From: Pirellulales bacterium
Lineage (GTDB): Bacteria; Planctomycetota; Planctomycetia; Pirellulales; JALHPA01
Reading direction: 5' to 3'
Assembly: GCA_033762255.1 (NCBI GenBank)
Contig: JANRLT010000021.1
Location: 1 to 64,000, forward strand
DNA length: 64,000 bases
In this document: positions 1-64,000 of the stretch, piece by piece
Layout of the letters: each line of letters starts with the position of its first letter
How positions within the stretch are numbered: position 1 is the stretch's first letter
Notes under the pieces: generated by a model
What the model saw: the letters and a program-made list of their open reading frames with translations, nothing else
Told to the model about the DNA's origin: nothing
Databases searched by the model: none
Made by a program: the position numbers and the translations under genes

Positions 1-28
1 CGGCGCGCTGGCGCCCTCCCCGCTCACT

Positions 29-457
29 TTAACTCGATGCGAAAAATCCAAACCGTGGCCACGTTAACAGACGTTGACCTAGCCCCACTCCCCATAAACC
101 ACAACCCGACTTTGTTCTGTTTACGCTGAACCAGTACAGACGACCCGCGACGAGGGGTAATAACTGTGCCAAGTCTTCATCGAGATGCGTGGCTTGCGCA
201 ACCAAGATGACTATATCGTGCGCGTCGATTTCAGCTAACGCTAATTCCGTGGTTCGGGAATCGGAATCGCGCAAGATACCCGGAGTATCGACTAATGTGA
301 AATCATGCACACGGTAAACTTCGCATGCAATCGTAGACCCGCGGTAATTCTCGCTACGGGAAGATTTTTGCGCTAGAGCAGTCGCTAAGCGGGTTTTACC
401 CACGCTTTCTTGTCCAATGAGCACGATGGAACGGTGGACATTTAACAAAGATTCCAT
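29..457 (-). CDS. Truncated FeoB-type GTPase domain protein
   Basis: The first 60 residues carry a translation-factor-like G domain as in the N-terminal part of FeoB: a P-loop GQESVGKT (about residues 15-22), a YRGST segment that fits the G2 switch, and the G3 motif DTPG (about 57-60). FeoB proteins are normally 600-800 residues with a membrane permease part; this one stops at 142. After the stretch ending LLPLVAGR the sequence stops resembling the family, no NKxD (G4) motif follows, and no membrane segment is encoded before the window edge. It lies 33 bases behind the flavoprotein gene on the same strand, so it closes a three-gene metal-related unit. It may be a decayed gene or a frameshift near position 130; a genuine stand-alone GTPase is less likely because the fold would be incomplete. 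Confidence 0.5.
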   Translation of the reverse strand: MESLLNVHRSIVLIGQESVGKTRLATALAQKSSRSENYRGSTIACEVYRVHDFTLVDTPGILRDSDSRTTELALAEIDAHDIVILVAQATHLDEDLAQLLPLVAGRLYWFSVNRTKSGCGLWGVGLGQRLLTWPRFGFFASS

Positions 458-490
458 AAATGTATGAGCGATGGATTTACTTGGAAATTC

Positions 491-1621
491 TTAACAAAGG
501 CAGTCTTGCCCGCAACAGGACAAATCATCTAAATACATTCCCCATTTGCGATAGTTTTCCAGAGGTTGCGTATCGTGTCCCAATCGATGCGCGATGGCGC
601 TTGCAACAACTGCAAAACGTTGGCGATACTTATAAATAAAACAAAAGATGTGGTTATCATGCCGCACACCGGGCCCCACTAAAAACAGATTTGAAGACAG
701 TGTGGATTCGTCATCTTTGGTCAATTCGGGATAGCGATCTTGACGCCACGCAAAATGTTCCGATACAAGTTTTGCACTGCACTCAAAACCCGTAGCCAAT
801 AGCGGGGCGTGCTTCGCGCGATATTTGTATCCTTGGCTATCGGTCAGCATGAAACTTTTGTCATGTCGGACAACGTTACAAATATCCACTCCAGAGATCC
901 ATTCCCATGATTTTTGTCTATTGAGGGCTGATAATCGATCCAACGTATAGGGAGATAAGCTTTGACTGGGGTCACTGGAGCTTACATCCGGTCGCGCCTG
1001 CCGTTCAAACAAACGAACCTTTTTCCCTGTGGTTAATAAATTGATCACGGCGTCCATGCCACTTTCATATCCGCCAATAATTACGGCGTCTTCCACCGGA
1101 TAGCTGGACCATGCGGTAACCCGGCTGGTGTGCAAACAATGCTCCGACCCCGGAAAGGGAGTTTCGCGGGGATATTGAAATTCACCCGCCGCCCAAACCA
1201 AGTGACGTGTGGCAAATGCGCCGGAATTTGTCTTAATTATCCATACTCCCGGCTTATCAGATTTTTCGATGCCGCGAACCTCAACACCCAACTTGACCGG
1301 CTGCTGAAAATGACTAGCAACTGCTTGCAGATAGGCGGCGTATTCCTTTCCCGTGGAATGTTCCGTCCCTAGTGAGTAACCCGGCGAAGTTCCTATAGCA
1401 ATTGAATTGAGGTCCAACATGCCAATTGAATTAGAAGGGAATGAAGGAGTTATCAATCTCATTTCCCGAGGCCAACGAAGAAATGAGCCACCTACTTGGT
1501 ATCGTTCTAAAATCAGGAAATTTGCAATCCTCAGCTCACGCAATATCACTCCCAGACCTATCCCCGCAGCTCCCGCGCCGACAATTATCACATCATGAAT
1601 ATGCTTTTTATTTGGGAACAT
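491..1621 (-). CDS. FAD/NAD(P)-dependent flavoprotein with Cys-rich C-terminus
   Basis: A 376-residue flavin-dependent oxidoreductase of the CzcO / flavin-monooxygenase type. The FAD-binding dinucleotide fold is at the N-terminus (VIIVGAGAAGIGLG, about residues 11-24), and a second Rossmann site for NAD(P)H appears near residues 180-190 (VIIGGYESGMDA). An ATGFE-like segment near 280 and LVGPG near 315 fit the usual family pattern. The last eight residues are CCGQDCLC, four cysteines that could bind a metal or cluster; that is inference. It sits between a CobW-type metallochaperone (52 bases upstream) and a FeoB-like GTPase fragment, so a role in metal redox chemistry is plausible, but substrate cannot be read from the sequence. 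The ATG at 1621 has only a weak GAAG in front. Confidence 0.75.
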   Translation of the reverse strand: MFPNKKHIHDVIIVGAGAAGIGLGVILRELRIANFLILERYQVGGSFLRWPREMRLITPSFPSNSIGMLDLNSIAIGTSPGYSLGTEHSTGKEYAAYLQAVASHFQQPVKLGVEVRGIEKSDKPGVWIIKTNSGAFATRHLVWAAGEFQYPRETPFPGSEHCLHTSRVTAWSSYPVEDAVIIGGYESGMDAVINLLTTGKKVRLFERQARPDVSSSDPSQSLSPYTLDRLSALNRQKSWEWISGVDICNVVRHDKSFMLTDSQGYKYRAKHAPLLATGFECSAKLVSEHFAWRQDRYPELTKDDESTLSSNLFLVGPGVRHDNHIFCFIYKYRQRFAVVASAIAHRLGHDTQPLENYRKWGMYLDDLSCCGQDCLC

Positions 1622-1673
1622 CTTCAGTAAGTGTGAATTGGAAAAGGCTATTGGGTAGTGAATGATTATTGTT

Positions 1674-2906
1674 TTAATTGTCGATCATGAGATCGTCCTT
1701 GTTAGAATTAGTCGCAATAACCCAACCCGGAAAGGGATCTTCCAGGCTTAGCCATTCGTCCGGGCCGCGTGATAATTCTTCCGTAGTGAGCAGACAACGG
1801 TCCAAGGCGGTGATCATTTTCTCAATCGGCATTTTGGAGCCGATAAACACCAGTTCTTGCCGGCAATCGCCGTACGGTTCTTGCCAGTCGTTGGTTAAAA
1901 TTTCAGCGATGGTATCCTCGTCCGGCCACTCCGTCCAGGGCGCGGCGGCCAGCCATTTCCCTCCTGGCTGCAAACTGCATACTTTGCCAGCGCTAGCCCA
2001 AATGGCCGCATATTCCGGGCGAGTGGCCAGCCAGGCAAAACCTTTTGACCGTAAAATCCCCTTCATCAACGGGCCGCGGACGAACTTGTAAAACTTCTTG
2101 GGGTCAAACGGCCGCCGCGCGCGATAAACAAAGCTGTTAATTCCATATTCATCGCTCTCGGAAACATGCTCCCCCCGCAGCACTTTTAACCAACCGGGGT
2201 TTTGGTTGGCGATTTCGAAATCAAAATGGCCCGTGTTGAGAATGAGATCCAAGGGGACACGCCCATGGCTGGCGAGAAGAATCTTGGCCCGTGGATTAAG
2301 CCTGCGCAAGATAGTCTCCAGATAACCCACATCATCAGGCGCCGCCAGATCCGTTTTGTTAACCACGATCACATCGGCGAATTCCACCTGTTCAACCAGC
2401 AATTCCACGATGCTGCGGTTGTCATTTTCGTCCAGGCCAATTCCCCGCTCGGCCAATTCGTCGGCGGTACAATATTCATCCAAGAAATTACAAGCGTCCA
2501 CCACCGTGACCATTGTGTCCAGTTGGGCCAGATCACCTAGGGATTGGCCATCTTCCCCGGCAAAAGTAAACGTCTCGGCCACGGGGAGCGGTTCGGAGAT
2601 TCCAGTCGATTCAATCAGCAGATAATCGAAACGGCCATCCCTGGCCAATGCCGCGACCTCTTGAAGCAAATCTTCGCGTAATGTGCAGCAGATGCATCCG
2701 TTTGACATTTCGACCAGACGTTCCTCCGTGCGGGAAAGCGCCGCTTCCCCGCCCCGAACCAATTTGGCATCGATATTGACTTCGCTCATATCATTGACAA
2801 TGACCGCCACGCGCATGCCATCGCGGTTTGAAAAGACATGATTGAGCAGCGTAGTTTTTCCCGCGCCCAAGAATCCCGATAGCACCGTCACAGGCAACCG
2901 CTTCAT
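1674..2906 (-). CDS. CobW/COG0523-type GTPase, putative zinc metallochaperone
   Basis: A COG0523 G3E GTPase of about 410 residues, as usual for this family. Visible motifs are the P-loop GFLGAGKTT just after the start, the metal-binding CxCC motif in NGCICC, the ESTG switch segment, VVNKTDL for guanine specificity, and a CobW C-terminal domain in the second half. These proteins hydrolyse GTP to insert or move metal; the closest resemblance is to the ZigA/YciC zinc-limitation branch, which is inference. The start was set at the ATG at 2906 because AAGGAAC lies five bases in front; an in-frame ATG 18 bases upstream has no comparable site. It heads the three-gene run that continues into the flavoprotein and the truncated GTPase. 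No convincing Zur operator was seen in the 136 bases upstream. Confidence 0.85.
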
Positions 2907-3042
2907 AAAAGTTCCTTTTGGCAAACACCAACAACAATTTAAATACGCTGACTGGCGACCTGAGTGGCTCCGCCTGACAGGAGGTTATGCAGGGAGAGAG
3001 TACCTGATGAGGCAGTCCCAGCCGCCAGCCAGCGCAGCTCAA

Positions 3043-5370
3043 CTACATGGATGTGGTTCGCGCGTAATTGTTACGGGTAATTACAATACTGGCCGCAACC
3101 GTGACAAATACGCCAACCCCCGCCAGCGAGATCAATCCCGGCTCCGGAATGGGCCGCAAGACAAAGCCCCGCGTTACTTCGCTACCGCCCGGCGAAGCAA
3201 TATATCGCCCATAACCGGTGATTTCGCCATGGGTGTTAATCGCGCGGGCTTCGAGCAACTTGGTCCAACCGACTGACCCGGCCAGTGAAATTTCACTTGG
3301 GGGCAGCAGGGTCAGTAGTTCCGTGGCCTGATACCCCCCCAGTCCACCGGAAAAAGGGGTCCACAAGAGCGCTTTGTTATTATTGGAAGAATCCCCTTCC
3401 GTCGCGCCGGCGTAACCCACAATCCAGTTATTCGGGCCGATATCCAGGGCCTCGGTCCGGGTATTTGTGGGCCCAAAAAATCCAAGTGAAGTTAATCCGG
3501 TGTCCCCGGGCTGGTAGATAAACGCCGCTTCGTCGCCAAAATTGGCGGAAAACGTCATCCTGCCGACGGCCACGCCCGCATCATTGATCGATCGCGCCAA
3601 ACTACTGGTCCCGGCGGTATTACGGCTATCAATGCGAGTGACCGTGGTGTAGGGATTCCCCTGGCTGTCGGGGGTTCCCGCATTCCAGATTACCGCACGA
3701 TTACGCGCGGTTGGTGTACCAGCGTCGTCCGGAGTCTGCGAAAACCCGGTGATTTGCTGGAATTCGTTAACGTCATAGGCGACGCTCCAACTCGCTCCCG
3801 GTAAAAAAGGCAAGCCGTTGATCGCAGGATCGAGTTTGTAAGCTACCAACGATTGATTTGGATTCACGTCGTACCAAAACGCCCGGCGGGGGTTTTGATT
3901 GGTCAAGAAGGCATCGCTGCTGCCGTTACCGACGACGCGATTCAGATTGTTAATCGACTGGGCAAATGCCCGGCGTCCCCCGACGCTATTAAAAGGCTCG
4001 ATTACCGCTAAAAATTGATTAGTATTGGCATTGAACACAATACCTCGATCATATGGGACGGAGCCTGTGCTACTACCGGGGGCGGGCGCGCTGTAGCGGC
4101 CCACTCCGACGATGATTTTGCCGTCGTTGATAGCGTGTCCTTCGCTGGAAGTGACGGCGGTGGTGTACGCCGGCAGTCCGATATTGGTGGAAGGTGAATT
4201 CACACCATCATAAAACAGACCGCGCTGAAACCCACCGGTAAGATTGTCATAACCTGCGACTTCCCCATTGGCGTTCAAGCCGCGGGCTTGGTTGGAAAGT
4301 CCGGAAACCGTTAAGGGAACGGGGAAAATATTGTATAAGGGGGCGGCCGTGGCAGTGACTGTCACCGCACCTGTTACAAGTAAAAGTCCGCAAACCCGCC
4401 TAATTTTCTTTGCCAAATAGCTCTTTCCGGCAACTACCGTTGCCATCGCGCAGATTCCTAAAAGCCAATAAACGCCCGGTTCAGGCACTGGCACGCTCCC
4501 CATGCCAAAGAATATTACTCCCGGATTTGTGCCCACGAGTGACCAAGTGCCCGCATCCAAGTCATAGCGGGCAATCCCGCCCAAGCGCAAATCGGGAGTG
4601 ACGGTGTCGCCGTCATGATTCCAAAAATTGACGCTGCCAAAGAGTGAGTCAAATTGCCCGTCGTTATTTTCGTCCACGCCAGCCAGGGCGGAGTATCCGG
4701 AATAACGTCCCGCATCATTGCCATCCACGGCATCGGGCGCTCCAATGACAGCCGCCATGCCGTTGATGACGTTGAGTCGAATTAAATTTTGTCGTCCCGT
4801 TTCCAGATTGATTCCATAAAGATGGTCCCCAATCGAACCCAGGCTTATCACAAATGGCTGGGCGGTACCCGCGGGCAAGCCAAAGTGGCTGTCCAAATTC
4901 ATCCCAATCTGCCCTGCGGGACCAATAGCCGTAGCTAATCCCGTAACGCGGTCAACTTGGTACAATTGCCTATTCCCAGAGGTCGTCACCACGAACGCCC
5001 GGCCGTCGGCCAGCACGTCAAAGGCGGTAGCATTCACGCCAGCCGGCCCCCCCACCGCGGTGGCGCCGTTACTTACAAAGGGATTTACCTTAACCAACTG
5101 TCCGGAATTGAAACCGAGCAAACCATCATTCGCCGTTCCTCCCAAGCCCGCAGGCGTGGAGTTGGTCCAGATAGGTAACGGCGTCGCGATCCCGGTGTTG
5201 GTATCGATCGAGTACATCCGGTTTTCACGCACATCATCATGCGTTCCCGGGGTATTTTCGATGAGTAATTGACCAGAGGCATAAATTGTCGCCCCGGATG
5301 CGACTGGCATGGTGAATAAACAGAGGGACATGACAACAACTGTCATTCCCACATGGCACAAGTTTTTCAC
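3043..5370 (-). CDS. Double PEP-CTERM protein (two fused exosortase substrates)
   Basis: A 775-residue exported protein that reads as two PEP-CTERM proteins joined in frame. Residues 1-27 are a signal peptide; residues 28-294 form a domain tracking time or place-like repeats of unknown function; PEP at 296-298 is followed by a hydrophobic segment and the basic KKIRR. Directly after, residues 322-343 look like a second signal peptide ending TATAA, followed by a HAF-repeat domain (repeated IN..G.IVG-like units) and a second sorting signal with PEP at 742-744, a membrane segment and a basic tail. PEP-CTERM signals are cut by exosortase. Translation starts at GTG 5370 behind AGGAG. A TTG at 4416 with GGAAAG in front could allow separate synthesis of the second half. 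The gene follows another HAF PEP-CTERM gene. Confidence 0.85.
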   Translation of the reverse strand: MKNLCHVGMTVVVMSLCLFTMPVASGATIYASGQLLIENTPGTHDDVRENRMYSIDTNTGIATPLPIWTNSTPAGLGGTANDGLLGFNSGQLVKVNPFVSNGATAVGGPAGVNATAFDVLADGRAFVVTTSGNRQLYQVDRVTGLATAIGPAGQIGMNLDSHFGLPAGTAQPFVISLGSIGDHLYGINLETGRQNLIRLNVINGMAAVIGAPDAVDGNDAGRYSGYSALAGVDENNDGQFDSLFGSVNFWNHDGDTVTPDLRLGGIARYDLDAGTWSLVGTNPGVIFFGMGSVPVPEPGVYWLLGICAMATVVAGKSYLAKKIRRVCGLLLVTGAVTVTATAAPLYNIFPVPLTVSGLSNQARGLNANGEVAGYDNLTGGFQRGLFYDGVNSPSTNIGLPAYTTAVTSSEGHAINDGKIIVGVGRYSAPAPGSSTGSVPYDRGIVFNANTNQFLAVIEPFNSVGGRRAFAQSINNLNRVVGNGSSDAFLTNQNPRRAFWYDVNPNQSLVAYKLDPAINGLPFLPGASWSVAYDVNEFQQITGFSQTPDDAGTPTARNRAVIWNAGTPDSQGNPYTTVTRIDSRNTAGTSSLARSINDAGVAVGRMTFSANFGDEAAFIYQPGDTGLTSLGFFGPTNTRTEALDIGPNNWIVGYAGATEGDSSNNNKALLWTPFSGGLGGYQATELLTLLPPSEISLAGSVGWTKLLEARAINTHGEITGYGRYIASPGGSEVTRGFVLRPIPEPGLISLAGVGVFVTVAASIVITRNNYARTTSM

Positions 5371-5436
5371 AATAGCGTTCTCCTAGATGAAAGATAGCAA
5401 GCGAGAAGACCAACACACTTTTTTGTAAGAATCACG

Positions 5437-6633
5437 TCAGCTGGCGCTTTTGCGGCATAATCCGTGGAAAAAAGCCAATCCCGCGAGAACCACGCAGACA
5501 GCAATGCAGATGGATGGTTCGGGAATCGGCGTCAGCACAAAGCCCTGATTTACGCCATTAAACGTTCCCTCCCCCACGATCTGTCCGGCTTCGTTGATAT
5601 CGTACGCCCGCATGAGCGTCCAACCACTCCCCGGCGGCAAGAGGGTATTCAAATCGACCAGCGACCCGCCATGCCAGCCAAAAGCGCGGGAATTGTTTGC
5701 CGAATCCGTGGAAATTCCCACGACGGTGCCGCTTTCATTCACTCCATAAGCCCAGCCGGAGGTTCCGCCCAAAGTGCCAATATCATGAATCTGATCGAGT
5801 GTATCCCAGTACACAGCGCGGGTTAACCCCGACCCTCGATCCGCCGCCCCTACGATCATTCCCGCGTTATTGATATTCTGGGCATAACTTTGGGTAAAAA
5901 GCCCCAGCCCAGGTAACCCTTGGGAAGCGGGCGTACCCAGGTTGACCATGCCGCCGCTCATCGTCCAGCGAAATCCGCGGTCCGTGCCGTGGGAGTCGGA
6001 TAGCCCCGCAGAACCGACGACGACCCCCAGGTCATTGATTCCCGTGGCGTAGCTTCCCCCTTCGTACCCGTTGTAGGCGGGCACGGCATTGAATGGATCG
6101 TCGGGATGGAGCGTCGGAAGTTCAACTGTCCCTCCACCGGGAGACCAAACGAATGCGCGACTGAAATCGTTGGATGGCAGGCGCATATTGCCGACCATGT
6201 GGTTGGCGTCATTGATGCCAAATCCATTCCCGCGCGATCCGCCGACATTGCCCGCCAATGTCCAGCCTGTTCCGTTATGGTAGACGCCAAAATTACTGCC
6301 ACCGGGTCCATTTGTCGCGCGACCGGTGATGTTACCAAGATTATTGATTGCCCAAGGCCGAATCGCGGTATGGCCTGTGTAAAGACCGAGATCGGTTAAA
6401 CCCCCGTTAGTCCATAAAAATCCGGCGAGCGTGTTATTGCCCCCGGCATCACGAGAAACCCCCACGATGTGGCCAAAATCATTGATTCCATAGGCGATGC
6501 TACTGCTATCACCCGGCAAGGTACCGAGGGGCGTGACTAGGTAACCCGGAGCTAGCTGGCCATGAACGGAAGGCACCTGCAAGACAGCCAAAAAGGCACA
6601 GAGTGCCCAGAATGTGAATTGTTTATATCGCAT
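5437..6633 (-). CDS. PEP-CTERM protein with HAF repeats
   Basis: A secreted protein of 398 residues built from extracellular HAF repeats: short units of the form YGIND.G.IVG recur at least seven times between the signal peptide (ending about residue 26, VHG) and a C-terminal sorting signal with PIPEPS, a hydrophobic segment and a short basic tail (CRKSAS). Proteins of this kind are anchored or released through exosortase. The start was set at ATG 6633 because GGAG lies seven bases upstream; the open frame extends 26 residues further without a better site. It resembles the second half of the next gene downstream (66 bases away), so the two probably arose by duplication. A set of four phased TTGCAA boxes lies 30-80 bases in front of the start. 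Confidence 0.88.
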   Translation of the reverse strand: MRYKQFTFWALCAFLAVLQVPSVHGQLAPGYLVTPLGTLPGDSSSIAYGINDFGHIVGVSRDAGGNNTLAGFLWTNGGLTDLGLYTGHTAIRPWAINNLGNITGRATNGPGGSNFGVYHNGTGWTLAGNVGGSRGNGFGINDANHMVGNMRLPSNDFSRAFVWSPGGGTVELPTLHPDDPFNAVPAYNGYEGGSYATGINDLGVVVGSAGLSDSHGTDRGFRWTMSGGMVNLGTPASQGLPGLGLFTQSYAQNINNAGMIVGAADRGSGLTRAVYWDTLDQIHDIGTLGGTSGWAYGVNESGTVVGISTDSANNSRAFGWHGGSLVDLNTLLPPGSGWTLMRAYDINEAGQIVGEGTFNGVNQGFVLTPIPEPSICIAVCVVLAGLAFFHGLCRKSAS

Positions 6634-6661
6634 GAGCGTACTCCAAAATAAGAAGGCATAC

Positions 6662-6711
6662 CTGCAACTCGATTGCAATAATGATGATATACACTTGCAA
6701 CTAATTTGCAA
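6662..6711. promoter_or_regulatory. Phased TTGCAA operator-like array
   Basis: Four copies of the self-complementary hexamer TTGCAA (the first is CTGCAA) begin at 6662, 6673, 6695 and 6706, that is at spacings of 11, 22 and 11 bases, one or two helical turns. Both pairs have the form xTGCAAC-n4-TTGCAATAA. The array sits 30-80 bases upstream of the PEP-CTERM start at 6633. The arrangement suggests binding sites for a dimeric regulator that cooperates along one DNA face; its identity is unknown. Confidence 0.45.
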
Positions 6712-6756
6712 TAACTAAAATTGGATTTTTTCTCTAGATATTAAAATTTTACGCAA

Positions 6757-8292
6757 CTATTGTAGGCCAAATGCTTTACGCAGACGCGCATAAGCCCGAG
6801 TCACATCCTGCGCGTATTGTTTGGCTTCCTGGTAATCCCCTTCCGCGACGGCGTGTTCAAGCAGTTCCAGTTTGTTACGCAAGACCATCGCCTTATAACG
6901 CTGAAAATCAGTCACGTTGCCAGTACGTAAATAGGCTCCTACTTGCAACCGTCGGGTCCAATCATCTAAGTGTTCCTTGTGATACTCCAATTGTTCCAAA
7001 TCCATGGCAACCGCTGCGCTAAATAACTCCAGCTCGTAGTTTTTCATTTCCTGAAAACAGGCTTGTACGGGGGGATAATACGAATAGCAACCAAAAACAC
7101 TGAACAGTACCAAGCCTAACAGGGCCACACCGCCAAGTGCGGCGGGTGGCAGCACGACATCGAAGCGGTTCTTTTGTTGTTTAACAGGTTGAAGCTCGCT
7201 AAGTTTTGACTCCCAGATTTCGCGGGGGTCGACCCAGCGTAGAATCCCCCCCAGAATGACCAAAAGTCCATACAATCCCGCTACCGGCGCATCCGGGGAA
7301 CGGAGTGCCTCGGCCATGCTGGAGCTGAATTTTTGCAGCACTTGGGGATTGCCCTGGTGGAACGGACTGCAGTACATATCAAACGCATGGGAGTGTCCCG
7401 CGGGATCGACTTCTTCGGGATAGAGGGGCTTTTCCAGGGAATAGGCGATACACCAAACTACAGAGATGAGAATAACCATAAAGACCAAGCCGCGCCGCCA
7501 GCCGTAATTCACACACATCCATAAAATCAGTCCGAGATTTAGTCCGGCCCCCAGCGTTAACAGGACAAACCCCGCCCCGATGCTATTGCCGTGCTGAAAC
7601 ATTGACCCCAACTGCCACATCGCCGTTAGCGGCGTGACATATGCCGGAATCGCAACCATCGTCATATTTAGGGGTGCCCGGGGATTATCATGCTCAACCT
7701 GGGTTTGCAAGGCTCCGGGCTTTAGGGCAAAACTTAGCAAGGCCACTCCCAACAAACCGACGAATATAAATTTCAGGCTGGGTCCGGCGGCCTCCCGGAG
7801 AATGGCAAGTAAAATCGCCGCCAAGCGTTGCCAGCCATGCGGCATGAGAGGTGGCTCATTCTCGGCCAGTTCCGTTTGGGAAAAGATTTTGTCCCACAGC
7901 CCCCCCACGACGGTAACCACGGCCAAAGACCCCAGGGCGAAGGCAAAAATGACAAATGGCTCCGAAAGCGTCAAACCATACAGCAAAGAAAGGGGATTAA
8001 ATAAAGGCGCGGTCATGGCAAAAGCGAGCGTTGTTCCTCCCGCCAATCCCGCTAAGCGTAAACGCCGCGCGACTGGCAAAACGCCCAGGGAACACACGGG
8101 AAGCAGCATCCCGATGAGCCAGGCCTGGGGCAATTCCCGCCAGGTCCCCGCCCCAAACAACAACCGGGTCCGGCGGTGCCCCAACAAGCGGTGCAATATT
8201 CCCGCCACAAACAGCCCGATAAGCAGTGTGGGACTGGCGGCTAATAAAGCTTGCAATATTCGTAATATTCCGCCCAATAACAGTTCCAGCAT
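6757..8292 (-). CDS. ArsP/DUF318-type permease with C-terminal extension
   Basis: A polytopic membrane protein of 511 residues. The first half matches the predicted permease family DUF318/ArsP_1: an early hydrophobic hairpin, the conserved segment LLPVCSLGVLPVARRLRLAG in the family's Cys-containing position, and AMTAPLFNPLSL. Family members export metals, metalloids or organoarsenicals; the residue pattern here does not fix the substrate. Further membrane segments lie near 165-190, 240-290 and 330-345, followed by a last segment near 395-415 and a soluble helical C-terminus of about 90 residues that is not part of the usual permease. GGAGGT lies eight bases before the ATG. The gene is last in the DUF58-transglutaminase-MoxR-lipoprotein run and directly follows the His-containing lipoprotein, which may act with it. 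Confidence 0.75.
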   Translation of the reverse strand: MLELLLGGILRILQALLAASPTLLIGLFVAGILHRLLGHRRTRLLFGAGTWRELPQAWLIGMLLPVCSLGVLPVARRLRLAGLAGGTTLAFAMTAPLFNPLSLLYGLTLSEPFVIFAFALGSLAVVTVVGGLWDKIFSQTELAENEPPLMPHGWQRLAAILLAILREAAGPSLKFIFVGLLGVALLSFALKPGALQTQVEHDNPRAPLNMTMVAIPAYVTPLTAMWQLGSMFQHGNSIGAGFVLLTLGAGLNLGLILWMCVNYGWRRGLVFMVILISVVWCIAYSLEKPLYPEEVDPAGHSHAFDMYCSPFHQGNPQVLQKFSSSMAEALRSPDAPVAGLYGLLVILGGILRWVDPREIWESKLSELQPVKQQKNRFDVVLPPAALGGVALLGLVLFSVFGCYSYYPPVQACFQEMKNYELELFSAAVAMDLEQLEYHKEHLDDWTRRLQVGAYLRTGNVTDFQRYKAMVLRNKLELLEHAVAEGDYQEAKQYAQDVTRAYARLRKAFGLQ

Positions 8293-8340
8293 CGGGCCTA
8301 CCTCCGAAGTAAGACAAAAAAGATAACATTTCCGCCCGCG

Positions 8341-8922
8341 TTAGGGAATTTCAGTCGCTTCCACGGGGCTGGTTTCATCCGTTATGACCATAGGGCGGTA
8401 AATGGAATTCAGCCAAGAACCATCCCGATCAATTTCCATGAGGGTTGACAACAGCGCCTGGATTTCAGCTTGCGGGTATGTTGGTGGAGCGGTGGCCGCA
8501 GTTGAGGTGTTAACGGTAAAAGTCCGCCGCCAAAGGGTAAAGCGGGGCAGAAGTTCCCGGGATTGACTAACAAGCTTGCTCCAGGATTCTTCGGGGAGAT
8601 CACTCTCAGCGGCTAATTCCGGCAGCCAAGCCAAGAGGTCGCCTAGTTCCGCCGCCAAGTTTTGATTCGCTTCGTTTAGTGGAATAACGGTTCCGGATAA
8701 CTGGTCATGACGCGCGCGAATCGCGGGTAACAACTGGCTAAAATCAGCCGGGCGATGCCCGGGGATTTCGTGTCCATGCTGATGTTCATAATCATCCTCC
8801 GCGGCTCCCTCGATAGCCGTGGTTCCGCAGCCCGCCGCCAACAACAAGCACCAGCAACAACTAGCCAGACGCAACGAGCGACCAGCGAATAGCGTCATGG
8901 TATTAGGAAACGTACGAAGCAT
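8341..8922 (-). CDS. Lipoprotein with short His-rich segment
   Basis: A 193-residue predicted lipoprotein: an N-terminal hydrophobic segment ends in the lipobox LAAGC (Cys 32), and the mature part begins with an acidic, His-containing stretch EHQHGHEIPGHRP (His 47, 49, 51, 56) that could bind a divalent metal. The rest is predominantly helical and of no family I can name. It starts eight bases behind the MoxR stop codon, with GAGG about eleven bases upstream of the ATG, and is followed after 48 bases by the permease gene. The context suggests an accessory protein of that permease or of the MoxR cluster; both are inference. Confidence 0.65.
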   Translation of the reverse strand: MLRTFPNTMTLFAGRSLRLASCCWCLLLAAGCGTTAIEGAAEDDYEHQHGHEIPGHRPADFSQLLPAIRARHDQLSGTVIPLNEANQNLAAELGDLLAWLPELAAESDLPEESWSKLVSQSRELLPRFTLWRRTFTVNTSTAATAPPTYPQAEIQALLSTLMEIDRDGSWLNSIYRPMVITDETSPVEATEIP

Positions 8923-8930
8923 GGAATTAG

Positions 8931-9941
8931 TTACCTCGCTGGATGATGGACAGGCACGGCAACGGCCGCCAAAAGGTCCGTGATAATTGCGCTCGAGCGT
9001 GAAAAGTCGCCAAACAATCTCACCGACAAAACCGCCGCGGCGGTGTTCTGGATGTCGTCAGGGATGACAAAATCACGTTTCTGCAAGAATGCCCAGGCTT
9101 GGGACAATCGCTGCCAAAGTAGCAACCCGCGCGGGCTAAGCCCCAAGGTAACCTGTGGATGGCTGCGGGAGGCCGCCCCCAGTTCCACCAAGTAGCGTTG
9201 CAAGGGGGGGCACACAAAAATCCGGGCCACATGCCTTTGCAGGGATTGAAGTTGTTCAATCGTAATCACGGGAGCCGCCGGTTTTGCGCTTTCCGTAAGG
9301 CTCCCCACATCCGCCGCCAACATCGCGCACTCGCTTTCAAAATCGGGATAGCCAATCGCCAATTTGAGCGCGAAGCGATCTAGCTGGGCTTCGGGCAATG
9401 GATATGCTCCATGGCTTTCCACCGGATTTTGGGTGGCTATCACAAAAAAGGAATCCGGCAATCGATGTTGTGTTTTATCGATGGTCACCTGTCGCTCGGC
9501 CATCGCTTCAAACAAGGCGCTTTGGGTGCGGGGAGTAGCGCGATTAATTTCGTCGGCCAAGAGCACATCGGAAAACACAGGACCGGCCAGAAACTCAAAT
9601 TCGCGGGTTTGCTGATTATAAATGTGAAATCCCGTGATATCGCTGGGTAATAAATCGGGCGTGCATTGCACGCGGGCCAAATTCCCCCCAATCGCCTGGG
9701 AGAGGGCCTTGGCCAGCGTGGTCTTGCCCAGACCGGGTAAATCCTCGATCAGTAAATGGCCGCGCGCCAGTAAACAAGCCAATACCAATTCCGTGACATG
9801 GCTTTTACCCTTGAGGGCGGCATTCAAAGCCTGTCTCAAGCCGTCAGTCAACGTTTGATATTCACACCGGGGGGTGGATTCACCCGGCGTATTTTCCGGA
9901 CTAATCAAGTATGGGCGATTAACAACAGAAGCCATGGTCAT
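8931..9941 (-). CDS. MoxR-family AAA+ ATPase
   Basis: A 336-residue AAA+ chaperone of the MoxR family, the usual length. Motifs in order: Walker A GLGKTT near residue 70, Walker B LLADEINRA near 130, the sensor-1 segment ATQNP near 170, and an arginine-containing C-terminal lid. MoxR proteins are thought to mature or assemble partner complexes, typically with a DUF58 protein and a transglutaminase-like membrane protein, exactly the two genes upstream here. The start ATG overlaps the stop of the transglutaminase gene (ATGA), which indicates translational coupling. A second in-frame ATG lies six bases downstream. The family assignment is firm; the client of the cluster is unknown. Confidence 0.92.
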   Translation of the reverse strand: MTMASVVNRPYLISPENTPGESTPRCEYQTLTDGLRQALNAALKGKSHVTELVLACLLARGHLLIEDLPGLGKTTLAKALSQAIGGNLARVQCTPDLLPSDITGFHIYNQQTREFEFLAGPVFSDVLLADEINRATPRTQSALFEAMAERQVTIDKTQHRLPDSFFVIATQNPVESHGAYPLPEAQLDRFALKLAIGYPDFESECAMLAADVGSLTESAKPAAPVITIEQLQSLQRHVARIFVCPPLQRYLVELGAASRSHPQVTLGLSPRGLLLWQRLSQAWAFLQKRDFVIPDDIQNTAAAVLSVRLFGDFSRSSAIITDLLAAVAVPVHHPAR

Positions 9942-12427
9942 ACGCGCGGTTGTCCCGGATAGGATAATTGTTTGCAGCTATTCAAGTCAGGCGCGGGGCG
10001 CTGCCCGTAAATGCAGGAGGGCCATAATAGATGCCCAAACTTGACCGGAGGAGCGCACCAAAGTAATTTTGCGACCGCCAGGCAAATGACGGTGAACCTA
10101 GGCGGGTCGGCGGCAATATCGCCTCGATTTCCATATAACTTGGCTTCCGCCTGATGACGAAACCTCGTTAAGGCCTGGGTGGCGCCGCGCTTCCAACGGG
10201 GCAATCTTGCCAACCATTGCTGCAAGGTTTCCCCCGGTAAACGGGGATAGTTCCATAAACGGGCGTGCGTTTCCAAGTATTGAATCGTGAGCAGTGTTTG
10301 CGCGGAGGTGGAACGGCCGGACAGGCGAATCCTCCATAACAGATAAATTGCCAATGTAACCATACGTTTTCGACACCATAGCACCCAACATAAGATGACT
10401 CCCGCCACGCTAAATATGCCCCCATGTCGCCATATCAAGGCCTGGATGTTGGACCGCAATTCCGCCAGATAACCGGTCCAGCTGCGGGGGGGAACTGCCA
10501 ATTCATAGCCGGGCGTGGGTTCCAGCGCGATCCATTCATACCCATCGGGACTCACTTCACACCACACATGCGCATCGTTGGCGGTTACCTCTGTAAATTG
10601 GTCTTTAACTTGGTACTTTTCCGGGTGGACGTAATAACCGCCAACCACGCGTGCATCGTAATGCAATCTACGGAGCAAATCAGTGGCGGCGGTGGCAAAC
10701 AGATAATCCGGCCCCCGTCGGGCTTCCAATAAAAAGTATTTGGCGGCGTCGGGGGTTTCTTCTGGCACCCGGGCCTGGAAATCAAGCTGGTAGTTATTAC
10801 GCAAATAATCCCGCACGGCATTGATTTGCGCATACCCCCGGGGAAGCCCGCCCGCAATCTCCGTGGCCAAGGCATCTAACAAGGGATCGGGACGCCAATT
10901 TTGCTGTTGTAATTCATGGATCGCCCTGCTTTTATTTACGACTTTTGCATCCGTAGGAGGCGAATCGGTTTTAGTGAGTGCGCGATCAATATTTCCGAAA
11001 GCGGCCCATTTAAATTTAAGAATTTTTAAATCACTATCGCTCGGTAATGCCGACCGCAGGCGAAATGCCGTCAACCGCGGCACCGTCTCGCGCTGTAGGC
11101 TCAATTGTCCATCCGGGAGCCAGCGGAACAAATCCAAACGATCGACTTGCGGAACATGCACTCCGCGAAATTGCGCGGCTGTGGGAATCCGCGGACTGGT
11201 GTAATTTAAGGTAATTACCGTGTTTTCCTGGGCATGATACTTGGACATCCAGTCAGTCGTCTGATAAATCCACGGCTTATCACCCACTTTCTTTACAAAC
11301 AAGCTAAGTTCCTGGGAAGCCGGAGGACCTAACCACGACCAGACGCGGCCATCCCAGGCGTTGTATGCCTCCACCCGCAAATGCAACGGCACGCGGCCAT
11401 ACACATGAAATATCGCCGTCGCCGAGGTATTTTGGGTGGCAGAGGATTGCTGCCGCGGCATGCGGGGACGAACAGTATTAAATTCCCGCTGGCTTTTTTC
11501 ATGGGTAGTCAAATGCCGTTCGGACATGTCTGACGACTGGGGGGGCAGTGGCATTGAACGATCGTTTTTTACGATTTTTTTCGACGGTTCGTCATAACGA
11601 TCATTGAAAACGTCGTACAGGCTGGGCGAGTCCGACTCCAAAAACAATTTTGTCTCCACGGGGCCAAAGCTATTCGCCTGCGTCTCGCCTCCAACCAGCA
11701 AGTCCCCGTCATTGATGCCAGATCGGGCAAATGGGTCGGAATCGCCGGTTCCCCCGGAACTGGCAATCCACTCTAAAAGAGGTCCCCGGGGGGCAAAATT
11801 TCCCACCGCCCAGCCGGTGCCCGCGCCAATCGCCAGGATTACCGCGCACACCATTAATCCAGGGAAAATGGGACTAACCCGTGATCTTTGATCGGTGGTT
11901 CCAAAAGACAATTTTTGCCAATATGTTCCCAACAGCCACTGCATGACCGCGATAACATATAGTGCAACCAAGATGCAGGTCAGCGGGGTGTAAAATAAGA
12001 CAAACGCAAAGATTACCACAAACCAACTGCAGATAACGGCCAGGACGTGATATCGCGACTGAGTTCCCAGACAGTACAAACCCAGCATAAGATTGCGCAG
12101 GCTCGCCGCATGGCGTTCCTCCACGGCGGCACCCAAATCAACCCACCCCCGCAAGAACGGCTCGATTACCCAGGGCAGCAGCGTTATCCCGACCAAGCTC
12201 CAAAAAAAGCCCCAACGAGGCTCCGGCATTTCATCCGATTGCTCGCGCGTTGGCCTAAAACACCAAATTCGATAACTGGCAAGAGCCACCGCGGATAACA
12301 CGGCTTCAGGCAAGGTAAACAGCCAACTTCCTTGGCGTTGGGACAGCACAAACTGTAACAGGACAGTCGCCGTTGCAACAATCCAAATTACCGGCGTCAG
12401 CATGCCGCACCCCGCTTTCCCCGCCAT
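9938..12427 (-). CDS. TgpA-like transglutaminase-fold membrane protein, catalytic Cys replaced
   Basis: An 829-residue inner-membrane protein with five to six N-terminal membrane helices (about residues 10-210), a long periplasmic region containing a transglutaminase-like core (about 530-680) and one more helix near 705-725 before a cytoplasmic tail. This is the DUF3488/TgpA architecture. In the core the position normally held by the nucleophile (G-x-C-x-x-F-A) reads GPDYLFATA, with Asp 574 where Cys is expected; the His is kept (DAHVW) and the last triad Asp is Glu in ALEPTP. It may therefore bind rather than cleave or crosslink. The gene overlaps DUF58 upstream and MoxR downstream. An alternative ATG at 12403 overlaps the DUF58 stop by seven bases and is equally possible. 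Confidence 0.82.
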   Translation of the reverse strand: MAGKAGCGMLTPVIWIVATATVLLQFVLSQRQGSWLFTLPEAVLSAVALASYRIWCFRPTREQSDEMPEPRWGFFWSLVGITLLPWVIEPFLRGWVDLGAAVEERHAASLRNLMLGLYCLGTQSRYHVLAVICSWFVVIFAFVLFYTPLTCILVALYVIAVMQWLLGTYWQKLSFGTTDQRSRVSPIFPGLMVCAVILAIGAGTGWAVGNFAPRGPLLEWIASSGGTGDSDPFARSGINDGDLLVGGETQANSFGPVETKLFLESDSPSLYDVFNDRYDEPSKKIVKNDRSMPLPPQSSDMSERHLTTHEKSQREFNTVRPRMPRQQSSATQNTSATAIFHVYGRVPLHLRVEAYNAWDGRVWSWLGPPASQELSLFVKKVGDKPWIYQTTDWMSKYHAQENTVITLNYTSPRIPTAAQFRGVHVPQVDRLDLFRWLPDGQLSLQRETVPRLTAFRLRSALPSDSDLKILKFKWAAFGNIDRALTKTDSPPTDAKVVNKSRAIHELQQQNWRPDPLLDALATEIAGGLPRGYAQINAVRDYLRNNYQLDFQARVPEETPDAAKYFLLEARRGPDYLFATAATDLLRRLHYDARVVGGYYVHPEKYQVKDQFTEVTANDAHVWCEVSPDGYEWIALEPTPGYELAVPPRSWTGYLAELRSNIQALIWRHGGIFSVAGVILCWVLWCRKRMVTLAIYLLWRIRLSGRSTSAQTLLTIQYLETHARLWNYPRLPGETLQQWLARLPRWKRGATQALTRFRHQAEAKLYGNRGDIAADPPRFTVICLAVAKLLWCAPPVKFGHLLWPSCIYGQRPAPDLNSCKQLSYPGQPRV

Positions 12428-12876
12428 GACGAACGAAGCAACGCTTTCCAGAGTTCCGGTAGTTCAGTGGCCCAATCATCCGCCGCGGATAAATGCAGGG
12501 AATTGCCAAAATGCTGACAGTGCCAGCGGGAAGTTTTTTCCACGGACTTGGGTAGATTGTCGAATACAATCACCGCCATGGCCGTATGGCGGGTTTTTTC
12601 CGGCAAATCGAGGATACCATTTTCGGCACCGATACAAATTAACATGCCTGTCCGCTCCGCGACCGACTGCCGCAGCTTCAGGAAAGCACCATCCTCCTGA
12701 TAATTCACCGTGCGATGCGCGGGATCCCAGCATGCTAATTCATCGCAGAATCTCTTCAGACCATCCGGGGAGGCGATAAATGATGTACGCCAAGACCCCA
12801 ATTCAATGCGTAACAGGGCGTTTTTTCCGCAAAAGGTAAGCGCTATCGCCGCTAAAAGACGTATAGCCCCCTCCAA
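12397..12876 (-). CDS. C-terminal part of frameshifted DUF58 protein
   Basis: This 159-residue frame (first usable codon TTG at 12876) carries the missing second half of the DUF58 protein encoded just upstream in another frame. It opens with LEGAIRLLAAIAL, which corresponds to the helix that normally follows the DUF58 core, and then shows the alternating strands and helices of a vWA-like fold. No ribosome-binding site precedes it. Removing one base from the run of six C at 12880-12885 fuses the two frames into one protein of about 410 residues, the normal family length. The 3' end overlaps the transglutaminase-like gene. It is either part of a pseudogene, the product of ribosomal frameshifting, or an assembly error. 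Confidence 0.6.
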   Translation of the reverse strand: MEGAIRLLAAIALTFCGKNALLRIELGSWRTSFIASPDGLKRFCDELACWDPAHRTVNYQEDGAFLKLRQSVAERTGMLICIGAENGILDLPEKTRHTAMAVIVFDNLPKSVEKTSRWHCQHFGNSLHLSAADDWATELPELWKALLRSSWRGKRGAAC

Positions 12877-13633
12877 TATCCCCCCGGGGATCGTTTAAGC
12901 CTATCAGAGATTCGGGCCGCAACACCCGCAATTCCACGACATATTGGGCTACCATCTGACGTTCGCTAACAATCAATCGATCCTGTTTGGCGGTTTGAGC
13001 CCAGTGCACGGCCCGCAAGCTATCTCCATTGCGATACTCGCGGGTTCCCACGCGTTCGCCGCTAGCACCCGGGCGGTGATTGTTGGCTGTCAATCCCGAT
13101 AATTTGCAGCCTTGCGAAAAGTCTGGACAAACCAGGGGCAACGGTTGGGGCCATGCCAGCAGGGTCTGCTTTACTCGAATTGGTTTACGACATTTCCATA
13201 AACCAAATGGAAAAGCCGTGCTTATATGGAGTAGCGTCTGGGGATACTCACCACGTACGTTGGGTGTCCATATCCGGGTTTGCTTAAGGGTTGACCACCC
13301 CGACACATAATCCACCGTTCCATAAATCAACTGTCCCTGGTTTGGCAATAGCCGGTTTTCTTCCAGCAGCAATCCCCAGGCCGAGAATGGTCCTCTGTTG
13401 CGTATCCAAAGTTCATATTCGACAGGCTCCCCAGCGTTTCCTCGCCGTGAAGAAAATGCAAGTTCAACTTCCAAGCCCCAGAGCGACAAATATGGCCAAA
13501 TCAGGGCGATCCCCAACACGGCTAAGCAGCACGCCGCCAAACTAAAGGCTTGCGGCGCAAGCATAAGTCCACAGGCGAGTGCGATGCCACCAATGCTCAC
13601 TAAAACTAAAATGGGTTTCACTTGGCCAGACAT
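12803..13633 (-). CDS. DUF58 protein, N-terminal part (frameshifted)
   Basis: The first 276 residues of a DUF58 protein: two membrane helices at the N-terminus (about residues 6-50), then a beta-rich segment and the diagnostic DUF58 motif GTREYRNGDSLRAVHW followed by KQDRLIVSER. DUF58 proteins occur with MoxR ATPases and TgpA-like transglutaminases, as here. The family-like sequence ends at the G/C run near 12880-12889, after which this frame yields about 27 unrelated residues while the real continuation is found in the next frame. The ATG at 13633 is preferred over an upstream TTG; no clear ribosome-binding site is seen. The gene is first in the minus-strand run that goes through transglutaminase, MoxR, lipoprotein and permease. 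Confidence 0.75.
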   Translation of the reverse strand: MSGQVKPILVLVSIGGIALACGLMLAPQAFSLAACCLAVLGIALIWPYLSLWGLEVELAFSSRRGNAGEPVEYELWIRNRGPFSAWGLLLEENRLLPNQGQLIYGTVDYVSGWSTLKQTRIWTPNVRGEYPQTLLHISTAFPFGLWKCRKPIRVKQTLLAWPQPLPLVCPDFSQGCKLSGLTANNHRPGASGERVGTREYRNGDSLRAVHWAQTAKQDRLIVSERQMVAQYVVELRVLRPESLIGLNDPRGDIGGGYTSFSGDSAYLLRKKRPVTH

Positions 13634-13684
13634 ACGCGCAACTTTGAGAGGCAATATTAATAGCCTAGAGACTCATCCATATTA

Positions 13685-13718
13685 TCGCAATGAATGGTCA
13701 CTTGCAATAGATTTGCGT
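13685..13718. promoter_or_regulatory. TTGCAA-like pair upstream of DUF58 operon
   Basis: TTGCAA at 13702 and TTGCG at 13713 are 11 bases apart, with TCGCAA at 13685, in the AT-rich stretch 50-85 bases upstream of the DUF58 start. The spacing and the sequence TTGCAAtagatTTGCG resemble the boxes at 6695-6711. This may be a binding site for the same regulator; weak on its own. Confidence 0.25.
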
Positions 13719-13873
13719 ATTTTTTATCGACTTTGGCTGGCTTTTGTAGGGCTAGCTTATAAAACATTACACCCTAAATGTAAATTAAAATCAAAATTTT
13801 TCTATTATTTTGTTCAAGTTTTATTTAGCCGATGATTCGGTTGTGGTAGGACAATTTGGATACCGCAAGGCCC

Positions 13874-16432
13874 CTACCCCAAACGCAGTTCCGACATCTG
13901 GCGCGATGGCATGGCGTGGACCAAGTATTTATGCGTCAGGCTGTCCGAAAGGCCCCGCAACCCCGTCGCCACGCGCGTCAGCAACCGGTCCAAATGCTGC
14001 CGACGTTGCGTGCGGTCGGTATCCAGCAGCTTTTCAATTTCGGCCAAGCGGACATGCGTCAAGGCGGATAGGATTGTCCGTTGTTCTCCCGTTAGCAAAT
14101 CCGTGCCCAGTTCATTAGGCAAGTGATCCACATGACCAGACAATGCCGCCAGTTGGAAACCGACCGAACGGGGGTTGGTTTCATCGGTCAGCAGCAAATC
14201 CAACACCGCCCGCGCTTGCAGAATATTTAAATAGCGATTGCGATACGTCATGGAGCTATCGGCGATCTCCAACAGCGCTTCCAGGATGGCGGTTTCCGCT
14301 GGACGGGACGCCACCAGCGTCTGTGCCAATAAATTTAACGTATACAGCGCGCGCTCCATCCGACGGCCAATATCCAAAAATCGCCACGCCGGACCACGGG
14401 TCATGCTTTCCACCCCCAGACCGCTAAATGCCGACAGGGTGATGACCATTTGGTTGAGCATCCCCAGGACATCCGCCAACGACGCCACCCCCAACGGGTA
14501 GCCGGGCATCCATTCCAGGTGCAGGCGATTGAGAATCCGCCAACTATCGATAGAAATCCGGTCGCGAACGATGCTGGTCAAATCCTGGATATTTTGCAGC
14601 GTCTTGCGCAGGCCGTCGGGTTGCCGCTCGTCCAGGACATACGCCAAAATCTCTTGTTGCATGGCGGAATTGCGCTCCACCAGCGGCAGATCAAAATCTT
14701 GCTGCGGTCCACCGCTATTGCCGCCATGCAACGCCTTGAGCAAGGCGGGCAATTCCGGGGATCCACCCGGCGTGGTTTCGTCCAACAGCCGCGATATCGT
14801 CCCCCGCAACAGGCGGATCGCTCCTTCCGCCCGCTCCACATTGCGCCCCAGCCAATACATATTATCCGCCACGCGACTGGGCAAGTCATTTCCGCTGCGG
14901 CGAATGGTCAACGGCTCGCCGGCGGGATGCAACAAACTTACTGGCTTTACCGGTCCCGCGGCCAACACCCAAACGTCCTTGCTTCCCTGTCCGGCGTGAG
15001 TGGACTCGGCTAACAGTTGGTCGGCGTGCGAGATGCGGACCAATCCGCCAGGCAAGACGTGGTATTGCTCCCCTTTTCCCATGACAAATGCGCGCAGGCC
15101 CATGCGACCCGCCTCGATCGCGCCGTTGTTCCAGACCGGGACGGTGCTTCGTTCAATGATGGCCTGTCCGACAAATTGTTCGCCGTGGCGGGTGATTTTC
15201 TCGCGCAAAGCGGCTTTTTCGCTGGAGGATAAACCGCGCACCAGGATAGGTTTGGCCCGTGGTTCAAAGGCTGGCTTGATGATCAATTGATCGAGATTGG
15301 CCAGCACCTGAGTTTGACCGGCGGCGTCGCCACACCACCAACTCGGTATGCAGGGGAGCAATAATTCCTGGCCCAGCAGCCGCCGGGCCAAATGCGGCAC
15401 CACCGCCTGAAACGCCGGAGCCTCGAGCAGGTTGCTCCCCAGGGGATTGGCGATGACCACATTTCCGCAGCGGACAGCGTGGGTCAACCCCGGAATGCCG
15501 TTGACCGTGCCGCCCGACAATTCCAGGGGATCGCAGTCGGGATCGGCGACGCGGCGCATGATGACATCCACGGGCAGCAATCCGCCAAGTGTCTTTAAAA
15601 AGACCAGATTATCGCGTACGGTAAGGTCTCCCCCCTCGACCAGGGTATAACCCAGATAACGCGCTAAATAGGCGTCTTCAAAGTAAGCGGGACTGCGGGG
15701 GCCGGGACTAAGCAGAACAATTCGGGGATTTTCACGATGGCGGGGGGCCAACTCGTGCAGGGCTTCGCGCATAATCAAAAAAAAGCCCGCCAAGCGCTGC
15801 ACCTCGCAAGCTTGGTAGGTCTCGGGCATCATCCGGGACAGAACGATCCGGTTTTCCACGGCATAGCCCGCCCCCGCCGGAGCCTGCGTGCGATCGGCCA
15901 GGATCGACCATTCGCCCCCGGAATCACGGGCCAGATGCGCCGCATAAAACTGCAGATATTGCCCATGCACCACGGGCAAGCCATGCGCCGCCCGCAAATA
16001 TAACGGATTTGCCAGGACAAATTCGGGGGGGATCAGTCCTTCAATGATGAGCCGCTGGGGGCCGTACAAATCGGCCAGGATTAAGTTGAGCAGGCGGGCC
16101 CGCTGGGCGATACCCGCGGCCAACCGGTCCCATTCCGCGGCACCCAACAGCAGCGGCAGGGGATCAAGTTCCCAGGGACGATCCCGCCCTTGGTTTTCGT
16201 CATAGACATTATAGGTGACGCCATTATCCCGCAGCATCCGTCGGGCTTGTTCCCAACGGCGGGAAAATTCCTCCCCCCCCACATGCCGCAGACAATCCAC
16301 GAACTTGCGCCATGCGGGCCGTATCTCGCCCGCCGCGGTGGTGTATTCATCATAGCCCGTGGGGGGCGCGGGATACATCTCAAGGAAGGATCCCATCCGA
16401 CTAGGATGCGGATTCTCGGTGGCGACATTCAT
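13874..16432 (-). CDS. Fused circularly permuted ATP-grasp / alpha-E protein
   Basis: An 852-residue fusion. Residues 1 to about 490 are a circularly permuted ATP-grasp of type 2 (DUF404/DUF407), with markers such as NVYDENQGRDRPW, LLSPGPRSPAYFED, LVEGGDLTVRDN and the C-terminal GLVRISHADQL. Residues from about 510 on are an alpha-E domain (DUF403), beginning SRVADNMYWLGRNVERAEGA, an all-helical domain of unknown activity that always accompanies such ligases. ATP-grasp enzymes form amide bonds through acyl phosphates; comparative genomics has proposed that this set makes or attaches a peptide. In this operon both domains also exist as separate genes, so this is a second, diverged copy in fused form. 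It follows the transglutaminase-DUF2126 gene by 139 bases. Confidence 0.9.
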   Translation of the reverse strand: MNVATENPHPSRMGSFLEMYPAPPTGYDEYTTAAGEIRPAWRKFVDCLRHVGGEEFSRRWEQARRMLRDNGVTYNVYDENQGRDRPWELDPLPLLLGAAEWDRLAAGIAQRARLLNLILADLYGPQRLIIEGLIPPEFVLANPLYLRAAHGLPVVHGQYLQFYAAHLARDSGGEWSILADRTQAPAGAGYAVENRIVLSRMMPETYQACEVQRLAGFFLIMREALHELAPRHRENPRIVLLSPGPRSPAYFEDAYLARYLGYTLVEGGDLTVRDNLVFLKTLGGLLPVDVIMRRVADPDCDPLELSGGTVNGIPGLTHAVRCGNVVIANPLGSNLLEAPAFQAVVPHLARRLLGQELLLPCIPSWWCGDAAGQTQVLANLDQLIIKPAFEPRAKPILVRGLSSSEKAALREKITRHGEQFVGQAIIERSTVPVWNNGAIEAGRMGLRAFVMGKGEQYHVLPGGLVRISHADQLLAESTHAGQGSKDVWVLAAGPVKPVSLLHPAGEPLTIRRSGNDLPSRVADNMYWLGRNVERAEGAIRLLRGTISRLLDETTPGGSPELPALLKALHGGNSGGPQQDFDLPLVERNSAMQQEILAYVLDERQPDGLRKTLQNIQDLTSIVRDRISIDSWRILNRLHLEWMPGYPLGVASLADVLGMLNQMVITLSAFSGLGVESMTRGPAWRFLDIGRRMERALYTLNLLAQTLVASRPAETAILEALLEIADSSMTYRNRYLNILQARAVLDLLLTDETNPRSVGFQLAALSGHVDHLPNELGTDLLTGEQRTILSALTHVRLAEIEKLLDTDRTQRRQHLDRLLTRVATGLRGLSDSLTHKYLVHAMPSRQMSELRLG

Positions 16433-16571
16433 GGAATCGGCTGGAAGCTCCTCCAGCTCCGACTAGCGTGTGGGGCAATCGGCCATGTGGGGGCAAACGA
16501 CGCGTGGGGCACAACCGGCGCGCCCCGGGGCAAGCGACACATGCGGAACTTTCCCCGGAAAGTCCGGCATT

Positions 16572-19500
16572 TTACTCTCCCTGATAACGCAGGTCGAGTG
16601 TGAACGGGAATTTGCCGTTGGTTTGGGGCAACGGTAACGCCCACGGTCCGGTGGAATGCCCAAACGGCTGAAACCGCGAGTTACGGCGTGTTTCGGCGGC
16701 GTTGGCATTGATCGGAAAGTTATCATAACTGAGTCCGCCGGGATGCATGACATGCCAGGTGGCCCCCCCCAGCGAGCGTTGCGTCCACTGGTCGTACAGG
16801 TCAAACACCAACGGAGTATGCACGCCAATGGTGGGATGCAGGCAAGAAGGGGGGCACCACGCCCGATACCGCACGCCGGCGATGTATTCTCCCGCGACGC
16901 CGGTGGGATGCAGCGGCACGCGGCGGCGATTGCATAACAGCACATGCCGGGTGTCGGTCAAACCGCGGACGTGCACTTGCAGCCGTTCCAGGCTGGAATC
17001 CACATAGCGCACCGTGCCGCCGCCGCCAGGTTCTTCGCCCAGTACCAACCACGGTTCGATCGCGCCGCGAAAGTCTAATTCAATGCTGTCGTAAACCACT
17101 TGGCCCAGCCGCGGAAAGCGGAATTCAAAATGCGGCGCAAACCAATCCCATGAAAGCGGATAACCGGCACTCTGTAGGTCGCGGATGACATCGCGGAAAT
17201 CTTGCCAGACAAAATACGGCAGCATGAATTTGTCATGCAGCGTGGTCCCCCAATGCACCAACTTTTGCTGGTAGGGCTGCCGCCAAAAGACCGCCACTAA
17301 CGCCCGCAAAAGTAACTGCTGCGCCAGGCTCATCTGCGCGTGGGGGGGCATTTCAAACGCGCGAAATTCCACCAGACCCAGCCGTCCAGACGACGTATCC
17401 GGAGAATAGAGCTTATCGATGCAAAACTCCGCCCGGTGGGTGTTGCCGGTAAGGTCCGTCAGCAAATTGCGAAAGAGCCGATCCGTGAGCCATGGGGGGC
17501 AGGATCCGTTGGCGGGTATTTGTTGAAAGGCGATTTCCAGTTCGTATAGCTGCTCATGCCGCGCCTCGTCAATGCGGGGAGCCTGGCTGGTCGGCCCGAT
17601 AAACGTTCCCGAGAACAAATACGACAGCGAGGGGTGATTGTTCCAGTAGGTCAAGATACTGCGCAGCAAATCTGGACGGCGCAAAAACGGGCTTTCCGCC
17701 GGGGTCGGTCCCCCCATGACCACGTGATTTCCACCACCTGTGCCGGTATGGCGACCATCCACCATAAATTTATCGGTTCCCAGTCGGCAAGCGCGGGCAT
17801 CCTCATACAGGCCGACGGTGTTTTTGACCAACTCGTCCCAGTTGTACGCTGGTTGCAGGTTGACTTCGATCACCCCCGGATCGGGCGTGACTCGCAGGTG
17901 TGTCAGGCGATAATCATGCGGAGGATGGTACCCCTCGATCACTACGGGCAAATCCAGTTCGGCCGCGGTTTCCTCGATGGCGGTAATCAGCGCCAGGTAA
18001 TCCTCCACCAATTGCAGCGGCGGCATAAAAACATGCAATCGCCCCTCGCGCGTTTCAAAGCACATCGCCGTGCGGGTAATCCAAGCGGCGGATTCCCCCA
18101 TTTGCGGTTGGCGTGTTGCGCTGGGTGAGCGGGCGATTCGGGGATCCAGCCATGAACGCCAATGTTCCCGCGTGGGAGAGAGTCCATGGCCGCCATTACC
18201 TAAATACGCTTCGGTGGTTAATACCGCCGTACCCCCTTGTTCCTCCGCCTCAATGTCCAGTTCGGCGGACAACTCCGCCATGTCCATCGGTTGTCCCGCG
18301 TCCCCCGCGACCAGTTTCACCGTTGTTTTTGAACGGCGGGCATCTTCCCGGCCATTGGCATAGGGGGAATTTAACCCCTGCAGTGCCGCCACCTCGTTAA
18401 GGCTTAACCCACGACCGGCCTTAAAGCCGCCTGTTTGGGGCCAGGATGGACCACGGCGTTCCGCCAGTTGCGCATGACTGGGCAAGGTCCCGCGCGGAGC
18501 CGACGGGTCAAATTCTCCCTGGTATTGACGTTCGTTTTCCAACGCCCAGGGGATGGAATCCAGGGGCAGGCGAAAACCCATGGGGGAGTCGCCCGGGATC
18601 AAAAACATGTGTTCCCGCCGCAAGAACCAAGGTCCGCTGGCCCATTGCCACCCTTGGGCACCTAATCGGCGTTCAATGGGCAGGGCATAGCCGACGATCG
18701 CTTTCAAACCCTGGTCAAAAATCTTTGCGATGCGCTCCCGCTCAACTTTGTCTTCTACCTTGGAGTCCAGGGGGTCGACATTCACCGGCAAGCGGCGTTC
18801 CCGCCACAGGTAATACCACGAATCCTCATACCCCGCCTGCAAGTATTCATCCCCCACCCCCAGGCGGCGGGCCAGCGCCGCGCCAAACCTTTGGGCATCC
18901 GCGGCGGTGTGATTGTAGTCGCGATCCTCGTCGACGAGCAAATCGGGATTCTTCCAAATGGGCTGGCCATCGCGCCGCCAATAGCAACTGAGCGCCCAGC
19001 GGGGAAGTTGTTCGCCGGGGTACCATTTTCCCTGGCCATAGTGCAATAAACCGCCCGAGGCAAAGCGCGCACGGAGCTTTTTAATTAATTCGCCCGCCAG
19101 AATGCGTTTTGTGGGACCCAGCGCGGCGGTATTCCATTCCGCCCCCTCCATGTCGTCAATGCTGACAAAAGTCGGTTCGCCCCCCATCGTCAGGCGCACG
19201 GCCTGCCGCTCAAGATCCACATCGATCTGATGTCCCAGGGCCTCGATGGCGGACCATTGTTCCGGGGAATAGGGTTTGGTCACGCGGGGTGTTTCCAGCA
19301 CCCGGGTGAGATGCATGGCAAAATCAAAAGTAGATTCACAAGGCTCAACCGCGCCTGTGACGGGGGCGGCGCTTTGCGGATCGGGCGTGCAAGCCAGGGG
19401 TATATGCCCCTCACCGGCCAACAGTCCCGAGGTGGGGTCCAGCCCCACCCAACCCGCTCCGGGCAGGTAGACCTCAACCCAGGCGTGCAAATCGGTAAAA

Positions 19501-20171
19501 TCCTGCGTGGGTCCGGCGGGACCGTCCAGGGGTTGGACATCCGCGACCAGTTGAATCAAATAACCCGACACAAACCGCGCCGCGATTCCTAGCTTTCTAA
19601 GTATTTGGACCAACAGCCAGGCGGTATCGCGGCAAGAGCCGCTGCGCAGTTGCAGGGTTTCCTCGCAGGTCTGCACCCCCGGTTCCAGCCGTATGGTGTA
19701 TTGAATGTCATGCTTGACCCGCTGATTCAGAGCGACCAAAAAATCAATCGTGCGGGCGGGCGTGATGTCCACGGTCGAGACATACTCCCGCAGGAGGGGC
19801 CCATTTTCGATCTGTTCCAGAAAAGGGCGAAGTTCCGTGGCCAACCAAGGCTCATAGGTCCAGGGGAAGTGCTCGATTGACTTTTCCAGAAAAAAGTCAA
19901 ACGGGTTGATCACGGTCATTTCCGCGACTAAATCGACCGTTATTTGGAATTTTGCGGATTTTTCCGGAAACACCAGCCGCGCCTGGTAATTCCCCTGGGG
20001 ATCCTGCTGCCAATTGATAAAATGCCCCGCCGGCTCGATTTTTAGCGAGTAGCTAACAATCGGCGTGCGGCAGTGCGGGGCCGGGCGCAATCGGACAATC
20101 TGCGGAAAGATTGCAATCGGTCGGGCATAGCTATAAGTCGTGCTGTGGTGAAGTGCGACACGGAGCGCCAT
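16572..20171 (-). CDS. Transglutaminase-like / DUF2126 protein
   Basis: A 1199-residue protein: an N-terminal bacterial transglutaminase beta domain (1-100), a transglutaminase-like cysteine-peptidase core with a complete triad (Cys 180 in SGSCRDTAW, His 229 in DLHAWVEV, Asp 245 in GLDPT), and a very long DUF2126 region from about residue 320 to the end, which contains [25 protein letters not shown] and [16 protein letters not shown]. No signal peptide is seen, so it is probably cytosolic. The family regularly neighbours alpha-E and permuted ATP-grasp genes, and is thought to process or recycle the peptide they make. Here it lies between the separate alpha-E gene and the fused ATP-grasp/alpha-E gene. 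The function of DUF2126 is not known. Confidence 0.92.
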
Positions 20172-20328
20172 GAATCAAACATCCGGAGGGTAAAAAGAGA
20201 ATTGCGGCCGCGGGTCCGCTAAATCCGGGCCGTCGATCCTGGTGGAAGGGCCATAAAGTCTAGCACACAATTTGCAACGCGGCGTTGGGAATTAGCCTTA
20301 TTCAGGTAATTCGTAATTCGTAATTGAT

Positions 20329-21333
20329 TCAATACCGCATTCCCATAATCTGGCTTTGCGATTGAACCTGGCCATTGTTACGCACGTAGGCCTCGGGGGA
20401 CAGAAAACAGTAGTAAATCGACTCTCCCACGTCGTTTAAGCGGGTTTGAAATCGATCGATAAATTCATGCATCCCGATCGAAATGATTTCCTTAATGCTG
20501 GTATAGTCTAAATCCGCCCGCAGTCGACCCAGACGCTGCTCGGCCTGATTGTGAAACGTTCCCAGTCGACTGCCGGTCACGGTCAATAATGACTCCTCGG
20601 CCCGCAGCATGCAAAAGTGGACCGCCCGCGGAAAGGACTTGTCCAACAACAAAAATTCCGCCACTTGTTCGGGGGTGATCCGCCCAAATGCCTTGCGATA
20701 CATCTCCAGGGCACTCGCGCTTTTTAACAGGGCCGCCCACTGAATCGTGTCAATGGGCGTACCCACGTCATTAACCGAAGGGAGCAGCAGGTAGTACTTG
20801 ACATCCAAAATCCGCGAGGTTTTATCGGCTCGTTCCAACAGGCGGGCCATCCGGGCAAAGTGCCAAGCCTCGTTATGGGACATGGTGGCGTCGGTCACCC
20901 CCTGCAAGAGGTGGCTGGCCATTTTTACTTCGTGAAAAAAATCCAGCGGGGTGTCCAGCAGTCCCCGCCCGGTAGCCGCGCCGCGCACCATCAGGTAAAA
21001 CTTGTTGAGTTCCTCCCACATGGCGCTGCTGATCATTTCCCGCACGGCGCGGGCGTTTTCCCGCGCTTTGCGCAGGCAGGAAATGATGGAATTGGGATTC
21101 TCGTCGTCAAAGGTCAAAAACTCGACCACTTTTTGCATGTTTGGCGTGCCATAGCGGTCGGCAAAAATATCATGATCGCCAGTGGTCGAAATCAACGGCA
21201 ACCACTGGTCGCCGTGTTCAATTCCCAAATCCAGGGCAAGATTAAAATTGACCTCCACAAAGCGGGCGACGTTTTCCGCGCGCTCAATATACCGACTCAT
21301 CCAGAAAATCGAATCCGCCACTCGACTAAGCAT
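20329..21333 (-). CDS. Alpha-E domain protein (DUF403)
   Basis: A 334-residue all-helical protein that starts with the family hallmark MLSRVADSIFWMSRYIERAE and runs at the usual length. Alpha-E proteins have no established activity; they are found almost only beside circularly permuted ATP-grasp ligases and transglutaminase-like peptidases and are presumed to form a complex with them. The gene lies 184 bases behind the ATP-grasp gene and 157 bases before the transglutaminase-DUF2126 gene on the same strand. A second alpha-E copy occurs as the C-terminal domain of the fused protein at the end of the operon; the two differ clearly in sequence. Confidence 0.92.
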   Translation of the reverse strand: MLSRVADSIFWMSRYIERAENVARFVEVNFNLALDLGIEHGDQWLPLISTTGDHDIFADRYGTPNMQKVVEFLTFDDENPNSIISCLRKARENARAVREMISSAMWEELNKFYLMVRGAATGRGLLDTPLDFFHEVKMASHLLQGVTDATMSHNEAWHFARMARLLERADKTSRILDVKYYLLLPSVNDVGTPIDTIQWAALLKSASALEMYRKAFGRITPEQVAEFLLLDKSFPRAVHFCMLRAEESLLTVTGSRLGTFHNQAEQRLGRLRADLDYTSIKEIISIGMHEFIDRFQTRLNDVGESIYYCFLSPEAYVRNNGQVQSQSQIMGMRY

Positions 21334-21517
21334 GGAGGTGTAACCGCTCTCTCGAAATGTTGGGGGGTTTATCGCCGAGGGGGTGATTACCCCGCGGCCG
21401 TGGTGCGTGTTATTACCTAATGTTATCGCTGGAATCCCGCCGCCGACCCGTGTGGCATCTCCGCAGCCTTTGTCCGGCTAGACCCAACTTACCCTTAATT
21501 TTCAAACAAAAAAACGC

Positions 21518-23032
21518 CTAAGAACCATAACTTTTGACCACCCAGGTATCCTTGCTGCCCCCCCCTTGGGAAGAATTGACCACGAGCGATCCTTGCTTGA
21601 GCGCGACCCGCGTCAAACCGCCGGGAAGCACGTAAATTTCCTCGCCGTACAAAATATACGGACGCAAATCCACATGCCGCCCCTCCAACCGGTCATTAAT
21701 AATCGTGGGAACGCGCGACAACGCCAGCATGGGCTGGGCGATATAATTACGCGGATTTGACCGGATCAAATCACGGTACCTGGCGTGTTCGGCGGGTGTC
21801 GCCTTTGGCCCCAGCAATATCCCGTAGCCGCCGCTTTCGTTGGCTGGTTTAATCACCAGATCGGCGATATGGGCAAGCACGTATTCACATTGTTCCGGCT
21901 CGCCGCAGATATACGTGGGGACATTGGGAATAAGCGGCTTTTCGTTCAAGTAATACTGGATGATCTGTGGCACATAGGCGTACACGGCCTTATCATCGGC
22001 AATGCCCGTGCCGGGGGCATTGGCCAGAGCGACCCGACCCGCCCGATACACATCCATCAGACCCGCCACCCCCAGGGCCGAATCACTGCGAAAAACCGTC
22101 GGATCTAAAAAGTCATCGTCGATCCGCCTATAAATCACATCCACCCGCTCCAGCCCGCGCGTCGTCCGCATGTAACAATAGCCATCTTGCACGATCAAGT
22201 CCGAGCCCTGGACCAACTCCACTCCCATCTGCTGGGCGAGAAAACAATGCTCAAAATAGGCCGAATTATAAATGCCCGGCGAGAGCACCACCACGTTTGG
22301 ATCGTTGGCCCCCTCCGGCGCGATGTATTGCAGCATCGCCAAGAGCCGTTCTGGATAATCCTCGACCGGCAGGATCGAAACGCCGTTAAACACCTGGGGA
22401 AAGGTCCGCTTCATCACCTCGCGGTTTTCCAGCACGTATGACACGCCGGAGGGGCAGCGTAAGTTGTCCTCCAGCACATAAATCTGCCCGTCGCCGCCGC
22501 GAACCAAGTCGGTCCCCGTGATATGGCACCATATTCCCCGCGTGGGATGCATTCCCGCGCACGGTCCGCGCAGGGTCTTGCCGCTGCTGATGAGCCATTC
22601 CGGGACTACGCCGTCGCGAATGATCCGCCGCTCGTTGTAAACATCGTCAATAAACAGATTCAGCGCCTTGATCCGCTGCTTTAACCCCGCCTCGACGCGC
22701 TGCCATTCTTCAAACTCGATGATCCGCGGAACAATGTCAAACGGCCAGATCTTTTCGGTGCCAGCCTCGTGCCCGTAGACGTTAAAGGTGATTCCCATGT
22801 TAAGCAGGGCCAAATCCGCCGCCCTTTGCCGCTTTTGCAGCTCCGCGGGGGTAAAATTCATGATCCGCTGCGTCAAGGCCGCACTGGAAATACGCGGGCG
22901 GCCGTCCGCCTCAAACATCTCGTCAAAAAATCCGTCCGTGTGATAGCTGGCAAAAAACCCCTCGCCAATTGGCTCGCTGGTTTCCACCGAAATTCGATTC
23001 ACGGGGGCTTCACGCACGTTTGACACCGTCAT
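21518..23032 (-). CDS. Circularly permuted type 2 ATP-grasp protein
   Basis: A 504-residue ligase of the DUF404/DUF407 (CP_ATPgrasp) family. Markers are [21 protein letters not shown] near residue 85, [19 protein letters not shown] near 170, [16 protein letters not shown] near 245, the glycine-rich [11 protein letters not shown] near 395 and the C-terminal [10 protein letters not shown]. The ATG at 23032 is preferred because AGG lies eight bases before it; a GTG nine bases upstream is in frame. It is the first gene of the operon that continues with alpha-E, transglutaminase-DUF2126 and a fused ATP-grasp/alpha-E. The amide product is unknown. Confidence 0.92.
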
Positions 23033-23453
23033 AATTTGCACCTGGGCGTGAAAAAGTTAAATGAACATCTAAGCGATCCGCGGGAGTGTGCGAGCAGGAC
23101 ACAGTTTTCCTGGTCCCGCTAGCCTTGGCGATGTCACGCAGCAATTCCCGATCGTCCTATTCACAATACAGACCCTAGGCGGTCCACCCAAAGTTGAGAA
23201 TTGGCAAACTTTGTCGGGGAATGAAAAATCGCACATTTTTGACAAGTGCTAGACAAAGCGGCACAATCTTGCTGTGAAAATAGGCAAACTGCCACGAAAC
23301 CCCAATCGCCCTCGACCTAAAATCCGTCCCAAAGGCCAGGAATTCGCGGATAATCCCCGAATTGCCAATGATGTAAAAGGGCAATGTGGCCAAGAGCAGC
23401 ATATAAAGGCAATTTTTGTGCCGGGATGTGGAAATAGCTAGCCAAGCTTAGAA
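23033..23453. other. Intergenic region upstream of the ATP-grasp operon
   Basis: About 420 bases without a gene I can support. A 75-codon open frame on the minus strand (23175-23402) encodes a partly hydrophobic peptide but has no ribosome-binding site or family resemblance. The region must hold the promoter of the ATP-grasp operon; no clear -35/-10 pair was recognised. Short inverted segments around GGCAAACT occur at about 23200 and 23283. Confidence 0.4.
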
Positions 23454-24869
23454 CTATCCCTCGATCTCGTAGCCTTTTCGCTGTTCCCGCTTGAGCCATT
23501 CGTTCGCCGCCGCGTCGCCGGTGATTTGCTCCCGCGCGGCATCCCAGGCAAGCGGCCGGTCCAGCCGAATGGCGATATTGGCCAAATGGCAGGTCGTCAT
23601 GGCGCGATGATGGGTGTGGACATCGCTGACTGGCTCGCCCCGGTCGCGGACACATTCAAAGAAATTCGCCATGTGGTTGCCGGGCTTTTTTCCCTTGTAC
23701 AACTTGGCCAGCAGTTCATCGGGGAGGGGGTCGGTCTTGAGCGCGACCGCCGCGGGTCCCATCAGCTTGCTGCGGCTGACAAACAGGTTTCCCTTTTCCC
23801 CTTCCACATAGACGCCATTCCCCTCGGGCAGCTTCATATCCGCGGAGGGATGGTGCCGGATGATCATTTCGATATCATTGGGAAACGCGCATTTGATTTT
23901 AAATTCGGTGGCGGTGTTGTAAACATTATCCACGGTGGGATAACCGTCCTTAAACTTGCAGGGATGCACGGCCATGACGGGGGTCACGCTGGTTGGGCCG
24001 GACTGGTCCATGCCAATCAGCCAAGTGGCAATGTCCACATGGTGCGCGCCCCAGTCGGTCAGTTTGCCGCCACTGTATTCGTACCACCAGCGAAATTCGT
24101 AGTGGCAGCGGGAATTGCCAAAACCCGCCCCCGGTCGATAAATAAAGTCCACCAGCGGAGCCTGCCCCAGCCACATCTCCCAGTTCAATCCATCCGGTAC
24201 CGGGGCCTTGTCGATCGGGTCACACGTGGGCGCGCCGCCGATAAAGCAATGCACGCGCTTGATCTTGCCCAAGCGGCCAGCGTGCGCGATCCCCACCGCC
24301 TTTAAAAACTGTTGGGCGTGGCGGGCGCCGGTTTCGTCCACGCCGCTCATTTCGCTGCGCTGTTGCGTCCCCACCTGAAAGACGCGGCCGGTCTCTTTTT
24401 GCACGCGGCTGATGATTTTTCCCTCGTCAATGGTCAGGGTGAGGGGCTTTTCACAGTAGACATCTTTTCCCGCGCGCATCGCCTCGACCGCAATTTTGCT
24501 ATGCCAGTGGTCGGGCGTGACAATGGTCACCACGTCAATTTTGGGGTTGTCCAGGACCCGGCGGTAATCCTCAAACATTTCGGCCTTGCCGCCGGTGACG
24601 GCGCGGCCTTCTTCCACATGCCGCCGATCCACGTCGCAGACCGCCGCCACATCGCCAAAATTCATCGCCCCCTTGATGATTTGCTTCCAGCGGTCCCCCG
24701 TGCCAATGCAGCCAATCACGTGCCGGTCGTTCTTACTCTCGGCGGCAAACGCGACGGCGCTGCTAAAATACGGTACCGACACGCCCAGCGTGGACAAACC
24801 GGCGGCGGCTCCGGCGGTGGCGGTCAAACGGGCGGCTTGGGACAAAAACTGACGACGATTGTAGGACAT
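23454..24869 (-). CDS. Tat-exported Gfo/Idh/MocA family oxidoreductase
   Basis: A 471-residue NAD(P)-dependent oxidoreductase. The N-terminus has a twin-arginine signal (NRRQFLSQAA, hydrophobic stretch to about residue 43), so it is exported folded. A Rossmann fold follows (VIGCIGTGDRWKQ), then the family's EKP motif in VYCEKPLTL and a substrate domain with DWGAHHVDIATW. Planctomycetes carry many such paralogs, usually linked to carbohydrate breakdown, but the substrate cannot be told here. It is separated from the ATP-grasp operon by 420 bases and from the DUF1559 genes by 93 bases, so it is probably an independent unit. Confidence 0.9.
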   Translation of the reverse strand: MSYNRRQFLSQAARLTATAGAAAGLSTLGVSVPYFSSAVAFAAESKNDRHVIGCIGTGDRWKQIIKGAMNFGDVAAVCDVDRRHVEEGRAVTGGKAEMFEDYRRVLDNPKIDVVTIVTPDHWHSKIAVEAMRAGKDVYCEKPLTLTIDEGKIISRVQKETGRVFQVGTQQRSEMSGVDETGARHAQQFLKAVGIAHAGRLGKIKRVHCFIGGAPTCDPIDKAPVPDGLNWEMWLGQAPLVDFIYRPGAGFGNSRCHYEFRWWYEYSGGKLTDWGAHHVDIATWLIGMDQSGPTSVTPVMAVHPCKFKDGYPTVDNVYNTATEFKIKCAFPNDIEMIIRHHPSADMKLPEGNGVYVEGEKGNLFVSRSKLMGPAAVALKTDPLPDELLAKLYKGKKPGNHMANFFECVRDRGEPVSDVHTHHRAMTTCHLANIAIRLDRPLAWDAAREQITGDAAANEWLKREQRKGYEIEG

Positions 24870-24962
24870 GGGTGGGTAAGTTCCTAAACGTTGAGCAAGT
24901 GGCGGATTAAAAACGAATGACCGAAAAAGCTGATCAAAAACGGTAAAAAAGAGTTAATCTTA

Positions 24963-26039
24963 TTAGTATTCGTAAGTGAAAGGTTCCGCTCCACGGCGAG
25001 TCACCATAGAGTAATAGACCTTTGGTTCGATAAGCTCGACCACTATATCTTTTATCGAGCTATCGACACAAGCATGACTGACCACGCTATTGGGATGAGA
25101 ACTACTCGGCCCCCAACTACGACGCAGAGGATCCTTTTCGACGGAATTGTAGAAGCGATTGGGTTCCTGTGGCGTGGGACCATAATTGAGTGCGCTGCGG
25201 TCGCCAGCTTCGGTGTTGAAAACCCATTCTGGATCGCTATCTAGTTCAAAACGGGGAATACCGGTTTTAGGATTATTGCCTTCCACACTGGTGTCTTCAG
25301 GCAAAAAACCACAGGCGAATGTTTGCTGAAAGTCGTACCAACTGGACCGTTCCCGCTCGCTTGATTCGGAAAGCATGACAGTTCGAGAAGTGCCGTCACT
25401 GACAGTTGCCATAGTAACTCCTCTTGGTATGGCACTGCCATTAGGCTTAGGAGTTTCAAAAATGATTGTGCCTTCCCCCAATGTTGCCCTGGCTTCCTTC
25501 CCCACGGTCAACAATTGCTGCTTCGTAGCGGGTAAAGCAATGTAATTTGTCCGTGCGAGTTGGCCGGGAATAGGGGGCGGTTCGGCGGGGTTTAGCATTT
25601 CAGGGATAGAGTGCATGCCCGGTGAAATCCCCTTTTGTCCCTCCCAATCGATTTTTACCTGATCGGCGGGGAGCGTGAATTTCTCGGATTGTTGTGAGAC
25701 TACACGATAAAATTTATCCTGCTCGATATATGGAAACAATCCCATGAGCCAAGAGTACTGCCTGGTTGCCACTACGGGATCGACATGGAAATTTATATAT
25801 TGTCCGTCCTTGTTGCCACTATAAAAGAGCGGGGGAAGGGATTTATGGGCATCGCTGTAATTATGCATCGCAATAGCCCAATTCCTGAGATTGTTTCGTG
25901 AGACATTTCGCCGCGCCGCCGCGCGGGCGGCCTGAATCGCCGGTAGCAATAGCGCGATCAGCAGCCCGATGATCGCCACCACGATGAGCAGCTCAAGCAC
26001 GGTAAACCCGCGACGGGCCGGAAGTAATTTTTTACTCAT
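24963..26039 (-). CDS. DUF1559 prepilin-like protein (tandem copy 1)
   Basis: A 358-residue protein with a type IV prepilin-like N-terminus ([20 protein letters not shown]), in which cleavage would occur after the Gly of RRG and the hydrophobic helix would remain, followed by the DUF1559 domain common in planctomycetes. The C-terminal H-x9-DG motif typical of the family is changed to H-x10-DS (SSHPNSV...VDSS). The ATG at 26039 is chosen because GGAG stands six to seven bases upstream. It is a close relative of the next gene upstream, and both have similar 5' flanks including a palindromic hairpin, which points to a tandem duplication. Role unknown; probably envelope-associated. Confidence 0.9.
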
Positions 26040-26192
26040 CTCTTTCTCCTTGGATAATAATAGCAAGAAAAAACTGATCATTTATGATACCGCCACGGGA
26101 TAACTGCCGCCATCTTTTTTTCTAAATTTGCATAACAGGGGAAGGCTGAGTGCAAGGGATGTTACACTTCAATTGCGACCCGCGCCCCTGTT

Positions 26193-26211
26193 CCGCCGAT
26201 GCCATCGGCGG
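26193..26211. repeat. CCGCCGAT/ATCGGCGG hairpin, copy 1
   Basis: A perfect eight-base-pair inverted repeat (CCGCCGAT and ATCGGCGG around GCC). It lies 35 bases behind the stop of the DUF1559 gene at 26246 and 154 bases before the start of the next one. Near-identical hairpin at 27522 and a related one at 45135. It might end transcription, but no T tract follows on either strand. Confidence 0.7.
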
Positions 26212-26245
26212 CTTTGCATCTATAATTTTGGAGCATCAAAGCACC

Positions 26246-27322
26246 TTAATCATCGAGGGAAACTGCTTCTCCCCCAGCGCGGGTGATGAAGGCGTAATAC
26301 ACGCGGGGATCAATTTCGTCGGAAACGAGTGCATGAATGGAGGCATCGACCAGGGCATGATTGACCACGCCATTGGGATGCGAACTGCTTGGCCCCCAGC
26401 TACGACGCAGGGGGTCTTTGGCATCGGTGTTGTAGAGTCGATTTGGTTCCGCGGGAGTCGGGCCAAAGTTGAGAGCCGACCGATCTCCTGCTTTGTCATT
26501 AAAAGTCCACTCGGGGTCTTGATCTGGCTCAAAGCGGGGAATGCCTAGCTTAGGGTCGTTGTTCGGCACGCTGGTATCGCCGGGCAAAAATCCGCAGGCG
26601 AACGTCTGTTGAAAATCGTACCAACTAGCACGTTCCGTCTCGCGGGATTCGCAATACATGAAGGTTTTTGATGTACCATCGCTCAGCCTAGCCATACTAA
26701 TTCCCTTAGGACTAAACGTTCCGGTTGTTTCGGATACATAAAAACCAATTGCGCCATCCGCCAAAGTCGCCTTGGCTTGTTTTCCCACGGTCAACAGTTG
26801 TTGTTTGGTGGCGGGTAGGGCGATATAGTTGGTGCGGCCTGGTTGGCCGGCAACGGGAGGAGGTTCGGCGGGATTGATGAAAATGTCATTGGAGATTGTC
26901 GCTGGTAAAATGCCTTGCATGCCATTGTATTTTATTTTTACTTGATCAGATGCAAGCGTAAAATTTTCTGAAGTTGTGTTGATTTCTTGATAAACATCAT
27001 GGCTTTCAATGAAGGGCAGCAACTTCACCAACCAAGAGTATTGCCCTGTGGCCACCGTGGGGTCAGGATGAAAACCTTTGTATTGGCCATCCTTGTTGCC
27101 GCTAAAAAAAAGTGGCGGCAAGGACTTATAGGTGTCGTTGTAAATATGCGTTGCAATTGCAAGTTGCCGCATATTATTGGTGGATTGAGTTCGCCGCGCC
27201 GCCGCGCGGGCGGCCTGAATGGCCGGTAGTAACAGCGCGATCAAGAGTCCAATGATCGCCACCACGATGAGTAATTCCAGGACCGTAAAACCCCGCCGGT
27301 TAGAAACAGATAACGTGCTCAT
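26246..27322 (-). CDS. DUF1559 prepilin-like protein (tandem copy 2)
   Basis: A 358-residue paralog of the downstream gene, with the same prepilin-like N-terminus ([17 protein letters not shown]), the same order of conserved blocks ([54 protein letters not shown]) and the same degenerate C-terminal motif (H-x10-DA instead of H-x9-DG). GGGAG lies six bases before the ATG. The two genes lie head to tail, with similar upstream sequence including TTTTAGAAAAA-type AT-rich stretches on the coding strand. Expected to be exported and processed by a prepilin peptidase; function unknown. Confidence 0.9.
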   Translation of the reverse strand: MSTLSVSNRRGFTVLELLIVVAIIGLLIALLLPAIQAARAAARRTQSTNNMRQLAIATHIYNDTYKSLPPLFFSGNKDGQYKGFHPDPTVATGQYSWLVKLLPFIESHDVYQEINTTSENFTLASDQVKIKYNGMQGILPATISNDIFINPAEPPPVAGQPGRTNYIALPATKQQLLTVGKQAKATLADGAIGFYVSETTGTFSPKGISMARLSDGTSKTFMYCESRETERASWYDFQQTFACGFLPGDTSVPNNDPKLGIPRFEPDQDPEWTFNDKAGDRSALNFGPTPAEPNRLYNTDAKDPLRRSWGPSSSHPNGVVNHALVDASIHALVSDEIDPRVYYAFITRAGGEAVSLDD

Positions 27323-27521
27323 ACCGTGCTCCCCGTTGAAATTGATTTGAAAAATCTGACCTTATCATACCCCTGCGGGTGGGTGCTGCCAACATTTTTT
27401 CTAAAATGGTAGAATAGGGGTGTTGGAGAGAGCGGAGGTGCCGGGGTGCAGGGGGGCAAGGGGGCAGGGGTTTGGAGGTTTTGCACTTCAACAACTACCC
27501 TCGACCAGCTTCCCGGCTCCT

Positions 27522-27540
27522 CCGCCGATACCATCGGCGG
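27522..27540. repeat. CCGCCGAT/ATCGGCGG hairpin, copy 2
   Basis: The same eight-base-pair hairpin as at 26193, with loop ACC. It lies 200 bases upstream of the second DUF1559 gene and shares neighbouring sequence with copy 1 (CACTTCAA about 30-40 bases before it), so it belongs to the duplicated upstream segment. It also lies shortly before the heptamer array at 27604. Confidence 0.7.
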
Positions 27541-27603
27541 CTTTGTAAGTGCCTTTCCTGACCCCTCGACCCTCATCCCTGCCCCTCCGCTCCCCTGCAC
27601 CAC

Positions 27604-27757
27604 CCTCCCGTCTCCCGTCTCCCGTCTCCCATCTCCCGTCTCCCGTCTCCCGTCTCCCATCTCCCATCTCCCATCTTCCGTCTCCCGTCTTCCGTCTCCC
27701 GTCTTCCGTCTCCCGTCTTCCGTCTCCCGTCTTCCGTCTCCCGTCTCCCGTCTCCCA
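27604..27757. repeat. TCTCCCG heptamer minisatellite (21 full units)
   Basis: After a partial unit, 21 complete heptamers run without interruption from 27611 to 27757. Units are TCTCCCG, TCTTCCG or TCTCCCA; in the 3' half TCTCCCG and TCTTCCG alternate strictly over about nine units. The last unit is TCTCCCA, and its final A is the A of the cysteine desulfurase start codon (A-TGG). The array is pyrimidine-only except for the G or A at the unit end, so one strand is strongly purine-rich. Fragments of the same repeat occur inside the following gene. Confidence 0.95.
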
Positions 27758-29178
27758 TGGACCTCCCTATCTATCTCGACAATCACGCCACCACGCGGCT
27801 CGATCCGCGCGTGCTGGCGGCGATGTTGCCCTACCTGGCCGGACAGGTCGGAAACGCGGGGAGCACCACCCATGATTATGGCCGGAACGCCCGCGCGGCG
27901 GTGGATGCGTCGCGGGAGTCGATCGCACAAATCTTGAACTGCGATCCGGCCGAAATCGTTTTTACCAGCGGCGCGACCGAAAGCAACAATCTGGCGATTT
28001 TTGGCGCGGCCCGCCGCACGCGCCGCCCTGGGAACCACCTGATTAGCGTCGCCACCGAACACCGCGCCGTCCTGGATCCGCTGGCGGCCCTCACGCGGGA
28101 TGGTTACGAACCGACGCTTCTGGATGTCGCTCCCGCTGGCCACGCGCGGGCGGGAATGCTGGACCTGGCCACATTGGCCGCCGCCATCCGACCCACGACC
28201 TGCTTGATCAGTGTAATGCTGGCCAATAACGAGATCGGCGTTATTCAACCTATCCGCGAAATCGCCGCTATTTGCCAGGAACATGGCATTCCCCTGCACT
28301 GCGACGCCACGCAGGCCGTCGGCAAAATTCCCGTCGATGTGCGGGAGCTGGGCGTGGATCTGCTGAGCTTTTCGGGGCATAAAATCTACGGTCCGCTGGG
28401 GATCGGCGCACTCTTTGTCAGGCAAACCGCCAGCGGCGGCAAACGACTACGTCTGCTGCCGCAAATTTACGGCGGAGGCCAGGAACAGGGCCTGCGGAGC
28501 GGGACGCTGAATGTGCCGGGGATCGTGGGCCTGGCGACCGCGCTCAAACTGTGCGAGGCGGAAATGGCAAACGAAATACCACGTTTAGCGGCGTTGCGCG
28601 GGCAACTCTGGCGGGGAATCCAGCAAATTTTTCCCGCAGCGATTCTTAACGGGCCAGATATTGAATTAGATGGGGTTCCTGGTCTTGCATCCCTCTCGTC
28701 TCCCGTCTCCCACCTCTCGTCTCCCGCCTCCCCGTCGGGTGCCACTACTGGCTTGACCAGCAGTGCTACTATTCCTGGTGCTGCCAACCAAATGAACGTA
28801 GCTCCTGGCCTTGCACCTCACCCGCTCCCCAGCCCCCCTGCTCCCCCGCTTCCCTGCTCCGTTGCCTCCCTCCCGTCTCCCGTCTCCCTCCTCCCGTCTC
28901 CTCTCACCCGCCTTCCCGGCAATTTAAACGTCCAATTTCCTGGTCTGGCGGGAGAGGCCCTCATTTTGCAGATGCCGGAAATCGCGATCAGTTCCGGCAG
29001 TGCCTGCACCAGCGCCGAGCCGCGCCCCAGTCATGTCCTGGCGGCTCTGGGCTTATCCCCCGAAGCGGTCCATGCCAGCCTGCGCTTTGGTTTGGGAAGG
29101 TTTAATAGCGCGGAGGATATTGAACTGGCGGTGAAATCCCTTAAAAAGGGAGTGCAAAAACTCCAGGCTCTGCAATAA
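27757..29178 (+). CDS. Cysteine desulfurase with repeat-derived internal insertion
   Basis: A class V aminotransferase of the NifS/IscS type that frees sulfur from cysteine for Fe-S cluster and thio-cofactor synthesis. Present are YLDNHATTR at the N-terminus, SGATESNN near residue 70, the PLP lysine (Lys 209) in SFSGHKIYGP, and the active-site loop SSGSACTS with Cys 417. It has 473 residues against about 380-400 normally. The excess is an insertion of about 83 residues (302-384) between ILNGPD and RLPGNLNVQFPG, rich in Pro, Ser and Leu, encoded by heptamer-repeat DNA and a hairpin element. Both halves of the enzyme remain in frame. The start codon overlaps the upstream minisatellite and has no ribosome-binding site. 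The dicarboxylate symporter follows after 48 bases. Confidence 0.9.
   Translation: MDLPIYLDNHATTRLDPRVLAAMLPYLAGQVGNAGSTTHDYGRNARAAVDASRESIAQILNCDPAEIVFTSGATESNNLAIFGAARRTRRPGNHLISVATEHRAVLDPLAALTRDGYEPTLLDVAPAGHARAGMLDLATLAAAIRPTTCLISVMLANNEIGVIQPIREIAAICQEHGIPLHCDATQAVGKIPVDVRELGVDLLSFSGHKIYGPLGIGALFVRQTASGGKRLRLLPQIYGGGQEQGLRSGTLNVPGIVGLATALKLCEAEMANEIPRLAALRGQLWRGIQQIFPAAILNGPDIELDGVPGLASLSSPVSHLSSPASPSGATTGLTSSATIPGAANQMNVAPGLAPHPLPSPPAPPLPCSVASLPSPVSLLPSPLTRLPGNLNVQFPGLAGEALILQMPEIAISSGSACTSAEPRPSHVLAALGLSPEAVHASLRFGLGRFNSAEDIELAVKSLKKGVQKLQALQ
28690..28911. repeat. Repeat DNA inserted in the cysteine desulfurase gene
   Basis: Two stretches of degenerate TCTCCCG heptamers (about 28690-28735 and 28866-28905) flank a segment with an imperfect palindrome, CACTACTGG (28743-28751) and CCAGCAGTG (28757-28765) around CTTGA. 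A short phrase (TCCTGG-C/T-CTTGCA) occurs near 28675 and 28802, suggesting internal duplication. The total keeps the reading frame and replaces a short loop of the enzyme. Confidence 0.75.
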
Positions 29179-29226
29179 TCGGGCTAAAGCTATGTAAACT
29201 AAAAAACCCGCATCAGCAGCATCCCC

Positions 29227-30654
29227 ATGACGCATTCTCATCACGTTCATTCCCGGTCGTGGCTCACCAGTTGGCAAAAAATTCCCCTTTATCTGCGCAT
29301 TGTCGCCGCCTGCGCGCTGGGCCTGATCATCGGGCTGGCGCTGGGGGCCGTGCCAGGCTGGCTGCCGGATAGCTGGCATACGTTTTTCATGGGGGAGGGC
29401 CGAATCACCGCCGCACTGTTGGTCTTGCCGCTGGAAATGCCCAGCAAGCTGGTACTACGGCTGCTGGGGGCTTTAGCCGCCCCTTTGGTCTTTTTAGCGG
29501 TGATTCAGGCGCTGATGCACGCGCAACTACCGCCGGGAACAGGCTGGCGGTTGGTCCGGTTGTTGCTGGTTAATACGCTGGTGGCGATTTTTATTGGCCT
29601 GGCGGTGGCAAATGTGCTGCAACCGGGAAGCTGGTCCCAACCCGCCGAAACCACCGCGTCCGAGTCCGCTAAATCCGGTCCTAACCCGGTCGCACTCTTT
29701 TTGGATAACGTGCCCAAGAGTCTGTTGGGGCCATTTGGCGATGAAGGGAAGGTACTGTCGGTGATTCTCTTGGCGGTGGCGTTTGGCATTGCCCTGCGGA
29801 GATTTAAAACGCGGCCGATTGGCAATATCGCGGAACTGGTCACAGTCGGGTTTGAGGCGTTGTTGGTTGTGTTGCACTGGATTATTGAGGTAATTCCGCT
29901 GGCGGTCTTTGGGATCGTGGCGGCGCTGATCGCGGTGCAGGGGTTGTCCGCGTTTGTGGCGCTGGGTGGCTTTGTCGCGGCGGTGCTGATTGCCCTGGCC
30001 CTGCAGACGGTGTATTACCTGATGCGGATTCGGTTTGGCAGTTGGGTGAATCCGTGGCGGATGCTGGCCGGTATGCGCGACGCGCTGGTGATGGCGTTTT
30101 CGACCGGGAGCAGCACGGCAACCATGCCGGTGACGTATGCTTGCCTGCGAGAGAAGGTCGGCCTGCGCGAACGCTCGGCCAGTTTGGGGGCGCTGGTGGG
30201 GGCAAATTTTAATAATGACGGCACCGCCCTGTACGAGGCGATGTCCGCGCTCTTTATTAGCCAATTGCTCGTGACGCAGGGACTGGCCGAGCCGCTGACC
30301 CTGTGGCAGCAAGTGCTGGTCGTGGTAACCTCGGTGGTTGCTTCCGTGGGAGCGGCCGGTATTCCCGAAGCGGGGCTAGTCACCATGACGCTGGTTTTTA
30401 ACGCCGTGGGCCTGCCGACCAAATATATCGCGCTCCTCTTAACGGTCGATTGGTTTTTGGACCGCTGCCGCACCACGGTGAATGTGCTAGGGGATGTGAC
30501 TGTCAGTTGCCTGCTGGATGGCAACGTGCCGGAAATCGCCCCCACTCCAGAAACCTCACAAATTCAGTCTCGGGCGGCAGCACCACCGCCAGAACCACCC
30601 GTCACAACGACCGACGCGCCGACGTCACCAACACAAAACACGCTAAGCGCATGA
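29227..30654 (+). CDS. Dicarboxylate/amino acid:cation symporter (DAACS family)
   Basis: A 475-residue transporter of the SLC1/DAACS family that takes up C4-dicarboxylates or acidic amino acids with Na+ or H+. About eight membrane helices are visible; the re-entrant loop signature SSTATMPVT is near residue 297, and the substrate/cation motif NNDGTALYE (usually NMDGTALY) is near 320, followed by GIPEAGLV for the second hairpin. An early positively charged N-terminus and a Pro/Thr-rich C-terminal tail of about 45 residues are extra. It may be co-transcribed with the cysteine desulfurase 48 bases upstream. Substrate specificity is not evident. Confidence 0.88.
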   Translation: MTHSHHVHSRSWLTSWQKIPLYLRIVAACALGLIIGLALGAVPGWLPDSWHTFFMGEGRITAALLVLPLEMPSKLVLRLLGALAAPLVFLAVIQALMHAQLPPGTGWRLVRLLLVNTLVAIFIGLAVANVLQPGSWSQPAETTASESAKSGPNPVALFLDNVPKSLLGPFGDEGKVLSVILLAVAFGIALRRFKTRPIGNIAELVTVGFEALLVVLHWIIEVIPLAVFGIVAALIAVQGLSAFVALGGFVAAVLIALALQTVYYLMRIRFGSWVNPWRMLAGMRDALVMAFSTGSSTATMPVTYACLREKVGLRERSASLGALVGANFNNDGTALYEAMSALFISQLLVTQGLAEPLTLWQQVLVVVTSVVASVGAAGIPEAGLVTMTLVFNAVGLPTKYIALLLTVDWFLDRCRTTVNVLGDVTVSCLLDGNVPEIAPTPETSQIQSRAAAPPPEPPVTTTDAPTSPTQNTLSA

Positions 30655-30690
30655 CCAAAAAGGCTGGAGAGTTGCAGCATGAAAATAAAA

Positions 30691-30713
30691 GGCCGTTGAT
30701 TGACTCAACGGCC
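30691..30713 (+). terminator. Hairpin after the symporter gene
   Basis: GGCCGTTGA and TCAACGGCC form a perfect nine-base-pair stem around TTGAC, 37 bases behind the symporter stop, followed by a T-rich stretch (GTTTGCCTTTCTTG). A likely terminator for the plus-strand unit. Confidence 0.65.
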
Positions 30714-30720
30714 TGTTTGC

Positions 30721-30866
30721 CTTTCTTGCTATGCTTGCACTTCTTGCGGCAAAGCAAATTGGCAATTTTCTTGCCTTCTTTTTTCTTGCCTTCTTTGATC
30801 TTCTTGCGGCTAAAAAAATTCCTTGCCTTTCTTGTGGCAAATCCAAATTTGCGGCAACTTGCGGCC
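30721..30866. repeat. Degenerate TTCTTGCC / TTCTTGCGGC repeat tract
   Basis: Between two convergent genes, short motifs recur irregularly: TTCTTGCC or its variants at least four times and CTTGCGGC or TTGCGGC at least four times. On the minus strand this reads as a purine-rich AAGAAGGCAAGAA tract behind the DUF4198-like gene. No gene seen. Confidence 0.5.
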
Positions 30867-32303
30867 CTATTTTGCGGCCTTTTCCACTTTCCAGTCGCTA
30901 AATTCCACGATATTGACCTGCGGCGGGTTGTCTTTGGTCTCGACCCGCATCGTGCGTAACGGCAGATCGCAATCGTCGATCCGCGCCCAGGTGGTGTGTT
31001 CCGTCATCGACTGCTTGACTTTGCCTTCCTTATCAAAAATCGTAAAGGTAAAGACGGCGGGAAGGTACTTTCCTTCGGGATTATGGTAGACATCCAACAC
31101 ACTAATGGTAAACCGGCCGGGGCCCATCTTGCGGTTAACCTCGAGAATTTGGCGATCCTTAATCCGGTAATAGCTATTCCAGTCGCTATCCCCCAGGGAG
31201 ATTTTGGTTCCCAGGGGATGGGGGGATTTTTCGTCGACATACACAACCTCTTCCTCGCTCACGCTACCTGACACCCGGTGCTGGACCATGCTGGTCAGGT
31301 ATTCCTCTAGCCAATCGCTGGCCGCTTCGTTATCCAGCTTAAACTGAGGGACACCCTGGGCGGAAATAGTAAATGTGGTTTCCAAGGGTTGGCCGTTGAA
31401 ATTTAATTTAGCCTTGCCGGAGATGGATTTGTATTCGGGCCACAGCGAGCGATTCTCGCGGGCATCCTGCAGCAGTTGGGGCGCGGTGAGGTCGCGCTTG
31501 ATCGAAACTGGCTGGATGGCCGTTGAATTTTTGGCGATCACTGGCAAGGTGAGAGTGCTGTAGTGGGAGATTTTTTCGTAGCTTTTGCCGTCCAATTCGG
31601 CTTTGGCCGTTGGCTCTTCATGTTTGGCCAAGGCCGAGACCGCGCCGGTATGCTGGCCCAGCTTGACGCGGACATGGCCCGTGGCATCGGTGGTCTTTGG
31701 TTCCAGTTGATCCGTGCCGACGGTGATCGTCACGGTGGAATTTTCCAGTGGTTTCCCATTCCACAGAACTTGCAATTGCAGTTCATTACCGGTCAATTCC
31801 GGCAAGATATCAAGCGCCAACTGCTTGGCGGGAGCCAAGGTGGCCCATTCACTCGCGGGGGCGTGCAGCGTCTTGGCATAGTAATGCAGCCGGAAAGGAG
31901 CAACATTTGGCCGGGCCACCACGCCATAATCGCAGGCGGCCTCTAAGCGCCAGTCACCTTTCGCTGGCGCGGCGGCCGCAAAGCAGGCAGTCGAACCGGT
32001 TGTCTCCTTCGCCCAGGTCAGTTCCGTAGGCTCGTTTTTCCCCGCCAAATAGAGCCACTTCGTGGTTTTGGCGATTTTATCCGCCAGGTGCGCCTCTCCA
32101 GGAGCGGCGGACTCTCCAAAGCACAGTTGCACGCTGGGTGGCGCGGCGGTCGTGGCCTGATTCGCGTCGGAGGAAGATTCCCCGCCGGCAGGGGTATTTT
32201 GCACCAACCACACAAAGTGCGCCTGGGCGGATCGCTCAATCGAAAAAACGAGCGCACTGGCTAATAAAACAGGCACCAGACCAGCAAAAATTCTTGATAA
32301 CAT
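30867..32303 (-). CDS. Secreted DUF4198-like protein
   Basis: A 478-residue exported protein. Residues 1-27 are a signal peptide (ending AQA), and the mature chain starts with HFVWL, a beginning shared with DUF4198 proteins, which are periplasmic and linked to cobalt/nickel or other metal handling in some bacteria. The middle has two Ig-like or carboxypeptidase-regulatory-like beta domains (GKPLENSTVTI ... ATGHVRVKL), and the C-terminal 180 residues form another beta-rich region unlike anything I can name. AGGA stands seven bases before the ATG at 32303. No metal-transport genes are adjacent, so the role is open. Confidence 0.7.
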   Translation of the reverse strand: MLSRIFAGLVPVLLASALVFSIERSAQAHFVWLVQNTPAGGESSSDANQATTAAPPSVQLCFGESAAPGEAHLADKIAKTTKWLYLAGKNEPTELTWAKETTGSTACFAAAAPAKGDWRLEAACDYGVVARPNVAPFRLHYYAKTLHAPASEWATLAPAKQLALDILPELTGNELQLQVLWNGKPLENSTVTITVGTDQLEPKTTDATGHVRVKLGQHTGAVSALAKHEEPTAKAELDGKSYEKISHYSTLTLPVIAKNSTAIQPVSIKRDLTAPQLLQDARENRSLWPEYKSISGKAKLNFNGQPLETTFTISAQGVPQFKLDNEAASDWLEEYLTSMVQHRVSGSVSEEEVVYVDEKSPHPLGTKISLGDSDWNSYYRIKDRQILEVNRKMGPGRFTISVLDVYHNPEGKYLPAVFTFTIFDKEGKVKQSMTEHTTWARIDDCDLPLRTMRVETKDNPPQVNIVEFSDWKVEKAAK

Positions 32304-32370
32304 GAGTACTTCCTGAAAGTTTGTAATAAACTTGATCGCCAATGCCAAATTACACAATTGTTCTACACAC

Positions 32371-32685
32371 TGTAGTAGGCAGCGTCCCGCTGCCGTGCAT
32401 ATCCTGCATTTCCTACCGGGCGCGATTCCTCGCGGTAAACGTTACGGCACGGGGACCGTGCCTACTACATTCGCTTTACGTCTCGGGGACCGCACTGTAG
32501 TAGGCAGCGTCCCGCTCCCGTGCATTTCCTGCATTTCCTACAAGGCGCGATTCCTCGCGGTAAACGTTACGGCACGGGGACCGCATTGTAGTAGGCAGCG
32601 TCCCGCTGCCGTGCATATCCTGCATTTCATACCGGGCGCGATTCCTCGCGGTAAACGTTACGGCACGGGGACCGTGCCTACTACA
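32371..32685. repeat. Triplicated GTAGTAGGCAGCG palindromic repeat
   Basis: Three successive copies begin at 32371, 32496 and 32587. Each starts TGTAGTAGGCAGCGTCCCGC and contains TCCTCGCGGTAAACGTTACG then GCACGGGGACCG; copies 1 and 3 end in TGCCTACTACA, the reverse complement of the start, so each is a long imperfect palindrome. Copy 2 lacks the end. The elements separate two divergent promoters or 3' ends; two shorter fragments of the same family lie at 47262-47320. Confidence 0.85.
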
Positions 32686-32698
32686 TTCGCAACCTGAG

Positions 32699-33613
32699 CT
32701 ATTCCCACTGCACACGCTGGCCGTCATTGCGTTGGGCCAGTCGCTTGAGCGTATCCGCGGTGATCGAGTCACTGACAAATTGTGTGGAGCCGTCCACAAA
32801 CACAAAAAAGCAACCATTGGCATGGTCGCTGCGAAATGTTTCCCACTCTAAAAAGCCATTGACGAGCTTGTCGCTGTTGTATTGACCCGCGGCGGAAGCC
32901 CAAGAGACCCCCACATAGGCCATGGCCCAACGGGTGCTGCCGCCATTGATTAACCCGCCCGACATTTCCTGGGAATTCTTTAATCCATAATCCAATTCAC
33001 CCACCAATAGCGTTTTGGAAGTTCCATCCAGTTCCGACACATCGCTGATCCGCACCCGGCCGCGCAACGGTGAAATAATCGCGCCGTTATGGTTGTTGGG
33101 ATCAGGCATGTTGTCGCTGGCCCGCATGGGATAGCGGCAACTGCCACTGCCGGTGGAAACCGCATAGCTGGCAATGCCGCTCTGGGGAAGGTTTCCTTCG
33201 GGGTGCGACATTGAGGGACACAAAAAGATCGACAAGTTGCTGCGGGCAATCTCGCCATTGGACCCTTCGTCGGGATTCATGGAGGGATTATAGCGTTTGG
33301 CCAGATTCGTCTCTTCTAAATAAGGCAAACACTCAATAAACGCGCTGCCCAATTTTTCTTTTTGCTTGGCCCAGGGGAGCCGCTTTTTGGCCGAGTCATG
33401 ACTTTGCATGGCCAGGCCAATTTGCCGTAAATTATTACGACAACTGGTATGCCGGGCGGATTCGCGCGCGGCCTGAATGGCTGGCAGCAACAGCGCCACC
33501 AGCACGCCAATAATCGCAATAACCACCAACAACTCCACCAGGGTAAATCCTGACTGCATACGGTAAGAAAATACCCCTGAACGAACGATTACCCGCAAAT
33601 TCCCGCGATTCAT
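32699..33613 (-). CDS. DUF1559 prepilin-like protein with intact H-x9-DG motif
   Basis: A 304-residue member of the DUF1559 family with a longer basic lead before the prepilin-like motif [17 protein letters not shown], and an intact C-terminal H-x9-DG ([12 protein letters not shown]). Unlike the tandem pair at 25-27 kb it has Glu, Leu, Val at the usual +5 region and the common [20 protein letters not shown] block. Start: ATG 33613 is the first canonical codon with a GAGG just in front (too close to be ideal); ATG 33559 directly before QSGFT is an alternative. The stop lies only 14 bases from the triplicated repeat. Confidence 0.85.
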
Positions 33614-33701
33614 CCTCTGTCTCGCTTTATGCAATGGGGTGAAAATCGTGGCTGGCTACTTACTGCATTGGCTGGCCCTGATCAACTATTAGTAACTGAC
33701 T

Positions 33702-34595
33702 CTAGCGGCATACTTTTCGTCCCGGGGACACACGGTTGCGGCGTAAACCATACACGCCCGCACCCATGGCCAAAACCACCAAACCATACACGCCCGGCTC
33801 GGGAATAGGATTGGCAATGGTGTCCACTGACAGCTTGTCAAAGCTGAGTCCGCCAGCCACAACCGAGGAAAACCGGATCGTGTCCGTGGCGTTGTTGCCC
33901 GGCAGCGTAAATTCCAGCTTGTAATCCAAAGCCGCGGTGTCGCCAAAACCCGAACTATACGTGGTGCTGTTGATCAACTGCGTGCTGTAATTTGGCAACG
34001 AGCTTATGGGCGTGCCATTGATCAAAATGGAATTCAAATTAATTTCACCCGTGGCCGCCCGCATCTGGACCAAAAAGCTCGTCAAATAGCCGGTCCCAAG
34101 ATTGTAGTTAGGCACGGTCAGCGTGTAATCGCTTTGCACGCTGGGTGAATAAATATTAAATCCACCCGTCAAAAACACGCCCATCGTCACCGACTGTGTA
34201 AGTGCGGCCGTGCCGTTGGGATTTAGCGGATCACCGTCGACCTCATTCGGGGACGCGCCCGCGTTTGGGCTATTAGTCGCCGTGGCCGATGTAAATCGGT
34301 CCCACCCCTGATAGGTGGTATTGGCCGAGCTAGCGTCTCCCAGGGAACCGGGCCGATTCCACGGTGTGGTGCTGCGAACGGTTGCTATCGTGTTGGTATT
34401 GATCGCGGCGGGAAAATTACCCGCCCAGGTGTTGGGATCTGTCCCAAATGAACCTGTAACGTCCGACGGATTAATAAACGCCGCGTGAAGTGACATCGTG
34501 CCGGAAACAAAAATGGTTGCAACAATCACTAAATGCGCACAACCGCCGATCAAAGGCTTAACCAGGGATAAACAATTCATGAATGAAACCTGCAT
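33702..34595 (-). CDS. PEP-CTERM sorting-domain protein
   Basis: A 297-residue exported protein with a signal peptide (hydrophobic residues about 18-38, ending LHAA), a beta-rich Ser/Thr/Asn-rich body, and a C-terminal exosortase signal: PIPEPGVYGLVVLAMGAG then YGLRRNRV. The body is not a HAF repeat and resembles no family I recognise. AGGAG stands six bases before the ATG, so the start is secure. The gene is divergent from hemP, and the 330-base gap between them holds a Fur-box-like dyad; iron control of this PEP-CTERM protein is therefore possible. Confidence 0.85.
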   Translation of the reverse strand: MQVSFMNCLSLVKPLIGGCAHLVIVATIFVSGTMSLHAAFINPSDVTGSFGTDPNTWAGNFPAAINTNTIATVRSTTPWNRPGSLGDASSANTTYQGWDRFTSATATNSPNAGASPNEVDGDPLNPNGTAALTQSVTMGVFLTGGFNIYSPSVQSDYTLTVPNYNLGTGYLTSFLVQMRAATGEINLNSILINGTPISSLPNYSTQLINSTTYSSGFGDTAALDYKLEFTLPGNNATDTIRFSSVVAGGLSFDKLSVDTIANPIPEPGVYGLVVLAMGAGVYGLRRNRVSPGRKVCR

Positions 34596-34743
34596 ACAAG
34601 ACTCCTAGAAAGAATGGAACCGCATCGCGGCAAACGTTGCCGCGATGTCCGACTAGGTAGCTGGCACAGAGTTTCATTAGCTGGCGACCGTTGTTCGTGC
34701 CGAGGCCTGATAGCCTCAACAAAATCAAAATGCAAATCCGTAG

Positions 34744-34766
34744 TTGATATTGATTCTCAATTACAA
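34744..34766. promoter_or_regulatory. Fur-box-like dyad between PEP-CTERM gene and hemP
   Basis: TTGATATTGA (34744-34753) and TCAATTACAA (34757-34766) form an inverted repeat (8 of 10 positions) around TTC, and the central 19 bases match the classical Fur consensus at 13 of 19 positions by eye. It lies 159 bases before hemP and 149 bases before the divergent PEP-CTERM gene. HemP genes are commonly Fur-controlled. The remaining part of the gap (34596-34924) shows no gene. Confidence 0.5.
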
Positions 34767-34924
34767 ATAAAATAGACTGATCGGTGTCCGTTGTCAACGG
34801 TACGAACAAAAACTTTCAGATTTTTGGAACTCGCCATTCCTGGCTGTTTGCCGCCGCTAGCTAATTCTTGGGTCTGAAAATGCTCTTTCTTGCAGATATC
34901 GCACCTGTTTTGAAAGCTTTTCCC

Positions 34925-35125
34925 ATGAATTCCCCTATCGAACCAGAAAATACCCCCCTGCCTCCCCATCAGCATCCTGAGCCGCCAATGACTTCTGATG
35001 CACAAATTCCGGTGGTAAATTCCGAGGAACTATTGCAAGGCCAGCGTCAGGTGGTCATTAAACATGGCGAGAGTCTTTACCGACTTTTGTTGACAAAGTC
35101 CGGCAAGCTGATTTTGCAAAAGTAA
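34925..35125 (+). CDS. hemP: Hemin uptake protein HemP
   Basis: A 66-residue protein whose last 40 residues match the HemP family: VVNSEELLQGQRQVVIKHG, then ESLYRLLLTKSGKLILQK, with the conserved Y-R-L-x-L-T-x-x-G-K-L-I-L pattern at the very end. HemP is a small protein associated with hemin uptake and, in some bacteria, with activation of the hemin receptor gene. The N-terminus here is a Pro-rich extension. The ATG at 34925 is used; an ATG at 34880 would add 15 residues and one at 34988 would leave only the conserved domain. No strong ribosome-binding site. No receptor or transporter genes for heme are adjacent. Confidence 0.8.
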   Translation: MNSPIEPENTPLPPHQHPEPPMTSDAQIPVVNSEELLQGQRQVVIKHGESLYRLLLTKSGKLILQK

Positions 35126-35361
35126 TGCAAATTTGGGTAATTTACCGTCTCATGTGAGAGCCGATTTACAAAGTGGTTTTTGTAGGCGCGCCATTTTCAA
35201 CCGTTAGACCGCAGATGTGCCGCAACTCAAACCATTCCTTTTGATGCTCATCTTGACCAGTGAACCATTTGTGACGTAGACTGTCAGAAGGTGCGATTGC
35301 CAATCGTCTCATACATAGGCAATTCCCAAAATTTCCAGAGCTACACGATAACATTTAGATC

Positions 35362-35433
35362 ATGTCTTTTTTGTCCAAGTTGCCGTTGCTACCGCTAGTG
35401 CTACTACTTAGCACCCCGGGAGCCCGCGCCTAG
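35362..35433 (+). CDS. Putative leu leader peptide
   Basis: A 23-codon open frame ending in TAG, 156 bases before leuA. It has eight Leu codons (TTG at 35371, 35380, 35386; CTA at 35389, 35395, 35401, 35404; CTT at 35407) and one Val, with LPLLPLVLLL as its centre. An intrinsic terminator follows at 35465. This is the organisation of leader-peptide attenuation, in which shortage of charged leucyl-tRNA stalls the ribosome and prevents termination. There is no clear ribosome-binding site. The peptide also looks like a signal peptide (ends ARA), so a decayed secreted gene is the alternative. Confidence 0.6.
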   Translation: MSFLSKLPLLPLVLLLSTPGARA

Positions 35434-35464
35434 TTGGACTGTGGATAATCACCTGACCAACCTG

Positions 35465-35498
35465 CCCCGTGGCTCTGCATGAGCGACGGGGTTTTTTT
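35465..35498 (+). terminator. Attenuator terminator before leuA
   Basis: CCCCGT (35465-35470) pairs with ACGGGG (35486-35491); inside, after a G-G mismatch, GCTC pairs with GAGC around TGCAT. Seven T follow (35492-35498). It lies 31 bases behind the leader peptide stop and 90 bases before leuA. A GAGCC at 35420-35424 in the leader could pair with GGCTC at 35471-35475 and so compete with the terminator. Confidence 0.8.
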
Positions 35499-35588
35499 GT
35501 TGATTCACGACGCTAACTGAGAGCATTCACAAATAACCCAATCCACCCCTTTCCCCACCTCCCCTTTTTAGTTTCCATCGAGCCACCT

Positions 35589-37139
35589 ATGTCCACCGCC
35601 GCTAGCTCCCGCCGCATCCGGATTTTTGACACCACTCTGCGAGATGGCGAGCAATCGCCCGGAGCCAGCATGAATCTGGCGGAGAAGCTGGAAATCGCGC
35701 AGGCCTTGGTCGACTTGGGTGTGGATATTATCGAGGCGGGATTTCCAATTGCCTCGCCGGGGGACTTTGAATCGGTGCGGGAGATTGCCGGCACCATTCG
35801 CGGGGCGACGATTTGTGGGTTGGCCCGCTGCAACGACAGCGATATCGACCGCGCGTGGGAAGCGCTCAAGCATGCCTCCAGCCCGCGCATCCACGTCTTT
35901 TTGGCCACCAGCGCCATCCATCGCGAGTTTAAACTCAAAATGGATAAGGACGAAATCATCCGCCGCGCGGTGGCGGGGGTTCAGCGGGCCGTTGGTTATT
36001 GCGACGATGTGGAATTCTCGCCAGAGGATGCCGCACGGACCGAGTTGGACTTTTTATGCCAAGTGGTCGAAGCCGCGATTGCCGCCGGAGCAACCACGGT
36101 CAATATTCCCGACACGGTTGGATACGCCACGCCCGCGCATTTTGGAAATGTGATCAAAAATCTCCGCCAACGCGTTCCCAATATCGACAAAGCCGTGATC
36201 AGCGTCCACTGTCATAACGACTTGGGCTTGGCCGTGGCGAATAGCCTGGCGGGGGTAGAAAATGGAGCGGGACAGATCGAATGCACGATCAACGGTATTG
36301 GCGAGCGGGCGGGAAATTGCTCGCTGGAGGAAATTGTGATGGCCCTGCGCACGCGTCACGATTATTACCAGGCCGAAACGCGCATCAACACCCAGCGGTT
36401 GGTGCCGACCAGTCGGCTGGTATCGAGCATTACCGGCTTGCAGGTTCAGCGTAACAAAGCGATTGTGGGACGCAATGCCTTTGCCCACGAGGCGGGGATT
36501 CACCAGGATGGCATGCTGAAGGAACCGCGGACGTATGAGATTATGCGGCCAGAGGATGTCGGCTTTGCCAAGACGGACCTGGTTTTGGGCAAGCATAGCG
36601 GGCGGGCGGCGTTGGCGGACCGGGCCAAGGCGCTGGGTTATCATTTGACCGCGGAGCAACTGCAAACGGTGTTTGAACAGTTCAAATTACTGGCCGATAA
36701 GAAAAAAGAGATCTACGATGGCGACATCGCCGCCCTGTGCGAGCAGCAATTCCAGACTGCGACCGACCAATGGACGCTGGAAAGCTATAAAATCATTTGT
36801 GGCAGCGACGAAAAGCCCCAGGTCACGCTCCGTTTGCGGCATGGGGTTCAGGACTTTGGCGAATCGATGGCCTGCGGCGACGGACCGGTCGATGCGATTT
36901 TCTTAGCCATCGAAAAGCTGACCGGAGTTTCCGTGGTGTGCCGCGATTTTCGCGTGCATAGCGTCACCGTGGGAAAAGACGCCCAAGGCGAAGTGAATGT
37001 CGAAGTCGAATACCAAGGGCACACTTATCGGGGTCGCGGAGTCTCGACCGATAGCGTGGAAGCGAGCGCAAAAGCGTTTTTGAACGCGATTAATAAAATC
37101 TCCATCGCTCCCGGCGATCGGCTGCATCCGCAGCGATAA
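35589..37139 (+). CDS. leuA: 2-isopropylmalate synthase
   Basis: A 516-residue enzyme that condenses acetyl-CoA with 2-oxoisovalerate, the first committed step of leucine synthesis. The TIM barrel shows FDTTLRDGEQSPG near residue 13, HCHNDLGLAVANS near 208 (metal-binding His pair), and NGIGERAGNCSLEE near 237; the C-terminal 130 residues form the leucine-binding regulatory domain, so feedback inhibition is expected. The ATG at 35589 gives the normal N-terminus, though no good ribosome-binding site is visible. The gene is preceded by a leucine-rich leader peptide and a terminator. No other leu genes follow; a GC-rich hairpin closes the unit. Confidence 0.95.
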   Translation: MSTAASSRRIRIFDTTLRDGEQSPGASMNLAEKLEIAQALVDLGVDIIEAGFPIASPGDFESVREIAGTIRGATICGLARCNDSDIDRAWEALKHASSPRIHVFLATSAIHREFKLKMDKDEIIRRAVAGVQRAVGYCDDVEFSPEDAARTELDFLCQVVEAAIAAGATTVNIPDTVGYATPAHFGNVIKNLRQRVPNIDKAVISVHCHNDLGLAVANSLAGVENGAGQIECTINGIGERAGNCSLEEIVMALRTRHDYYQAETRINTQRLVPTSRLVSSITGLQVQRNKAIVGRNAFAHEAGIHQDGMLKEPRTYEIMRPEDVGFAKTDLVLGKHSGRAALADRAKALGYHLTAEQLQTVFEQFKLLADKKKEIYDGDIAALCEQQFQTATDQWTLESYKIICGSDEKPQVTLRLRHGVQDFGESMACGDGPVDAIFLAIEKLTGVSVVCRDFRVHSVTVGKDAQGEVNVEVEYQGHTYRGRGVSTDSVEASAKAFLNAINKISIAPGDRLHPQR

Positions 37140-37153
37140 CGGCGCGGGTGCCA

Positions 37154-37180
37154 GGGGGGCGGATGACAGGACCGCCCCCC
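37154..37180 (+). terminator. GC-rich hairpin after leuA
   Basis: GGGGGGCGG and CCGCCCCCC make a perfect nine-base-pair stem around a nine-base loop, 15 bases behind the leuA stop. There is no T tract, so it may stabilise the 3' end or end transcription between the convergent genes. Confidence 0.5.
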
Positions 37181-37267
37181 GTGGTTAGCTTGTTAAACGA
37201 GAAGGGATATGACACTACTCCGCGGAGCTGCCAATTCTCACCATCCACTTCTCACTCTCCACTATCT

Positions 37268-38614
37268 TTACGCGCTTTTTTCCAGGTGCGTATCTGAATT
37301 CAGCTTATTGTACAGCGTCTTGAGGCTGATCCCCAGCTCCTCGGCGGCTTTGGGCTTGTTGCCGTCATTTCGCTCTAGTGAGTGATGAATCGCCTGCAAC
37401 TCAATCTCGCGCAACGAGAGGGGGCCGGTCCCTTTGGCAAACCACGGTGCCACCTGCATTGCCTGAAAGCGTTCGGGCAAATGTTCCACATCGATCGGCA
37501 GCCGCTCGCATAGGATTGACGCGTGCTCAATCACATTCGCCAGTTCGCGCACATTGCCCGGCCAGGCATGGGATTGCAATCGGTCCAGGGCCTCGGCGGT
37601 AAAGATTGCCTCATTTGGTTTGACCGCCGGTTGAAATCTGCGGGCCAAGTGAATCGCCAGTTGCGGCACATCCCCAGACCGTTGCCGCAGGCTGGGAAGC
37701 TGGATCTCGAACGTATTGATTCGAAACAGCAAGTCTTCGCGAAATTCGCTGGCGGCCACCATTTGATCCAACCGCCGATGCGTCGCGCTAACCACCCGCA
37801 CGTCCACTTTGATGCTGGTATTGTCCCCCACGCGGCGGATTTCCCGCGATTCCAGCACCCGCAGCAGCTTGGCCTGCATCGAACGGGGCAATTCGCCAAT
37901 CTCGTCCAAAAACAGCGTGCCATTGTCGGCCACTTCAAAAAGTCCCGCGCGGTGTTCATCCGCGCCGGTAAAACTCCCTTTTTTATGGCCAAACAGTTCG
38001 CTTTCGATCAAGTTTTCCGGCAATGCGCCACAATTGATCGCGACAAACGGCTGCTCGCGGCGCGGGCTTTGATCATGCAACGCGCGGGCGACCAGTTCCT
38101 TGCCAGTCCCGGTCTCCCCCAGGATCAGCACGCTGCTTTGCGAGGGGGCGACCTTGGCAATGAGCTGCCGCACGCGTTCCATCGCCGGTGAATCACCAAT
38201 GAGTTGCGAGCCGCCGTTGACGCGGTCCAGTTGCCGCTTGACAGCGCGATATTTGTTCGTCAATTCACGCTGCAGGACCACGCGCTGGAGCAGCGACTCC
38301 AGATCGGACAGCTTGCACGGCTTGGTCAAATAGTCAAAAGCCCCGTGGCGCAGCGCGGCGACCGCGCTTTCCAGCGTGGATTTGCCGGTCAAGATAACCG
38401 CCTCGGTCTCGGGGGAAAGCTCCCGCGCGCGGGCGACCACCTCGATACCCGACAATCCCGGCATGTCGAGGTCCACAATGATGCAGTCGTACGCCTGCCG
38501 CTCGAGCGCGGCGGCCGCGGCCAAACCATCGGCGCAGATGGTCACCTCGTGCCCCATGCGCGCCAGTTCGATCCGCATCAGCTCTTGCAACGAGCGTTCG
38601 TCGTCGGCAAACAA
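37268..38614 (-). CDS. NtrC-type sigma-54 response regulator
   Basis: A response regulator with a receiver domain (phosphorylation site Asp 48 of this frame in VDLDMPG, Lys in TKPC), a sigma-54 AAA+ domain (Walker A GETGTGKE, sigma-54 loop GSFTGA, Walker B LFLDEIGE) and a C-terminal Fis-type helix-turn-helix (KAAEELGISLKTLYNKL). It activates sigma-54 promoters on phosphorylation, surely by the kinase encoded 13 bases upstream. The coordinates use TTG 38614, the only canonical start in the open frame, but this would cut off the first strand of the receiver (LKLLFADDE). An ATC at 38647, seven bases behind AGGAG, would give a normal N-terminus (ATKPRKSLKLLFADDE after Met). The latter would overlap the kinase gene by 20 bases. 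Confidence 0.88.
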   Translation of the reverse strand: MFADDERSLQELMRIELARMGHEVTICADGLAAAAALERQAYDCIIVDLDMPGLSGIEVVARARELSPETEAVILTGKSTLESAVAALRHGAFDYLTKPCKLSDLESLLQRVVLQRELTNKYRAVKRQLDRVNGGSQLIGDSPAMERVRQLIAKVAPSQSSVLILGETGTGKELVARALHDQSPRREQPFVAINCGALPENLIESELFGHKKGSFTGADEHRAGLFEVADNGTLFLDEIGELPRSMQAKLLRVLESREIRRVGDNTSIKVDVRVVSATHRRLDQMVAASEFREDLLFRINTFEIQLPSLRQRSGDVPQLAIHLARRFQPAVKPNEAIFTAEALDRLQSHAWPGNVRELANVIEHASILCERLPIDVEHLPERFQAMQVAPWFAKGTGPLSLREIELQAIHHSLERNDGNKPKAAEELGISLKTLYNKLNSDTHLEKSA

Positions 38615-38627
38615 TAGTTTTAGTGAT

Positions 38628-40364
38628 TTACGCGGCTTGGTGGCGATGGCTGCTCTCCTGTAACGACGCGCTCCCCTGCGGCGTGTTTTTGTTCGCTACG
38701 GGCAGGGTTACCGTGAATCGGGAACCTAGACCCGGACCCGGACTTGCGGCATCCAACGTGCCGCCGTGATCTGTAACAATTCGGTAGCTTATCGACAATC
38801 CCAATCCCGTTCCCTGTCCTTGCCGCTTGCGGGTAAAAAACGGCTCAAACAGGTGCCGCTGCACTTCCTCGGTCATGCCGCAGCCGTCATCGGTAAAAAT
38901 CAACTTCACCTGCGTGGGCAGGCGCGGCCCCCCCAACGCCCGAACTTCGATCGTTAGCTTGCCTCCGCTACTGGTGCAATCGAGCGCGTTGGTGATTAAA
39001 TTCAAGACGACTTGCTTGATTTCCGGGACGACCACGCAGCAATGGACCGGCTCGGCGGGAGAGTGGGGCAAGATCTCGATCTGGCGATCCTGGTACTTCC
39101 CCAGGTGCTTGACCATTTGCACCACCCCCTGGACCAATTGCCGCAGATCGGTCATCTGGGGGCGGGCATTGCCCAAGCGGGAAAAATCCAACAGCTTTTC
39201 GGTAATTTCCTTACAACGAAAAGCCTCGGTCTGAATCATCCGCAAATATTGCAGGATCACCGGCGACTCCGCCGCGGCGCGCGCCGATTCATGTTCATTC
39301 GCCTTAACCGCGGAGGACGCCATCGGCGACGCGGGGCTGTCGCTGGCTGCCTCCGTGGGGTTTTCCGGCAAAATATCGCGAATTCGCCCCTCCAGTGATT
39401 CGGCGCACATGGCTATGCTAGCCAACGGATTATTAATCTCGTGCGCGACTCCGGCCGCCAAAAAGCCGACGCTGGCCAGTTGCTCTCCCCGGACGACTTG
39501 TTTGGTGCGCTCTTGCACCTGGCGATCCAGATCGTCGCGAATTTCCTGAAACCGCGCGGTCATGTGGTTGAGCGCCTCGGCCAGTTCGGCCATTTCATCC
39601 CGTGTGTGCAGTTGAATTCGATGTTGAAAATCTCCGGCCGCGACCCTTCGTGATCCAGCCACCAAGATTGACAACGGACGAAACACCCAGCGATAAAACA
39701 AATACAAAAACGCCGCCAATAATCCGCAGGCGGCCGCGGTGGAAAGCCAATTCACCCCCAGCCACATGTGATAGTCGCTGCGCACGGTATCCGCCAAGGA
39801 ACCAAGTTGGTAGTGCAAATGACCAGGAAGGGCTTCCGCCTGCGATTGCAAGTACTCCAGCCGTTCCCGAATGTTGCTCTTGATCGTGGCATCCCGCAGC
39901 CAGTCGGGTTGCGCGGTCAATTGGGCCAGGGCCTGCAGTTGTGTTTGCAACTGCGCGGCGGTTGTTCGCTCAAAGTCATTTTGCAATAGCACGGCCGTTG
40001 CCTCGCGATGTTCGACAACCGTGGAATATTCAGCCAGGGTCTGCCTGGCGGATTGCAAGCTTTCTTGAAATTGCTTGTTCGCCCACTTTTCCTGAAATTC
40101 CTCGGACACCCAGCCGCTGTGCCCTTCTCCCACGGGAGGCTGCTCAATCAGGTACTGCTGGGAAATTCCCGCCACGATGACGCGCAAGTCGCTGATTTTG
40201 CGAGCCAACTGGCTAGCCAGGGGAAGCTCGTCCGCCCGATTGCGCAGATTTTTGACCAATTCTCGATAAGAATAGACCCCCGATAAGCCGCTCGCCGCCA
40301 AAGCACCCAGCATGACCAGGAGCAGGCCTAGACCCGTCAGTAGTTTATTGCGAATAGGACCCAT
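38628..40364 (-). CDS. Membrane sensor histidine kinase
   Basis: A 578-residue kinase: membrane helix at about 8-30, a helical periplasmic sensor region of about 175 residues, second helix at about 205-230, HAMP domain (RPLSILVAGSRRVAAGDF), then the dimerisation/phosphoacceptor helix with AAGVAHEINNPL, and an ATP-binding domain with NLITNALD (N box), DDGCGM (G1) and GTGLGLS (G2). A linker of about 40 residues rich in Ser and Ala interrupts the usual spacing after the H box. It pairs with the NtrC-type regulator downstream. The periplasmic part is of the four-helix type with no recognisable ligand site. Confidence 0.92.
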   Translation of the reverse strand: MGPIRNKLLTGLGLLLVMLGALAASGLSGVYSYRELVKNLRNRADELPLASQLARKISDLRVIVAGISQQYLIEQPPVGEGHSGWVSEEFQEKWANKQFQESLQSARQTLAEYSTVVEHREATAVLLQNDFERTTAAQLQTQLQALAQLTAQPDWLRDATIKSNIRERLEYLQSQAEALPGHLHYQLGSLADTVRSDYHMWLGVNWLSTAAACGLLAAFLYLFYRWVFRPLSILVAGSRRVAAGDFQHRIQLHTRDEMAELAEALNHMTARFQEIRDDLDRQVQERTKQVVRGEQLASVGFLAAGVAHEINNPLASIAMCAESLEGRIRDILPENPTEAASDSPASPMASSAVKANEHESARAAAESPVILQYLRMIQTEAFRCKEITEKLLDFSRLGNARPQMTDLRQLVQGVVQMVKHLGKYQDRQIEILPHSPAEPVHCCVVVPEIKQVVLNLITNALDCTSSGGKLTIEVRALGGPRLPTQVKLIFTDDGCGMTEEVQRHLFEPFFTRKRQGQGTGLGLSISYRIVTDHGGTLDAASPGPGLGSRFTVTLPVANKNTPQGSASLQESSHRHQAA

Positions 40365-40658
40365 GGGGAGCGCGGGCGGTCGACTGATGCAAAATTAGAG
40401 AGGAAAAAAACGCTCAAAAATCCAAAATGCGGGGGCCAAAGTGTAGCAGGGGAAGACCTTTGGCGGGAGAGCGATTTTTCACGGATAATCCGGGATCCGC
40501 CGGTTCGCCGCGCCGCGCGGCCCAGCGCGGGGCGTGACCATAAATGGCGGGGGGACTTGTGGAATCCAGGGGGATGGGATTTACTGATTGGCACCGCCCC
40601 CTGCAGCATTTTTTGCAGGGAGTCACCCTTTTCGCCAACTTCACTCGCCCCACGCCCT

Positions 40659-41492
40659 ATGAAGTACGCGATCTGCAACGAGACCTTTCATGACCGCACA
40701 TTGGCCGCCGGCCTGGAATACGCAAAGGCCTGCGGATACACCGGGATAGAAATTGCCCCATTTACCTTGGCCACCTACGCCACCGAGATTACCCCCTCCC
40801 GCAGAGCCGAAGTTCGCCAACTTATCAACGATCAGGGCTTGGAAGTCGTGGGCCTGCACTGGCTATTAGCCAAGACCGAGGGATTTCACCTGACCACGCC
40901 GGATCAAACCGTGCAGAACCGCACTGCGGAGTATCTGATAGAGTTGACGCGGCTGTGCCGGGACCTGGGAGGGGGAATCATGGTCCTAGGATCGCCGCAG
41001 CAACGAAATCTGGCGGCGGGTATGAACCACGAGCAGGGAATGGACCTGGCCGCGCAATGCCTAGAAAAGGTCTTGCCCACGTTGGCGGAATGCCAAGTCA
41101 CTCTGGCGATCGAGCCACTCGGCCCCAGTGAAGGAAACTTTCTAAATACCGCCAGCGCGGGTGTGGAATTAATTGAACGGCTGAATTCTTCCTGGGTGGG
41201 ATTGCATTTGGATGTGAAGGCAATGGCCAGCGAAGAAACGCCCATTGCCGAGATCATTCGAGGCAATGCCCGTTATCTAAAACACTTTCACGCCAATGAT
41301 CCGAACAAACAAGGCCCCGGTTTTGGCAAAGTCGATTTTGTGCCGATCATCGATGCGTTGCGCGAGATCCGCTACGACGGTTGGGTGTCAGTGGAGGTCT
41401 TTGACTATACGCCCGGAGTGGAACGGCTAGCCCGGCAAAGCCTGGAATACTTGCAAAAGTGCGCTCGCGCGGGAAATGCGAGCCAACCATGA
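40659..41492 (+). CDS. Sugar phosphate isomerase/epimerase (AP endonuclease 2-like TIM barrel)
   Basis: A 277-residue protein of the xylose-isomerase-like TIM-barrel family. Metal-ligand positions are visible in LAIEPLGPSEGNFLN (Glu of strand 5), GLHLDVKAMASEE (His/Asp), HFHANDPNKQGPGFGKVDF and the final Glu of VSVEVFDYTPG. Members isomerise or epimerise sugars or inositols. The ATG at 40659 gives the family N-terminus (KYAICNETF); the frame is open further upstream but unlike the family. The stop overlaps the start of the LssY_C gene (ATGA), so the two are translationally coupled. Confidence 0.85.
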   Translation: MKYAICNETFHDRTLAAGLEYAKACGYTGIEIAPFTLATYATEITPSRRAEVRQLINDQGLEVVGLHWLLAKTEGFHLTTPDQTVQNRTAEYLIELTRLCRDLGGGIMVLGSPQQRNLAAGMNHEQGMDLAAQCLEKVLPTLAECQVTLAIEPLGPSEGNFLNTASAGVELIERLNSSWVGLHLDVKAMASEETPIAEIIRGNARYLKHFHANDPNKQGPGFGKVDFVPIIDALREIRYDGWVSVEVFDYTPGVERLARQSLEYLQKCARAGNASQP

Positions 41493-42841
41493 TTGGCGGG
41501 GGAGTCTGGCAGGCGCTGCGGCGGATCTTTACCACCGTGTACGACCCGCAACCGGAATCGCGGGAATTTTTAACCCGCGCGCAGTCGCACACAACCCCGG
41601 TGGCCAAGATCACGGCGGCGGTCTTATCCGCCGGTGAAAGCCAGAAACTCTTTGGCGTCCCTTTGGCCCGGCGCGGAATTCAACCGGTCTATTTACAAAT
41701 TGCCAATCTGCACGCCAACCCGCTCCGGTTGTATTTTTTAGAAATCGACCCGCATTACTTTACCCCGCTGGAAGCGGCGGGCATTAACCACTTTTCCATC
41801 ATCAAACGATTATCGGCGTTTGGCGTGGCGGCGTGGTATTTTTTACCGTTGATTTTTCTGTTGCCGCTCAAACTGCTCACCGCCAGTTGGGCTAATCGGC
41901 GGATGGATGAATGTTTTCGCGGGCAGGCGTTTCCCCTGCGCCCCATTCCGCCAGGGACGACACAAGCGGGATTTATCTTTTGCACATTGGACGCCGGAAC
42001 CAAAAACATCCGTGTCTGCCTGTATGAAACCGGCGGCGCGGGGACCGAGGATGGCCCCGCTAATTTGGCAAATCTAGGCCAGGCACCGGCCGAGCCGATG
42101 GCCGATGTTTGCTTTGCGCTGCCAGTGCCGGGGATGAAAGCCGATTACCATCGCCGCGATTTTGCACAGCTATATGGTGAAAGCGAACTGATCGAGTGCG
42201 ATCTGACCGAGCTTACCCGGCGATTACGGGAACTTCCCCCCGCAACCACCAACAAAGCAGGGAATAAAGGGGGCGATCCGGTCAACTTGGTCGTCTTGGG
42301 CGAGTTGGAAACCGTGTTAGGGGCGTTTACCGCGCGCTGGGATGAATGCGAAACGATCACGCTGGAGACTTGCTGGAAAACGGCCAAGGCGTTTTTACTA
42401 GGGGCTGAATATCGTTATTCGCCGGTCAGCGCGTTGTATCTGCTGGGCCGCAGCCAAGACTTGGCCCTGCAACGGATTCGCGGCACCATCAACGAACGCC
42501 TACATTTGCGATTGTGGCTCGCGCCCTTGCGCTATCGCGGCACGCCGATCTGGGTGGGTCAGATCAGCCGGGATATTGGGGTGCGATTTACAACCCAGAC
42601 TTGGAACCTGACCACGCACCGCGTCGACCCCAATGTTGACGAATCACGCGATTATCTGGTGGAGGACCTGCTGCGGGCCGAACGAATCGACGCGGTGGGT
42701 TATGTGACCGGCGTGGGGGCGTGCGATCCACAGTCCCCGCGACATAACTTGACCGGCGATCCGTACTTCACCGACGGCAAACGGGCGGTGATCGCGCTTT
42801 CGACCGCCCGCACCCAGCCGCGATACGTGGCGTGGAGTTAG
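41489..42841 (+). CDS. LssY C-terminal domain protein
   Basis: A 450-residue protein with a single strong membrane segment near residues 110-130 and a C-terminal LssY_C domain: SPVSALYLLGRSQDLALQ, IWVGQISRDIGVRF and HRVDPNVDESRDYLVEDLL are typical. LssY_C is named after a Legionella type I secretion locus protein and often stands alone or with a PAP2 phosphatase; its activity is unknown. The start ATG at 41489 overlaps the isomerase stop. The upstream region residues 20-90 also look like part of a beta domain. Function cannot be deduced. Confidence 0.75.
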   Translation: MIGGGVWQALRRIFTTVYDPQPESREFLTRAQSHTTPVAKITAAVLSAGESQKLFGVPLARRGIQPVYLQIANLHANPLRLYFLEIDPHYFTPLEAAGINHFSIIKRLSAFGVAAWYFLPLIFLLPLKLLTASWANRRMDECFRGQAFPLRPIPPGTTQAGFIFCTLDAGTKNIRVCLYETGGAGTEDGPANLANLGQAPAEPMADVCFALPVPGMKADYHRRDFAQLYGESELIECDLTELTRRLRELPPATTNKAGNKGGDPVNLVVLGELETVLGAFTARWDECETITLETCWKTAKAFLLGAEYRYSPVSALYLLGRSQDLALQRIRGTINERLHLRLWLAPLRYRGTPIWVGQISRDIGVRFTTQTWNLTTHRVDPNVDESRDYLVEDLLRAERIDAVGYVTGVGACDPQSPRHNLTGDPYFTDGKRAVIALSTARTQPRYVAWS

Positions 42842-42897
42842 GTTTACATTTGTGCACTATAATGTACTCAACATGGTATCTGTGGGCACAAACGAGC

Positions 42898-44301
42898 TCA
42901 TTTATCAGCACCACGGCGAGGTAATACTTCTAATTGATTATTGTGCAAATCAACAATTGTCCGTACAATCGCACGAATTTCTCGTTCCATGAACGCTGGT
43001 CCTTCGCGACTACTACCAATAGGAAGCGGCATACTTGGAAATTCCTTATTCCATTCATTGATTAATTGCATTCTTGTCAGCTTAGCTTCATTTAAGTTAA
43101 CTTTAATAGTAGGACAACTGTATGAGTAAGCAATAAATGTTCCATCGATTGGTGCAAGTCCCGACCACATATACATTACAAGCCCGCGCAAATCCAATTG
43201 GTTGAGTTGAGCAAATTGTTTCTCCCCAAGTCCGTGTTGGATAAATGCAACCCAAGCAAGCCTCAAAAGCTTATGAAATTCTTCTAGATTATTCGTAATC
43301 TCGCCATCAGGCTTGATTAATAAAAATTTATCGGGTAATTTATCGTTAAAAACCTTTATAGGTGGAGGGGGCGGTGAGCAATCTTCTAGATCATTAGCAA
43401 ATTTTAGAAGCCAATGCTGTTGGTGGAAACACCACGCCTGCAATCGCTTTGTTAGATCGACTCTTGCACACTGCTTACAAACGCGATTTAATGAGTTGGC
43501 ACTTACGATTTTTGTGTTTTCACCGCCTGCAAGCGCACGTAAAACAAGAGCGACTAATCTACCTGGGGTAATTATTGAATGAGCTGTGGCTCGAATACTA
43601 TCCTCAATTAATAAATTCGTGTTATCGAAGAACCTGAAATGCACACATTCCGCTAGACCTTTCAGATCTATTTCTGCGGGATCAAATACGCTCGTTTGCT
43701 CCCAAAAAACTTGTATTGTCCATCCAGCATACTGCCAGAATGCAATCAATGGCATTACGAGGCGCGATTTATTCAATTCAACATCCTGTGATTGTATAAG
43801 GTTTCTATCTTCTTGTATCCATGAAAAATCAGAAAGATCACCAGTCCAAAAAAGTGGAGGTTTCAATTGCTCTGTGCTCGGATACTCAATAACTTTTCCA
43901 ATCGGTATTCCATCTGAATTTCTTTGAAATGGTTCTGGTGGATAGTCGCGACTGTGACCTTCTCCACCGTCTGTAAGGTTACACAAAATGCCAGATCCCT
44001 GATTTCTTCGGCCAAACAATCTAATTAATCGTCGCTCTTCATCGTGTGCCTCATCATCTGTTGGAAAAAAGCCAGCGAATTGGTAGCGAACTTCAATTTC
44101 AGAATCCAACATTTTACGGATCAATCGATGTTTTTCAGTGTTATTCTCTGGATTTAACGATTCTTTTTCATGTGCGAAACATCTCCACTGTGTTCCCTTA
44201 CCAACGTAAAACGGCTGACCACACTGATCTATTAATAAATAGACGTAAAAAAGATGTTCCGCAGCACTTATACAACGACACGCCTCAACTCTTGACAACA
44301 T
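42898..44301 (-). CDS. GIY-YIG domain protein of unknown role
   Basis: A 467-residue protein with an N-terminal GIY-YIG nuclease fold of the LEM-3-like kind (about residues 15-115): FYVYLLID (GIY strand), PFYVGKG (YIG strand), a conserved Arg in GTQWRCFAH, the Glu-rich DEERRLIRLFGR and the metal-site region ILCNLTDGGEG. The remaining 350 residues match nothing I know; they contain a CxxC pair (VCKQCARV) and a Pro-rich loop. GIY-YIG enzymes cut DNA or RNA. GAAGGG precedes the ATG at 44301 by seven bases. The gene is clearly richer in A and T than its neighbours and uses different codons, a sign of transfer. A small helical-protein gene precedes it. Confidence 0.75.
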   Translation of the reverse strand: MLSRVEACRCISAAEHLFYVYLLIDQCGQPFYVGKGTQWRCFAHEKESLNPENNTEKHRLIRKMLDSEIEVRYQFAGFFPTDDEAHDEERRLIRLFGRRNQGSGILCNLTDGGEGHSRDYPPEPFQRNSDGIPIGKVIEYPSTEQLKPPLFWTGDLSDFSWIQEDRNLIQSQDVELNKSRLVMPLIAFWQYAGWTIQVFWEQTSVFDPAEIDLKGLAECVHFRFFDNTNLLIEDSIRATAHSIITPGRLVALVLRALAGGENTKIVSANSLNRVCKQCARVDLTKRLQAWCFHQQHWLLKFANDLEDCSPPPPPIKVFNDKLPDKFLLIKPDGEITNNLEEFHKLLRLAWVAFIQHGLGEKQFAQLNQLDLRGLVMYMWSGLAPIDGTFIAYSYSCPTIKVNLNEAKLTRMQLINEWNKEFPSMPLPIGSSREGPAFMEREIRAIVRTIVDLHNNQLEVLPRRGADK

Positions 44302-44382
44302 TGCAAAACCCTTCGCAAAATGCCGTATCCCCAAGCACACTGCTGCCTAGAAATTTGTAACATATTACACTTGTTATTTTGA

Positions 44383-44622
44383 TTAAAAGCCCAGGCTTTT
44401 ACGAGTTTCATTGTATGCAACTACCATTTCATCAATTTTCTCACCGGCGTTTCGGAGAGCGAGCTCAACAACGGCCTCTTTCGATGGAGCATCAGAAACC
44501 GATTGACTTCCACTGAGATAGCCTCTTACTTCAATTAATACCCGTTTAACCTCCAAAGCCAAAGCTTGTGAGCAACTTTCTAGGCGTTTGGCTGCTTGTT
44601 CAAAAGCTTGTTCGACTGGCAT
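44383..44622 (-). CDS. Small helical protein, upstream partner of GIY-YIG gene
   Basis: A 79-residue protein, predicted all helical and amphipathic (EQAAKRLESCSQALALEVKR, then a second helix AVVELALRNAGEKIDEMV). No family recognised. GGAGG stands six bases before the ATG, a strong site, so it is probably real. It is on the same strand as the GIY-YIG gene, 81 bases upstream, shares its AT-rich composition and is likely transferred with it. An antitoxin-like or adaptor role is imaginable but not shown. Confidence 0.65.
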   Translation of the reverse strand: MPVEQAFEQAAKRLESCSQALALEVKRVLIEVRGYLSGSQSVSDAPSKEAVVELALRNAGEKIDEMVVAYNETRKSLGF

Positions 44623-44912
44623 AACAAACCTCCATCATGTGAAAAGTAAGACTAAATGATAATTGATACTAACTTTAAACAGAATTGCATGCAAGATTTA
44701 ATTTCGATAAAAATAACTGGGATAGGTATTGTGCAACTCATAACGGAATTGGTTTGGGTAAAAGGATTTGGTAATGCTGAAATGCTCCCTGGCTAACGCG
44801 GCGGGCTAAATGCCTCCCTCCACCCCTCTTGACATCCGCTAAAATTGCTGCAAAATCAGGGATTCTGTTAATTGACGCCAACTTAGCCGCAGATTTTATC
44901 TGGAGTTTACCC

Positions 44913-45104
44913 ATGGTTCGCGCTCGCCCCAAAACCCGCCGGGCCAAATTGATCCGCAAACGCTCTTGCCCCAAATGTGGCAGCGTCATTAACACCCAGG
45001 TCAAGCGTTGCAAAAAATGCGGCGGTGAAGTCGGCTTTGTGGTACCGGGCAAGCTAACACCGAAAAAAGCATTTCGCCGCACACCCAAGGCATTGGTGCG
45101 GTGA
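44913..45104 (+). CDS. Small zinc-ribbon protein
   Basis: A 63-residue basic protein with two CxxC knuckles, CPKC (Cys 19, 22) and CKKC (Cys 33, 36), separated by ten residues, as in rubredoxin-like or ribosomal-type zinc ribbons. Both ends are rich in Arg and Lys (RARPKTRRAKLIRKRS; KLTPKKAFRRTPK), which suggests nucleic-acid or ribosome binding. GGAG stands seven bases before the ATG. No name known; the region 44623-44912 in front holds no other gene. Confidence 0.75.
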   Translation: MVRARPKTRRAKLIRKRSCPKCGSVINTQVKRCKKCGGEVGFVVPGKLTPKKAFRRTPKALVR

Positions 45105-45134
45105 TTTTTCGCAATTATTGCCACGATAGTGCAT

Positions 45135-45158
45135 CCCCCGCCGACTCCATTGGCGGGG
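45135..45158. repeat. CCCCGCC/GGCGGGG hairpin, copy 3
   Basis: CCCCGCCGA and TTGGCGGGG pair around CTCCA (one G-T wobble). It is a looser relative of the hairpins at 26193 and 27522 and stands 31 bases behind the zinc-ribbon gene, where it may terminate transcription, although only a short ATTTAT follows. Confidence 0.5.
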
Positions 45159-45239
45159 CTATTTATCGCTAGGCGAAATCCCGTGTGATGGCAATAGCGG
45201 AGGCCCTCTCTCAGAATCGTTCTGTGGCCTGGAATTCTT

Positions 45240-47099
45240 ATGGTTCTGACCTTTGCCGTTTTGATCTTGGTTTTTGGATTGCTGGCGTTTAGCCGGTTGA
45301 GCGCGGATGTCATCTTAATTGCCGGTGTTTTGGTTTTTTTGGTCGCGGGGACCATTTCGACCAAGGACGCTTTGGCGGGCCTAGCCAATGAGGGGCTGGT
45401 CTCGGTCGCGCTCTTGTACGTGGTCGGTGCCGGGATGCAGGATACCGGTGGGATGACCCTCATCGCCGAAAAGCTGCTCGGACGCCCCAAATCGTCCGAA
45501 GCCGCCGTGGTTCGGCTGATGACGCCAGTCGCGTTCCTCAGCGCGTTTATGAATAACACACCGCTCGTGGCGATGATGATCCCCGTCACGGCCGACTGGG
45601 CCAAGCAAAACCGCATCCCCGTCTCTAAACTGATGATGCCCCTCAGCTTTGCCGCGATCCTGGGGGGAGTTTGCACGCTCGTGGGGACTAGCACCAATCT
45701 GGTTGTCAGTGGGCTAGTAACCGAAGCGCACAAGGTTCAGTCAGAAGCGTTTGCGCAGGGTAAACTTTCCGCGATCACACTTCCCGCGGGATTGGGGTTT
45801 TTGGATATTACCTGGGTGGGGGTGCCAGTCTGCGCGGCGGGAATTTTGTTTTTGGCCCTGACCAGTCGCTGGCTATTGCCAAATCGCGTCCCGCCGATCG
45901 ATACGACGGCCGACGCCCGGGAGTATACAGTGGACATGCTAGTCCCCCCCGAGAGCGCGCTGGTGGGGAAATCGATTGAGGAAGCGGGGCTGCGGCATTT
46001 GCCGGGGGTCTTTTTGGCCGAAATCCAGCGGAACGAATTTGTGATACCCGCCGTGGCCCCGCAGGAACGACTGCAGGCCGGCGACCGGTTGGTGTTTGTG
46101 GGGATTGTGGATTCGGTTATCGATTTGCGCAAAATCCGCGGTCTGGTTCCCGCCACCAATCAAGTCAAAAAAATCTCCACGCCCTCCCTAGACCGCTGTT
46201 TGATCGAGGCCGTGGTCTCTAACAGCAGTCCGCTATTGGGCCAGACCATTCGCGATGCCAAATTTCGCACCCGGTATAACGCCGTGGTGCTGGCCGTGGC
46301 CCGCAATGGCGAACGAATCAAGAAAAAGATCGGCGATATTGTACTCGAGCCAGGGGATACGCTTCTCATCGAGGCGCATCCCTCTTTTGCCGATGCGCAG
46401 CGCCGCAGCCGCGATTTCTTTTTGGTGTCGCGGGTCGAAGACTCCACCCCCGTCCAGCACGAACGAGCCGGAGTGGCAATCCTGATTCTGTTTTTGCTGG
46501 TGGTGGGCCTGATATTGGAATCCTCGTGGGATACACTGCAACCGTGGTTGGGACTGCCGCCGCAGTGGCAATTTCCATCCTTAATCACGCTGATTTTAGT
46601 CGCGGGGACGGCGATGCTGCTCACCGGCTGCACCACCATCGCGCAGGCTCGCCGCAGCATGGACTGGGAAGTCATTTTGTCCATTGCCGCGTCGTTTGCC
46701 CTGGCCAAAGCCCTGGAAAAAAGCGGCGCCGCGCAGTTTTTGGGCGAATCGATCAATCAAATGGGGGGAGGGAGCGATTGGGTAACTTTGGCAATTGTCT
46801 ATTTTGTCACGCTGTTTGTGACAGAGCTGGTGACCAATAACGCCGCCGCGGCGCTCATGTTTCCCCTGGCTCTGCAGACTGCCGACGCCGCGGGAATGCA
46901 GACGATGCCATTTATTATTGCCATTATGATCGCCGCCAGTTGCGGCTTTGCCACGCCAATCGGCTATCAGACAAATCTGATGGTCTATGGCCCCGGTGGC
47001 TACAAATTTAGCGATTACTTAAAAATCGGGATTCCCTTGGATATCTTGGTGGGAATTGTCACGATCTTGGTCATCCCCTGGGTTTATCCCTTACGATAA
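45240..47099 (+). CDS. SLC13-type anion permease with two RCK_C domains
   Basis: A 619-residue transporter. The N-terminal (about 1-205) and C-terminal (about 405-619) membrane halves form the divalent anion:Na+ / ArsB-like fold; FMNNTPLVAMMIPV and GTSTNLVVSG in the first half and ELVTNNAAAALMFP and GYQTNLMVYGPGGY in the second are the paired substrate motifs. Between the halves lie two TrkA-C/RCK_C domains (about 225-305 and 310-395; SALVGKSIEEAGLR and SPLLGQTIRDAKFR), which bind small ligands and gate transport in related proteins. Sulfate or another oxyanion is the likely substrate. Confidence 0.9.
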   Translation: MVLTFAVLILVFGLLAFSRLSADVILIAGVLVFLVAGTISTKDALAGLANEGLVSVALLYVVGAGMQDTGGMTLIAEKLLGRPKSSEAAVVRLMTPVAFLSAFMNNTPLVAMMIPVTADWAKQNRIPVSKLMMPLSFAAILGGVCTLVGTSTNLVVSGLVTEAHKVQSEAFAQGKLSAITLPAGLGFLDITWVGVPVCAAGILFLALTSRWLLPNRVPPIDTTADAREYTVDMLVPPESALVGKSIEEAGLRHLPGVFLAEIQRNEFVIPAVAPQERLQAGDRLVFVGIVDSVIDLRKIRGLVPATNQVKKISTPSLDRCLIEAVVSNSSPLLGQTIRDAKFRTRYNAVVLAVARNGERIKKKIGDIVLEPGDTLLIEAHPSFADAQRRSRDFFLVSRVEDSTPVQHERAGVAILILFLLVVGLILESSWDTLQPWLGLPPQWQFPSLITLILVAGTAMLLTGCTTIAQARRSMDWEVILSIAASFALAKALEKSGAAQFLGESINQMGGGSDWVTLAIVYFVTLFVTELVTNNAAAALMFPLALQTADAAGMQTMPFIIAIMIAASCGFATPIGYQTNLMVYGPGGYKFSDYLKIGIPLDILVGIVTILVIPWVYPLR

Positions 47100-47134
47100 A
47101 TCAACTGTTTTTAGCCAGTCAACGTAATCATTTC

Positions 47135-47251
47135 ATGGCACGCTGGCCCCGCACTACCTGGACCACTATTTACACATACGGCACAATGTTTGTGCTGTTT
47201 CCGCTTTTGTGTTGGCTGGCTTACGCCTGGGTGCGAGGTTGGATTTTTTAA
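47135..47251 (+). CDS. 38-residue single-pass membrane peptide
   Basis: A short frame starting at ATG 47135, 35 bases behind the permease stop. It has a basic start (MARWPRTTWTT), one hydrophobic helix (about residues 12-31, YGTMFVLFPLLCWLAYAW) and a short RGWIF end. Trp- and Tyr-rich ends of the helix fit a membrane-embedded peptide. It could be a regulator of the permease. No ribosome-binding site is evident and it is too short for family assignment, so it remains tentative. Confidence 0.45.
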   Translation: MARWPRTTWTTIYTYGTMFVLFPLLCWLAYAWVRGWIF

Positions 47252-47261
47252 GTAATAACGT

Positions 47262-47320
47262 AGCAGGCAGCGTCCCGCTGTCAGAGCGTTCGTAGCAGGC
47301 AGCGTCCCGCTGCCGTGAGC
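47262..47320. repeat. Two GTAGCAGGCAGCG repeat fragments
   Basis: GTAGCAGGCAGCGTCCCGCT occurs twice (about 47262 and 47292), 30 bases apart, a truncated form of the elements at 32371-32685. The rest of the gap to 47490 holds no gene. Confidence 0.75.
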
Positions 47321-47489
47321 ATTTTGCCAAACGCCATTATTACAGGAATAACCCTTTTCAATGCAATTCATTCGGCACCTGGAAGATGCCACCTACTATA
47401 TTATTTACAATTTGGCATGATTTTTTCTTACAAGTTTCCGCCAAGAGGTGCATTTTGACTAAAGAGAAAAATCCAACGGAGCGGCAACT

Positions 47490-48908
47490 ATGAACATCGA
47501 TCTGGTGGACATAACCCAAATTTTACAAGAAACCAGCCAGAACCGCTTGCTAACGCATTGGCAAATGCTTGCCGGACCACAACAGGAAAGCCTTGCCCGG
47601 CAGTTGGCCGCCGTGGATTTGCGGCAATTGGTCGCGGCATGGAAAAACCGCGCCGCTAGCCAGGACTGGCGGGCCCTCGCAGCCGCCAGCCAGCCCCCCG
47701 CCGCCTTTCGGCTTCCCCCTGCGCAAAACCCCTGGAATACCACCCAGGCCCGGCAGGCGGGCCGTTCCGCCTTGAGCGCCGGACAAGTGGGCGTCCTGCT
47801 GGTCGCCGGAGGCCAAGGTACACGCCTGGGTAGCGATCTGCCTAAGGGAATGTTTCCCATCGGCCCGGTGACGGGAGCATCGCTCTACCAATGGCTGCTG
47901 ATGGGAGTTCTGGCCGCGCGCCGCCGCGCGGGTCGATCGATTCCCTTATGGATCATGACCAGTCCCGCCACCCATGCCCCAACGGCGGATTTTTTGGCCA
48001 AGGAACAAAATTTTGGCCTGCCGCGGGGGGATGTACAACTCTTTAGCCAGGGGACCTTGCCGGCTTTGGACTTGGCCACGGGAGAATTGCTGTTGGCGGG
48101 ACCGGATCGACTGGCGCTGAGCCCGGATGGGCATGGGGGGTTATTAAACGCTTTTGCAAATTCCGGGGGCTTGGCCGAGGCCGAGGACCGCGGGCTAAAG
48201 TACCTGTTTTATATGCAAGTCGATAATCCGCTGGTAAGCGTGGCTGATCCCACCTTTTTGGGCTATCACATCCTCAGCGGGTCGGAAATGTCCACGCAGG
48301 TCATTGCCAAGCGGGGACCACTGGAAAAAGTGGGGAACGTGGTCACCTGCGAGGGACGAACCCGCATCATCGAATATAGCGATCTCCCCCCTGACCTGGC
48401 GGAACGGACCACGGCCACCGGAGAGCCGGTCTTTTGGGCGGGAAGCATCGCCGTGCATGTGCTGGACGTGGCATTCTTGCGGAGAATGACTGAGATCCCC
48501 GACGCCCTGCCGCTGCATGTGGCCCAAAAGAAGGTGTCTTATTGGGATCCCAGCCGGGGAGAGGTGGCTCCGGACGCACCCAACGCCTGCAAGTTTGAGC
48601 GGTTTATCTTTGACCTGTTGCCGCAGGCGCGGGAAGCGATCGTGATGGAAGTGGACCGGGCGGAGCATTTTGCCCCGGTAAAAAATAGCAATAACGAGGA
48701 ATTCGACACGCCGCGAACGGTCCAAGCGCAGATGCGGTCGAACTTTTGCCGGTGGCTGGCGGAATGCGGCGTGACCGTGCCGGAAGAAACAGTCGTGGAA
48801 ATATCCCCCCTGGTCGCCACGAATGCCGAAGAACTAGCCACGTGGCTGCAGGCTCATCCGCTGGAAAACTCAGCAGTTACCTCTTCGCCGTTGTTACTAA
48901 AAGAATAA
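47490..48908 (+). CDS. UDPGP-type nucleotidyltransferase (UDP-HexNAc or UDP-glucose pyrophosphorylase)
   Basis: A 472-residue enzyme of the UDPGP family, which makes UDP-sugars from UTP and a sugar 1-phosphate. The nucleotide-binding motif GGQGTRLGSDLPKGMFPI is near residue 110, followed by a PLWIMTS strand, SPDGHGGLLNAF near 210, the metal-site LFYMQVDNPL near 240 and the K in HVAQKKVSYWD near 350. The arrangement is closer to eukaryotic-type UAP1/AGX than to bacterial GlmU, so UDP-N-acetylhexosamine is the favoured product, by inference. GGAG stands eight bases before the ATG. Confidence 0.88.
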   Translation: MNIDLVDITQILQETSQNRLLTHWQMLAGPQQESLARQLAAVDLRQLVAAWKNRAASQDWRALAAASQPPAAFRLPPAQNPWNTTQARQAGRSALSAGQVGVLLVAGGQGTRLGSDLPKGMFPIGPVTGASLYQWLLMGVLAARRRAGRSIPLWIMTSPATHAPTADFLAKEQNFGLPRGDVQLFSQGTLPALDLATGELLLAGPDRLALSPDGHGGLLNAFANSGGLAEAEDRGLKYLFYMQVDNPLVSVADPTFLGYHILSGSEMSTQVIAKRGPLEKVGNVVTCEGRTRIIEYSDLPPDLAERTTATGEPVFWAGSIAVHVLDVAFLRRMTEIPDALPLHVAQKKVSYWDPSRGEVAPDAPNACKFERFIFDLLPQAREAIVMEVDRAEHFAPVKNSNNEEFDTPRTVQAQMRSNFCRWLAECGVTVPEETVVEISPLVATNAEELATWLQAHPLENSAVTSSPLLLKE

Positions 48909-48938
48909 TAATAACCAAGTAATTTCGCGCTCACGAAC

Positions 48939-49313
48939 ATGTTCAAAATCGAGCACAAGACCGATCCTGTATTGCCGTGGGAACGGTTTTTATGGCGGCT
49001 GTTTCTGAGCTTTAGTCTGGGTCTTACTTTGATTTTTATCTCTTTATTGGTGGGAATGTGGGGTTATCACGTATTTGAGGGTCAGAATTGGATCGATTCT
49101 TTTTTGAACGCGTCGATGATCCTTTCCGGCATGGGACCGTTATGGAATCCCCAAACCGAACAGGGGAAAGTATTTGCCGGCATTTACGCGCTCTATAGCG
49201 GTTTTGCGGTGTTGATTATCGCGGGGATCGCCTTTGGTCCACTGGTTCACCGCATGCTGCATATTTTGCATGTCGACGAGCAAGATGTGGAGGCCGTGGA
49301 GCAACCTCGATAA
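48939..49313 (+). CDS. Two-helix pore-loop-like membrane protein
   Basis: A 124-residue protein with two membrane helices (about 20-45 and 80-105) around a short hydrophobic re-entrant-like segment (NWIDSFLNASMILSGMGPL). This is the layout of a two-helix K+ channel pore, but the TVGYG selectivity motif is replaced by SGMGPL. The C-terminal tail is cytoplasmic with His, Asp and Glu. Similar small proteins are known in many bacteria without function. It starts 30 bases behind the pyrophosphorylase and is probably co-transcribed with it. Confidence 0.7.
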   Translation: MFKIEHKTDPVLPWERFLWRLFLSFSLGLTLIFISLLVGMWGYHVFEGQNWIDSFLNASMILSGMGPLWNPQTEQGKVFAGIYALYSGFAVLIIAGIAFGPLVHRMLHILHVDEQDVEAVEQPR

Positions 49314-49382
49314 ATTCGCGAGGTGCGGGATAAACTGATTTTCAAAAAAACTCAATCCATACTTTTACAAAAGAAATGTAAT

Positions 49383-49466
49383 TGCGGGAAACAGGATTTG
49401 AACCTGCACGGTGTTGCCACCGCCAGCCCCTCAAGCTGGTGCGTCTGCCAATTCCGCCATTCCCGC
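49383..49466 (-). tRNA. tRNA-Leu (GAG)
   Basis: Folds as a class II tRNA: acceptor stem GCGGGAA/TTCCCGC, D arm with TGGCAGA, anticodon stem CCAGC/GCTGG with loop TTGAGGG (anticodon GAG), a variable arm of the leucine type and T arm GGTTCAAATCC. The discriminator base is A; the CCA end is not encoded. It reads CUC and CUU codons. Confidence 0.95.
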
Positions 49467-49752
49467 TCAGCAGAAATTACCAAATAAATTCCACCTGCCA
49501 CATATAAAACCTCTTTATAATGTAACATTCCGCGCAGCCATTCGCAAGCTGGCTATTTTTGCCGCGCTCCTATCGACAAGCCGATGACTGGCGGGGTTCG
49601 CGGCAATTTTTTGCCACGATTGGCAATTGCCAAATTCAGCGAACCTGGCTCCAACATTCTTCCACCATTCTCCAACTTTATCCATTCCGCCATCGTCGCG
49701 CCAACGAGCCGCAATCGCCAATGGCGGAAAACTTTCACTTATTTTCTTCATA

Positions 49753-51231
49753 ATGCATCAGCTCATTCCCACCGGTGCGGCCACGGCTATTTTGCCCACG
49801 GGCGACACGCGTCCGATCACGGTCATCGGCAACGAGGCGATCCGCCAGACCTTTGACGAAAAATGCCTGCAGCAGGCGGTCAATTCGCGGCTGGCCCCCG
49901 GCGTGACCGATCTGGTCCTTAATCCCGACGGCCATTGCGGCTATGGGGCGCCCATCGGCTGCGTGCTGGTCTCCCCTTCGCATGTTTATCCCGGCCCCGT
50001 GGGCGTGGATATCAAATGCTCCATGAGTTTGTTGCAACTGGACCTGCCGGCGGAGGCCATCGCCGACCGCGTGACCCGCCGCGCTCTGATTGACGCCCTG
50101 GGGGAGCGGCTTCCCACCGGGGCGGGACGCGGCCAGCGCCATGTTAAAAAAGCCCGGCGATTTCCCCTGGCCGCTGGCAAAGAGGCCCTCATGTTCGGCG
50201 CGACCGCCGCCGTTTGCGAGCAATTGGGCATTCCCGCGCATTGGGCCGCGCGCTGCGAGGACGCCAGCCATGTCGGCCATGACGACACGGCGGCCCCGCT
50301 GGCGGAGCGGTTGGAGTGGCATTTGCGCCAAGGGACGCTGAATGACTTTGGCAACAAGGTCTCTCAGATGGGGTCCTACGGAGGCGGCAACCACTTTGGA
50401 GAGTGTGAAGTTGTCCGCTTCGTGGACAGCCCCCGCGCACGGCAGGCGGCCGAGGTTTTTGGCTTGCTCGATGGCAAAGTCGCGTTCTTGTCGCACTGCG
50501 GTTCGCGGGGGATTGGCCATAACTTGGCCATGCATCAATTTCGCGCGCTGCAAACCAAGTTTGCCAACTGGGACATTCCCCTGCCGGGAAACGACCGCGA
50601 ACTGGTTTATGCACCGTTAGGGACGCCCGAGGCAAACGCCTACCTGGACGACATGGCCCTGGGGGCCAACTTTGCCACGCTGAACCATTTGCTGATCAAT
50701 TCGCTGGTGCACGAGGCCTTTGCCGAGATTTTTCCCGGCATTAAAGCCGAACTGGTGTACTTTATCAGCCATAACATCGCTCGCAAGGAAATCGTCAATA
50801 ACCAACCCGCTTGGGTGCATCGCAAGGGGGCCACGCGCGCCTTTCCGGCGGGGCATTTTGCCTTGGCCAATACGCCCTACGCGCAGACGGGGCACCCGAT
50901 TTTACTTCCGGGAAATCCGCAAGCGGGATCGAGCGTGATGGTGGCGGAGCCTGGGGCAGAAGTCAGTTGCTACAGCGTCAACCACGGCGCGGGACGGGCG
51001 ATGGGGCGCAAGGCGGCGATTCGCAACCTGGATCAGCGAGCCATTGATGAGTCGTTTGACAAGCTGGACATTTTGACTAATTGTCGGCAGTACCCGCGCG
51101 ACGAAGCCCCCGCCGCGTATAAGGATTTTGAGCAGGTGCTGGATTCAGTCAAGTCCGCCGGTCTGGCCAGCGAGGTCGCCCGCCTGCACGCCCGCTTTGT
51201 CATGAAGGATACGGATAAGGCGGACGATTAA
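49753..51231 (+). CDS. rtcB: RNA-splicing ligase RtcB family protein
   Basis: A 492-residue GTP- and Mn2+-dependent RNA ligase that joins 2',3'-cyclic phosphate ends to 5'-OH ends in tRNA splicing or RNA repair. Motifs: GYGAPIGCVL, the metal-binding Cys in GVDIKCSM, GSYGGGNHFGE, the His in HCGSRGIGHNL, and the guanylylated His in YSVNHGAGRAMGRK. The usual GSLGxGNHF reads GSYGGGNHF. The ATG at 49753 has no clear ribosome-binding site; a longer frame begins at 49627 but is unlike the family. It follows a tRNA-Leu gene on the opposite strand. Confidence 0.92.
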   Translation: MHQLIPTGAATAILPTGDTRPITVIGNEAIRQTFDEKCLQQAVNSRLAPGVTDLVLNPDGHCGYGAPIGCVLVSPSHVYPGPVGVDIKCSMSLLQLDLPAEAIADRVTRRALIDALGERLPTGAGRGQRHVKKARRFPLAAGKEALMFGATAAVCEQLGIPAHWAARCEDASHVGHDDTAAPLAERLEWHLRQGTLNDFGNKVSQMGSYGGGNHFGECEVVRFVDSPRARQAAEVFGLLDGKVAFLSHCGSRGIGHNLAMHQFRALQTKFANWDIPLPGNDRELVYAPLGTPEANAYLDDMALGANFATLNHLLINSLVHEAFAEIFPGIKAELVYFISHNIARKEIVNNQPAWVHRKGATRAFPAGHFALANTPYAQTGHPILLPGNPQAGSSVMVAEPGAEVSCYSVNHGAGRAMGRKAAIRNLDQRAIDESFDKLDILTNCRQYPRDEAPAAYKDFEQVLDSVKSAGLASEVARLHARFVMKDTDKADD

Positions 51232-51311
51232 GCGTCAGCCAGCGTGGCACGGACGCACGGGGCACGGACTTTAGTCCGTCGGCAAAAGATGGGTGTCCCT
51301 ATGAGTTGGTT

Positions 51312-51425
51312 GTAGCGGATGAATCGGGCCGTTGGCGCTTTCATTTGTTACTTCCCATTGACCTGGGGCGGCGCTGCGTTTCCCTAGGCTGGGATGGTTG
51401 GGCCTTTGGCCCACCGATAGGTAGT
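51312..51425. repeat. Intergenic repeat, copy A (before the ceramidase-like gene)
   Basis: GCGGATGAATCGGGC, then CCTGGGGCGGCGCTGCG, then TAGGCTGGGATGGTTGGGCC and TTTGGCCC, in that order. The same order of modules occurs inverted behind the next gene at 53286-53435. Before it, ACGGAC-TTTA-GTCCGT (51264-51279) is a possible rtcB terminator. No gene seen in 51232-51626. Confidence 0.7.
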
Positions 51426-51626
51426 TTAGGGTTCCTTTTGTGTCGCGTAGTGAATTTTTGTCACGGGTTAAAACCATCCCACTAGCAACACTAAGATTTA
51501 TGACACGCTCTGACGCAGAAAGCTACCAACCTGGTACGGGAATTGTTAAAATTATGTGAATCCGCGAGGGATATGCAATTCTTATGCGGATTTTCCACGC
51601 GATTCACTTTTCACACGCACGGTTCC

Positions 51627-53039
51627 ATGCTTTACAAATTATTACTGCTGGCGGCATTGGCGGGCACGCTGTTCTATCATCCCACCTCCGCCCGTGCCCT
51701 AGAAGTCGCCTTTGGCGAGGTGGATATCACTCCCAACCTGAACAGCGGCCGGCCTGTTTGGCTGGCCGGTTACGGCATGGGACGCAAGGCAACCGCCGTG
51801 CACGATCCAATTTTGGCCCGTTGCGTGTTAATCAAGGATGGCCAGTCCAAACTGGCGTTTGCCTGCGTTGATTTGATCGGCCTGCAATATCCCGAAGTCC
51901 AACGGATCCGCGCGGGCCTGGGGGATTATCAGTATGTGATGGTTAGCAGTAGCCATAGCCACGAAGGTCCGGATGTAATTGGTATTTGGGGGGCGAATCC
52001 CTTATCCCGCGGCGTCGATGACGAATATTTGCGGTTAGTCGTGGATAAAGTCACGGGCATGATCCGCGCCGCCGAAAAATCATTTACCCCCGCCGTGGCC
52101 TTGTATGGCACGGCCACCGACGAGACCCTGCTCAATGACAGCCGCCAGCCGCAAGTCAAGGATGGCGTGCTGCGGCTGGTCAAGTTTGTCGAACCCAACA
52201 GCCAAAAAACGCTCGGTCTGTGGGTGCAGTGGAATTGCCATCCCGAAGCGATGGGGGCCGATAATACCGAACTGACCGGCGATTTTTGCGCGACAACGGT
52301 GGCGGAACTGCGGGCCAAGCACCAATGCCCCGTGGCGTATTTTAGCGGAGCGGTGGGGGGACTACTGGCACCGCCGCGGGGGGGCCGGATCAAGGACGCC
52401 AACCAGCGCGAATTGCATGAAGGGGATTGGGAATATTCGCGAATTTATGGCCAGGAAGTGGCCAAACTGGCGGACGAAGCGGTCGCCGCCGCCCAGCCGA
52501 TTCAGCTAACACCGCTGGCGGTTTCGGCCAAACCCCTGTCGATACCCGTGGATAACGTGCTGTATCGCATGGCCCGCACGGCGCAGGTGCTAAAGCGTCC
52601 GGCGACAATTTGGAACGACAAACCGTATGAGCCGGGGCCGGAAGTGCTCAAAGACACGGGTAAGGAACGGATCGCCATGCTGACCGAGGTGGCGTACGTT
52701 CGGCTGGGAGATCTGCATGTGGCCTGCATCCCCGGAGAGTTGTATCCCGAACTGGTCTATGGCAAATACCAGGAACCGGCGGAAGCCAACGCCGACTTTC
52801 CCACGAGTAAGTTGGAGCCATCCGTCGCGGCAACGTTACCGGGGGACAAATGGCTCTGCATCGGCCTGGCCAACGATGAAGTGGGATACATCATTCCCCG
52901 GCGGCAATGGGACGATAAAGCCCCGTTTGCCTACGGCCGGGATAAATCCCAATATGGCGAGGTCAACAGTTGCGGACCGGAAACCGCGCCGCTACTAATG
53001 CAGGGGCTGATGGATTGCGTGCGCGCGGCGGGGAAGTAG
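51627..53039 (+). CDS. Secreted neutral/alkaline ceramidase-like protein
   Basis: A 470-residue exported protein with a signal peptide (hydrophobic residues 2-15, ending SARA near 24) and a domain resembling the N-terminal part of neutral/alkaline non-lysosomal ceramidase. The metal-site histidines are suggested by SSSHSHEGPD near residue 112 and VQWNCHPEAMG near 205; FGEVDITP at the mature start is also typical. True ceramidases have about 650-700 residues and a C-terminal beta domain that is absent here, so the substrate may be other than ceramide. The ATG at 51627 is used; ATG 51573 behind GAGGG would add 18 residues. Confidence 0.82.
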   Translation: MLYKLLLLAALAGTLFYHPTSARALEVAFGEVDITPNLNSGRPVWLAGYGMGRKATAVHDPILARCVLIKDGQSKLAFACVDLIGLQYPEVQRIRAGLGDYQYVMVSSSHSHEGPDVIGIWGANPLSRGVDDEYLRLVVDKVTGMIRAAEKSFTPAVALYGTATDETLLNDSRQPQVKDGVLRLVKFVEPNSQKTLGLWVQWNCHPEAMGADNTELTGDFCATTVAELRAKHQCPVAYFSGAVGGLLAPPRGGRIKDANQRELHEGDWEYSRIYGQEVAKLADEAVAAAQPIQLTPLAVSAKPLSIPVDNVLYRMARTAQVLKRPATIWNDKPYEPGPEVLKDTGKERIAMLTEVAYVRLGDLHVACIPGELYPELVYGKYQEPAEANADFPTSKLEPSVAATLPGDKWLCIGLANDEVGYIIPRRQWDDKAPFAYGRDKSQYGEVNSCGPETAPLLMQGLMDCVRAAGK

Positions 53040-53544
53040 TGTGGATTTAGCAGTCAGCTTTAGCCTCGGATAGGCACTGATGAAACCTAGCACGGGCTTT
53101 ACCCGTAACCTAAGGGATAAATTCAGCAGGCAATAGTACGCAGGTGACACTGATCGGACTGATTTTCGCTGATCAGAGGAAATTTTATTGAGGAGCAGCT
53201 TGAATCCAGACGTATTAGCTGATCTGAACTACTAACCGTTAAATTTTTAGCAGTGTGCGAAGATTATACTTTGCCCAAGCATGAGGGTGCCAAAGGCGTT
53301 TGATTCTTTGCGGGCCAACGGCCCGACCTACCCCAGCCGTGCTTGTTAGACTTGTGGCAAGCGCAGCGTCGCCCTAGGTAATTTGACCAATCAAATTAAT
53401 AGGGCCAAAGCCCCGATTCATCCGCTTTGACAAACAAATCAAGCTAAGTGTCCCTTGGATTACGAGCTTAGGCCCGAACTACGAAAATCCCTGTGAATTC
53501 GTAGCTAAAAACGAATTTGCTCTTACAAAAACCCAACCCCTGGC
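53040..53544. repeat. Intergenic region with inverted repeat copy B
   Basis: About 500 bases without a gene. On the minus strand 53286-53435 repeats the modules of copy A: GCGGATGAATCGGGGC, CCTAGGGCGACGCTGCG, GGCTGGGGTAGGTCGGGCC and GTTGGCCC. Copies A and B therefore flank the ceramidase-like gene in inverted orientation. The rest shows nothing recognisable. Confidence 0.65.
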
Positions 53545-56121
53545 TTACTCCTGCCCCCCAAACTTTTTCTTGCCAATCCGGGCGTACCACTGTTTCCAGC
53601 ACAGACATTGCTGGTGGCAAGTCAGCCGCTGCAATATGGCAAACTCCTCATAGACCACCTGGCCATCCACCACTTTTCGCTCGCCCGTGGGTTGGGCCAA
53701 ACCGGCGTAGGATTGAATCGTCGCGTCCGCCGCCGCATTAAATCCCGTCAACAGCTGCAGACTGGCCAGCGCCGCTAGCTGCACCTCGGGCCGGTCATCC
53801 AGCAGGCGAATCAATTCCCCCAGCGCTTGCAGGTCCCCTAATTTGCCCAAGAGCGTCGCGGCCTCGCGGCGGATAGCGGTATCGTCGTGATAGGTCAGGC
53901 GTAGTAACGCCGGTAATCCCGGCGGCACGCCATGCGCCGCCAGGGCATACGCCGCCGCCAAGCGGATCGCCGGATCGCGGGCGGCCAACAGTTCCTCCAG
54001 CGGCTGAGCGCTAGGAAGCTTGGGGAGCGCCGCCAAGGCCCGCAGCGCGGCTAGCACCACCGCCACATGATCGTCCGCCAGACTGTTTTGCAAGAGGAGC
54101 GCATAGTCCTGATGGGGATGGGCGATAAACCACTCGAGGGATTGCCGCCGCACGCCATCGCTGGGATGGCTGGCGGCCAGGGCGACAATCGCCGCCACGC
54201 GGGGATCTGACTGTTCAGCCAGCAGCCGCAACGCCGCCAGCCAAACTGTGGCGTCGGTTTCTGTCTGTAAAATTTCCGTCAATTCGACGAGGGTGCTATC
54301 GGGAATTACCTGTCCGGCCAGTTGTTGCGTAAAGTCCTGGATCGCGGCGCGGCGTTCCCAAGCCGCGGTGGAACGGCAGCGCGACGCGCAGCGTCGCCAG
54401 TGCGACTCTAATTCGTGGAGGATATCCGCCGCCACCGTCTGATAACCCACGGTGGAAAGCGCCGGGTCCGTCAATGGATTGGCTCGCGACGTGACGTCGG
54501 TTGCCGCGGCATGTTCGCCAAATTCGCGATGATAGGTTTCTTTTAGCAGCCGGGCTTGTTCGGCCAATTGCACGCGCGAGGCGGTTAAACTCAGTTCGTT
54601 TGCCGCGGGCCAGGATTCGCGCAGCTGGCGTATCGCCGCCTGGCGCACCAGCAGCACATCATTTTCGCAAGCCCCCAAGAGGACCGGCACGGCCAAGGGC
54701 AACGGCCAATTTTCCATTTTGGCTAATGTTTGCTTACGCACTTCCACGCTGGGATCCGCCAGTAATCGCAGGGCCAGCGCGGGATCGGGCCTGCGAATCA
54801 ATGTGCTCGTCAAACCCAACCGTACCTGGCTGGATTTGTCCGCCAGGGCCGCATTTACCACGGTTGGATCCCCGCTTTCATAGAGGGCCGAATACGCCGC
54901 CGCGCGGATCAATTCGCCGCTCTCCCGCGTTAAGGGACGCAGGGCCTCTTGGGCGGACCTCCCCCCCAACCGACCCAATCCCTGGATCGCGGCCAGTTTG
55001 ACATCAAATTCCGCGTCTTGCAGAGCTCCGCGCAGACTTGCCAGCGCGTTCGGTGGCTGACGCACCGCCAACATATTTAAATAAGCCACCCGCACCACCG
55101 GCGCGGGATCTAGCGACAACTCTTCCAGATCAGTGGCAAGCTCCAGGTCTGGCCAGCGCACATACGCCGCCACAAACTGCGCCCGTAGGGCCGCGGCGGG
55201 GGAATGGAGCGCCTGACGTAAAATCTGCTCATGCGGCAGAGGGGCGGTTTTTATCCAACTTTCCAAAAGTTCGGTGTGCAGTTCCCAAATATACCGCGTG
55301 GCGGCGGGACCGGCGGAATCCCCCAACTGCGGCAAGACCTGCTCATAAACAGTTGCCACCGCGTCATCCCACGGCAAATGTCCTAGGGCATCCGCCGCCG
55401 CCCGACGCAATGGTAACGGCGCCTGGGGATCGGCAATAACCTGGGCCAACACCGGCACGGCCTGGGGGCGTCCTTGCCAAGCTAGGGCTATCGCCAAATT
55501 TGCCCGCAACGGCTGCTGGGTGGTCTTGGCCAATTCCGCCGTCAGGTTGAGCCGTCGCTGGGGAGGAATCGCCAATTCTGTTTCGATGCCCAGATGCCGC
55601 CAACGATACCTTTCCAGGAAAAGATGATCCACCTGCTGCTTGCCAGGGGATGTTTCCGTGGTTAGCGGAGCTAAAAACCAGCTAGGGCTGGCCAGGGCCG
55701 CCAATTGCTGCGCGGGGCTCATGTTGGCCGCGCACTGAGCACAATGGGCCGGCCCCGTGTGTTCCGTGTCGTGCGAATGTTCTGCGTGTTCCGTGGGCTG
55801 CGTGCTATCTGGCTGGGGAAGCCGAGACGATTGTTGCCCCGATGCGTCAGAAGATTTGGCGTTGGATGACGTTGGGTAAAGCTTATCATCACTGGCGACG
55901 GCACTAGCTTTTACGCCCTCGCGTGGGGGAAGTTGATCGGCGGAAATTCGTGGATCGGGCGAGCGTTGTCGCTGGAGGGCTTCACAGCCGCCACAAAAAC
56001 AGGCCACAAAAACCGCTAGCAAGCAGGCTGCGGGAAAAGAATCTCCCCTTGGCACATCCTGAAAACGCCCCACCGAGAAAACCGGCGGTTTGCGCAAAAC
56101 AGGCAGTTTACGGCGATCCAT
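53545..56121 (-). CDS. HEAT-repeat lipoprotein
   Basis: An 858-residue predicted lipoprotein: signal segment with lipobox FCGGC (Cys about residue 46), then a low-complexity linker rich in Ser, Glu, Gln and with a His cluster (TEHAEHSHDTEHTGPAHCAQC, two Cys), and from about residue 180 to 800 a long array of HEAT-like helical pairs (LPLRRAAADALGHLPW, VKLAAIQGLGRLG, IRLAAAYALAAHG, IRREAATLLGKLGDL). Such solenoids bind proteins. The ATG at 56121 has GAGG eight bases upstream; ATG 56145 is in frame. The gene lies 117 bases behind another HEAT-like exported protein, probably its partner. Confidence 0.85.
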   Translation of the reverse strand: MDRRKLPVLRKPPVFSVGRFQDVPRGDSFPAACLLAVFVACFCGGCEALQRQRSPDPRISADQLPPREGVKASAVASDDKLYPTSSNAKSSDASGQQSSRLPQPDSTQPTEHAEHSHDTEHTGPAHCAQCAANMSPAQQLAALASPSWFLAPLTTETSPGKQQVDHLFLERYRWRHLGIETELAIPPQRRLNLTAELAKTTQQPLRANLAIALAWQGRPQAVPVLAQVIADPQAPLPLRRAAADALGHLPWDDAVATVYEQVLPQLGDSAGPAATRYIWELHTELLESWIKTAPLPHEQILRQALHSPAAALRAQFVAAYVRWPDLELATDLEELSLDPAPVVRVAYLNMLAVRQPPNALASLRGALQDAEFDVKLAAIQGLGRLGGRSAQEALRPLTRESGELIRAAAYSALYESGDPTVVNAALADKSSQVRLGLTSTLIRRPDPALALRLLADPSVEVRKQTLAKMENWPLPLAVPVLLGACENDVLLVRQAAIRQLRESWPAANELSLTASRVQLAEQARLLKETYHREFGEHAAATDVTSRANPLTDPALSTVGYQTVAADILHELESHWRRCASRCRSTAAWERRAAIQDFTQQLAGQVIPDSTLVELTEILQTETDATVWLAALRLLAEQSDPRVAAIVALAASHPSDGVRRQSLEWFIAHPHQDYALLLQNSLADDHVAVVLAALRALAALPKLPSAQPLEELLAARDPAIRLAAAYALAAHGVPPGLPALLRLTYHDDTAIRREAATLLGKLGDLQALGELIRLLDDRPEVQLAALASLQLLTGFNAAADATIQSYAGLAQPTGERKVVDGQVVYEEFAILQRLTCHQQCLCWKQWYARIGKKKFGGQE

Positions 56122-56238
56122 CGCGGCCACCTCACGGCCATCCATGGCCTAAATGAAAGATACAACCGTCGGGGGGATAAATACTGGCTAATTCAACCGC
56201 CCATAGATAATTTCCCGGCCTCGTTGGTGCAATGCCAG

Positions 56239-57729
56239 TTAGCGTCCTCCCCGTGGGCCGATGGGTCCCCGGCCATAAGGGCTAGGCCCGCGACTTCCTC
56301 CCCCGCCGCCACTGGTGCTCCCCGGAGAAAATGTTCCTTTGGGAACAGAAACAAATTTTGGCAGCAGGTCGGATTGGTCTTTGCCGGTAATTGACTTATC
56401 CAGTTTGACACCCCCTTCGCGCAGGCTTTTGATCAGATATTCGGGATCGCGGGTCTTGGTGCTGAACCATTTGGTTTCGCATACTTTGACCAGGGCCTGC
56501 AGTTGCGACTGGATGGCGGCGGCCTGGCCGGTTTTTTTCTCAAGTGTTTTGAGCGCGGCCTGCAACCGGGTAAGTTCATTTTTTAAGGCCTCATCGGTAT
56601 CGGGGGGATAAGGCAGATCCTCTAGATAGGCCAAATCCCGCTTGATCGCGGCCACCGCGACTAGCCCGATATCCTTGGCAAATTCGTCGGGAGCGACTGT
56701 GGCGGGAAGTTCCTTCATGGCGGCCAAAGCTTCGATCGCCTCAATGCGCAGTTCCAGCGAGGCGGTCTCTTCCTTGACAAGGGCTTTGGCCCAATCGGCC
56801 AGTTTTGGGATAGAGCCGGGGGTTTTGGATTCCAGCGTCACCGCCAACTCCAACGCCCGTCGCCGCAGCCAATCATAACCGACAGCCTCTGTGGCCATGT
56901 CCGCGGGGGGCTGGGGGTTGGATAGATAGGGAGCAATGACATCGGTTAATATTGCTTCCACCCCCTTGGGAGGAAGTTTATTGACCTGGGCTTGGCGGAT
57001 CACGCCGTTCATGGCGGTGATACGCAAAATGGGAGGAGTGTTGGGCACCTTGATAGGCGAGGCTAAAAGATACAATCGTTGCAGCGCGCCCGGATAAGGA
57101 ATTTTTTTCATCTCGTCGTTGAGTTCCGCCAGAATAATCGTCGCGTTAAGCCGGGCCAGCGGATGATAGTTTTTTATTTGATTAGCCGCATCCCGGTTAA
57201 TCGCTATCTGCGAAAATCGATTTACCAACGCCTGATTAAACAACTCCCGCGCGCGGGCCATGGCGTCCACATCACCCTGGGCGGCAACCACTTTGAGGTA
57301 GGAATTCGCCAGATCCCGCCGCATCCCTTTGAGTAAAGTGCTATCGACCAAATTCCGGTTGCCATCCGCGGGCTTTACCACATTGGCCAACTGCGTAAAA
57401 TGCGGCGCCAAGATCGTGTTGACATATTTTTCCATGAACTCCTTTGTCGCCTGCGTATTGACGCCGTTTAGCATTTCATCCACTTGAATGCGCAAGCTAT
57501 TCGCCGGACCGGCGGTCGGGCTTTTATTAATAATATGTCGCTGCCACATGTTATAGGCCGGATCGAGCGCGTCCTGGTCATAGGCGGCCTGGGCCAGACA
57601 AACCCCCACGCCTTGTCCCAGCAGGACCGCGGCCAAAAGCATCATTTCCCAGCGGGTGGCCATTTTTCGCGGGGTAACGAACGGAAGAAAATCCATAGAA
57701 CCGCAATACTGGGAAAAAATGGTAGACAT
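56239..57729 (-). CDS. Exported helical-repeat protein with Gly/Arg-rich tail
   Basis: A 496-residue exported protein. A hydrophobic signal segment occurs at about 30-47 (MMLLAAVLLGQGVGVCLA) after a fairly long N-terminus; the body (50-450) is helical with Ala- and Leu-rich repeats similar to HEAT units (LELRIEAIEALAAMKEL); the last 30 residues are Gly, Ser, Arg and Pro (GGGGGSRG, YGRGPIGPRGGR), disordered. The ATG at 57729 is chosen for AGGG seven bases upstream. It is followed by the HEAT lipoprotein gene. No specific family recognised. Confidence 0.75.
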   Translation of the reverse strand: MSTIFSQYCGSMDFLPFVTPRKMATRWEMMLLAAVLLGQGVGVCLAQAAYDQDALDPAYNMWQRHIINKSPTAGPANSLRIQVDEMLNGVNTQATKEFMEKYVNTILAPHFTQLANVVKPADGNRNLVDSTLLKGMRRDLANSYLKVVAAQGDVDAMARARELFNQALVNRFSQIAINRDAANQIKNYHPLARLNATIILAELNDEMKKIPYPGALQRLYLLASPIKVPNTPPILRITAMNGVIRQAQVNKLPPKGVEAILTDVIAPYLSNPQPPADMATEAVGYDWLRRRALELAVTLESKTPGSIPKLADWAKALVKEETASLELRIEAIEALAAMKELPATVAPDEFAKDIGLVAVAAIKRDLAYLEDLPYPPDTDEALKNELTRLQAALKTLEKKTGQAAAIQSQLQALVKVCETKWFSTKTRDPEYLIKSLREGGVKLDKSITGKDQSDLLPKFVSVPKGTFSPGSTSGGGGGSRGPSPYGRGPIGPRGGR

Positions 57730-57975
57730 ACAAAACCCTATGAATTCTGAAAGCTTTTTCGGGGATGGGCCATTCAAGAACAGAAACGTGCCAAACCAGA
57801 GAAACCCGACTCGGAGCGTGCAGAATTCTCTTTTTTGATATGATAAGCACTGACTAGTTTATTTTACTCCAAGCTATTTCTGAAAATCAATCAGAATCCC
57901 AGGGAACTCAGGTAAACGGCCGCGAAATCCGCTGCATGACCTGTTTTCCCATGTTTTTTGCGATACACGCCACTT

Positions 57976-58929
57976 ATGACTTGGATTTACAGCCATTCCG
58001 ACTTTTTAGCCCACCAGACAGGCACCCATCCCGAACGCCCCGAGCGTTTGATCGCGATTCTTCGGCAATTAGAACGGACAGGCCTGGGGGCACGTTGCCA
58101 CCACCCCACCTGGGAAGTGGCCACTACCGCGGAGCTGACCACCATTCACGGGACCGATTATTTAAACGATTTGAATGCTTTTTGCTTGCGGGGCGGGGGT
58201 CGAATCGAAGAAGACACCGTGGTCTCGGCTCGGTCGTATGACATTGCCCGGCTGGCGGCTGGCGCGGCGATTTCCGCCACCCGGGCCGTGATTTCCGGCG
58301 ACACACCCACCGCGTTATGCCTGGTGCGGCCCCCCGGTCATCATGCCCGCCGCGATACCGCCATGGGTTTTTGTTTGATCAACAATATTTCGGTGGCGGC
58401 GCACGCGGCACTGGCTGCCGGATTATCGCGAATTTTGATCATTGATTGGGACGTGCACCATGGAAATGGCACCCAGGAACAGTTTTATACCGACCCGCGG
58501 GTGGGCTTTTTTTCGATCCATCGCTGGCCCTTTTATCCGGGAACGGGGGACCACGATGAAACCGGTAGCGGGCCGGGGCTGGGGACGACCAAAAATCTGC
58601 CGATCGCCTGGGGAACTTCTCGACAAGAGTATTTGAATCAGTTTACCGAGGCAGTAGAGGGTTTTGCGGACAAAATTCGCCCCGAGCTAGTTCTGCTAAG
58701 CGCGGGGTTTGACGCGCACCGGGATGATCCCGTCGGCTCGCTGGGCCTAGAGACCGAGGATTTTGCCATGTTGACCCAGATTGTGGGGGAAATTACCGCG
58801 ACGTGGTGCGGAAAAAAACTGGTCAGCGTGCTGGAGGGGGGTTACAACACGGGCGTCCTAGCCGGCTGCGTGGAAGAGCATGTGCGGGGGTTGCTGACCC
58901 TAGAAAATCGCGATATCAAATCTGCTTAG
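57976..58929 (+). CDS. Histone deacetylase family protein (AcuC/HDAC-like)
   Basis: A 317-residue zinc-dependent deacetylase. HPERPERL near residue 20 starts the domain; RPPGHHARRD contains the catalytic His pair; IDWDVHHGNGTQE supplies the zinc Asp and His; SAGFDAHRDDP supplies the second zinc Asp, and LEGGYN the end of the site. Bacterial members act on acetylpolyamines, acetoin-related enzymes or protein lysines, and which applies here is unknown. The ATG at 57976 fits the family start; no ribosome-binding site. It is divergent from the HEAT-like gene. Confidence 0.93.
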   Translation: MTWIYSHSDFLAHQTGTHPERPERLIAILRQLERTGLGARCHHPTWEVATTAELTTIHGTDYLNDLNAFCLRGGGRIEEDTVVSARSYDIARLAAGAAISATRAVISGDTPTALCLVRPPGHHARRDTAMGFCLINNISVAAHAALAAGLSRILIIDWDVHHGNGTQEQFYTDPRVGFFSIHRWPFYPGTGDHDETGSGPGLGTTKNLPIAWGTSRQEYLNQFTEAVEGFADKIRPELVLLSAGFDAHRDDPVGSLGLETEDFAMLTQIVGEITATWCGKKLVSVLEGGYNTGVLAGCVEEHVRGLLTLENRDIKSA

Positions 58930-59157
58930 GTAGACAGTCGTGGCTAAACTCGGATCGCAAATAATTTACAAAAACTTTTAAAAATCTGGGAATATTTGGC
59001 GGGGGAACTCGTTTGCACTGGTGTGATGGCAAGACACGTCATACTTGGCCGCGACGGTAACACTTTACCGTATTTTTCGCACTGCTAATCAAAGCGTGTT
59101 TTACCCTTCTGTCGCAGTTTTTTTCAACCCCGCTGAATTTTTTGAGGAGACCCAGCC

Positions 59158-59697
59158 ATGTTACGCCCCCTGATTTTTTGTGGATTGTTCGCTCTGGCCC
59201 TGATCCCAGGCTTTAGCCGCGGAGCCGATTCCGCCGGAACGGAAAAGCCTTCGGTGGACCAGCTCAAGCAGTTAGCCCCCAGCAATGTCGAAGAATTAAA
59301 AGTTATCAGCGAAAAGCCCCCGCTGATTCAATTCAAGCAACGGGGCAATAAAGGCTTTGCCTGGAAATTGGAGCTTTCCCGGTATGTCAACAAGCACGGA
59401 GATTTTTTGGAGATGAGTTTTCCTTGTGAACCGCTTCCCGAAAACGCCAACTCCGCCAAACTGCTAAAACTGCTCCAAACGAACGAAATTATGGCTGGCT
59501 CGCCCGTCTATAGTGTGGATAAAAACAACCTGGTTTGGTTGCGGCTGCAAATTCCCGCAAGTACCGCCACCCCCGAGGTCGTCGCCCGCAAATTTGCCGA
59601 ACTGGTCTACCATGCCGAGGATCACCTGGCGGAATGGGACTTTGAAGAGCTCTTTGTCGAGAATAATCACACTGTGGCAAAAGTGGAAACGGAATAG
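59158..59697 (+). CDS. Small exported protein of unknown function
   Basis: A 179-residue protein with a clear signal peptide (LIFCGLFALALIPGFSRGAD, cleavage about residue 22) and a mixed alpha/beta body. GAGGAG stands eight bases before the ATG, so the start is secure. No family recognised; the two-strand, two-helix pattern resembles secretion-chaperone-like or YbjN folds, only by general appearance. It is a single-gene unit closed by a strong hairpin. Confidence 0.7.
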   Translation: MLRPLIFCGLFALALIPGFSRGADSAGTEKPSVDQLKQLAPSNVEELKVISEKPPLIQFKQRGNKGFAWKLELSRYVNKHGDFLEMSFPCEPLPENANSAKLLKLLQTNEIMAGSPVYSVDKNNLVWLRLQIPASTATPEVVARKFAELVYHAEDHLAEWDFEELFVENNHTVAKVETE

Positions 59698-59733
59698 CTA
59701 GTAAAATTAAGGAATTTTGCCGGGTGATATCGG

Positions 59734-59763
59734 ACGGCCTGGAAAGATGACTTTCCAGGCCGT
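59734..59763 (+). terminator. Intrinsic terminator
   Basis: ACGGCCTGGAAAG and CTTTCCAGGCCGT form a perfect 13-base-pair stem around ATGA, 37 bases behind the stop of the small exported protein, followed by TTGTCATTT. Confidence 0.85.
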
Positions 59764-59993
59764 TTGTCATTTATACAGGCAAAAAATGCATGCTCTTTGT
59801 AAAAGACCGAGCTAGCCACCACTATTAACGCCAGTAAAAAAGTAGACATTACGCCTCTAATTTCTTGGACAATTTATGCATTTTTACTTACCAATTGATT
59901 GCAAAATTGGAGATTTGAATTACAGTAAAAGTCAGGTTGCGAGATGCCGCAATAAAGAGGGCCACCCATTTACACACCGTGAGGAGTACGCTG

Positions 59994-60677
59994 ATGAGTC
60001 GGAATTGGAAAATTGCCTTGGCTGGTCTATTTGGCCTGGCATGCATGGCGGGGCAGGCAAGTGCCGCATCTGTAACTTATGGACCCCAGCCCATCGGTCC
60101 CAACAATGCTGGCAGCGCGGGAAGTTTCTTTTTGCCCCAGTTTGATCCTTCCTTGGGGACACTGACCAAAGTCATTTTGATGGTAAATGGCTTTAGCGAT
60201 GGCGGCCAAAACATTCTGGATAGTGAATCGGATTTCTCGGGGAACGCGTCGGTCTCCATCGGTACAAATATCACCGTGACAGGCCCCGCCACCTTGACCG
60301 TGTTAACCACCCCGGTGGATACCAATAGCGGCCCCATCGGCCCCGATGATGAAATGGTTTTTCCCGATTTTGCGGGTCCGGACTCGATTGGGGTGTTTGG
60401 GAATCTGTCCACCGACTCGGACATGAGCATGATCACCAGCGGCATGGGCCCCTACATTGGTTTGGGGAATGTCACGTTCAACTACAGCAGCGTGGTGAAC
60501 AATTCGTCTTCCTCGACGGTTTCGCCTTCGTTCACGTTTAATACACCCACGATTTACAGCTTTGACGCCAAAGTGACTTACGAATACGACGTCATCCCGG
60601 AACCCTCGACCTTTATCCTGGCCGGATTGGGCGCGGTTGGCTTGGTGGGTTATGGCTTGCGTCGTCGGGTCAAGTAA
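59994..60677 (+). CDS. PEP-CTERM protein
   Basis: A 227-residue exported protein: signal peptide to about residue 23 (ending ASAA), a beta-rich domain of the choice-of-anchor type (Gly-, Ser-, Asn-rich, with NFSxSSVVNNSSSS-like region), and a C-terminal exosortase signal VIPEPSTFILAGLGAVGLVGYGLRRRV split as PEP, hydrophobic segment and RRR. GGAG stands seven bases before the ATG at 59994. A dyad TTGCG-n6-CGCAA at 59937-59952 lies upstream. A strong terminator follows. Confidence 0.88.
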   Translation: MSRNWKIALAGLFGLACMAGQASAASVTYGPQPIGPNNAGSAGSFFLPQFDPSLGTLTKVILMVNGFSDGGQNILDSESDFSGNASVSIGTNITVTGPATLTVLTTPVDTNSGPIGPDDEMVFPDFAGPDSIGVFGNLSTDSDMSMITSGMGPYIGLGNVTFNYSSVVNNSSSSTVSPSFTFNTPTIYSFDAKVTYEYDVIPEPSTFILAGLGAVGLVGYGLRRRVK

Positions 60678-60708
60678 TCGTCCCGCACAGATATTAATGA
60701 AACATTTT

Positions 60709-60744
60709 CAGCCGCAAAAGCTTGCCTTTTGCGGCTGTTTTTTT
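60709..60744 (+). terminator. Intrinsic terminator after PEP-CTERM gene
   Basis: CAGCCGCAAAAG and CTTTTGCGGCTG form a perfect 12-base-pair stem around CTTGC, followed by seven T. On the other strand the A/T arms also serve the lptB end at 60766. Confidence 0.92.
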
Positions 60745-60765
60745 GCGCTAAGAACGGGAATGCCC

Positions 60766-61548
60766 TTAGCCGCTCACGCCACTGGACAATTTCTCCGTTG
60801 GTTTTGCGCTATGTGGTCTGAGAATTCCTGGATCATCGCCAAAGTAATATTTGCGGGCGTCCGGGTTATTCAGCACTTCCTCGGGCGTTCCTTCGCACAG
60901 CACCTGACCCGCGCGGATCACATAACTGCGATCGGTGATCGCCAGCGTTTCCCGTTCGCGGTGGTCGGTAATCAGTATCGAAATGCCGTCGTCCCGCAAA
61001 CGGCGAATAATCCCCTGGATGTTGTTGATCGTCACCGGGTCAATGCCGGTGAATGGCTCGTCCAGCAGAATGATGGTCGGTTTGCTGACCAGGCAGCGGG
61101 CAATTTCTAACCGGCGTTTTTCCCCGCCGGAGCAACTTTGCGCCAGTGATTTGCGGATTTTGACAATGTCGAACTCCCGCAACAGTTCCTCGCACCGGCT
61201 TAAACGCTCGGCCCGCGGCATCCCTAACAACTCCATAACCGCTAGCAGGTTTTGCTCTACCGTCAATTTGCGAAAAACGCTTTGTTCCTGGGCCAGATAT
61301 CCCATCCCCCCGTCGCGCGCCCGGCGATACATGGGCCAATGAGTCACATCCAGTCCATTCAGCGTCACGGTGCCGGCGTCCGGTTCCACCAATCCGCAGG
61401 TCATGCGAAAGCTGGTCGTTTTGCCTGCGCCGTTGGGACCCAATAGACCCACAATTTCGCCGGTATTCACATAAAACGTAACGCCGTCCACCACACGGCG
61501 ACGGCCATAGGTCTTTACCAAACCGGTCGATTTTAATAAGGGATTCAC
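60766..61548 (-). CDS. lptB: LPS export ABC transporter ATP-binding protein
   Basis: A 260-residue ABC ATPase that drives lipopolysaccharide extraction from the inner membrane. Walker A GPNGAGKTT, signature CSGGEKRR, Walker B IILLDEPFTGID and switch His ITDHRERETL are seen, and the segment GYLAQEQSVFRKLTVEQNL is typical of LptB. The start is GTG 61548, with GGGAGG five bases upstream; an ATG at 61584 is in frame but lacks a site. The last 25 residues are a tail beyond the family. LptF/G are not in the window. It is 77 bases behind lepB. Confidence 0.92.
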   Translation of the reverse strand: MNPLLKSTGLVKTYGRRRVVDGVTFYVNTGEIVGLLGPNGAGKTTSFRMTCGLVEPDAGTVTLNGLDVTHWPMYRRARDGGMGYLAQEQSVFRKLTVEQNLLAVMELLGMPRAERLSRCEELLREFDIVKIRKSLAQSCSGGEKRRLEIARCLVSKPTIILLDEPFTGIDPVTINNIQGIIRRLRDDGISILITDHRERETLAITDRSYVIRAGQVLCEGTPEEVLNNPDARKYYFGDDPGILRPHSAKPTEKLSSGVSG

Positions 61549-61625
61549 CTGGTCCTCCCTGACCTGGCACTGGCAATGGGGCAAAAGAATTTCAATGCTT
61601 TGGCGGCTAGTTTAGCAAAATTGGC

Positions 61626-63308
61626 CTAACGGATAAAGTTCATTCGCGACCAGTTGGGCATAAAGGGAAAGTCATACCTCACCCCGCGAATCATGATGGG
61701 CAGGGAATAAGTCGTGGGCCAGCTATGGGGCCAGTAAATCGCCATTGCCTTGCCCACCAACTGGCGACGTTCGACAAAGCCCTGGGTCAACCAATAACGG
61801 CTATCGCTGCTGGAGGGGCTATTGTCACCCAGCATAAAGAATTGATCGCGGCTGGGATCGGCGGGATTTTTTTTCAGTTCGATTTGATTCCGCTGCATAC
61901 CATCGGTAGCCTGGGAGGAACCGGTGTAAAAAACATCCCGCATGATTCGCAGGGAACTGACGGTGGCGGCGCTTCCCTGGACCGAGATACCCGCGGGAGA
62001 ATGGTCGGTGACGCGCTGTTCGCCGGGACGAATGGAGGGCAGTTCCGCCGGACGGGTATTACCCAGGTGGTCGTAAGTAGTGGGGGAGTCAAACTCCACC
62101 GGCTGGCCATTGATCACCAGCCACAGCTGATCATCCACATTGGCAAACATGACTTGCTTGGTCGCGCTGCTCCATACGCGGGTGGTGGATTTAGGTTGAT
62201 AATTCTCCACTCCGGGAATGCGCAAGCGGGCGATTCCCGAAGCCAAATCGATTTCGGCATGAAAAACCCGGCCTCCCTTGACCAGCTCTAACCGCAATAA
62301 GCCTGTCTGTTCGGCGGTTTGCACCTCGCACATCAAGGCTAAATCTCCCACCCAATGGATACCATCGCGGGCATTGGGAAAGGGTGCATAATTATAGGGA
62401 TAAAAATCGCGGATAAGTTGGGGGACGGGTTGCAACGAGGGTTGTGCCAGGGAGGCCTTTCCCCCGGGGGGGTCAACTTGGTCCCAGTTGTATTGATCCA
62501 CCAGCAGATGCAGATATCGCAGCGATGTTAATTCCGTGGTTTTATCCAAAGTAAATACTTTTTGATCCGCGCTGGTCTTCCAGCCAGGTTGATTGGGCAT
62601 GGCCCAATTTTGCCAGCGCGAGGGCCACCCCTTTGCCAGTAACTCTTCTGGCTGGTGGTCTTGGTCATGGACCGGCTGCAACATGGCGCGTAGTTTTGCC
62701 AGGTTGGGCTTGCGGGCGATTTCCCATTGTGGACCGGTCCCTGCGGGCAGGTTCGCTCCTGACGGTGGCTTCAGCCAAATATCGCCATGCTCGATTTTCA
62801 GGGTTTCCCCCGGCAGGCCAATGAGCCGTTTAATATAATTGGTCTTGGGATCCTCGGGATATTTAAAGACAATCACATCCCACCGTTCGGGCGGGTGAAA
62901 ATCGTATATAAATTTATTTACAACAATGCGATCCCCTTCAAAGACTTGCTCATATTTGTCGGTCTCTGGCTGGACAGCCTGCACATATTGGCAATTGGGG
63001 CAGCAGGCGGCCGTGGTGGCGTTAAGACCAGCCCCCGGCGCGGCCGGGTTGCTGTCGCTATAACCTTTGCGAAAACTGGTGCCACATTGGGGACAAACCA
63101 AATCATAATGCTTCCCCTGCAACGTGGGAGCCATCGACCCCGTCGGAATAACAAACGGCTCCGCCAAAAAGTTTCGAAACATACAGGCCATCACAAAGGC
63201 AATCAGCACCGACTCTAGCGTTTCCCGCCAGACATTCCCCTCTGGCTCGGGAGGGACTGCGGGAGAAGAGGGGGCCTCGGTAGCCGCATTCTGGGGGGAT
63301 ATGGCCAT
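61626..63308 (-). CDS. lepB: Large signal peptidase I
   Basis: A 560-residue type I signal peptidase against about 320 in E. coli. Membrane helix about 30-48; catalytic Ser in PTGSMAPTL, catalytic Lys in NYIKRLIGLPGE, and the C-terminal box GDNSPSSSDSRYW. Between Ser and Lys there is an insert with CPQC and CPNC (two CxxC pairs, zinc-ribbon-like), and between Lys and the last box about 300 additional residues rich in Trp, Pro and Gln form a large periplasmic domain. The enzyme removes signal peptides of exported proteins, including those described here. No clear ribosome-binding site. Confidence 0.92.
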   Translation of the reverse strand: MAISPQNAATEAPSSPAVPPEPEGNVWRETLESVLIAFVMACMFRNFLAEPFVIPTGSMAPTLQGKHYDLVCPQCGTSFRKGYSDSNPAAPGAGLNATTAACCPNCQYVQAVQPETDKYEQVFEGDRIVVNKFIYDFHPPERWDVIVFKYPEDPKTNYIKRLIGLPGETLKIEHGDIWLKPPSGANLPAGTGPQWEIARKPNLAKLRAMLQPVHDQDHQPEELLAKGWPSRWQNWAMPNQPGWKTSADQKVFTLDKTTELTSLRYLHLLVDQYNWDQVDPPGGKASLAQPSLQPVPQLIRDFYPYNYAPFPNARDGIHWVGDLALMCEVQTAEQTGLLRLELVKGGRVFHAEIDLASGIARLRIPGVENYQPKSTTRVWSSATKQVMFANVDDQLWLVINGQPVEFDSPTTYDHLGNTRPAELPSIRPGEQRVTDHSPAGISVQGSAATVSSLRIMRDVFYTGSSQATDGMQRNQIELKKNPADPSRDQFFMLGDNSPSSSDSRYWLTQGFVERRQLVGKAMAIYWPHSWPTTYSLPIMIRGVRYDFPFMPNWSRMNFIR

Positions 63309-63798
63309 AAATCAAAAATAATAATTGAATGATCGAGGAAAGAAACCAACAAGCCAATTGCGTAAATATTACCAAAATTTATCCAATTCGGCTGGACCAG
63401 ACAGTATTCGGAATCGTACAAAAAATATTGGATTGCATCGTTGTGACATCTTAAAAGACGATAATTTAGGGCAAATGGCTTAAATGAGGGCTATGCAAAG
63501 CTAGGTGCCGCATTGGTGAATTCAGTGACAAACTGCGGCTTACCGCCGTTATAGTCGTTACAGTCGGGAATTATTAGCCATTATAACCAAATTATTGCAG
63601 AAAACTCATCGTTGTTTATAATGAACTTTTGAAACTGGATTTTGAGCCAGGTTCAATTCAACACGATTTTCACAACTTTGGACGGAATTTGGCTAATGAA
63701 AATTTGAAAACCTGTTCCTAAGCGGGAAATCTTGGGGATTGGGTAAATTTTCATGGCTGTTAACCTTGGGAGGCTCGGCAGATAATGCCGACAAGGTT
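63309..63798. other. Intergenic region between lepB and the sigma-54 activator gene
   Basis: About 490 AT-rich bases with the promoters of two divergent genes. TATAAT at 63617 could be a -10 box on the plus strand, without a convincing -35. No repeats or RNA genes recognised. Confidence 0.35.
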
Positions 63799-64000
63799 AT
63801 GAAACGGCTATCAGCGATAGCTTGGGATCAAACGCGACGTTGGTCCCCGGAATTAGCATTGGAACATTGGATGCTGGGTCGAAATCCGCGCATGCGCAGG
63901 ATTTCACAGCATATTGAGCGCGCTGCCGATGTGCAGTGCACCGTGCTGATCACCGGCGAGACCGGCACCGGCAAGGAAGTTCTCGCGCGCCTCTTGCACG
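63799..64000 (+). CDS. Sigma-54-dependent activator, 5' part
   Basis: The frame is open from 63700 to the window end. From ATG 63799 it encodes a short N-terminus ([15 protein letters not shown]), then [18 protein letters not shown] and the Walker A region [18 protein letters not shown], the beginning of a sigma-54 AAA+ domain. There is no receiver domain in front, so it would resemble PspF-like activators. TTG 63766 and 63739 are other possible starts. The rest is outside the window. Confidence 0.7.

Follow-up and report, generated by a model that had tools for sequence, protein, structure and literature searches.

How does repeat DNA of the kind that normally lies between genes come to be read as part of a conserved enzyme? 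This question is raised by a cysteine desulfurase gene in the window, that is, the whole 64,000-nucleotide stretch of a Pirellulales contig that we analyzed. The first-pass annotation had proposed that repeat DNA entered this gene twice, once at its 5' edge and once in frame inside it. The gene and the inserted segment are as follows.

27757-29178, + strand: IscS/NifS-type cysteine desulfurase gene with insert, 473 aa (ORF, Pfam, NCBIfam, E. coli IscS alignment)
28663-28908, + strand: in-frame insert, residues 303-384, 82 aa, 22% P and 20% S, no K or R (alignment, composition)

IscS-type cysteine desulfurases are sulfur donors for iron-sulfur clusters. The ORF matched PF00266 above its cut-off (E 3.6e-72) and PRK14012 in two stretches (E 6.6e-132) with 440 bits, below that model's cut-off of 548 and thus too low to assign the exact equivalog name. 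E. coli IscS aligned to ORF residues 1-303 and 387-472, and in E. coli IscS itself these two stretches are nearly adjacent, the first ending at 294 and the second restarting at 298; the earlier description of an enzyme intact on either side of the insert thus held. H208, K209, and C417 were invariant in a 30-row alignment. We take the H208/K209 region, SFSGHKIYG, to be the PLP lysine site and C417, in SSGSACTSA, to be the catalytic cysteine; both motifs are kept, and the ORF has neither frameshift nor stop. The methionine at 27757 agrees with the starts of relatives (a short leader, then PIY/IYLDNHATT), and the start call is therefore sound. Judged by sequence, the ORF belongs to the IscS/NifS cysteine desulfurases, with a class V aminotransferase fold and a predicted desulfurase activity.

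To place the insert among relatives, we measured the loop from ILNGPD to LNVQFP in the 29 relatives whose loci were fetched, from 56 searched (alignment row L015 is truncated at its C-terminus). The loop has 94 aa in this ORF and 16-32 aa in 29/29 relatives (16-17 aa in 22, 22 aa in five, and 28 and 32 aa in one each). The sole same-family genome, in a sample that reaches down to the family rank, has a loop of 17 aa. Relative to the most frequent loop length, the insert adds a net ∼77 residues, and the spread among relatives indicates that the site is naturally length-variable. None of the 29 relatives carries a conserved insert of matching length, the outcome that would have counted against the first-pass reading. 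A second alignment (29 of 80 loci) had 478 columns for the 473-residue protein, which means that none of the other rows adds much sequence of its own. The two top hits bearing names were Planctomycetota MAGs. Identity to the relatives was 57.3-64.5% when the insert was excluded and 50.6-62.9% over the C-terminal part that follows it, and these similar values indicate that the two halves belong together.

The make-up of the insert is a mosaic, with the following parts.

28685-28724, + strand: 40-nt direct repeat, copy 1 (sequence comparison)
28692-28732, + strand: heptamer stretch 1 (TRF; up to 93% match to dispersed arrays)
28743-28766, no strand: 24-nt palindrome CACTACTGGCTTGACCAGCAGTGC, with near matches elsewhere in the genome
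28820-28865 (about), + strand: C-rich block, with a G4 motif on the - strand at 28827-28854
28862-28901, + strand: 40-nt direct repeat, copy 2, 90% identical to copy 1
28865-28916, + strand: heptamer stretch 2 (TRF 28870-28901; similarity to 27577-27658)

The two copies of the direct repeat are spaced 177 nt apart, or 59 codons, and the similarity of stretch 2 extends a few bases beyond the 3' end of the insert into conserved codons. Proline and serine make up 6% and 5% of the desulfurase core, compared with 22% and 20% of the insert. The first-pass annotation had derived about 83 residues from degenerate heptamers and a palindromic element. Both are present in an 82-residue insert, but heptamers account for only about one-third of it (∼88 of 246 nt, 28692-28732 plus about 28865-28911), the C-rich block contributes as well, and the assigned repeat sources cover only about half of the insert. 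A period-7 signal over the whole insert was marginal (lag-7 identity, 0.393; mean of 500 shuffles, 0.324; maximum, 0.402). The palindrome had three other genome sites at 2-3 mismatches, and a reversed control pattern had none.

The heptamer stretches of the insert match dispersed arrays, with 66 matches in the organism's own genome, the insert itself included. The best match outside the insert joined the gene's own 5' block, 27577-27658, to 28836-28916 (79%, E 9.2e-12); the next-best genome sites were close (E 3.9e-10), and because they score nearly as well, the 5' block is only one of several possible sources. Two further readings were considered and set aside. Words resembling TTCCTGGTCTTGC are present at 28676, 28772, and 28802, with a native counterpart at 28937, but duplication of the gene's own sequence was too weakly indicated when segments A and B were compared with native sequence by shuffling (p 0.017 and 0.053, respectively). 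Nor does a target-site duplication bracket the insert, since the native copy lies beyond the conserved RLPGNLN codons.

At the other repeat site, the start codon, two features were found.

27430-27601, no strand: upstream region with G-rich/C-rich inverted repeats (27445-27469 versus 27577-27601, 84%)
27605-27758, + strand: CTCCCGT heptamer array, ∼22 units, directly upstream of the desulfurase (TRF)

TRF gave CTCCCGT × 21.7 for 27605-27756 (90% match; score, 241). The array had been described as running up to the start codon and supplying its A; it does, and its final unit, CTCCCAT at 27752-27758, provides the T of the ATG as well. The - strand reads (GGGAGAC)n, with G4 pattern matches within 27592-27672. 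Of the proposal that repeat DNA entered the gene twice, the in-frame insert stands, whereas the 5' array abuts the start codon and has not entered the gene. The two repeat sites of the desulfurase thus differ, one being a typical gene-edge array and the other a rarer intragenic one. A palindrome of the type CCGCCGATACCATCGGCGGCTTTGT lies at 27520-27547, and palindromes of this type also occur beside arrays in six stretches fetched from the genome (L156, L158, L164, L173, L174, and L181); this recurring palindrome beside many heptamer arrays looks like a REP-type element. On the far side of this region, two neighboring tandem genes at 24963-26081 and 26246-27322 (-), presumably prepilin-like and of the DUF1559 type, have near-identical N-terminal segments. 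Downstream, the window holds a tandem repeat at 32476-32674 (91-bp unit, 2.2 copies, 92%).

How widely is the heptamer spread? The exact 19-base pattern CTCCCRTCTCCCRTCTCCC had 72 matches in the organism's own genome and one match in total among 56 relatives. A stricter 19-mer was found in 7 of 392 genomes of a phylum sample, with 46 copies here and 1-4 in each of the six others, which indicates that the heptamer expanded in this lineage. The scan covered 47 stretches retrieved around heptamer matches and a further 9 kb from the window; ORFs of at least 130 aa from ATG or GTG were called with a simple caller that filters by codon-position GC. Eight of the 47 stretches had no array at threshold (L171, L176, L183, L184, L191, L193, L195, and L197), and the array of L199, seen only under a wider unit list, is outside the polarity count.

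Of the 47 arrays found, 6 were inside called ORFs and 41 were not wholly inside. The nearest ORF lay beyond the 3' end of the C-rich strand for 34 of these 41 (23 stops and 11 starts), and the nearest boundary was on the other side for the remaining 7 (4 starts and 3 stops). Among the 37 arrays with genes called on both flanks, a set that leaves out the six arrays inside ORFs and four without a called gene on one side, 31 had the nearer gene on the C-rich 3' side (binomial p 4e-5). Counting the two sub-arrays each of L156 and L186 once gave 30/35. At convergent gene pairs, whose facing edges are both stop codons, the polarity was followed by 10 of 11 arrays (p 0.012). The exceptions were both sub-arrays of L156, L158, the first array of L166, L169, and L189. 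As RNA, (GGGAGAC)4 was predicted to reach -8.4 kcal/mol in the G4 state.

Other repeats accompany the arrays. Seven-base-like tandem repeats (GGATAGT and GAATTAC/GAATTAA) lie upstream of arrays in the same intergenic regions in L158, L163, and L173, and several heptamer families may coexist. In L156, at 2072-2241 and following, a repeat GCGCTCCGCTGCGCGTCGCGGCTAAACTTGCCGCG occurs inside and right after the heptamer array, as if nested. Cyanobacterial STRR and small dispersed repeats likewise mix heptamer tandem repeats with nested small repeats, a likeness drawn by description only.

Heptamer G4 repeats, GGGNATC and GGGGA(C/T)T, are known from Xanthomonas and Nostoc. Their G-rich strand is the sense strand where the repeats follow a stop codon and the antisense strand where they precede a start codon, in either case within 50 bp (Rehm et al. 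2015, PMC4692102). The same paper gives an intragenic share of 11% in Xcc and 7% in Xac and an intergenic share of 68% in Nostoc. A gene-edge position before a start codon is thus usual for this repeat class, and the array abutting the desulfurase ATG belongs to the before-start, antisense type. The repeats described there share with ours a G3 tract, a seven-base unit, dispersal, a mostly intergenic location, variable array lengths, and gene-edge polarity. They differ in unit and phylum, ours being GGGAGAC repeats for which G4 folding is predicted only. We therefore rejected membership in the GGGNATC family itself, the unit here being GGGAGAC; by unit and placement, the GGGAGAC heptamers appear as the same kind of repeat in a separate family. 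In-frame insertions in named conserved proteins, found here, are absent from the passages of Rehm et al. 2015 (PMC4692102) that we could consult. A literature search that covered subscription journals thinly returned no report of GGGAGAC repeats in planctomycetes and none of in-frame heptamer insertions in conserved genes.

Rickettsia palindromic elements offer a second comparison. The review PMC2229807 reports them in frame in conserved proteins, in 19 reading frames, with one such enzyme translated and active, and gives them as hairpin elements of 105-146 bp with terminal inverted repeats (Ogata et al. 2000, cited therein). Like these elements, as described there, the insert is repeat DNA in frame within a conserved protein; unlike them, it is a tandem heptamer mosaic for which defined ends were not found. 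Our inverted-repeat search returned no pair spanning the insert, only the 24-nt palindrome inside it, and we rejected identification as such an element.

The desulfurase is not the only gene with in-frame heptamers. The gene at 7196-8674 of L166 (C25), with a Thump_like domain, has 39-53 extra residues compared with all 13 relatives computed, and the methyltransferase gene at 1227-2306 of L170 (C27) has 55-79 compared with all 11 relatives computed. Both are methyltransferase-like, and both carry in-frame heptamer insertions where relatives have 1-19 aa. Matches were found in 27 of 39 genomes searched for L166 and in 37 of 39 for L170, own genome included, many of the L170 matches being weak and to other methyltransferases. 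The heptamer is read as a GDGRRET-like peptide in these two genes and as an LPSPVSR-like peptide in the desulfurase; as the unit length of seven is not divisible by three, all frames of one strand give one peptide (LPSPVSR sense, GDGRRET antisense). Five other candidates were dismissed as intragenic cases. In L164 (dihydrouridine synthase), the array is upstream of the likely start and the conserved domain; L196 (terminase-like) has a short weak stretch only; and in L160, L167, and L182, the arrays are in the longest ORF yet upstream of the conserved part.

An AlphaFold2 model built with 30 sequences had a mean pLDDT of 81.9, with the core mostly above 90 and residues 308-361 and 363-380 of the insert below 50 (about 30-40). 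The model matched E. coli IscS closely (1p3w: Z 52.0, rmsd 1.5, 375 residues; 3lvm: Z 52.1, rmsd 1.6, 377 residues) and also the IscS of the IscS-IscU complex (3lvl: Z 51.9, rmsd 1.6, 377 residues). Structure prediction, which had been suggested as a check on whether the insert lies in a surface loop, thus returned a disordered loop extension on an undisturbed IscS fold. In this model, the insert lengthens a loop while the predicted core fold is undisturbed, and the ∼80-residue extra loop is probably floppy.

We consider it very likely that intergenic repeat DNA came into a variable surface loop of a normal desulfurase, where it likely forms a tolerated disordered loop. CTCCCGT/GGGAGAC heptamers, the palindrome, and C-rich DNA, all normally between genes, would have been inserted, or copied from intergenic repeats, into the loop that precedes the strand LNVQF. 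Predicted G-quadruplexes on the G-rich strand of the arrays could favor such copying or slippage. The heptamer stretches, being stop-free in any frame, could be read through by the ribosome provided that the overall length were divisible by three, and the 5' array indeed has no stop codon across six frames. This is not a special property of the heptamer, as 8,264 of the 16,384 possible heptamers are stop-free in all frames. Most intragenic copies would break the frame or the fold and then be lost. The three survivors known here lie in loops that are short in relatives and may have persisted where frame and core were kept. The outcome here would be a translated, disordered Pro/Ser/Ala/Leu loop of ∼80 residues, most likely tolerated by a working enzyme and neutral or nearly so.

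Could the insert instead have been made by the assembly, with short reads joining repeat-bearing contigs within the gene? Arrays did break the assembly, as contigs C10 and C49 end in heptamer arrays, but both halves of the gene are of the same subfamily and similarly identical to relatives, 82 codons keep the frame, the sequence of the insert is degenerate and mostly unique, and two other genes show the pattern; we regard such an artefact as highly improbable. It is also unlikely that the gene is becoming a pseudogene while another cysteine desulfurase does the work. Candidates for that role exist among 13 Aminotran_5 matches in the genome, several near the full profile (for instance, C29:76606-77721 and C44:174977-176056), but the absence of a frameshift or stop, the retention of SSGSACTSA and SFSGHKIYG, and 57-65% identity to relatives argue against decay.

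A selected role for the insert, as a disordered linker or an interaction loop (e.g., towards IscU- or TusA-like partners), would fit its position in the C-terminal part of the fold and the fact that it is still open although its heptamers have diverged from consensus. Against this, the insert is lineage-specific, of low complexity, made of material as found in intergenic DNA, and predicted to be disordered, and its conservation cannot be shown; we assign selection for such a role a low probability. A function of the loop is possible, and nothing here asks for one. We are doubtful, too, of a broader proposal, namely, that the fixed polarity reflects directional copying or insertion of G-quadruplex heptamers that also seeds in-frame coding sequence.

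If that proposal were true, G-quadruplex heptamers would repeatedly give rise to disordered protein loops. Repeats of a similar kind are already known in other bacteria, and the desulfurase is a neat illustration, not a novel system. With this genome, the polarity is seen in a third lineage, unrelated to the first two and with another repeat unit; the C-rich 3' end faces the nearest gene edge whichever the gene's direction, and this extension beyond Xanthomonas and Nostoc makes a shared mechanism testable. In the insert as we read it, a core enzyme loop would offer a natural experiment in the tolerance of foreign low-complexity sequence, and intergenic heptamers would have turned into protein in three conserved genes of one genome.

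Follow-up and report, generated by a model that had tools for sequence, protein, structure and literature searches.

The leuA gene of a Pirellulales bacterium (source genome 5.47 Mb) is predicted to be governed by a classical ribosome-mediated transcription attenuator, a reading to which we assign a probability of about 0.87. A preliminary description of the same DNA had proposed a probable leu attenuator on the enterobacterial plan, and this proposal is now supported by a conserved Leu leader, a terminator, mutually exclusive pairings and a promoter. In the window, that is, the whole stretch of 64,000 nucleotides that was analysed, the following features are of relevance.

34925-35125, forward strand: hemP, small hemin uptake protein HemP (domain match, PF10636), upstream of the leuA leader
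35253-35282, forward strand: sigma-70-type promoter-like site TTGACC-18-TAGACT, 79 nt before the leader ATG (consensus match and conservation)
35362-35433, forward strand: leader peptide frame, MSFLSKLPLLPLVLLLSTPGARA and stop (direct reading; equivalent frames in 88/126 relative regions)
35373-35385, forward strand: region 1, GUCCAAGUUGCCG, pairing with 35427-35439 as the protector hairpin 1:2 (inverted repeat, MFE fold)
35420-35439, forward strand: region 2, GAGCCCGCGCCUAGUUGGAC, including the leader stop codon, with region 1 or region 3 as its partner
35457-35475, forward strand: region 3, CCAACCUGCCCCGUGGCUC, the antiterminator 3' arm and ascending terminator arm
35465-35498, forward strand: intrinsic terminator (3:4 hairpin) with U7 (sequence, inverted-repeat listing, MFE fold; the stem covaries in relatives)
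35589-37139, forward strand: leuA, 2-isopropylmalate synthase, 516 aa (TIGR00973; HMGL-like, HCS_D2 and LeuA_dimer domains)

The predicted leader frame begins with the ATG at 35362, comprises 23 codons and ends with the TAG at 35431-35433. It is rich in codons for the end product of the pathway, as eight of the 23 (positions 4, 7, 9, 10, 12, 14, 15 and 16) specify leucine, in the order TTG TTG TTG CTA CTA CTA CTA CTT, with CTA accounting for four of the eight. Direct reading confirmed the coordinates and codons of this frame as they had been given in the preliminary description, and the placement of leuA downstream is borne out by the TIGR00973 match (732.7 bits, cut-off 598.7), so that the structural gene makes the amino acid presumed to be sensed. 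No obvious Shine-Dalgarno sequence precedes the leader of the window. A uniform rule (at least five Leu in nine residues and a terminator 10-90 nt downstream) recovered the pair before leuA and no other on either strand of the 64-kb window.

In another part of the window (32368-32690), a 107-nt unit occurs three times. The copies are 83-98% identical and carry 26-nt inverted ends (TGTAGTAGGCA..TGCCTACTACA), and the unit resembles a small intergenic repeat of the mobile or REP-like kind.

The intrinsic terminator located between the leader and leuA is formed by the stem-loop CCCCGTGGCTC-TGCAT-GAGCGACGGGG (35465-35491; ten pairs and one G-G mismatch), followed by T7 at 35492-35498. The strong terminator with seven T reported earlier is thus present, but it does not follow the leader at once, as 31 nt separate the stop codon from its start. 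A simple promoter/terminator scan did not list it, probably because the mismatch interrupts the stem.

The alternative pairings are less clear-cut in the window than in its relatives. The protector hairpin 1:2 of the untranslated leader involves 13 nt with 77% complementarity; the 1:2 pairing stands out in cross-species permutation over the relatives but is weak for the window alone (p 0.20). The antiterminator pairs GAGCC (35420-35424) with GGCUC (35471-35475) and GUUGG (35433-35437) with CCAAC (35457-35461). The GAGCC/GGCUC pairing, which had been noticed before, is present as the window-specific part; that account was incomplete, since a better antiterminator also includes GUUGG/CCAAC. Together, these two pairings form a shifted helix in place of the canonical GGGUUCG/CGAACCC register, which is absent in the window. 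Compared with shuffles, energy and arm coverage taken jointly give p 0.066, which is suggestive. Simulation of a ribosome stalled at any Leu codon of the window leader resulted in the sequestration of 9/12 terminator-arm bases, compared to 0/12 for a ribosome at the stop codon, with a fold of approximately -20.8 kcal/mol for stalls at codons 10-15. The terminator conformation is favoured over the window antiterminator by about 11 kcal/mol, and the antiterminator must therefore win kinetically. Since the comparison of the window switch with shuffles is only suggestive, conservation is the main support for attenuation, and decay of the switch is conceivable.

The leuA upstream regions of 56 related genomes and 80 named contigs yielded 126 distinct Pirellulales regions, which are related and hence not independent samples; the closest leuA relatives are Pirellulales. 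A Leu frame and terminator precede leuA in 83 of the 126 under a strict rule (at least five Leu in nine residues, terminator within 90 nt) and in 88 under a slightly looser one, whereas dinucleotide shuffles and reverse complements of the same regions gave no strict-rule match. Leucine was the only one of the 20 residues to behave in this way, with at most one case for each of the others. Named carriers include Lacipirellula limnantheis (L101), Rhodopirellula maiorica (L119), R. rubra (L125) and R. sallentina (L132). The leaders of the relatives are 16-28 codons long, usually 18-20 (mode 19), and Leu is the prevailing residue between positions -6 and -14 relative to the stop, with little else conserved. 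The regulatory codons tend to be rare, as CTA makes up 19% of Leu codons in the leaders, compared to 2% in leuA genes and 6% in the genes of the window. In the sole relative from the same family (L007), the contig begins inside the leader, and the Leu-rich 3' end, the stop, UAGGGUUCG and a GAACCCC terminator are present. The preliminary description had suggested looking for Leu codons and a terminator in related leuA upstream regions, and their conservation extends across the order Pirellulales and into other orders of the class.

An attenuator was not detected in 37-38 of the 126 regions, some of which are cut by contig ends, while others fall in a freshwater group. This attenuator-less group within the Pirellulales contains many freshwater MAGs (L024, L031, L034, L066, L076-L079, L088, L089, L091-L094 and others).

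In the relatives, the leuA leader can adopt three mutually exclusive hairpins. The stop codon runs on into GGGUUCG, which is complementary to CGAACCC at the foot of the terminator, and the canonical antiterminator (UAGGGUUCG with CGAACCC) thus takes in the leader stop codon. When 69 UAG-ended leaders were aligned on the stop codon and the U-run, the top excess of complementary bases fell exactly in the GGGUUCG/CGAACCC register; the predicted antiterminator of the relatives is built on the leader stop codon. The 2:3 helix overlapping the stop codon has a mean energy of -18.8 kcal/mol, compared to -12.5 kcal/mol in shuffled sequences, and the terminator stem exhibits compensatory changes indicative of covariation. 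Region 1 lies in the 5' part of the leader and has region 2 as its partner, and both the 1:2 and the 2:3 pairings are stronger within species than between them, beating all 10,000 cross-species permutations. With a simulated ribosome, the mean number of sequestered terminator 5'-arm bases in 88 regions was 9.4 when the stall was placed at whichever Leu codon was most favourable, compared to 2.8 with the ribosome at the stop, and the difference had the same direction in 88/88; for a stall at a fixed Leu codon, 8.7 arm bases were sequestered, compared to 5.7 in shuffles. The antiterminator of the relatives is therefore exclusive with the terminator and exposed upon stalling, whereas the window taken alone is suggestive in this respect.

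The promoter-like site upstream of the leader is predicted from both consensus and conservation. Of 87 relatives, 74 have the pattern TTGACN-N16..18-TANNNT ahead of the leader, compared to 0.3 expected, and the form common to the relatives is TTGACC-N17-TANANT. The preliminary description had regarded a start site downstream of 35498 as evidence against attenuation; such a start is disfavoured by this conserved sigma-70 promoter, which is present in the window as well as in the relatives.

Taken together, these elements point to the following scheme, in which we infer the transcription start, ribosome stalling, the leucine response and the coupling of transcription to translation. Transcription would begin upstream of 35362, and a ribosome would translate the 23-codon leader. 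When Leu-tRNA is ample, the ribosome at the UAG would cover region 2, allowing 3:4 to form and transcription to end at 35498. Under a shortage of Leu-tRNA, stalling would occur within the stretch of Leu codons, which are often rare ones, some 8-20 codons before the stop, leaving region 2 free to pair with region 3, so that no terminator would form and leuA would be transcribed. If the leader were left untranslated, the 1:2 pairing would be expected to let the terminator form.

Other explanations of the same arrangement have to be weighed against attenuation. Translation of the leader could act via Rho or via leuA translation rather than through the intrinsic terminator, as has been suspected for actinobacterial leuA, whose leaders have Leu runs yet lack classical attenuation (PMC1262725); such a model would also fit the second short frame, accompanied by a hairpin, that many Pirellulales have between the terminator and leuA. 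However, the strong U-rich terminator is conserved, covaries and varies little in its distance from the leader stop, and the second frame is missing from the window, which makes this explanation very unlikely. A further possibility is that the terminator merely marks the 3' end of a small RNA or of a transcript from upstream, the Leu frame being a truncated signal peptide or an ORF that is vestigial or arose by chance; this is extremely unlikely. The presence of hemP upstream and the weakness of the window antiterminator by itself speak for this possibility, but hemP ends 340 nt upstream with the promoter in between, the chance expectation of a frame-terminator pair is zero, and the Leu-specific conservation and rare codons are seen before leuA and not before ilvB, trpE or hisG. 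The truncated signal peptide, raised as an alternative in the preliminary description, was rejected, as N-termini are unconserved, while Leu codons are conserved, a terminator adjoins the frame and leuA follows.

An ancestral attenuator could instead be decaying in the genome of the window, with the leader and terminator remaining and the 2:3 pairing having drifted, leading to constitutive or unregulated termination. The loss of the canonical UAGGGUUCG/CGAACCC pairing, which is kept in the same-family relative L007, would agree with decay, as would the p value of 0.20 obtained for the window 2:3 duplex against shuffles. On the other hand, GUUGG/CCAAC and GAGCC/GGCUC make up for the lost pairing on both sides, only three of 87 other region 3 sequences match or surpass the window's own as a partner for its region 2, and the eight Leu codons, four of them CTA, are retained along with the promoter. 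Decay is accordingly regarded as highly improbable, and a functional attenuator remains the preferred reading.

The attenuator is also found in other families of the class (f21, 7/7; f97, 8/14; f96, 6/20; f98, 2/2; f100, 2/2), and in f96 the Leu-rich frame alone is present in 16/20. In two genomes from other classes of the phylum (L151 and L164), leuA is preceded by a Leu-rich leader ending in UAGGGU and by a similar terminator, a hint that the element may predate the class Planctomycetia. A search of 88 loci in 25 relatives, using rules that are rough for residues other than Leu, revealed no attenuators before ilvB, trpE or hisG.

Enterobacteria are known to carry Leu leader peptides upstream of leuA or ilv-leu. 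The enterobacterial leu operon attenuator (leuL-leuABCD; Rfam Leu_leader) has the same plan as the planctomycete element, which differs in its shorter peptide (mode 19 codons), in the position of the leader stop codon inside the antiterminator arm and in its phylum; the two are probably convergent or anciently diverged. Neither Rfam Leu_leader nor other Rfam cis-regulatory families scored above chance at permissive thresholds, the only match being a non-significant one to NsiR1. The actinobacterial LEU element before leuA likewise contains a leader peptide with a Leu run, but the base stem of its pseudoknot pairs the Leu run with the leuA Shine-Dalgarno sequence, and classical attenuation was judged unlikely (PMC1262725). 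The planctomycete element, in contrast, has a U-rich intrinsic terminator well upstream of leuA, and the MFE fold of the window copy pairs the leader locally. In Staphylococcus aureus, a Firmicute, a Leu-rich leader peptide attenuates branched-chain amino acid synthesis from the ilv-leu operon alongside CodY (PMC5794164); the Leu-rich attenuator peptide is a likeness, whereas the planctomycete one lies before leuA and none was found before ilvB. In planctomycetes, leader genes were treated by Korolev et al. only in connection with reinitiation (PMC4833913), and the sole example of amino-acid leader-peptide attenuation beyond Proteobacteria and Actinobacteria known to a 2010 survey was the Firmicutes case that it reported itself (PMC2965389). 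No description of planctomycete leu attenuation was found in the literature searched, although the broad 2010 comparative survey of Lopatovskaya et al. (doi 10.1134/S0026893310010164) might hold a prediction. The plan of the leu attenuator is ordinary, while its occurrence in the planctomycete phylum is apparently undescribed.

A second short frame, which has an in-frame ATG in every case, lies between the attenuator terminator and leuA in 36 (strict rule) to 43 (loose rule) of the 126 regions; it was absent from the window and from the other orders examined. It lies 150-350 nt before leuA in its carriers (L016, L027, L007, L012, L058-L060, L062, L064, L085 and others), and its variable, often basic N-terminus is followed by (S/T)RAxL(V/A/L)L..P, with synonymous codon changes. 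Directly after it comes a strong hairpin, often GCCGACC..GGTCGGC, the loop of which holds the stop codon in several genomes. One form of the codon pattern, searched in 20 genomes, was found before leuA in four, with a single other match in one of those four. The leuA region of L050 has the RAxLVL frame and hairpin with no detectable Leu attenuator; thus, the two elements can occur separately. The second frame looks like a second leader peptide and may possibly be an arrest peptide.

Attenuation works only with a ribosome close behind RNA polymerase, and a class-wide, covarying leu attenuator is therefore genomic evidence for coupling. In Gemmata, transcription and translation have been claimed to be segregated (Gottshall 2014, as cited in PMC6212462), the compartment view of planctomycetes is disputed (PMC6554331), and a 2026 paper assigned runaway transcription to a list of phyla without Planctomycetota (PMC13323073). 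It may tentatively be proposed, as a bolder and somewhat doubtful reading, that leu attenuation is ancestral to Planctomycetia, implying coupling at leuA against the segregation claim for Gemmata, and that in many Pirellulales it stands in tandem with an unrelated nascent-peptide element (the basic frame ending RAxL[VAL]L..P with its hairpin), maybe a new arrest peptide tuned to leucine supply. The predicted attenuator would extend amino-acid leader-peptide attenuation to another phylum, and it may serve as a simple reporter for testing coupling in planctomycetes.
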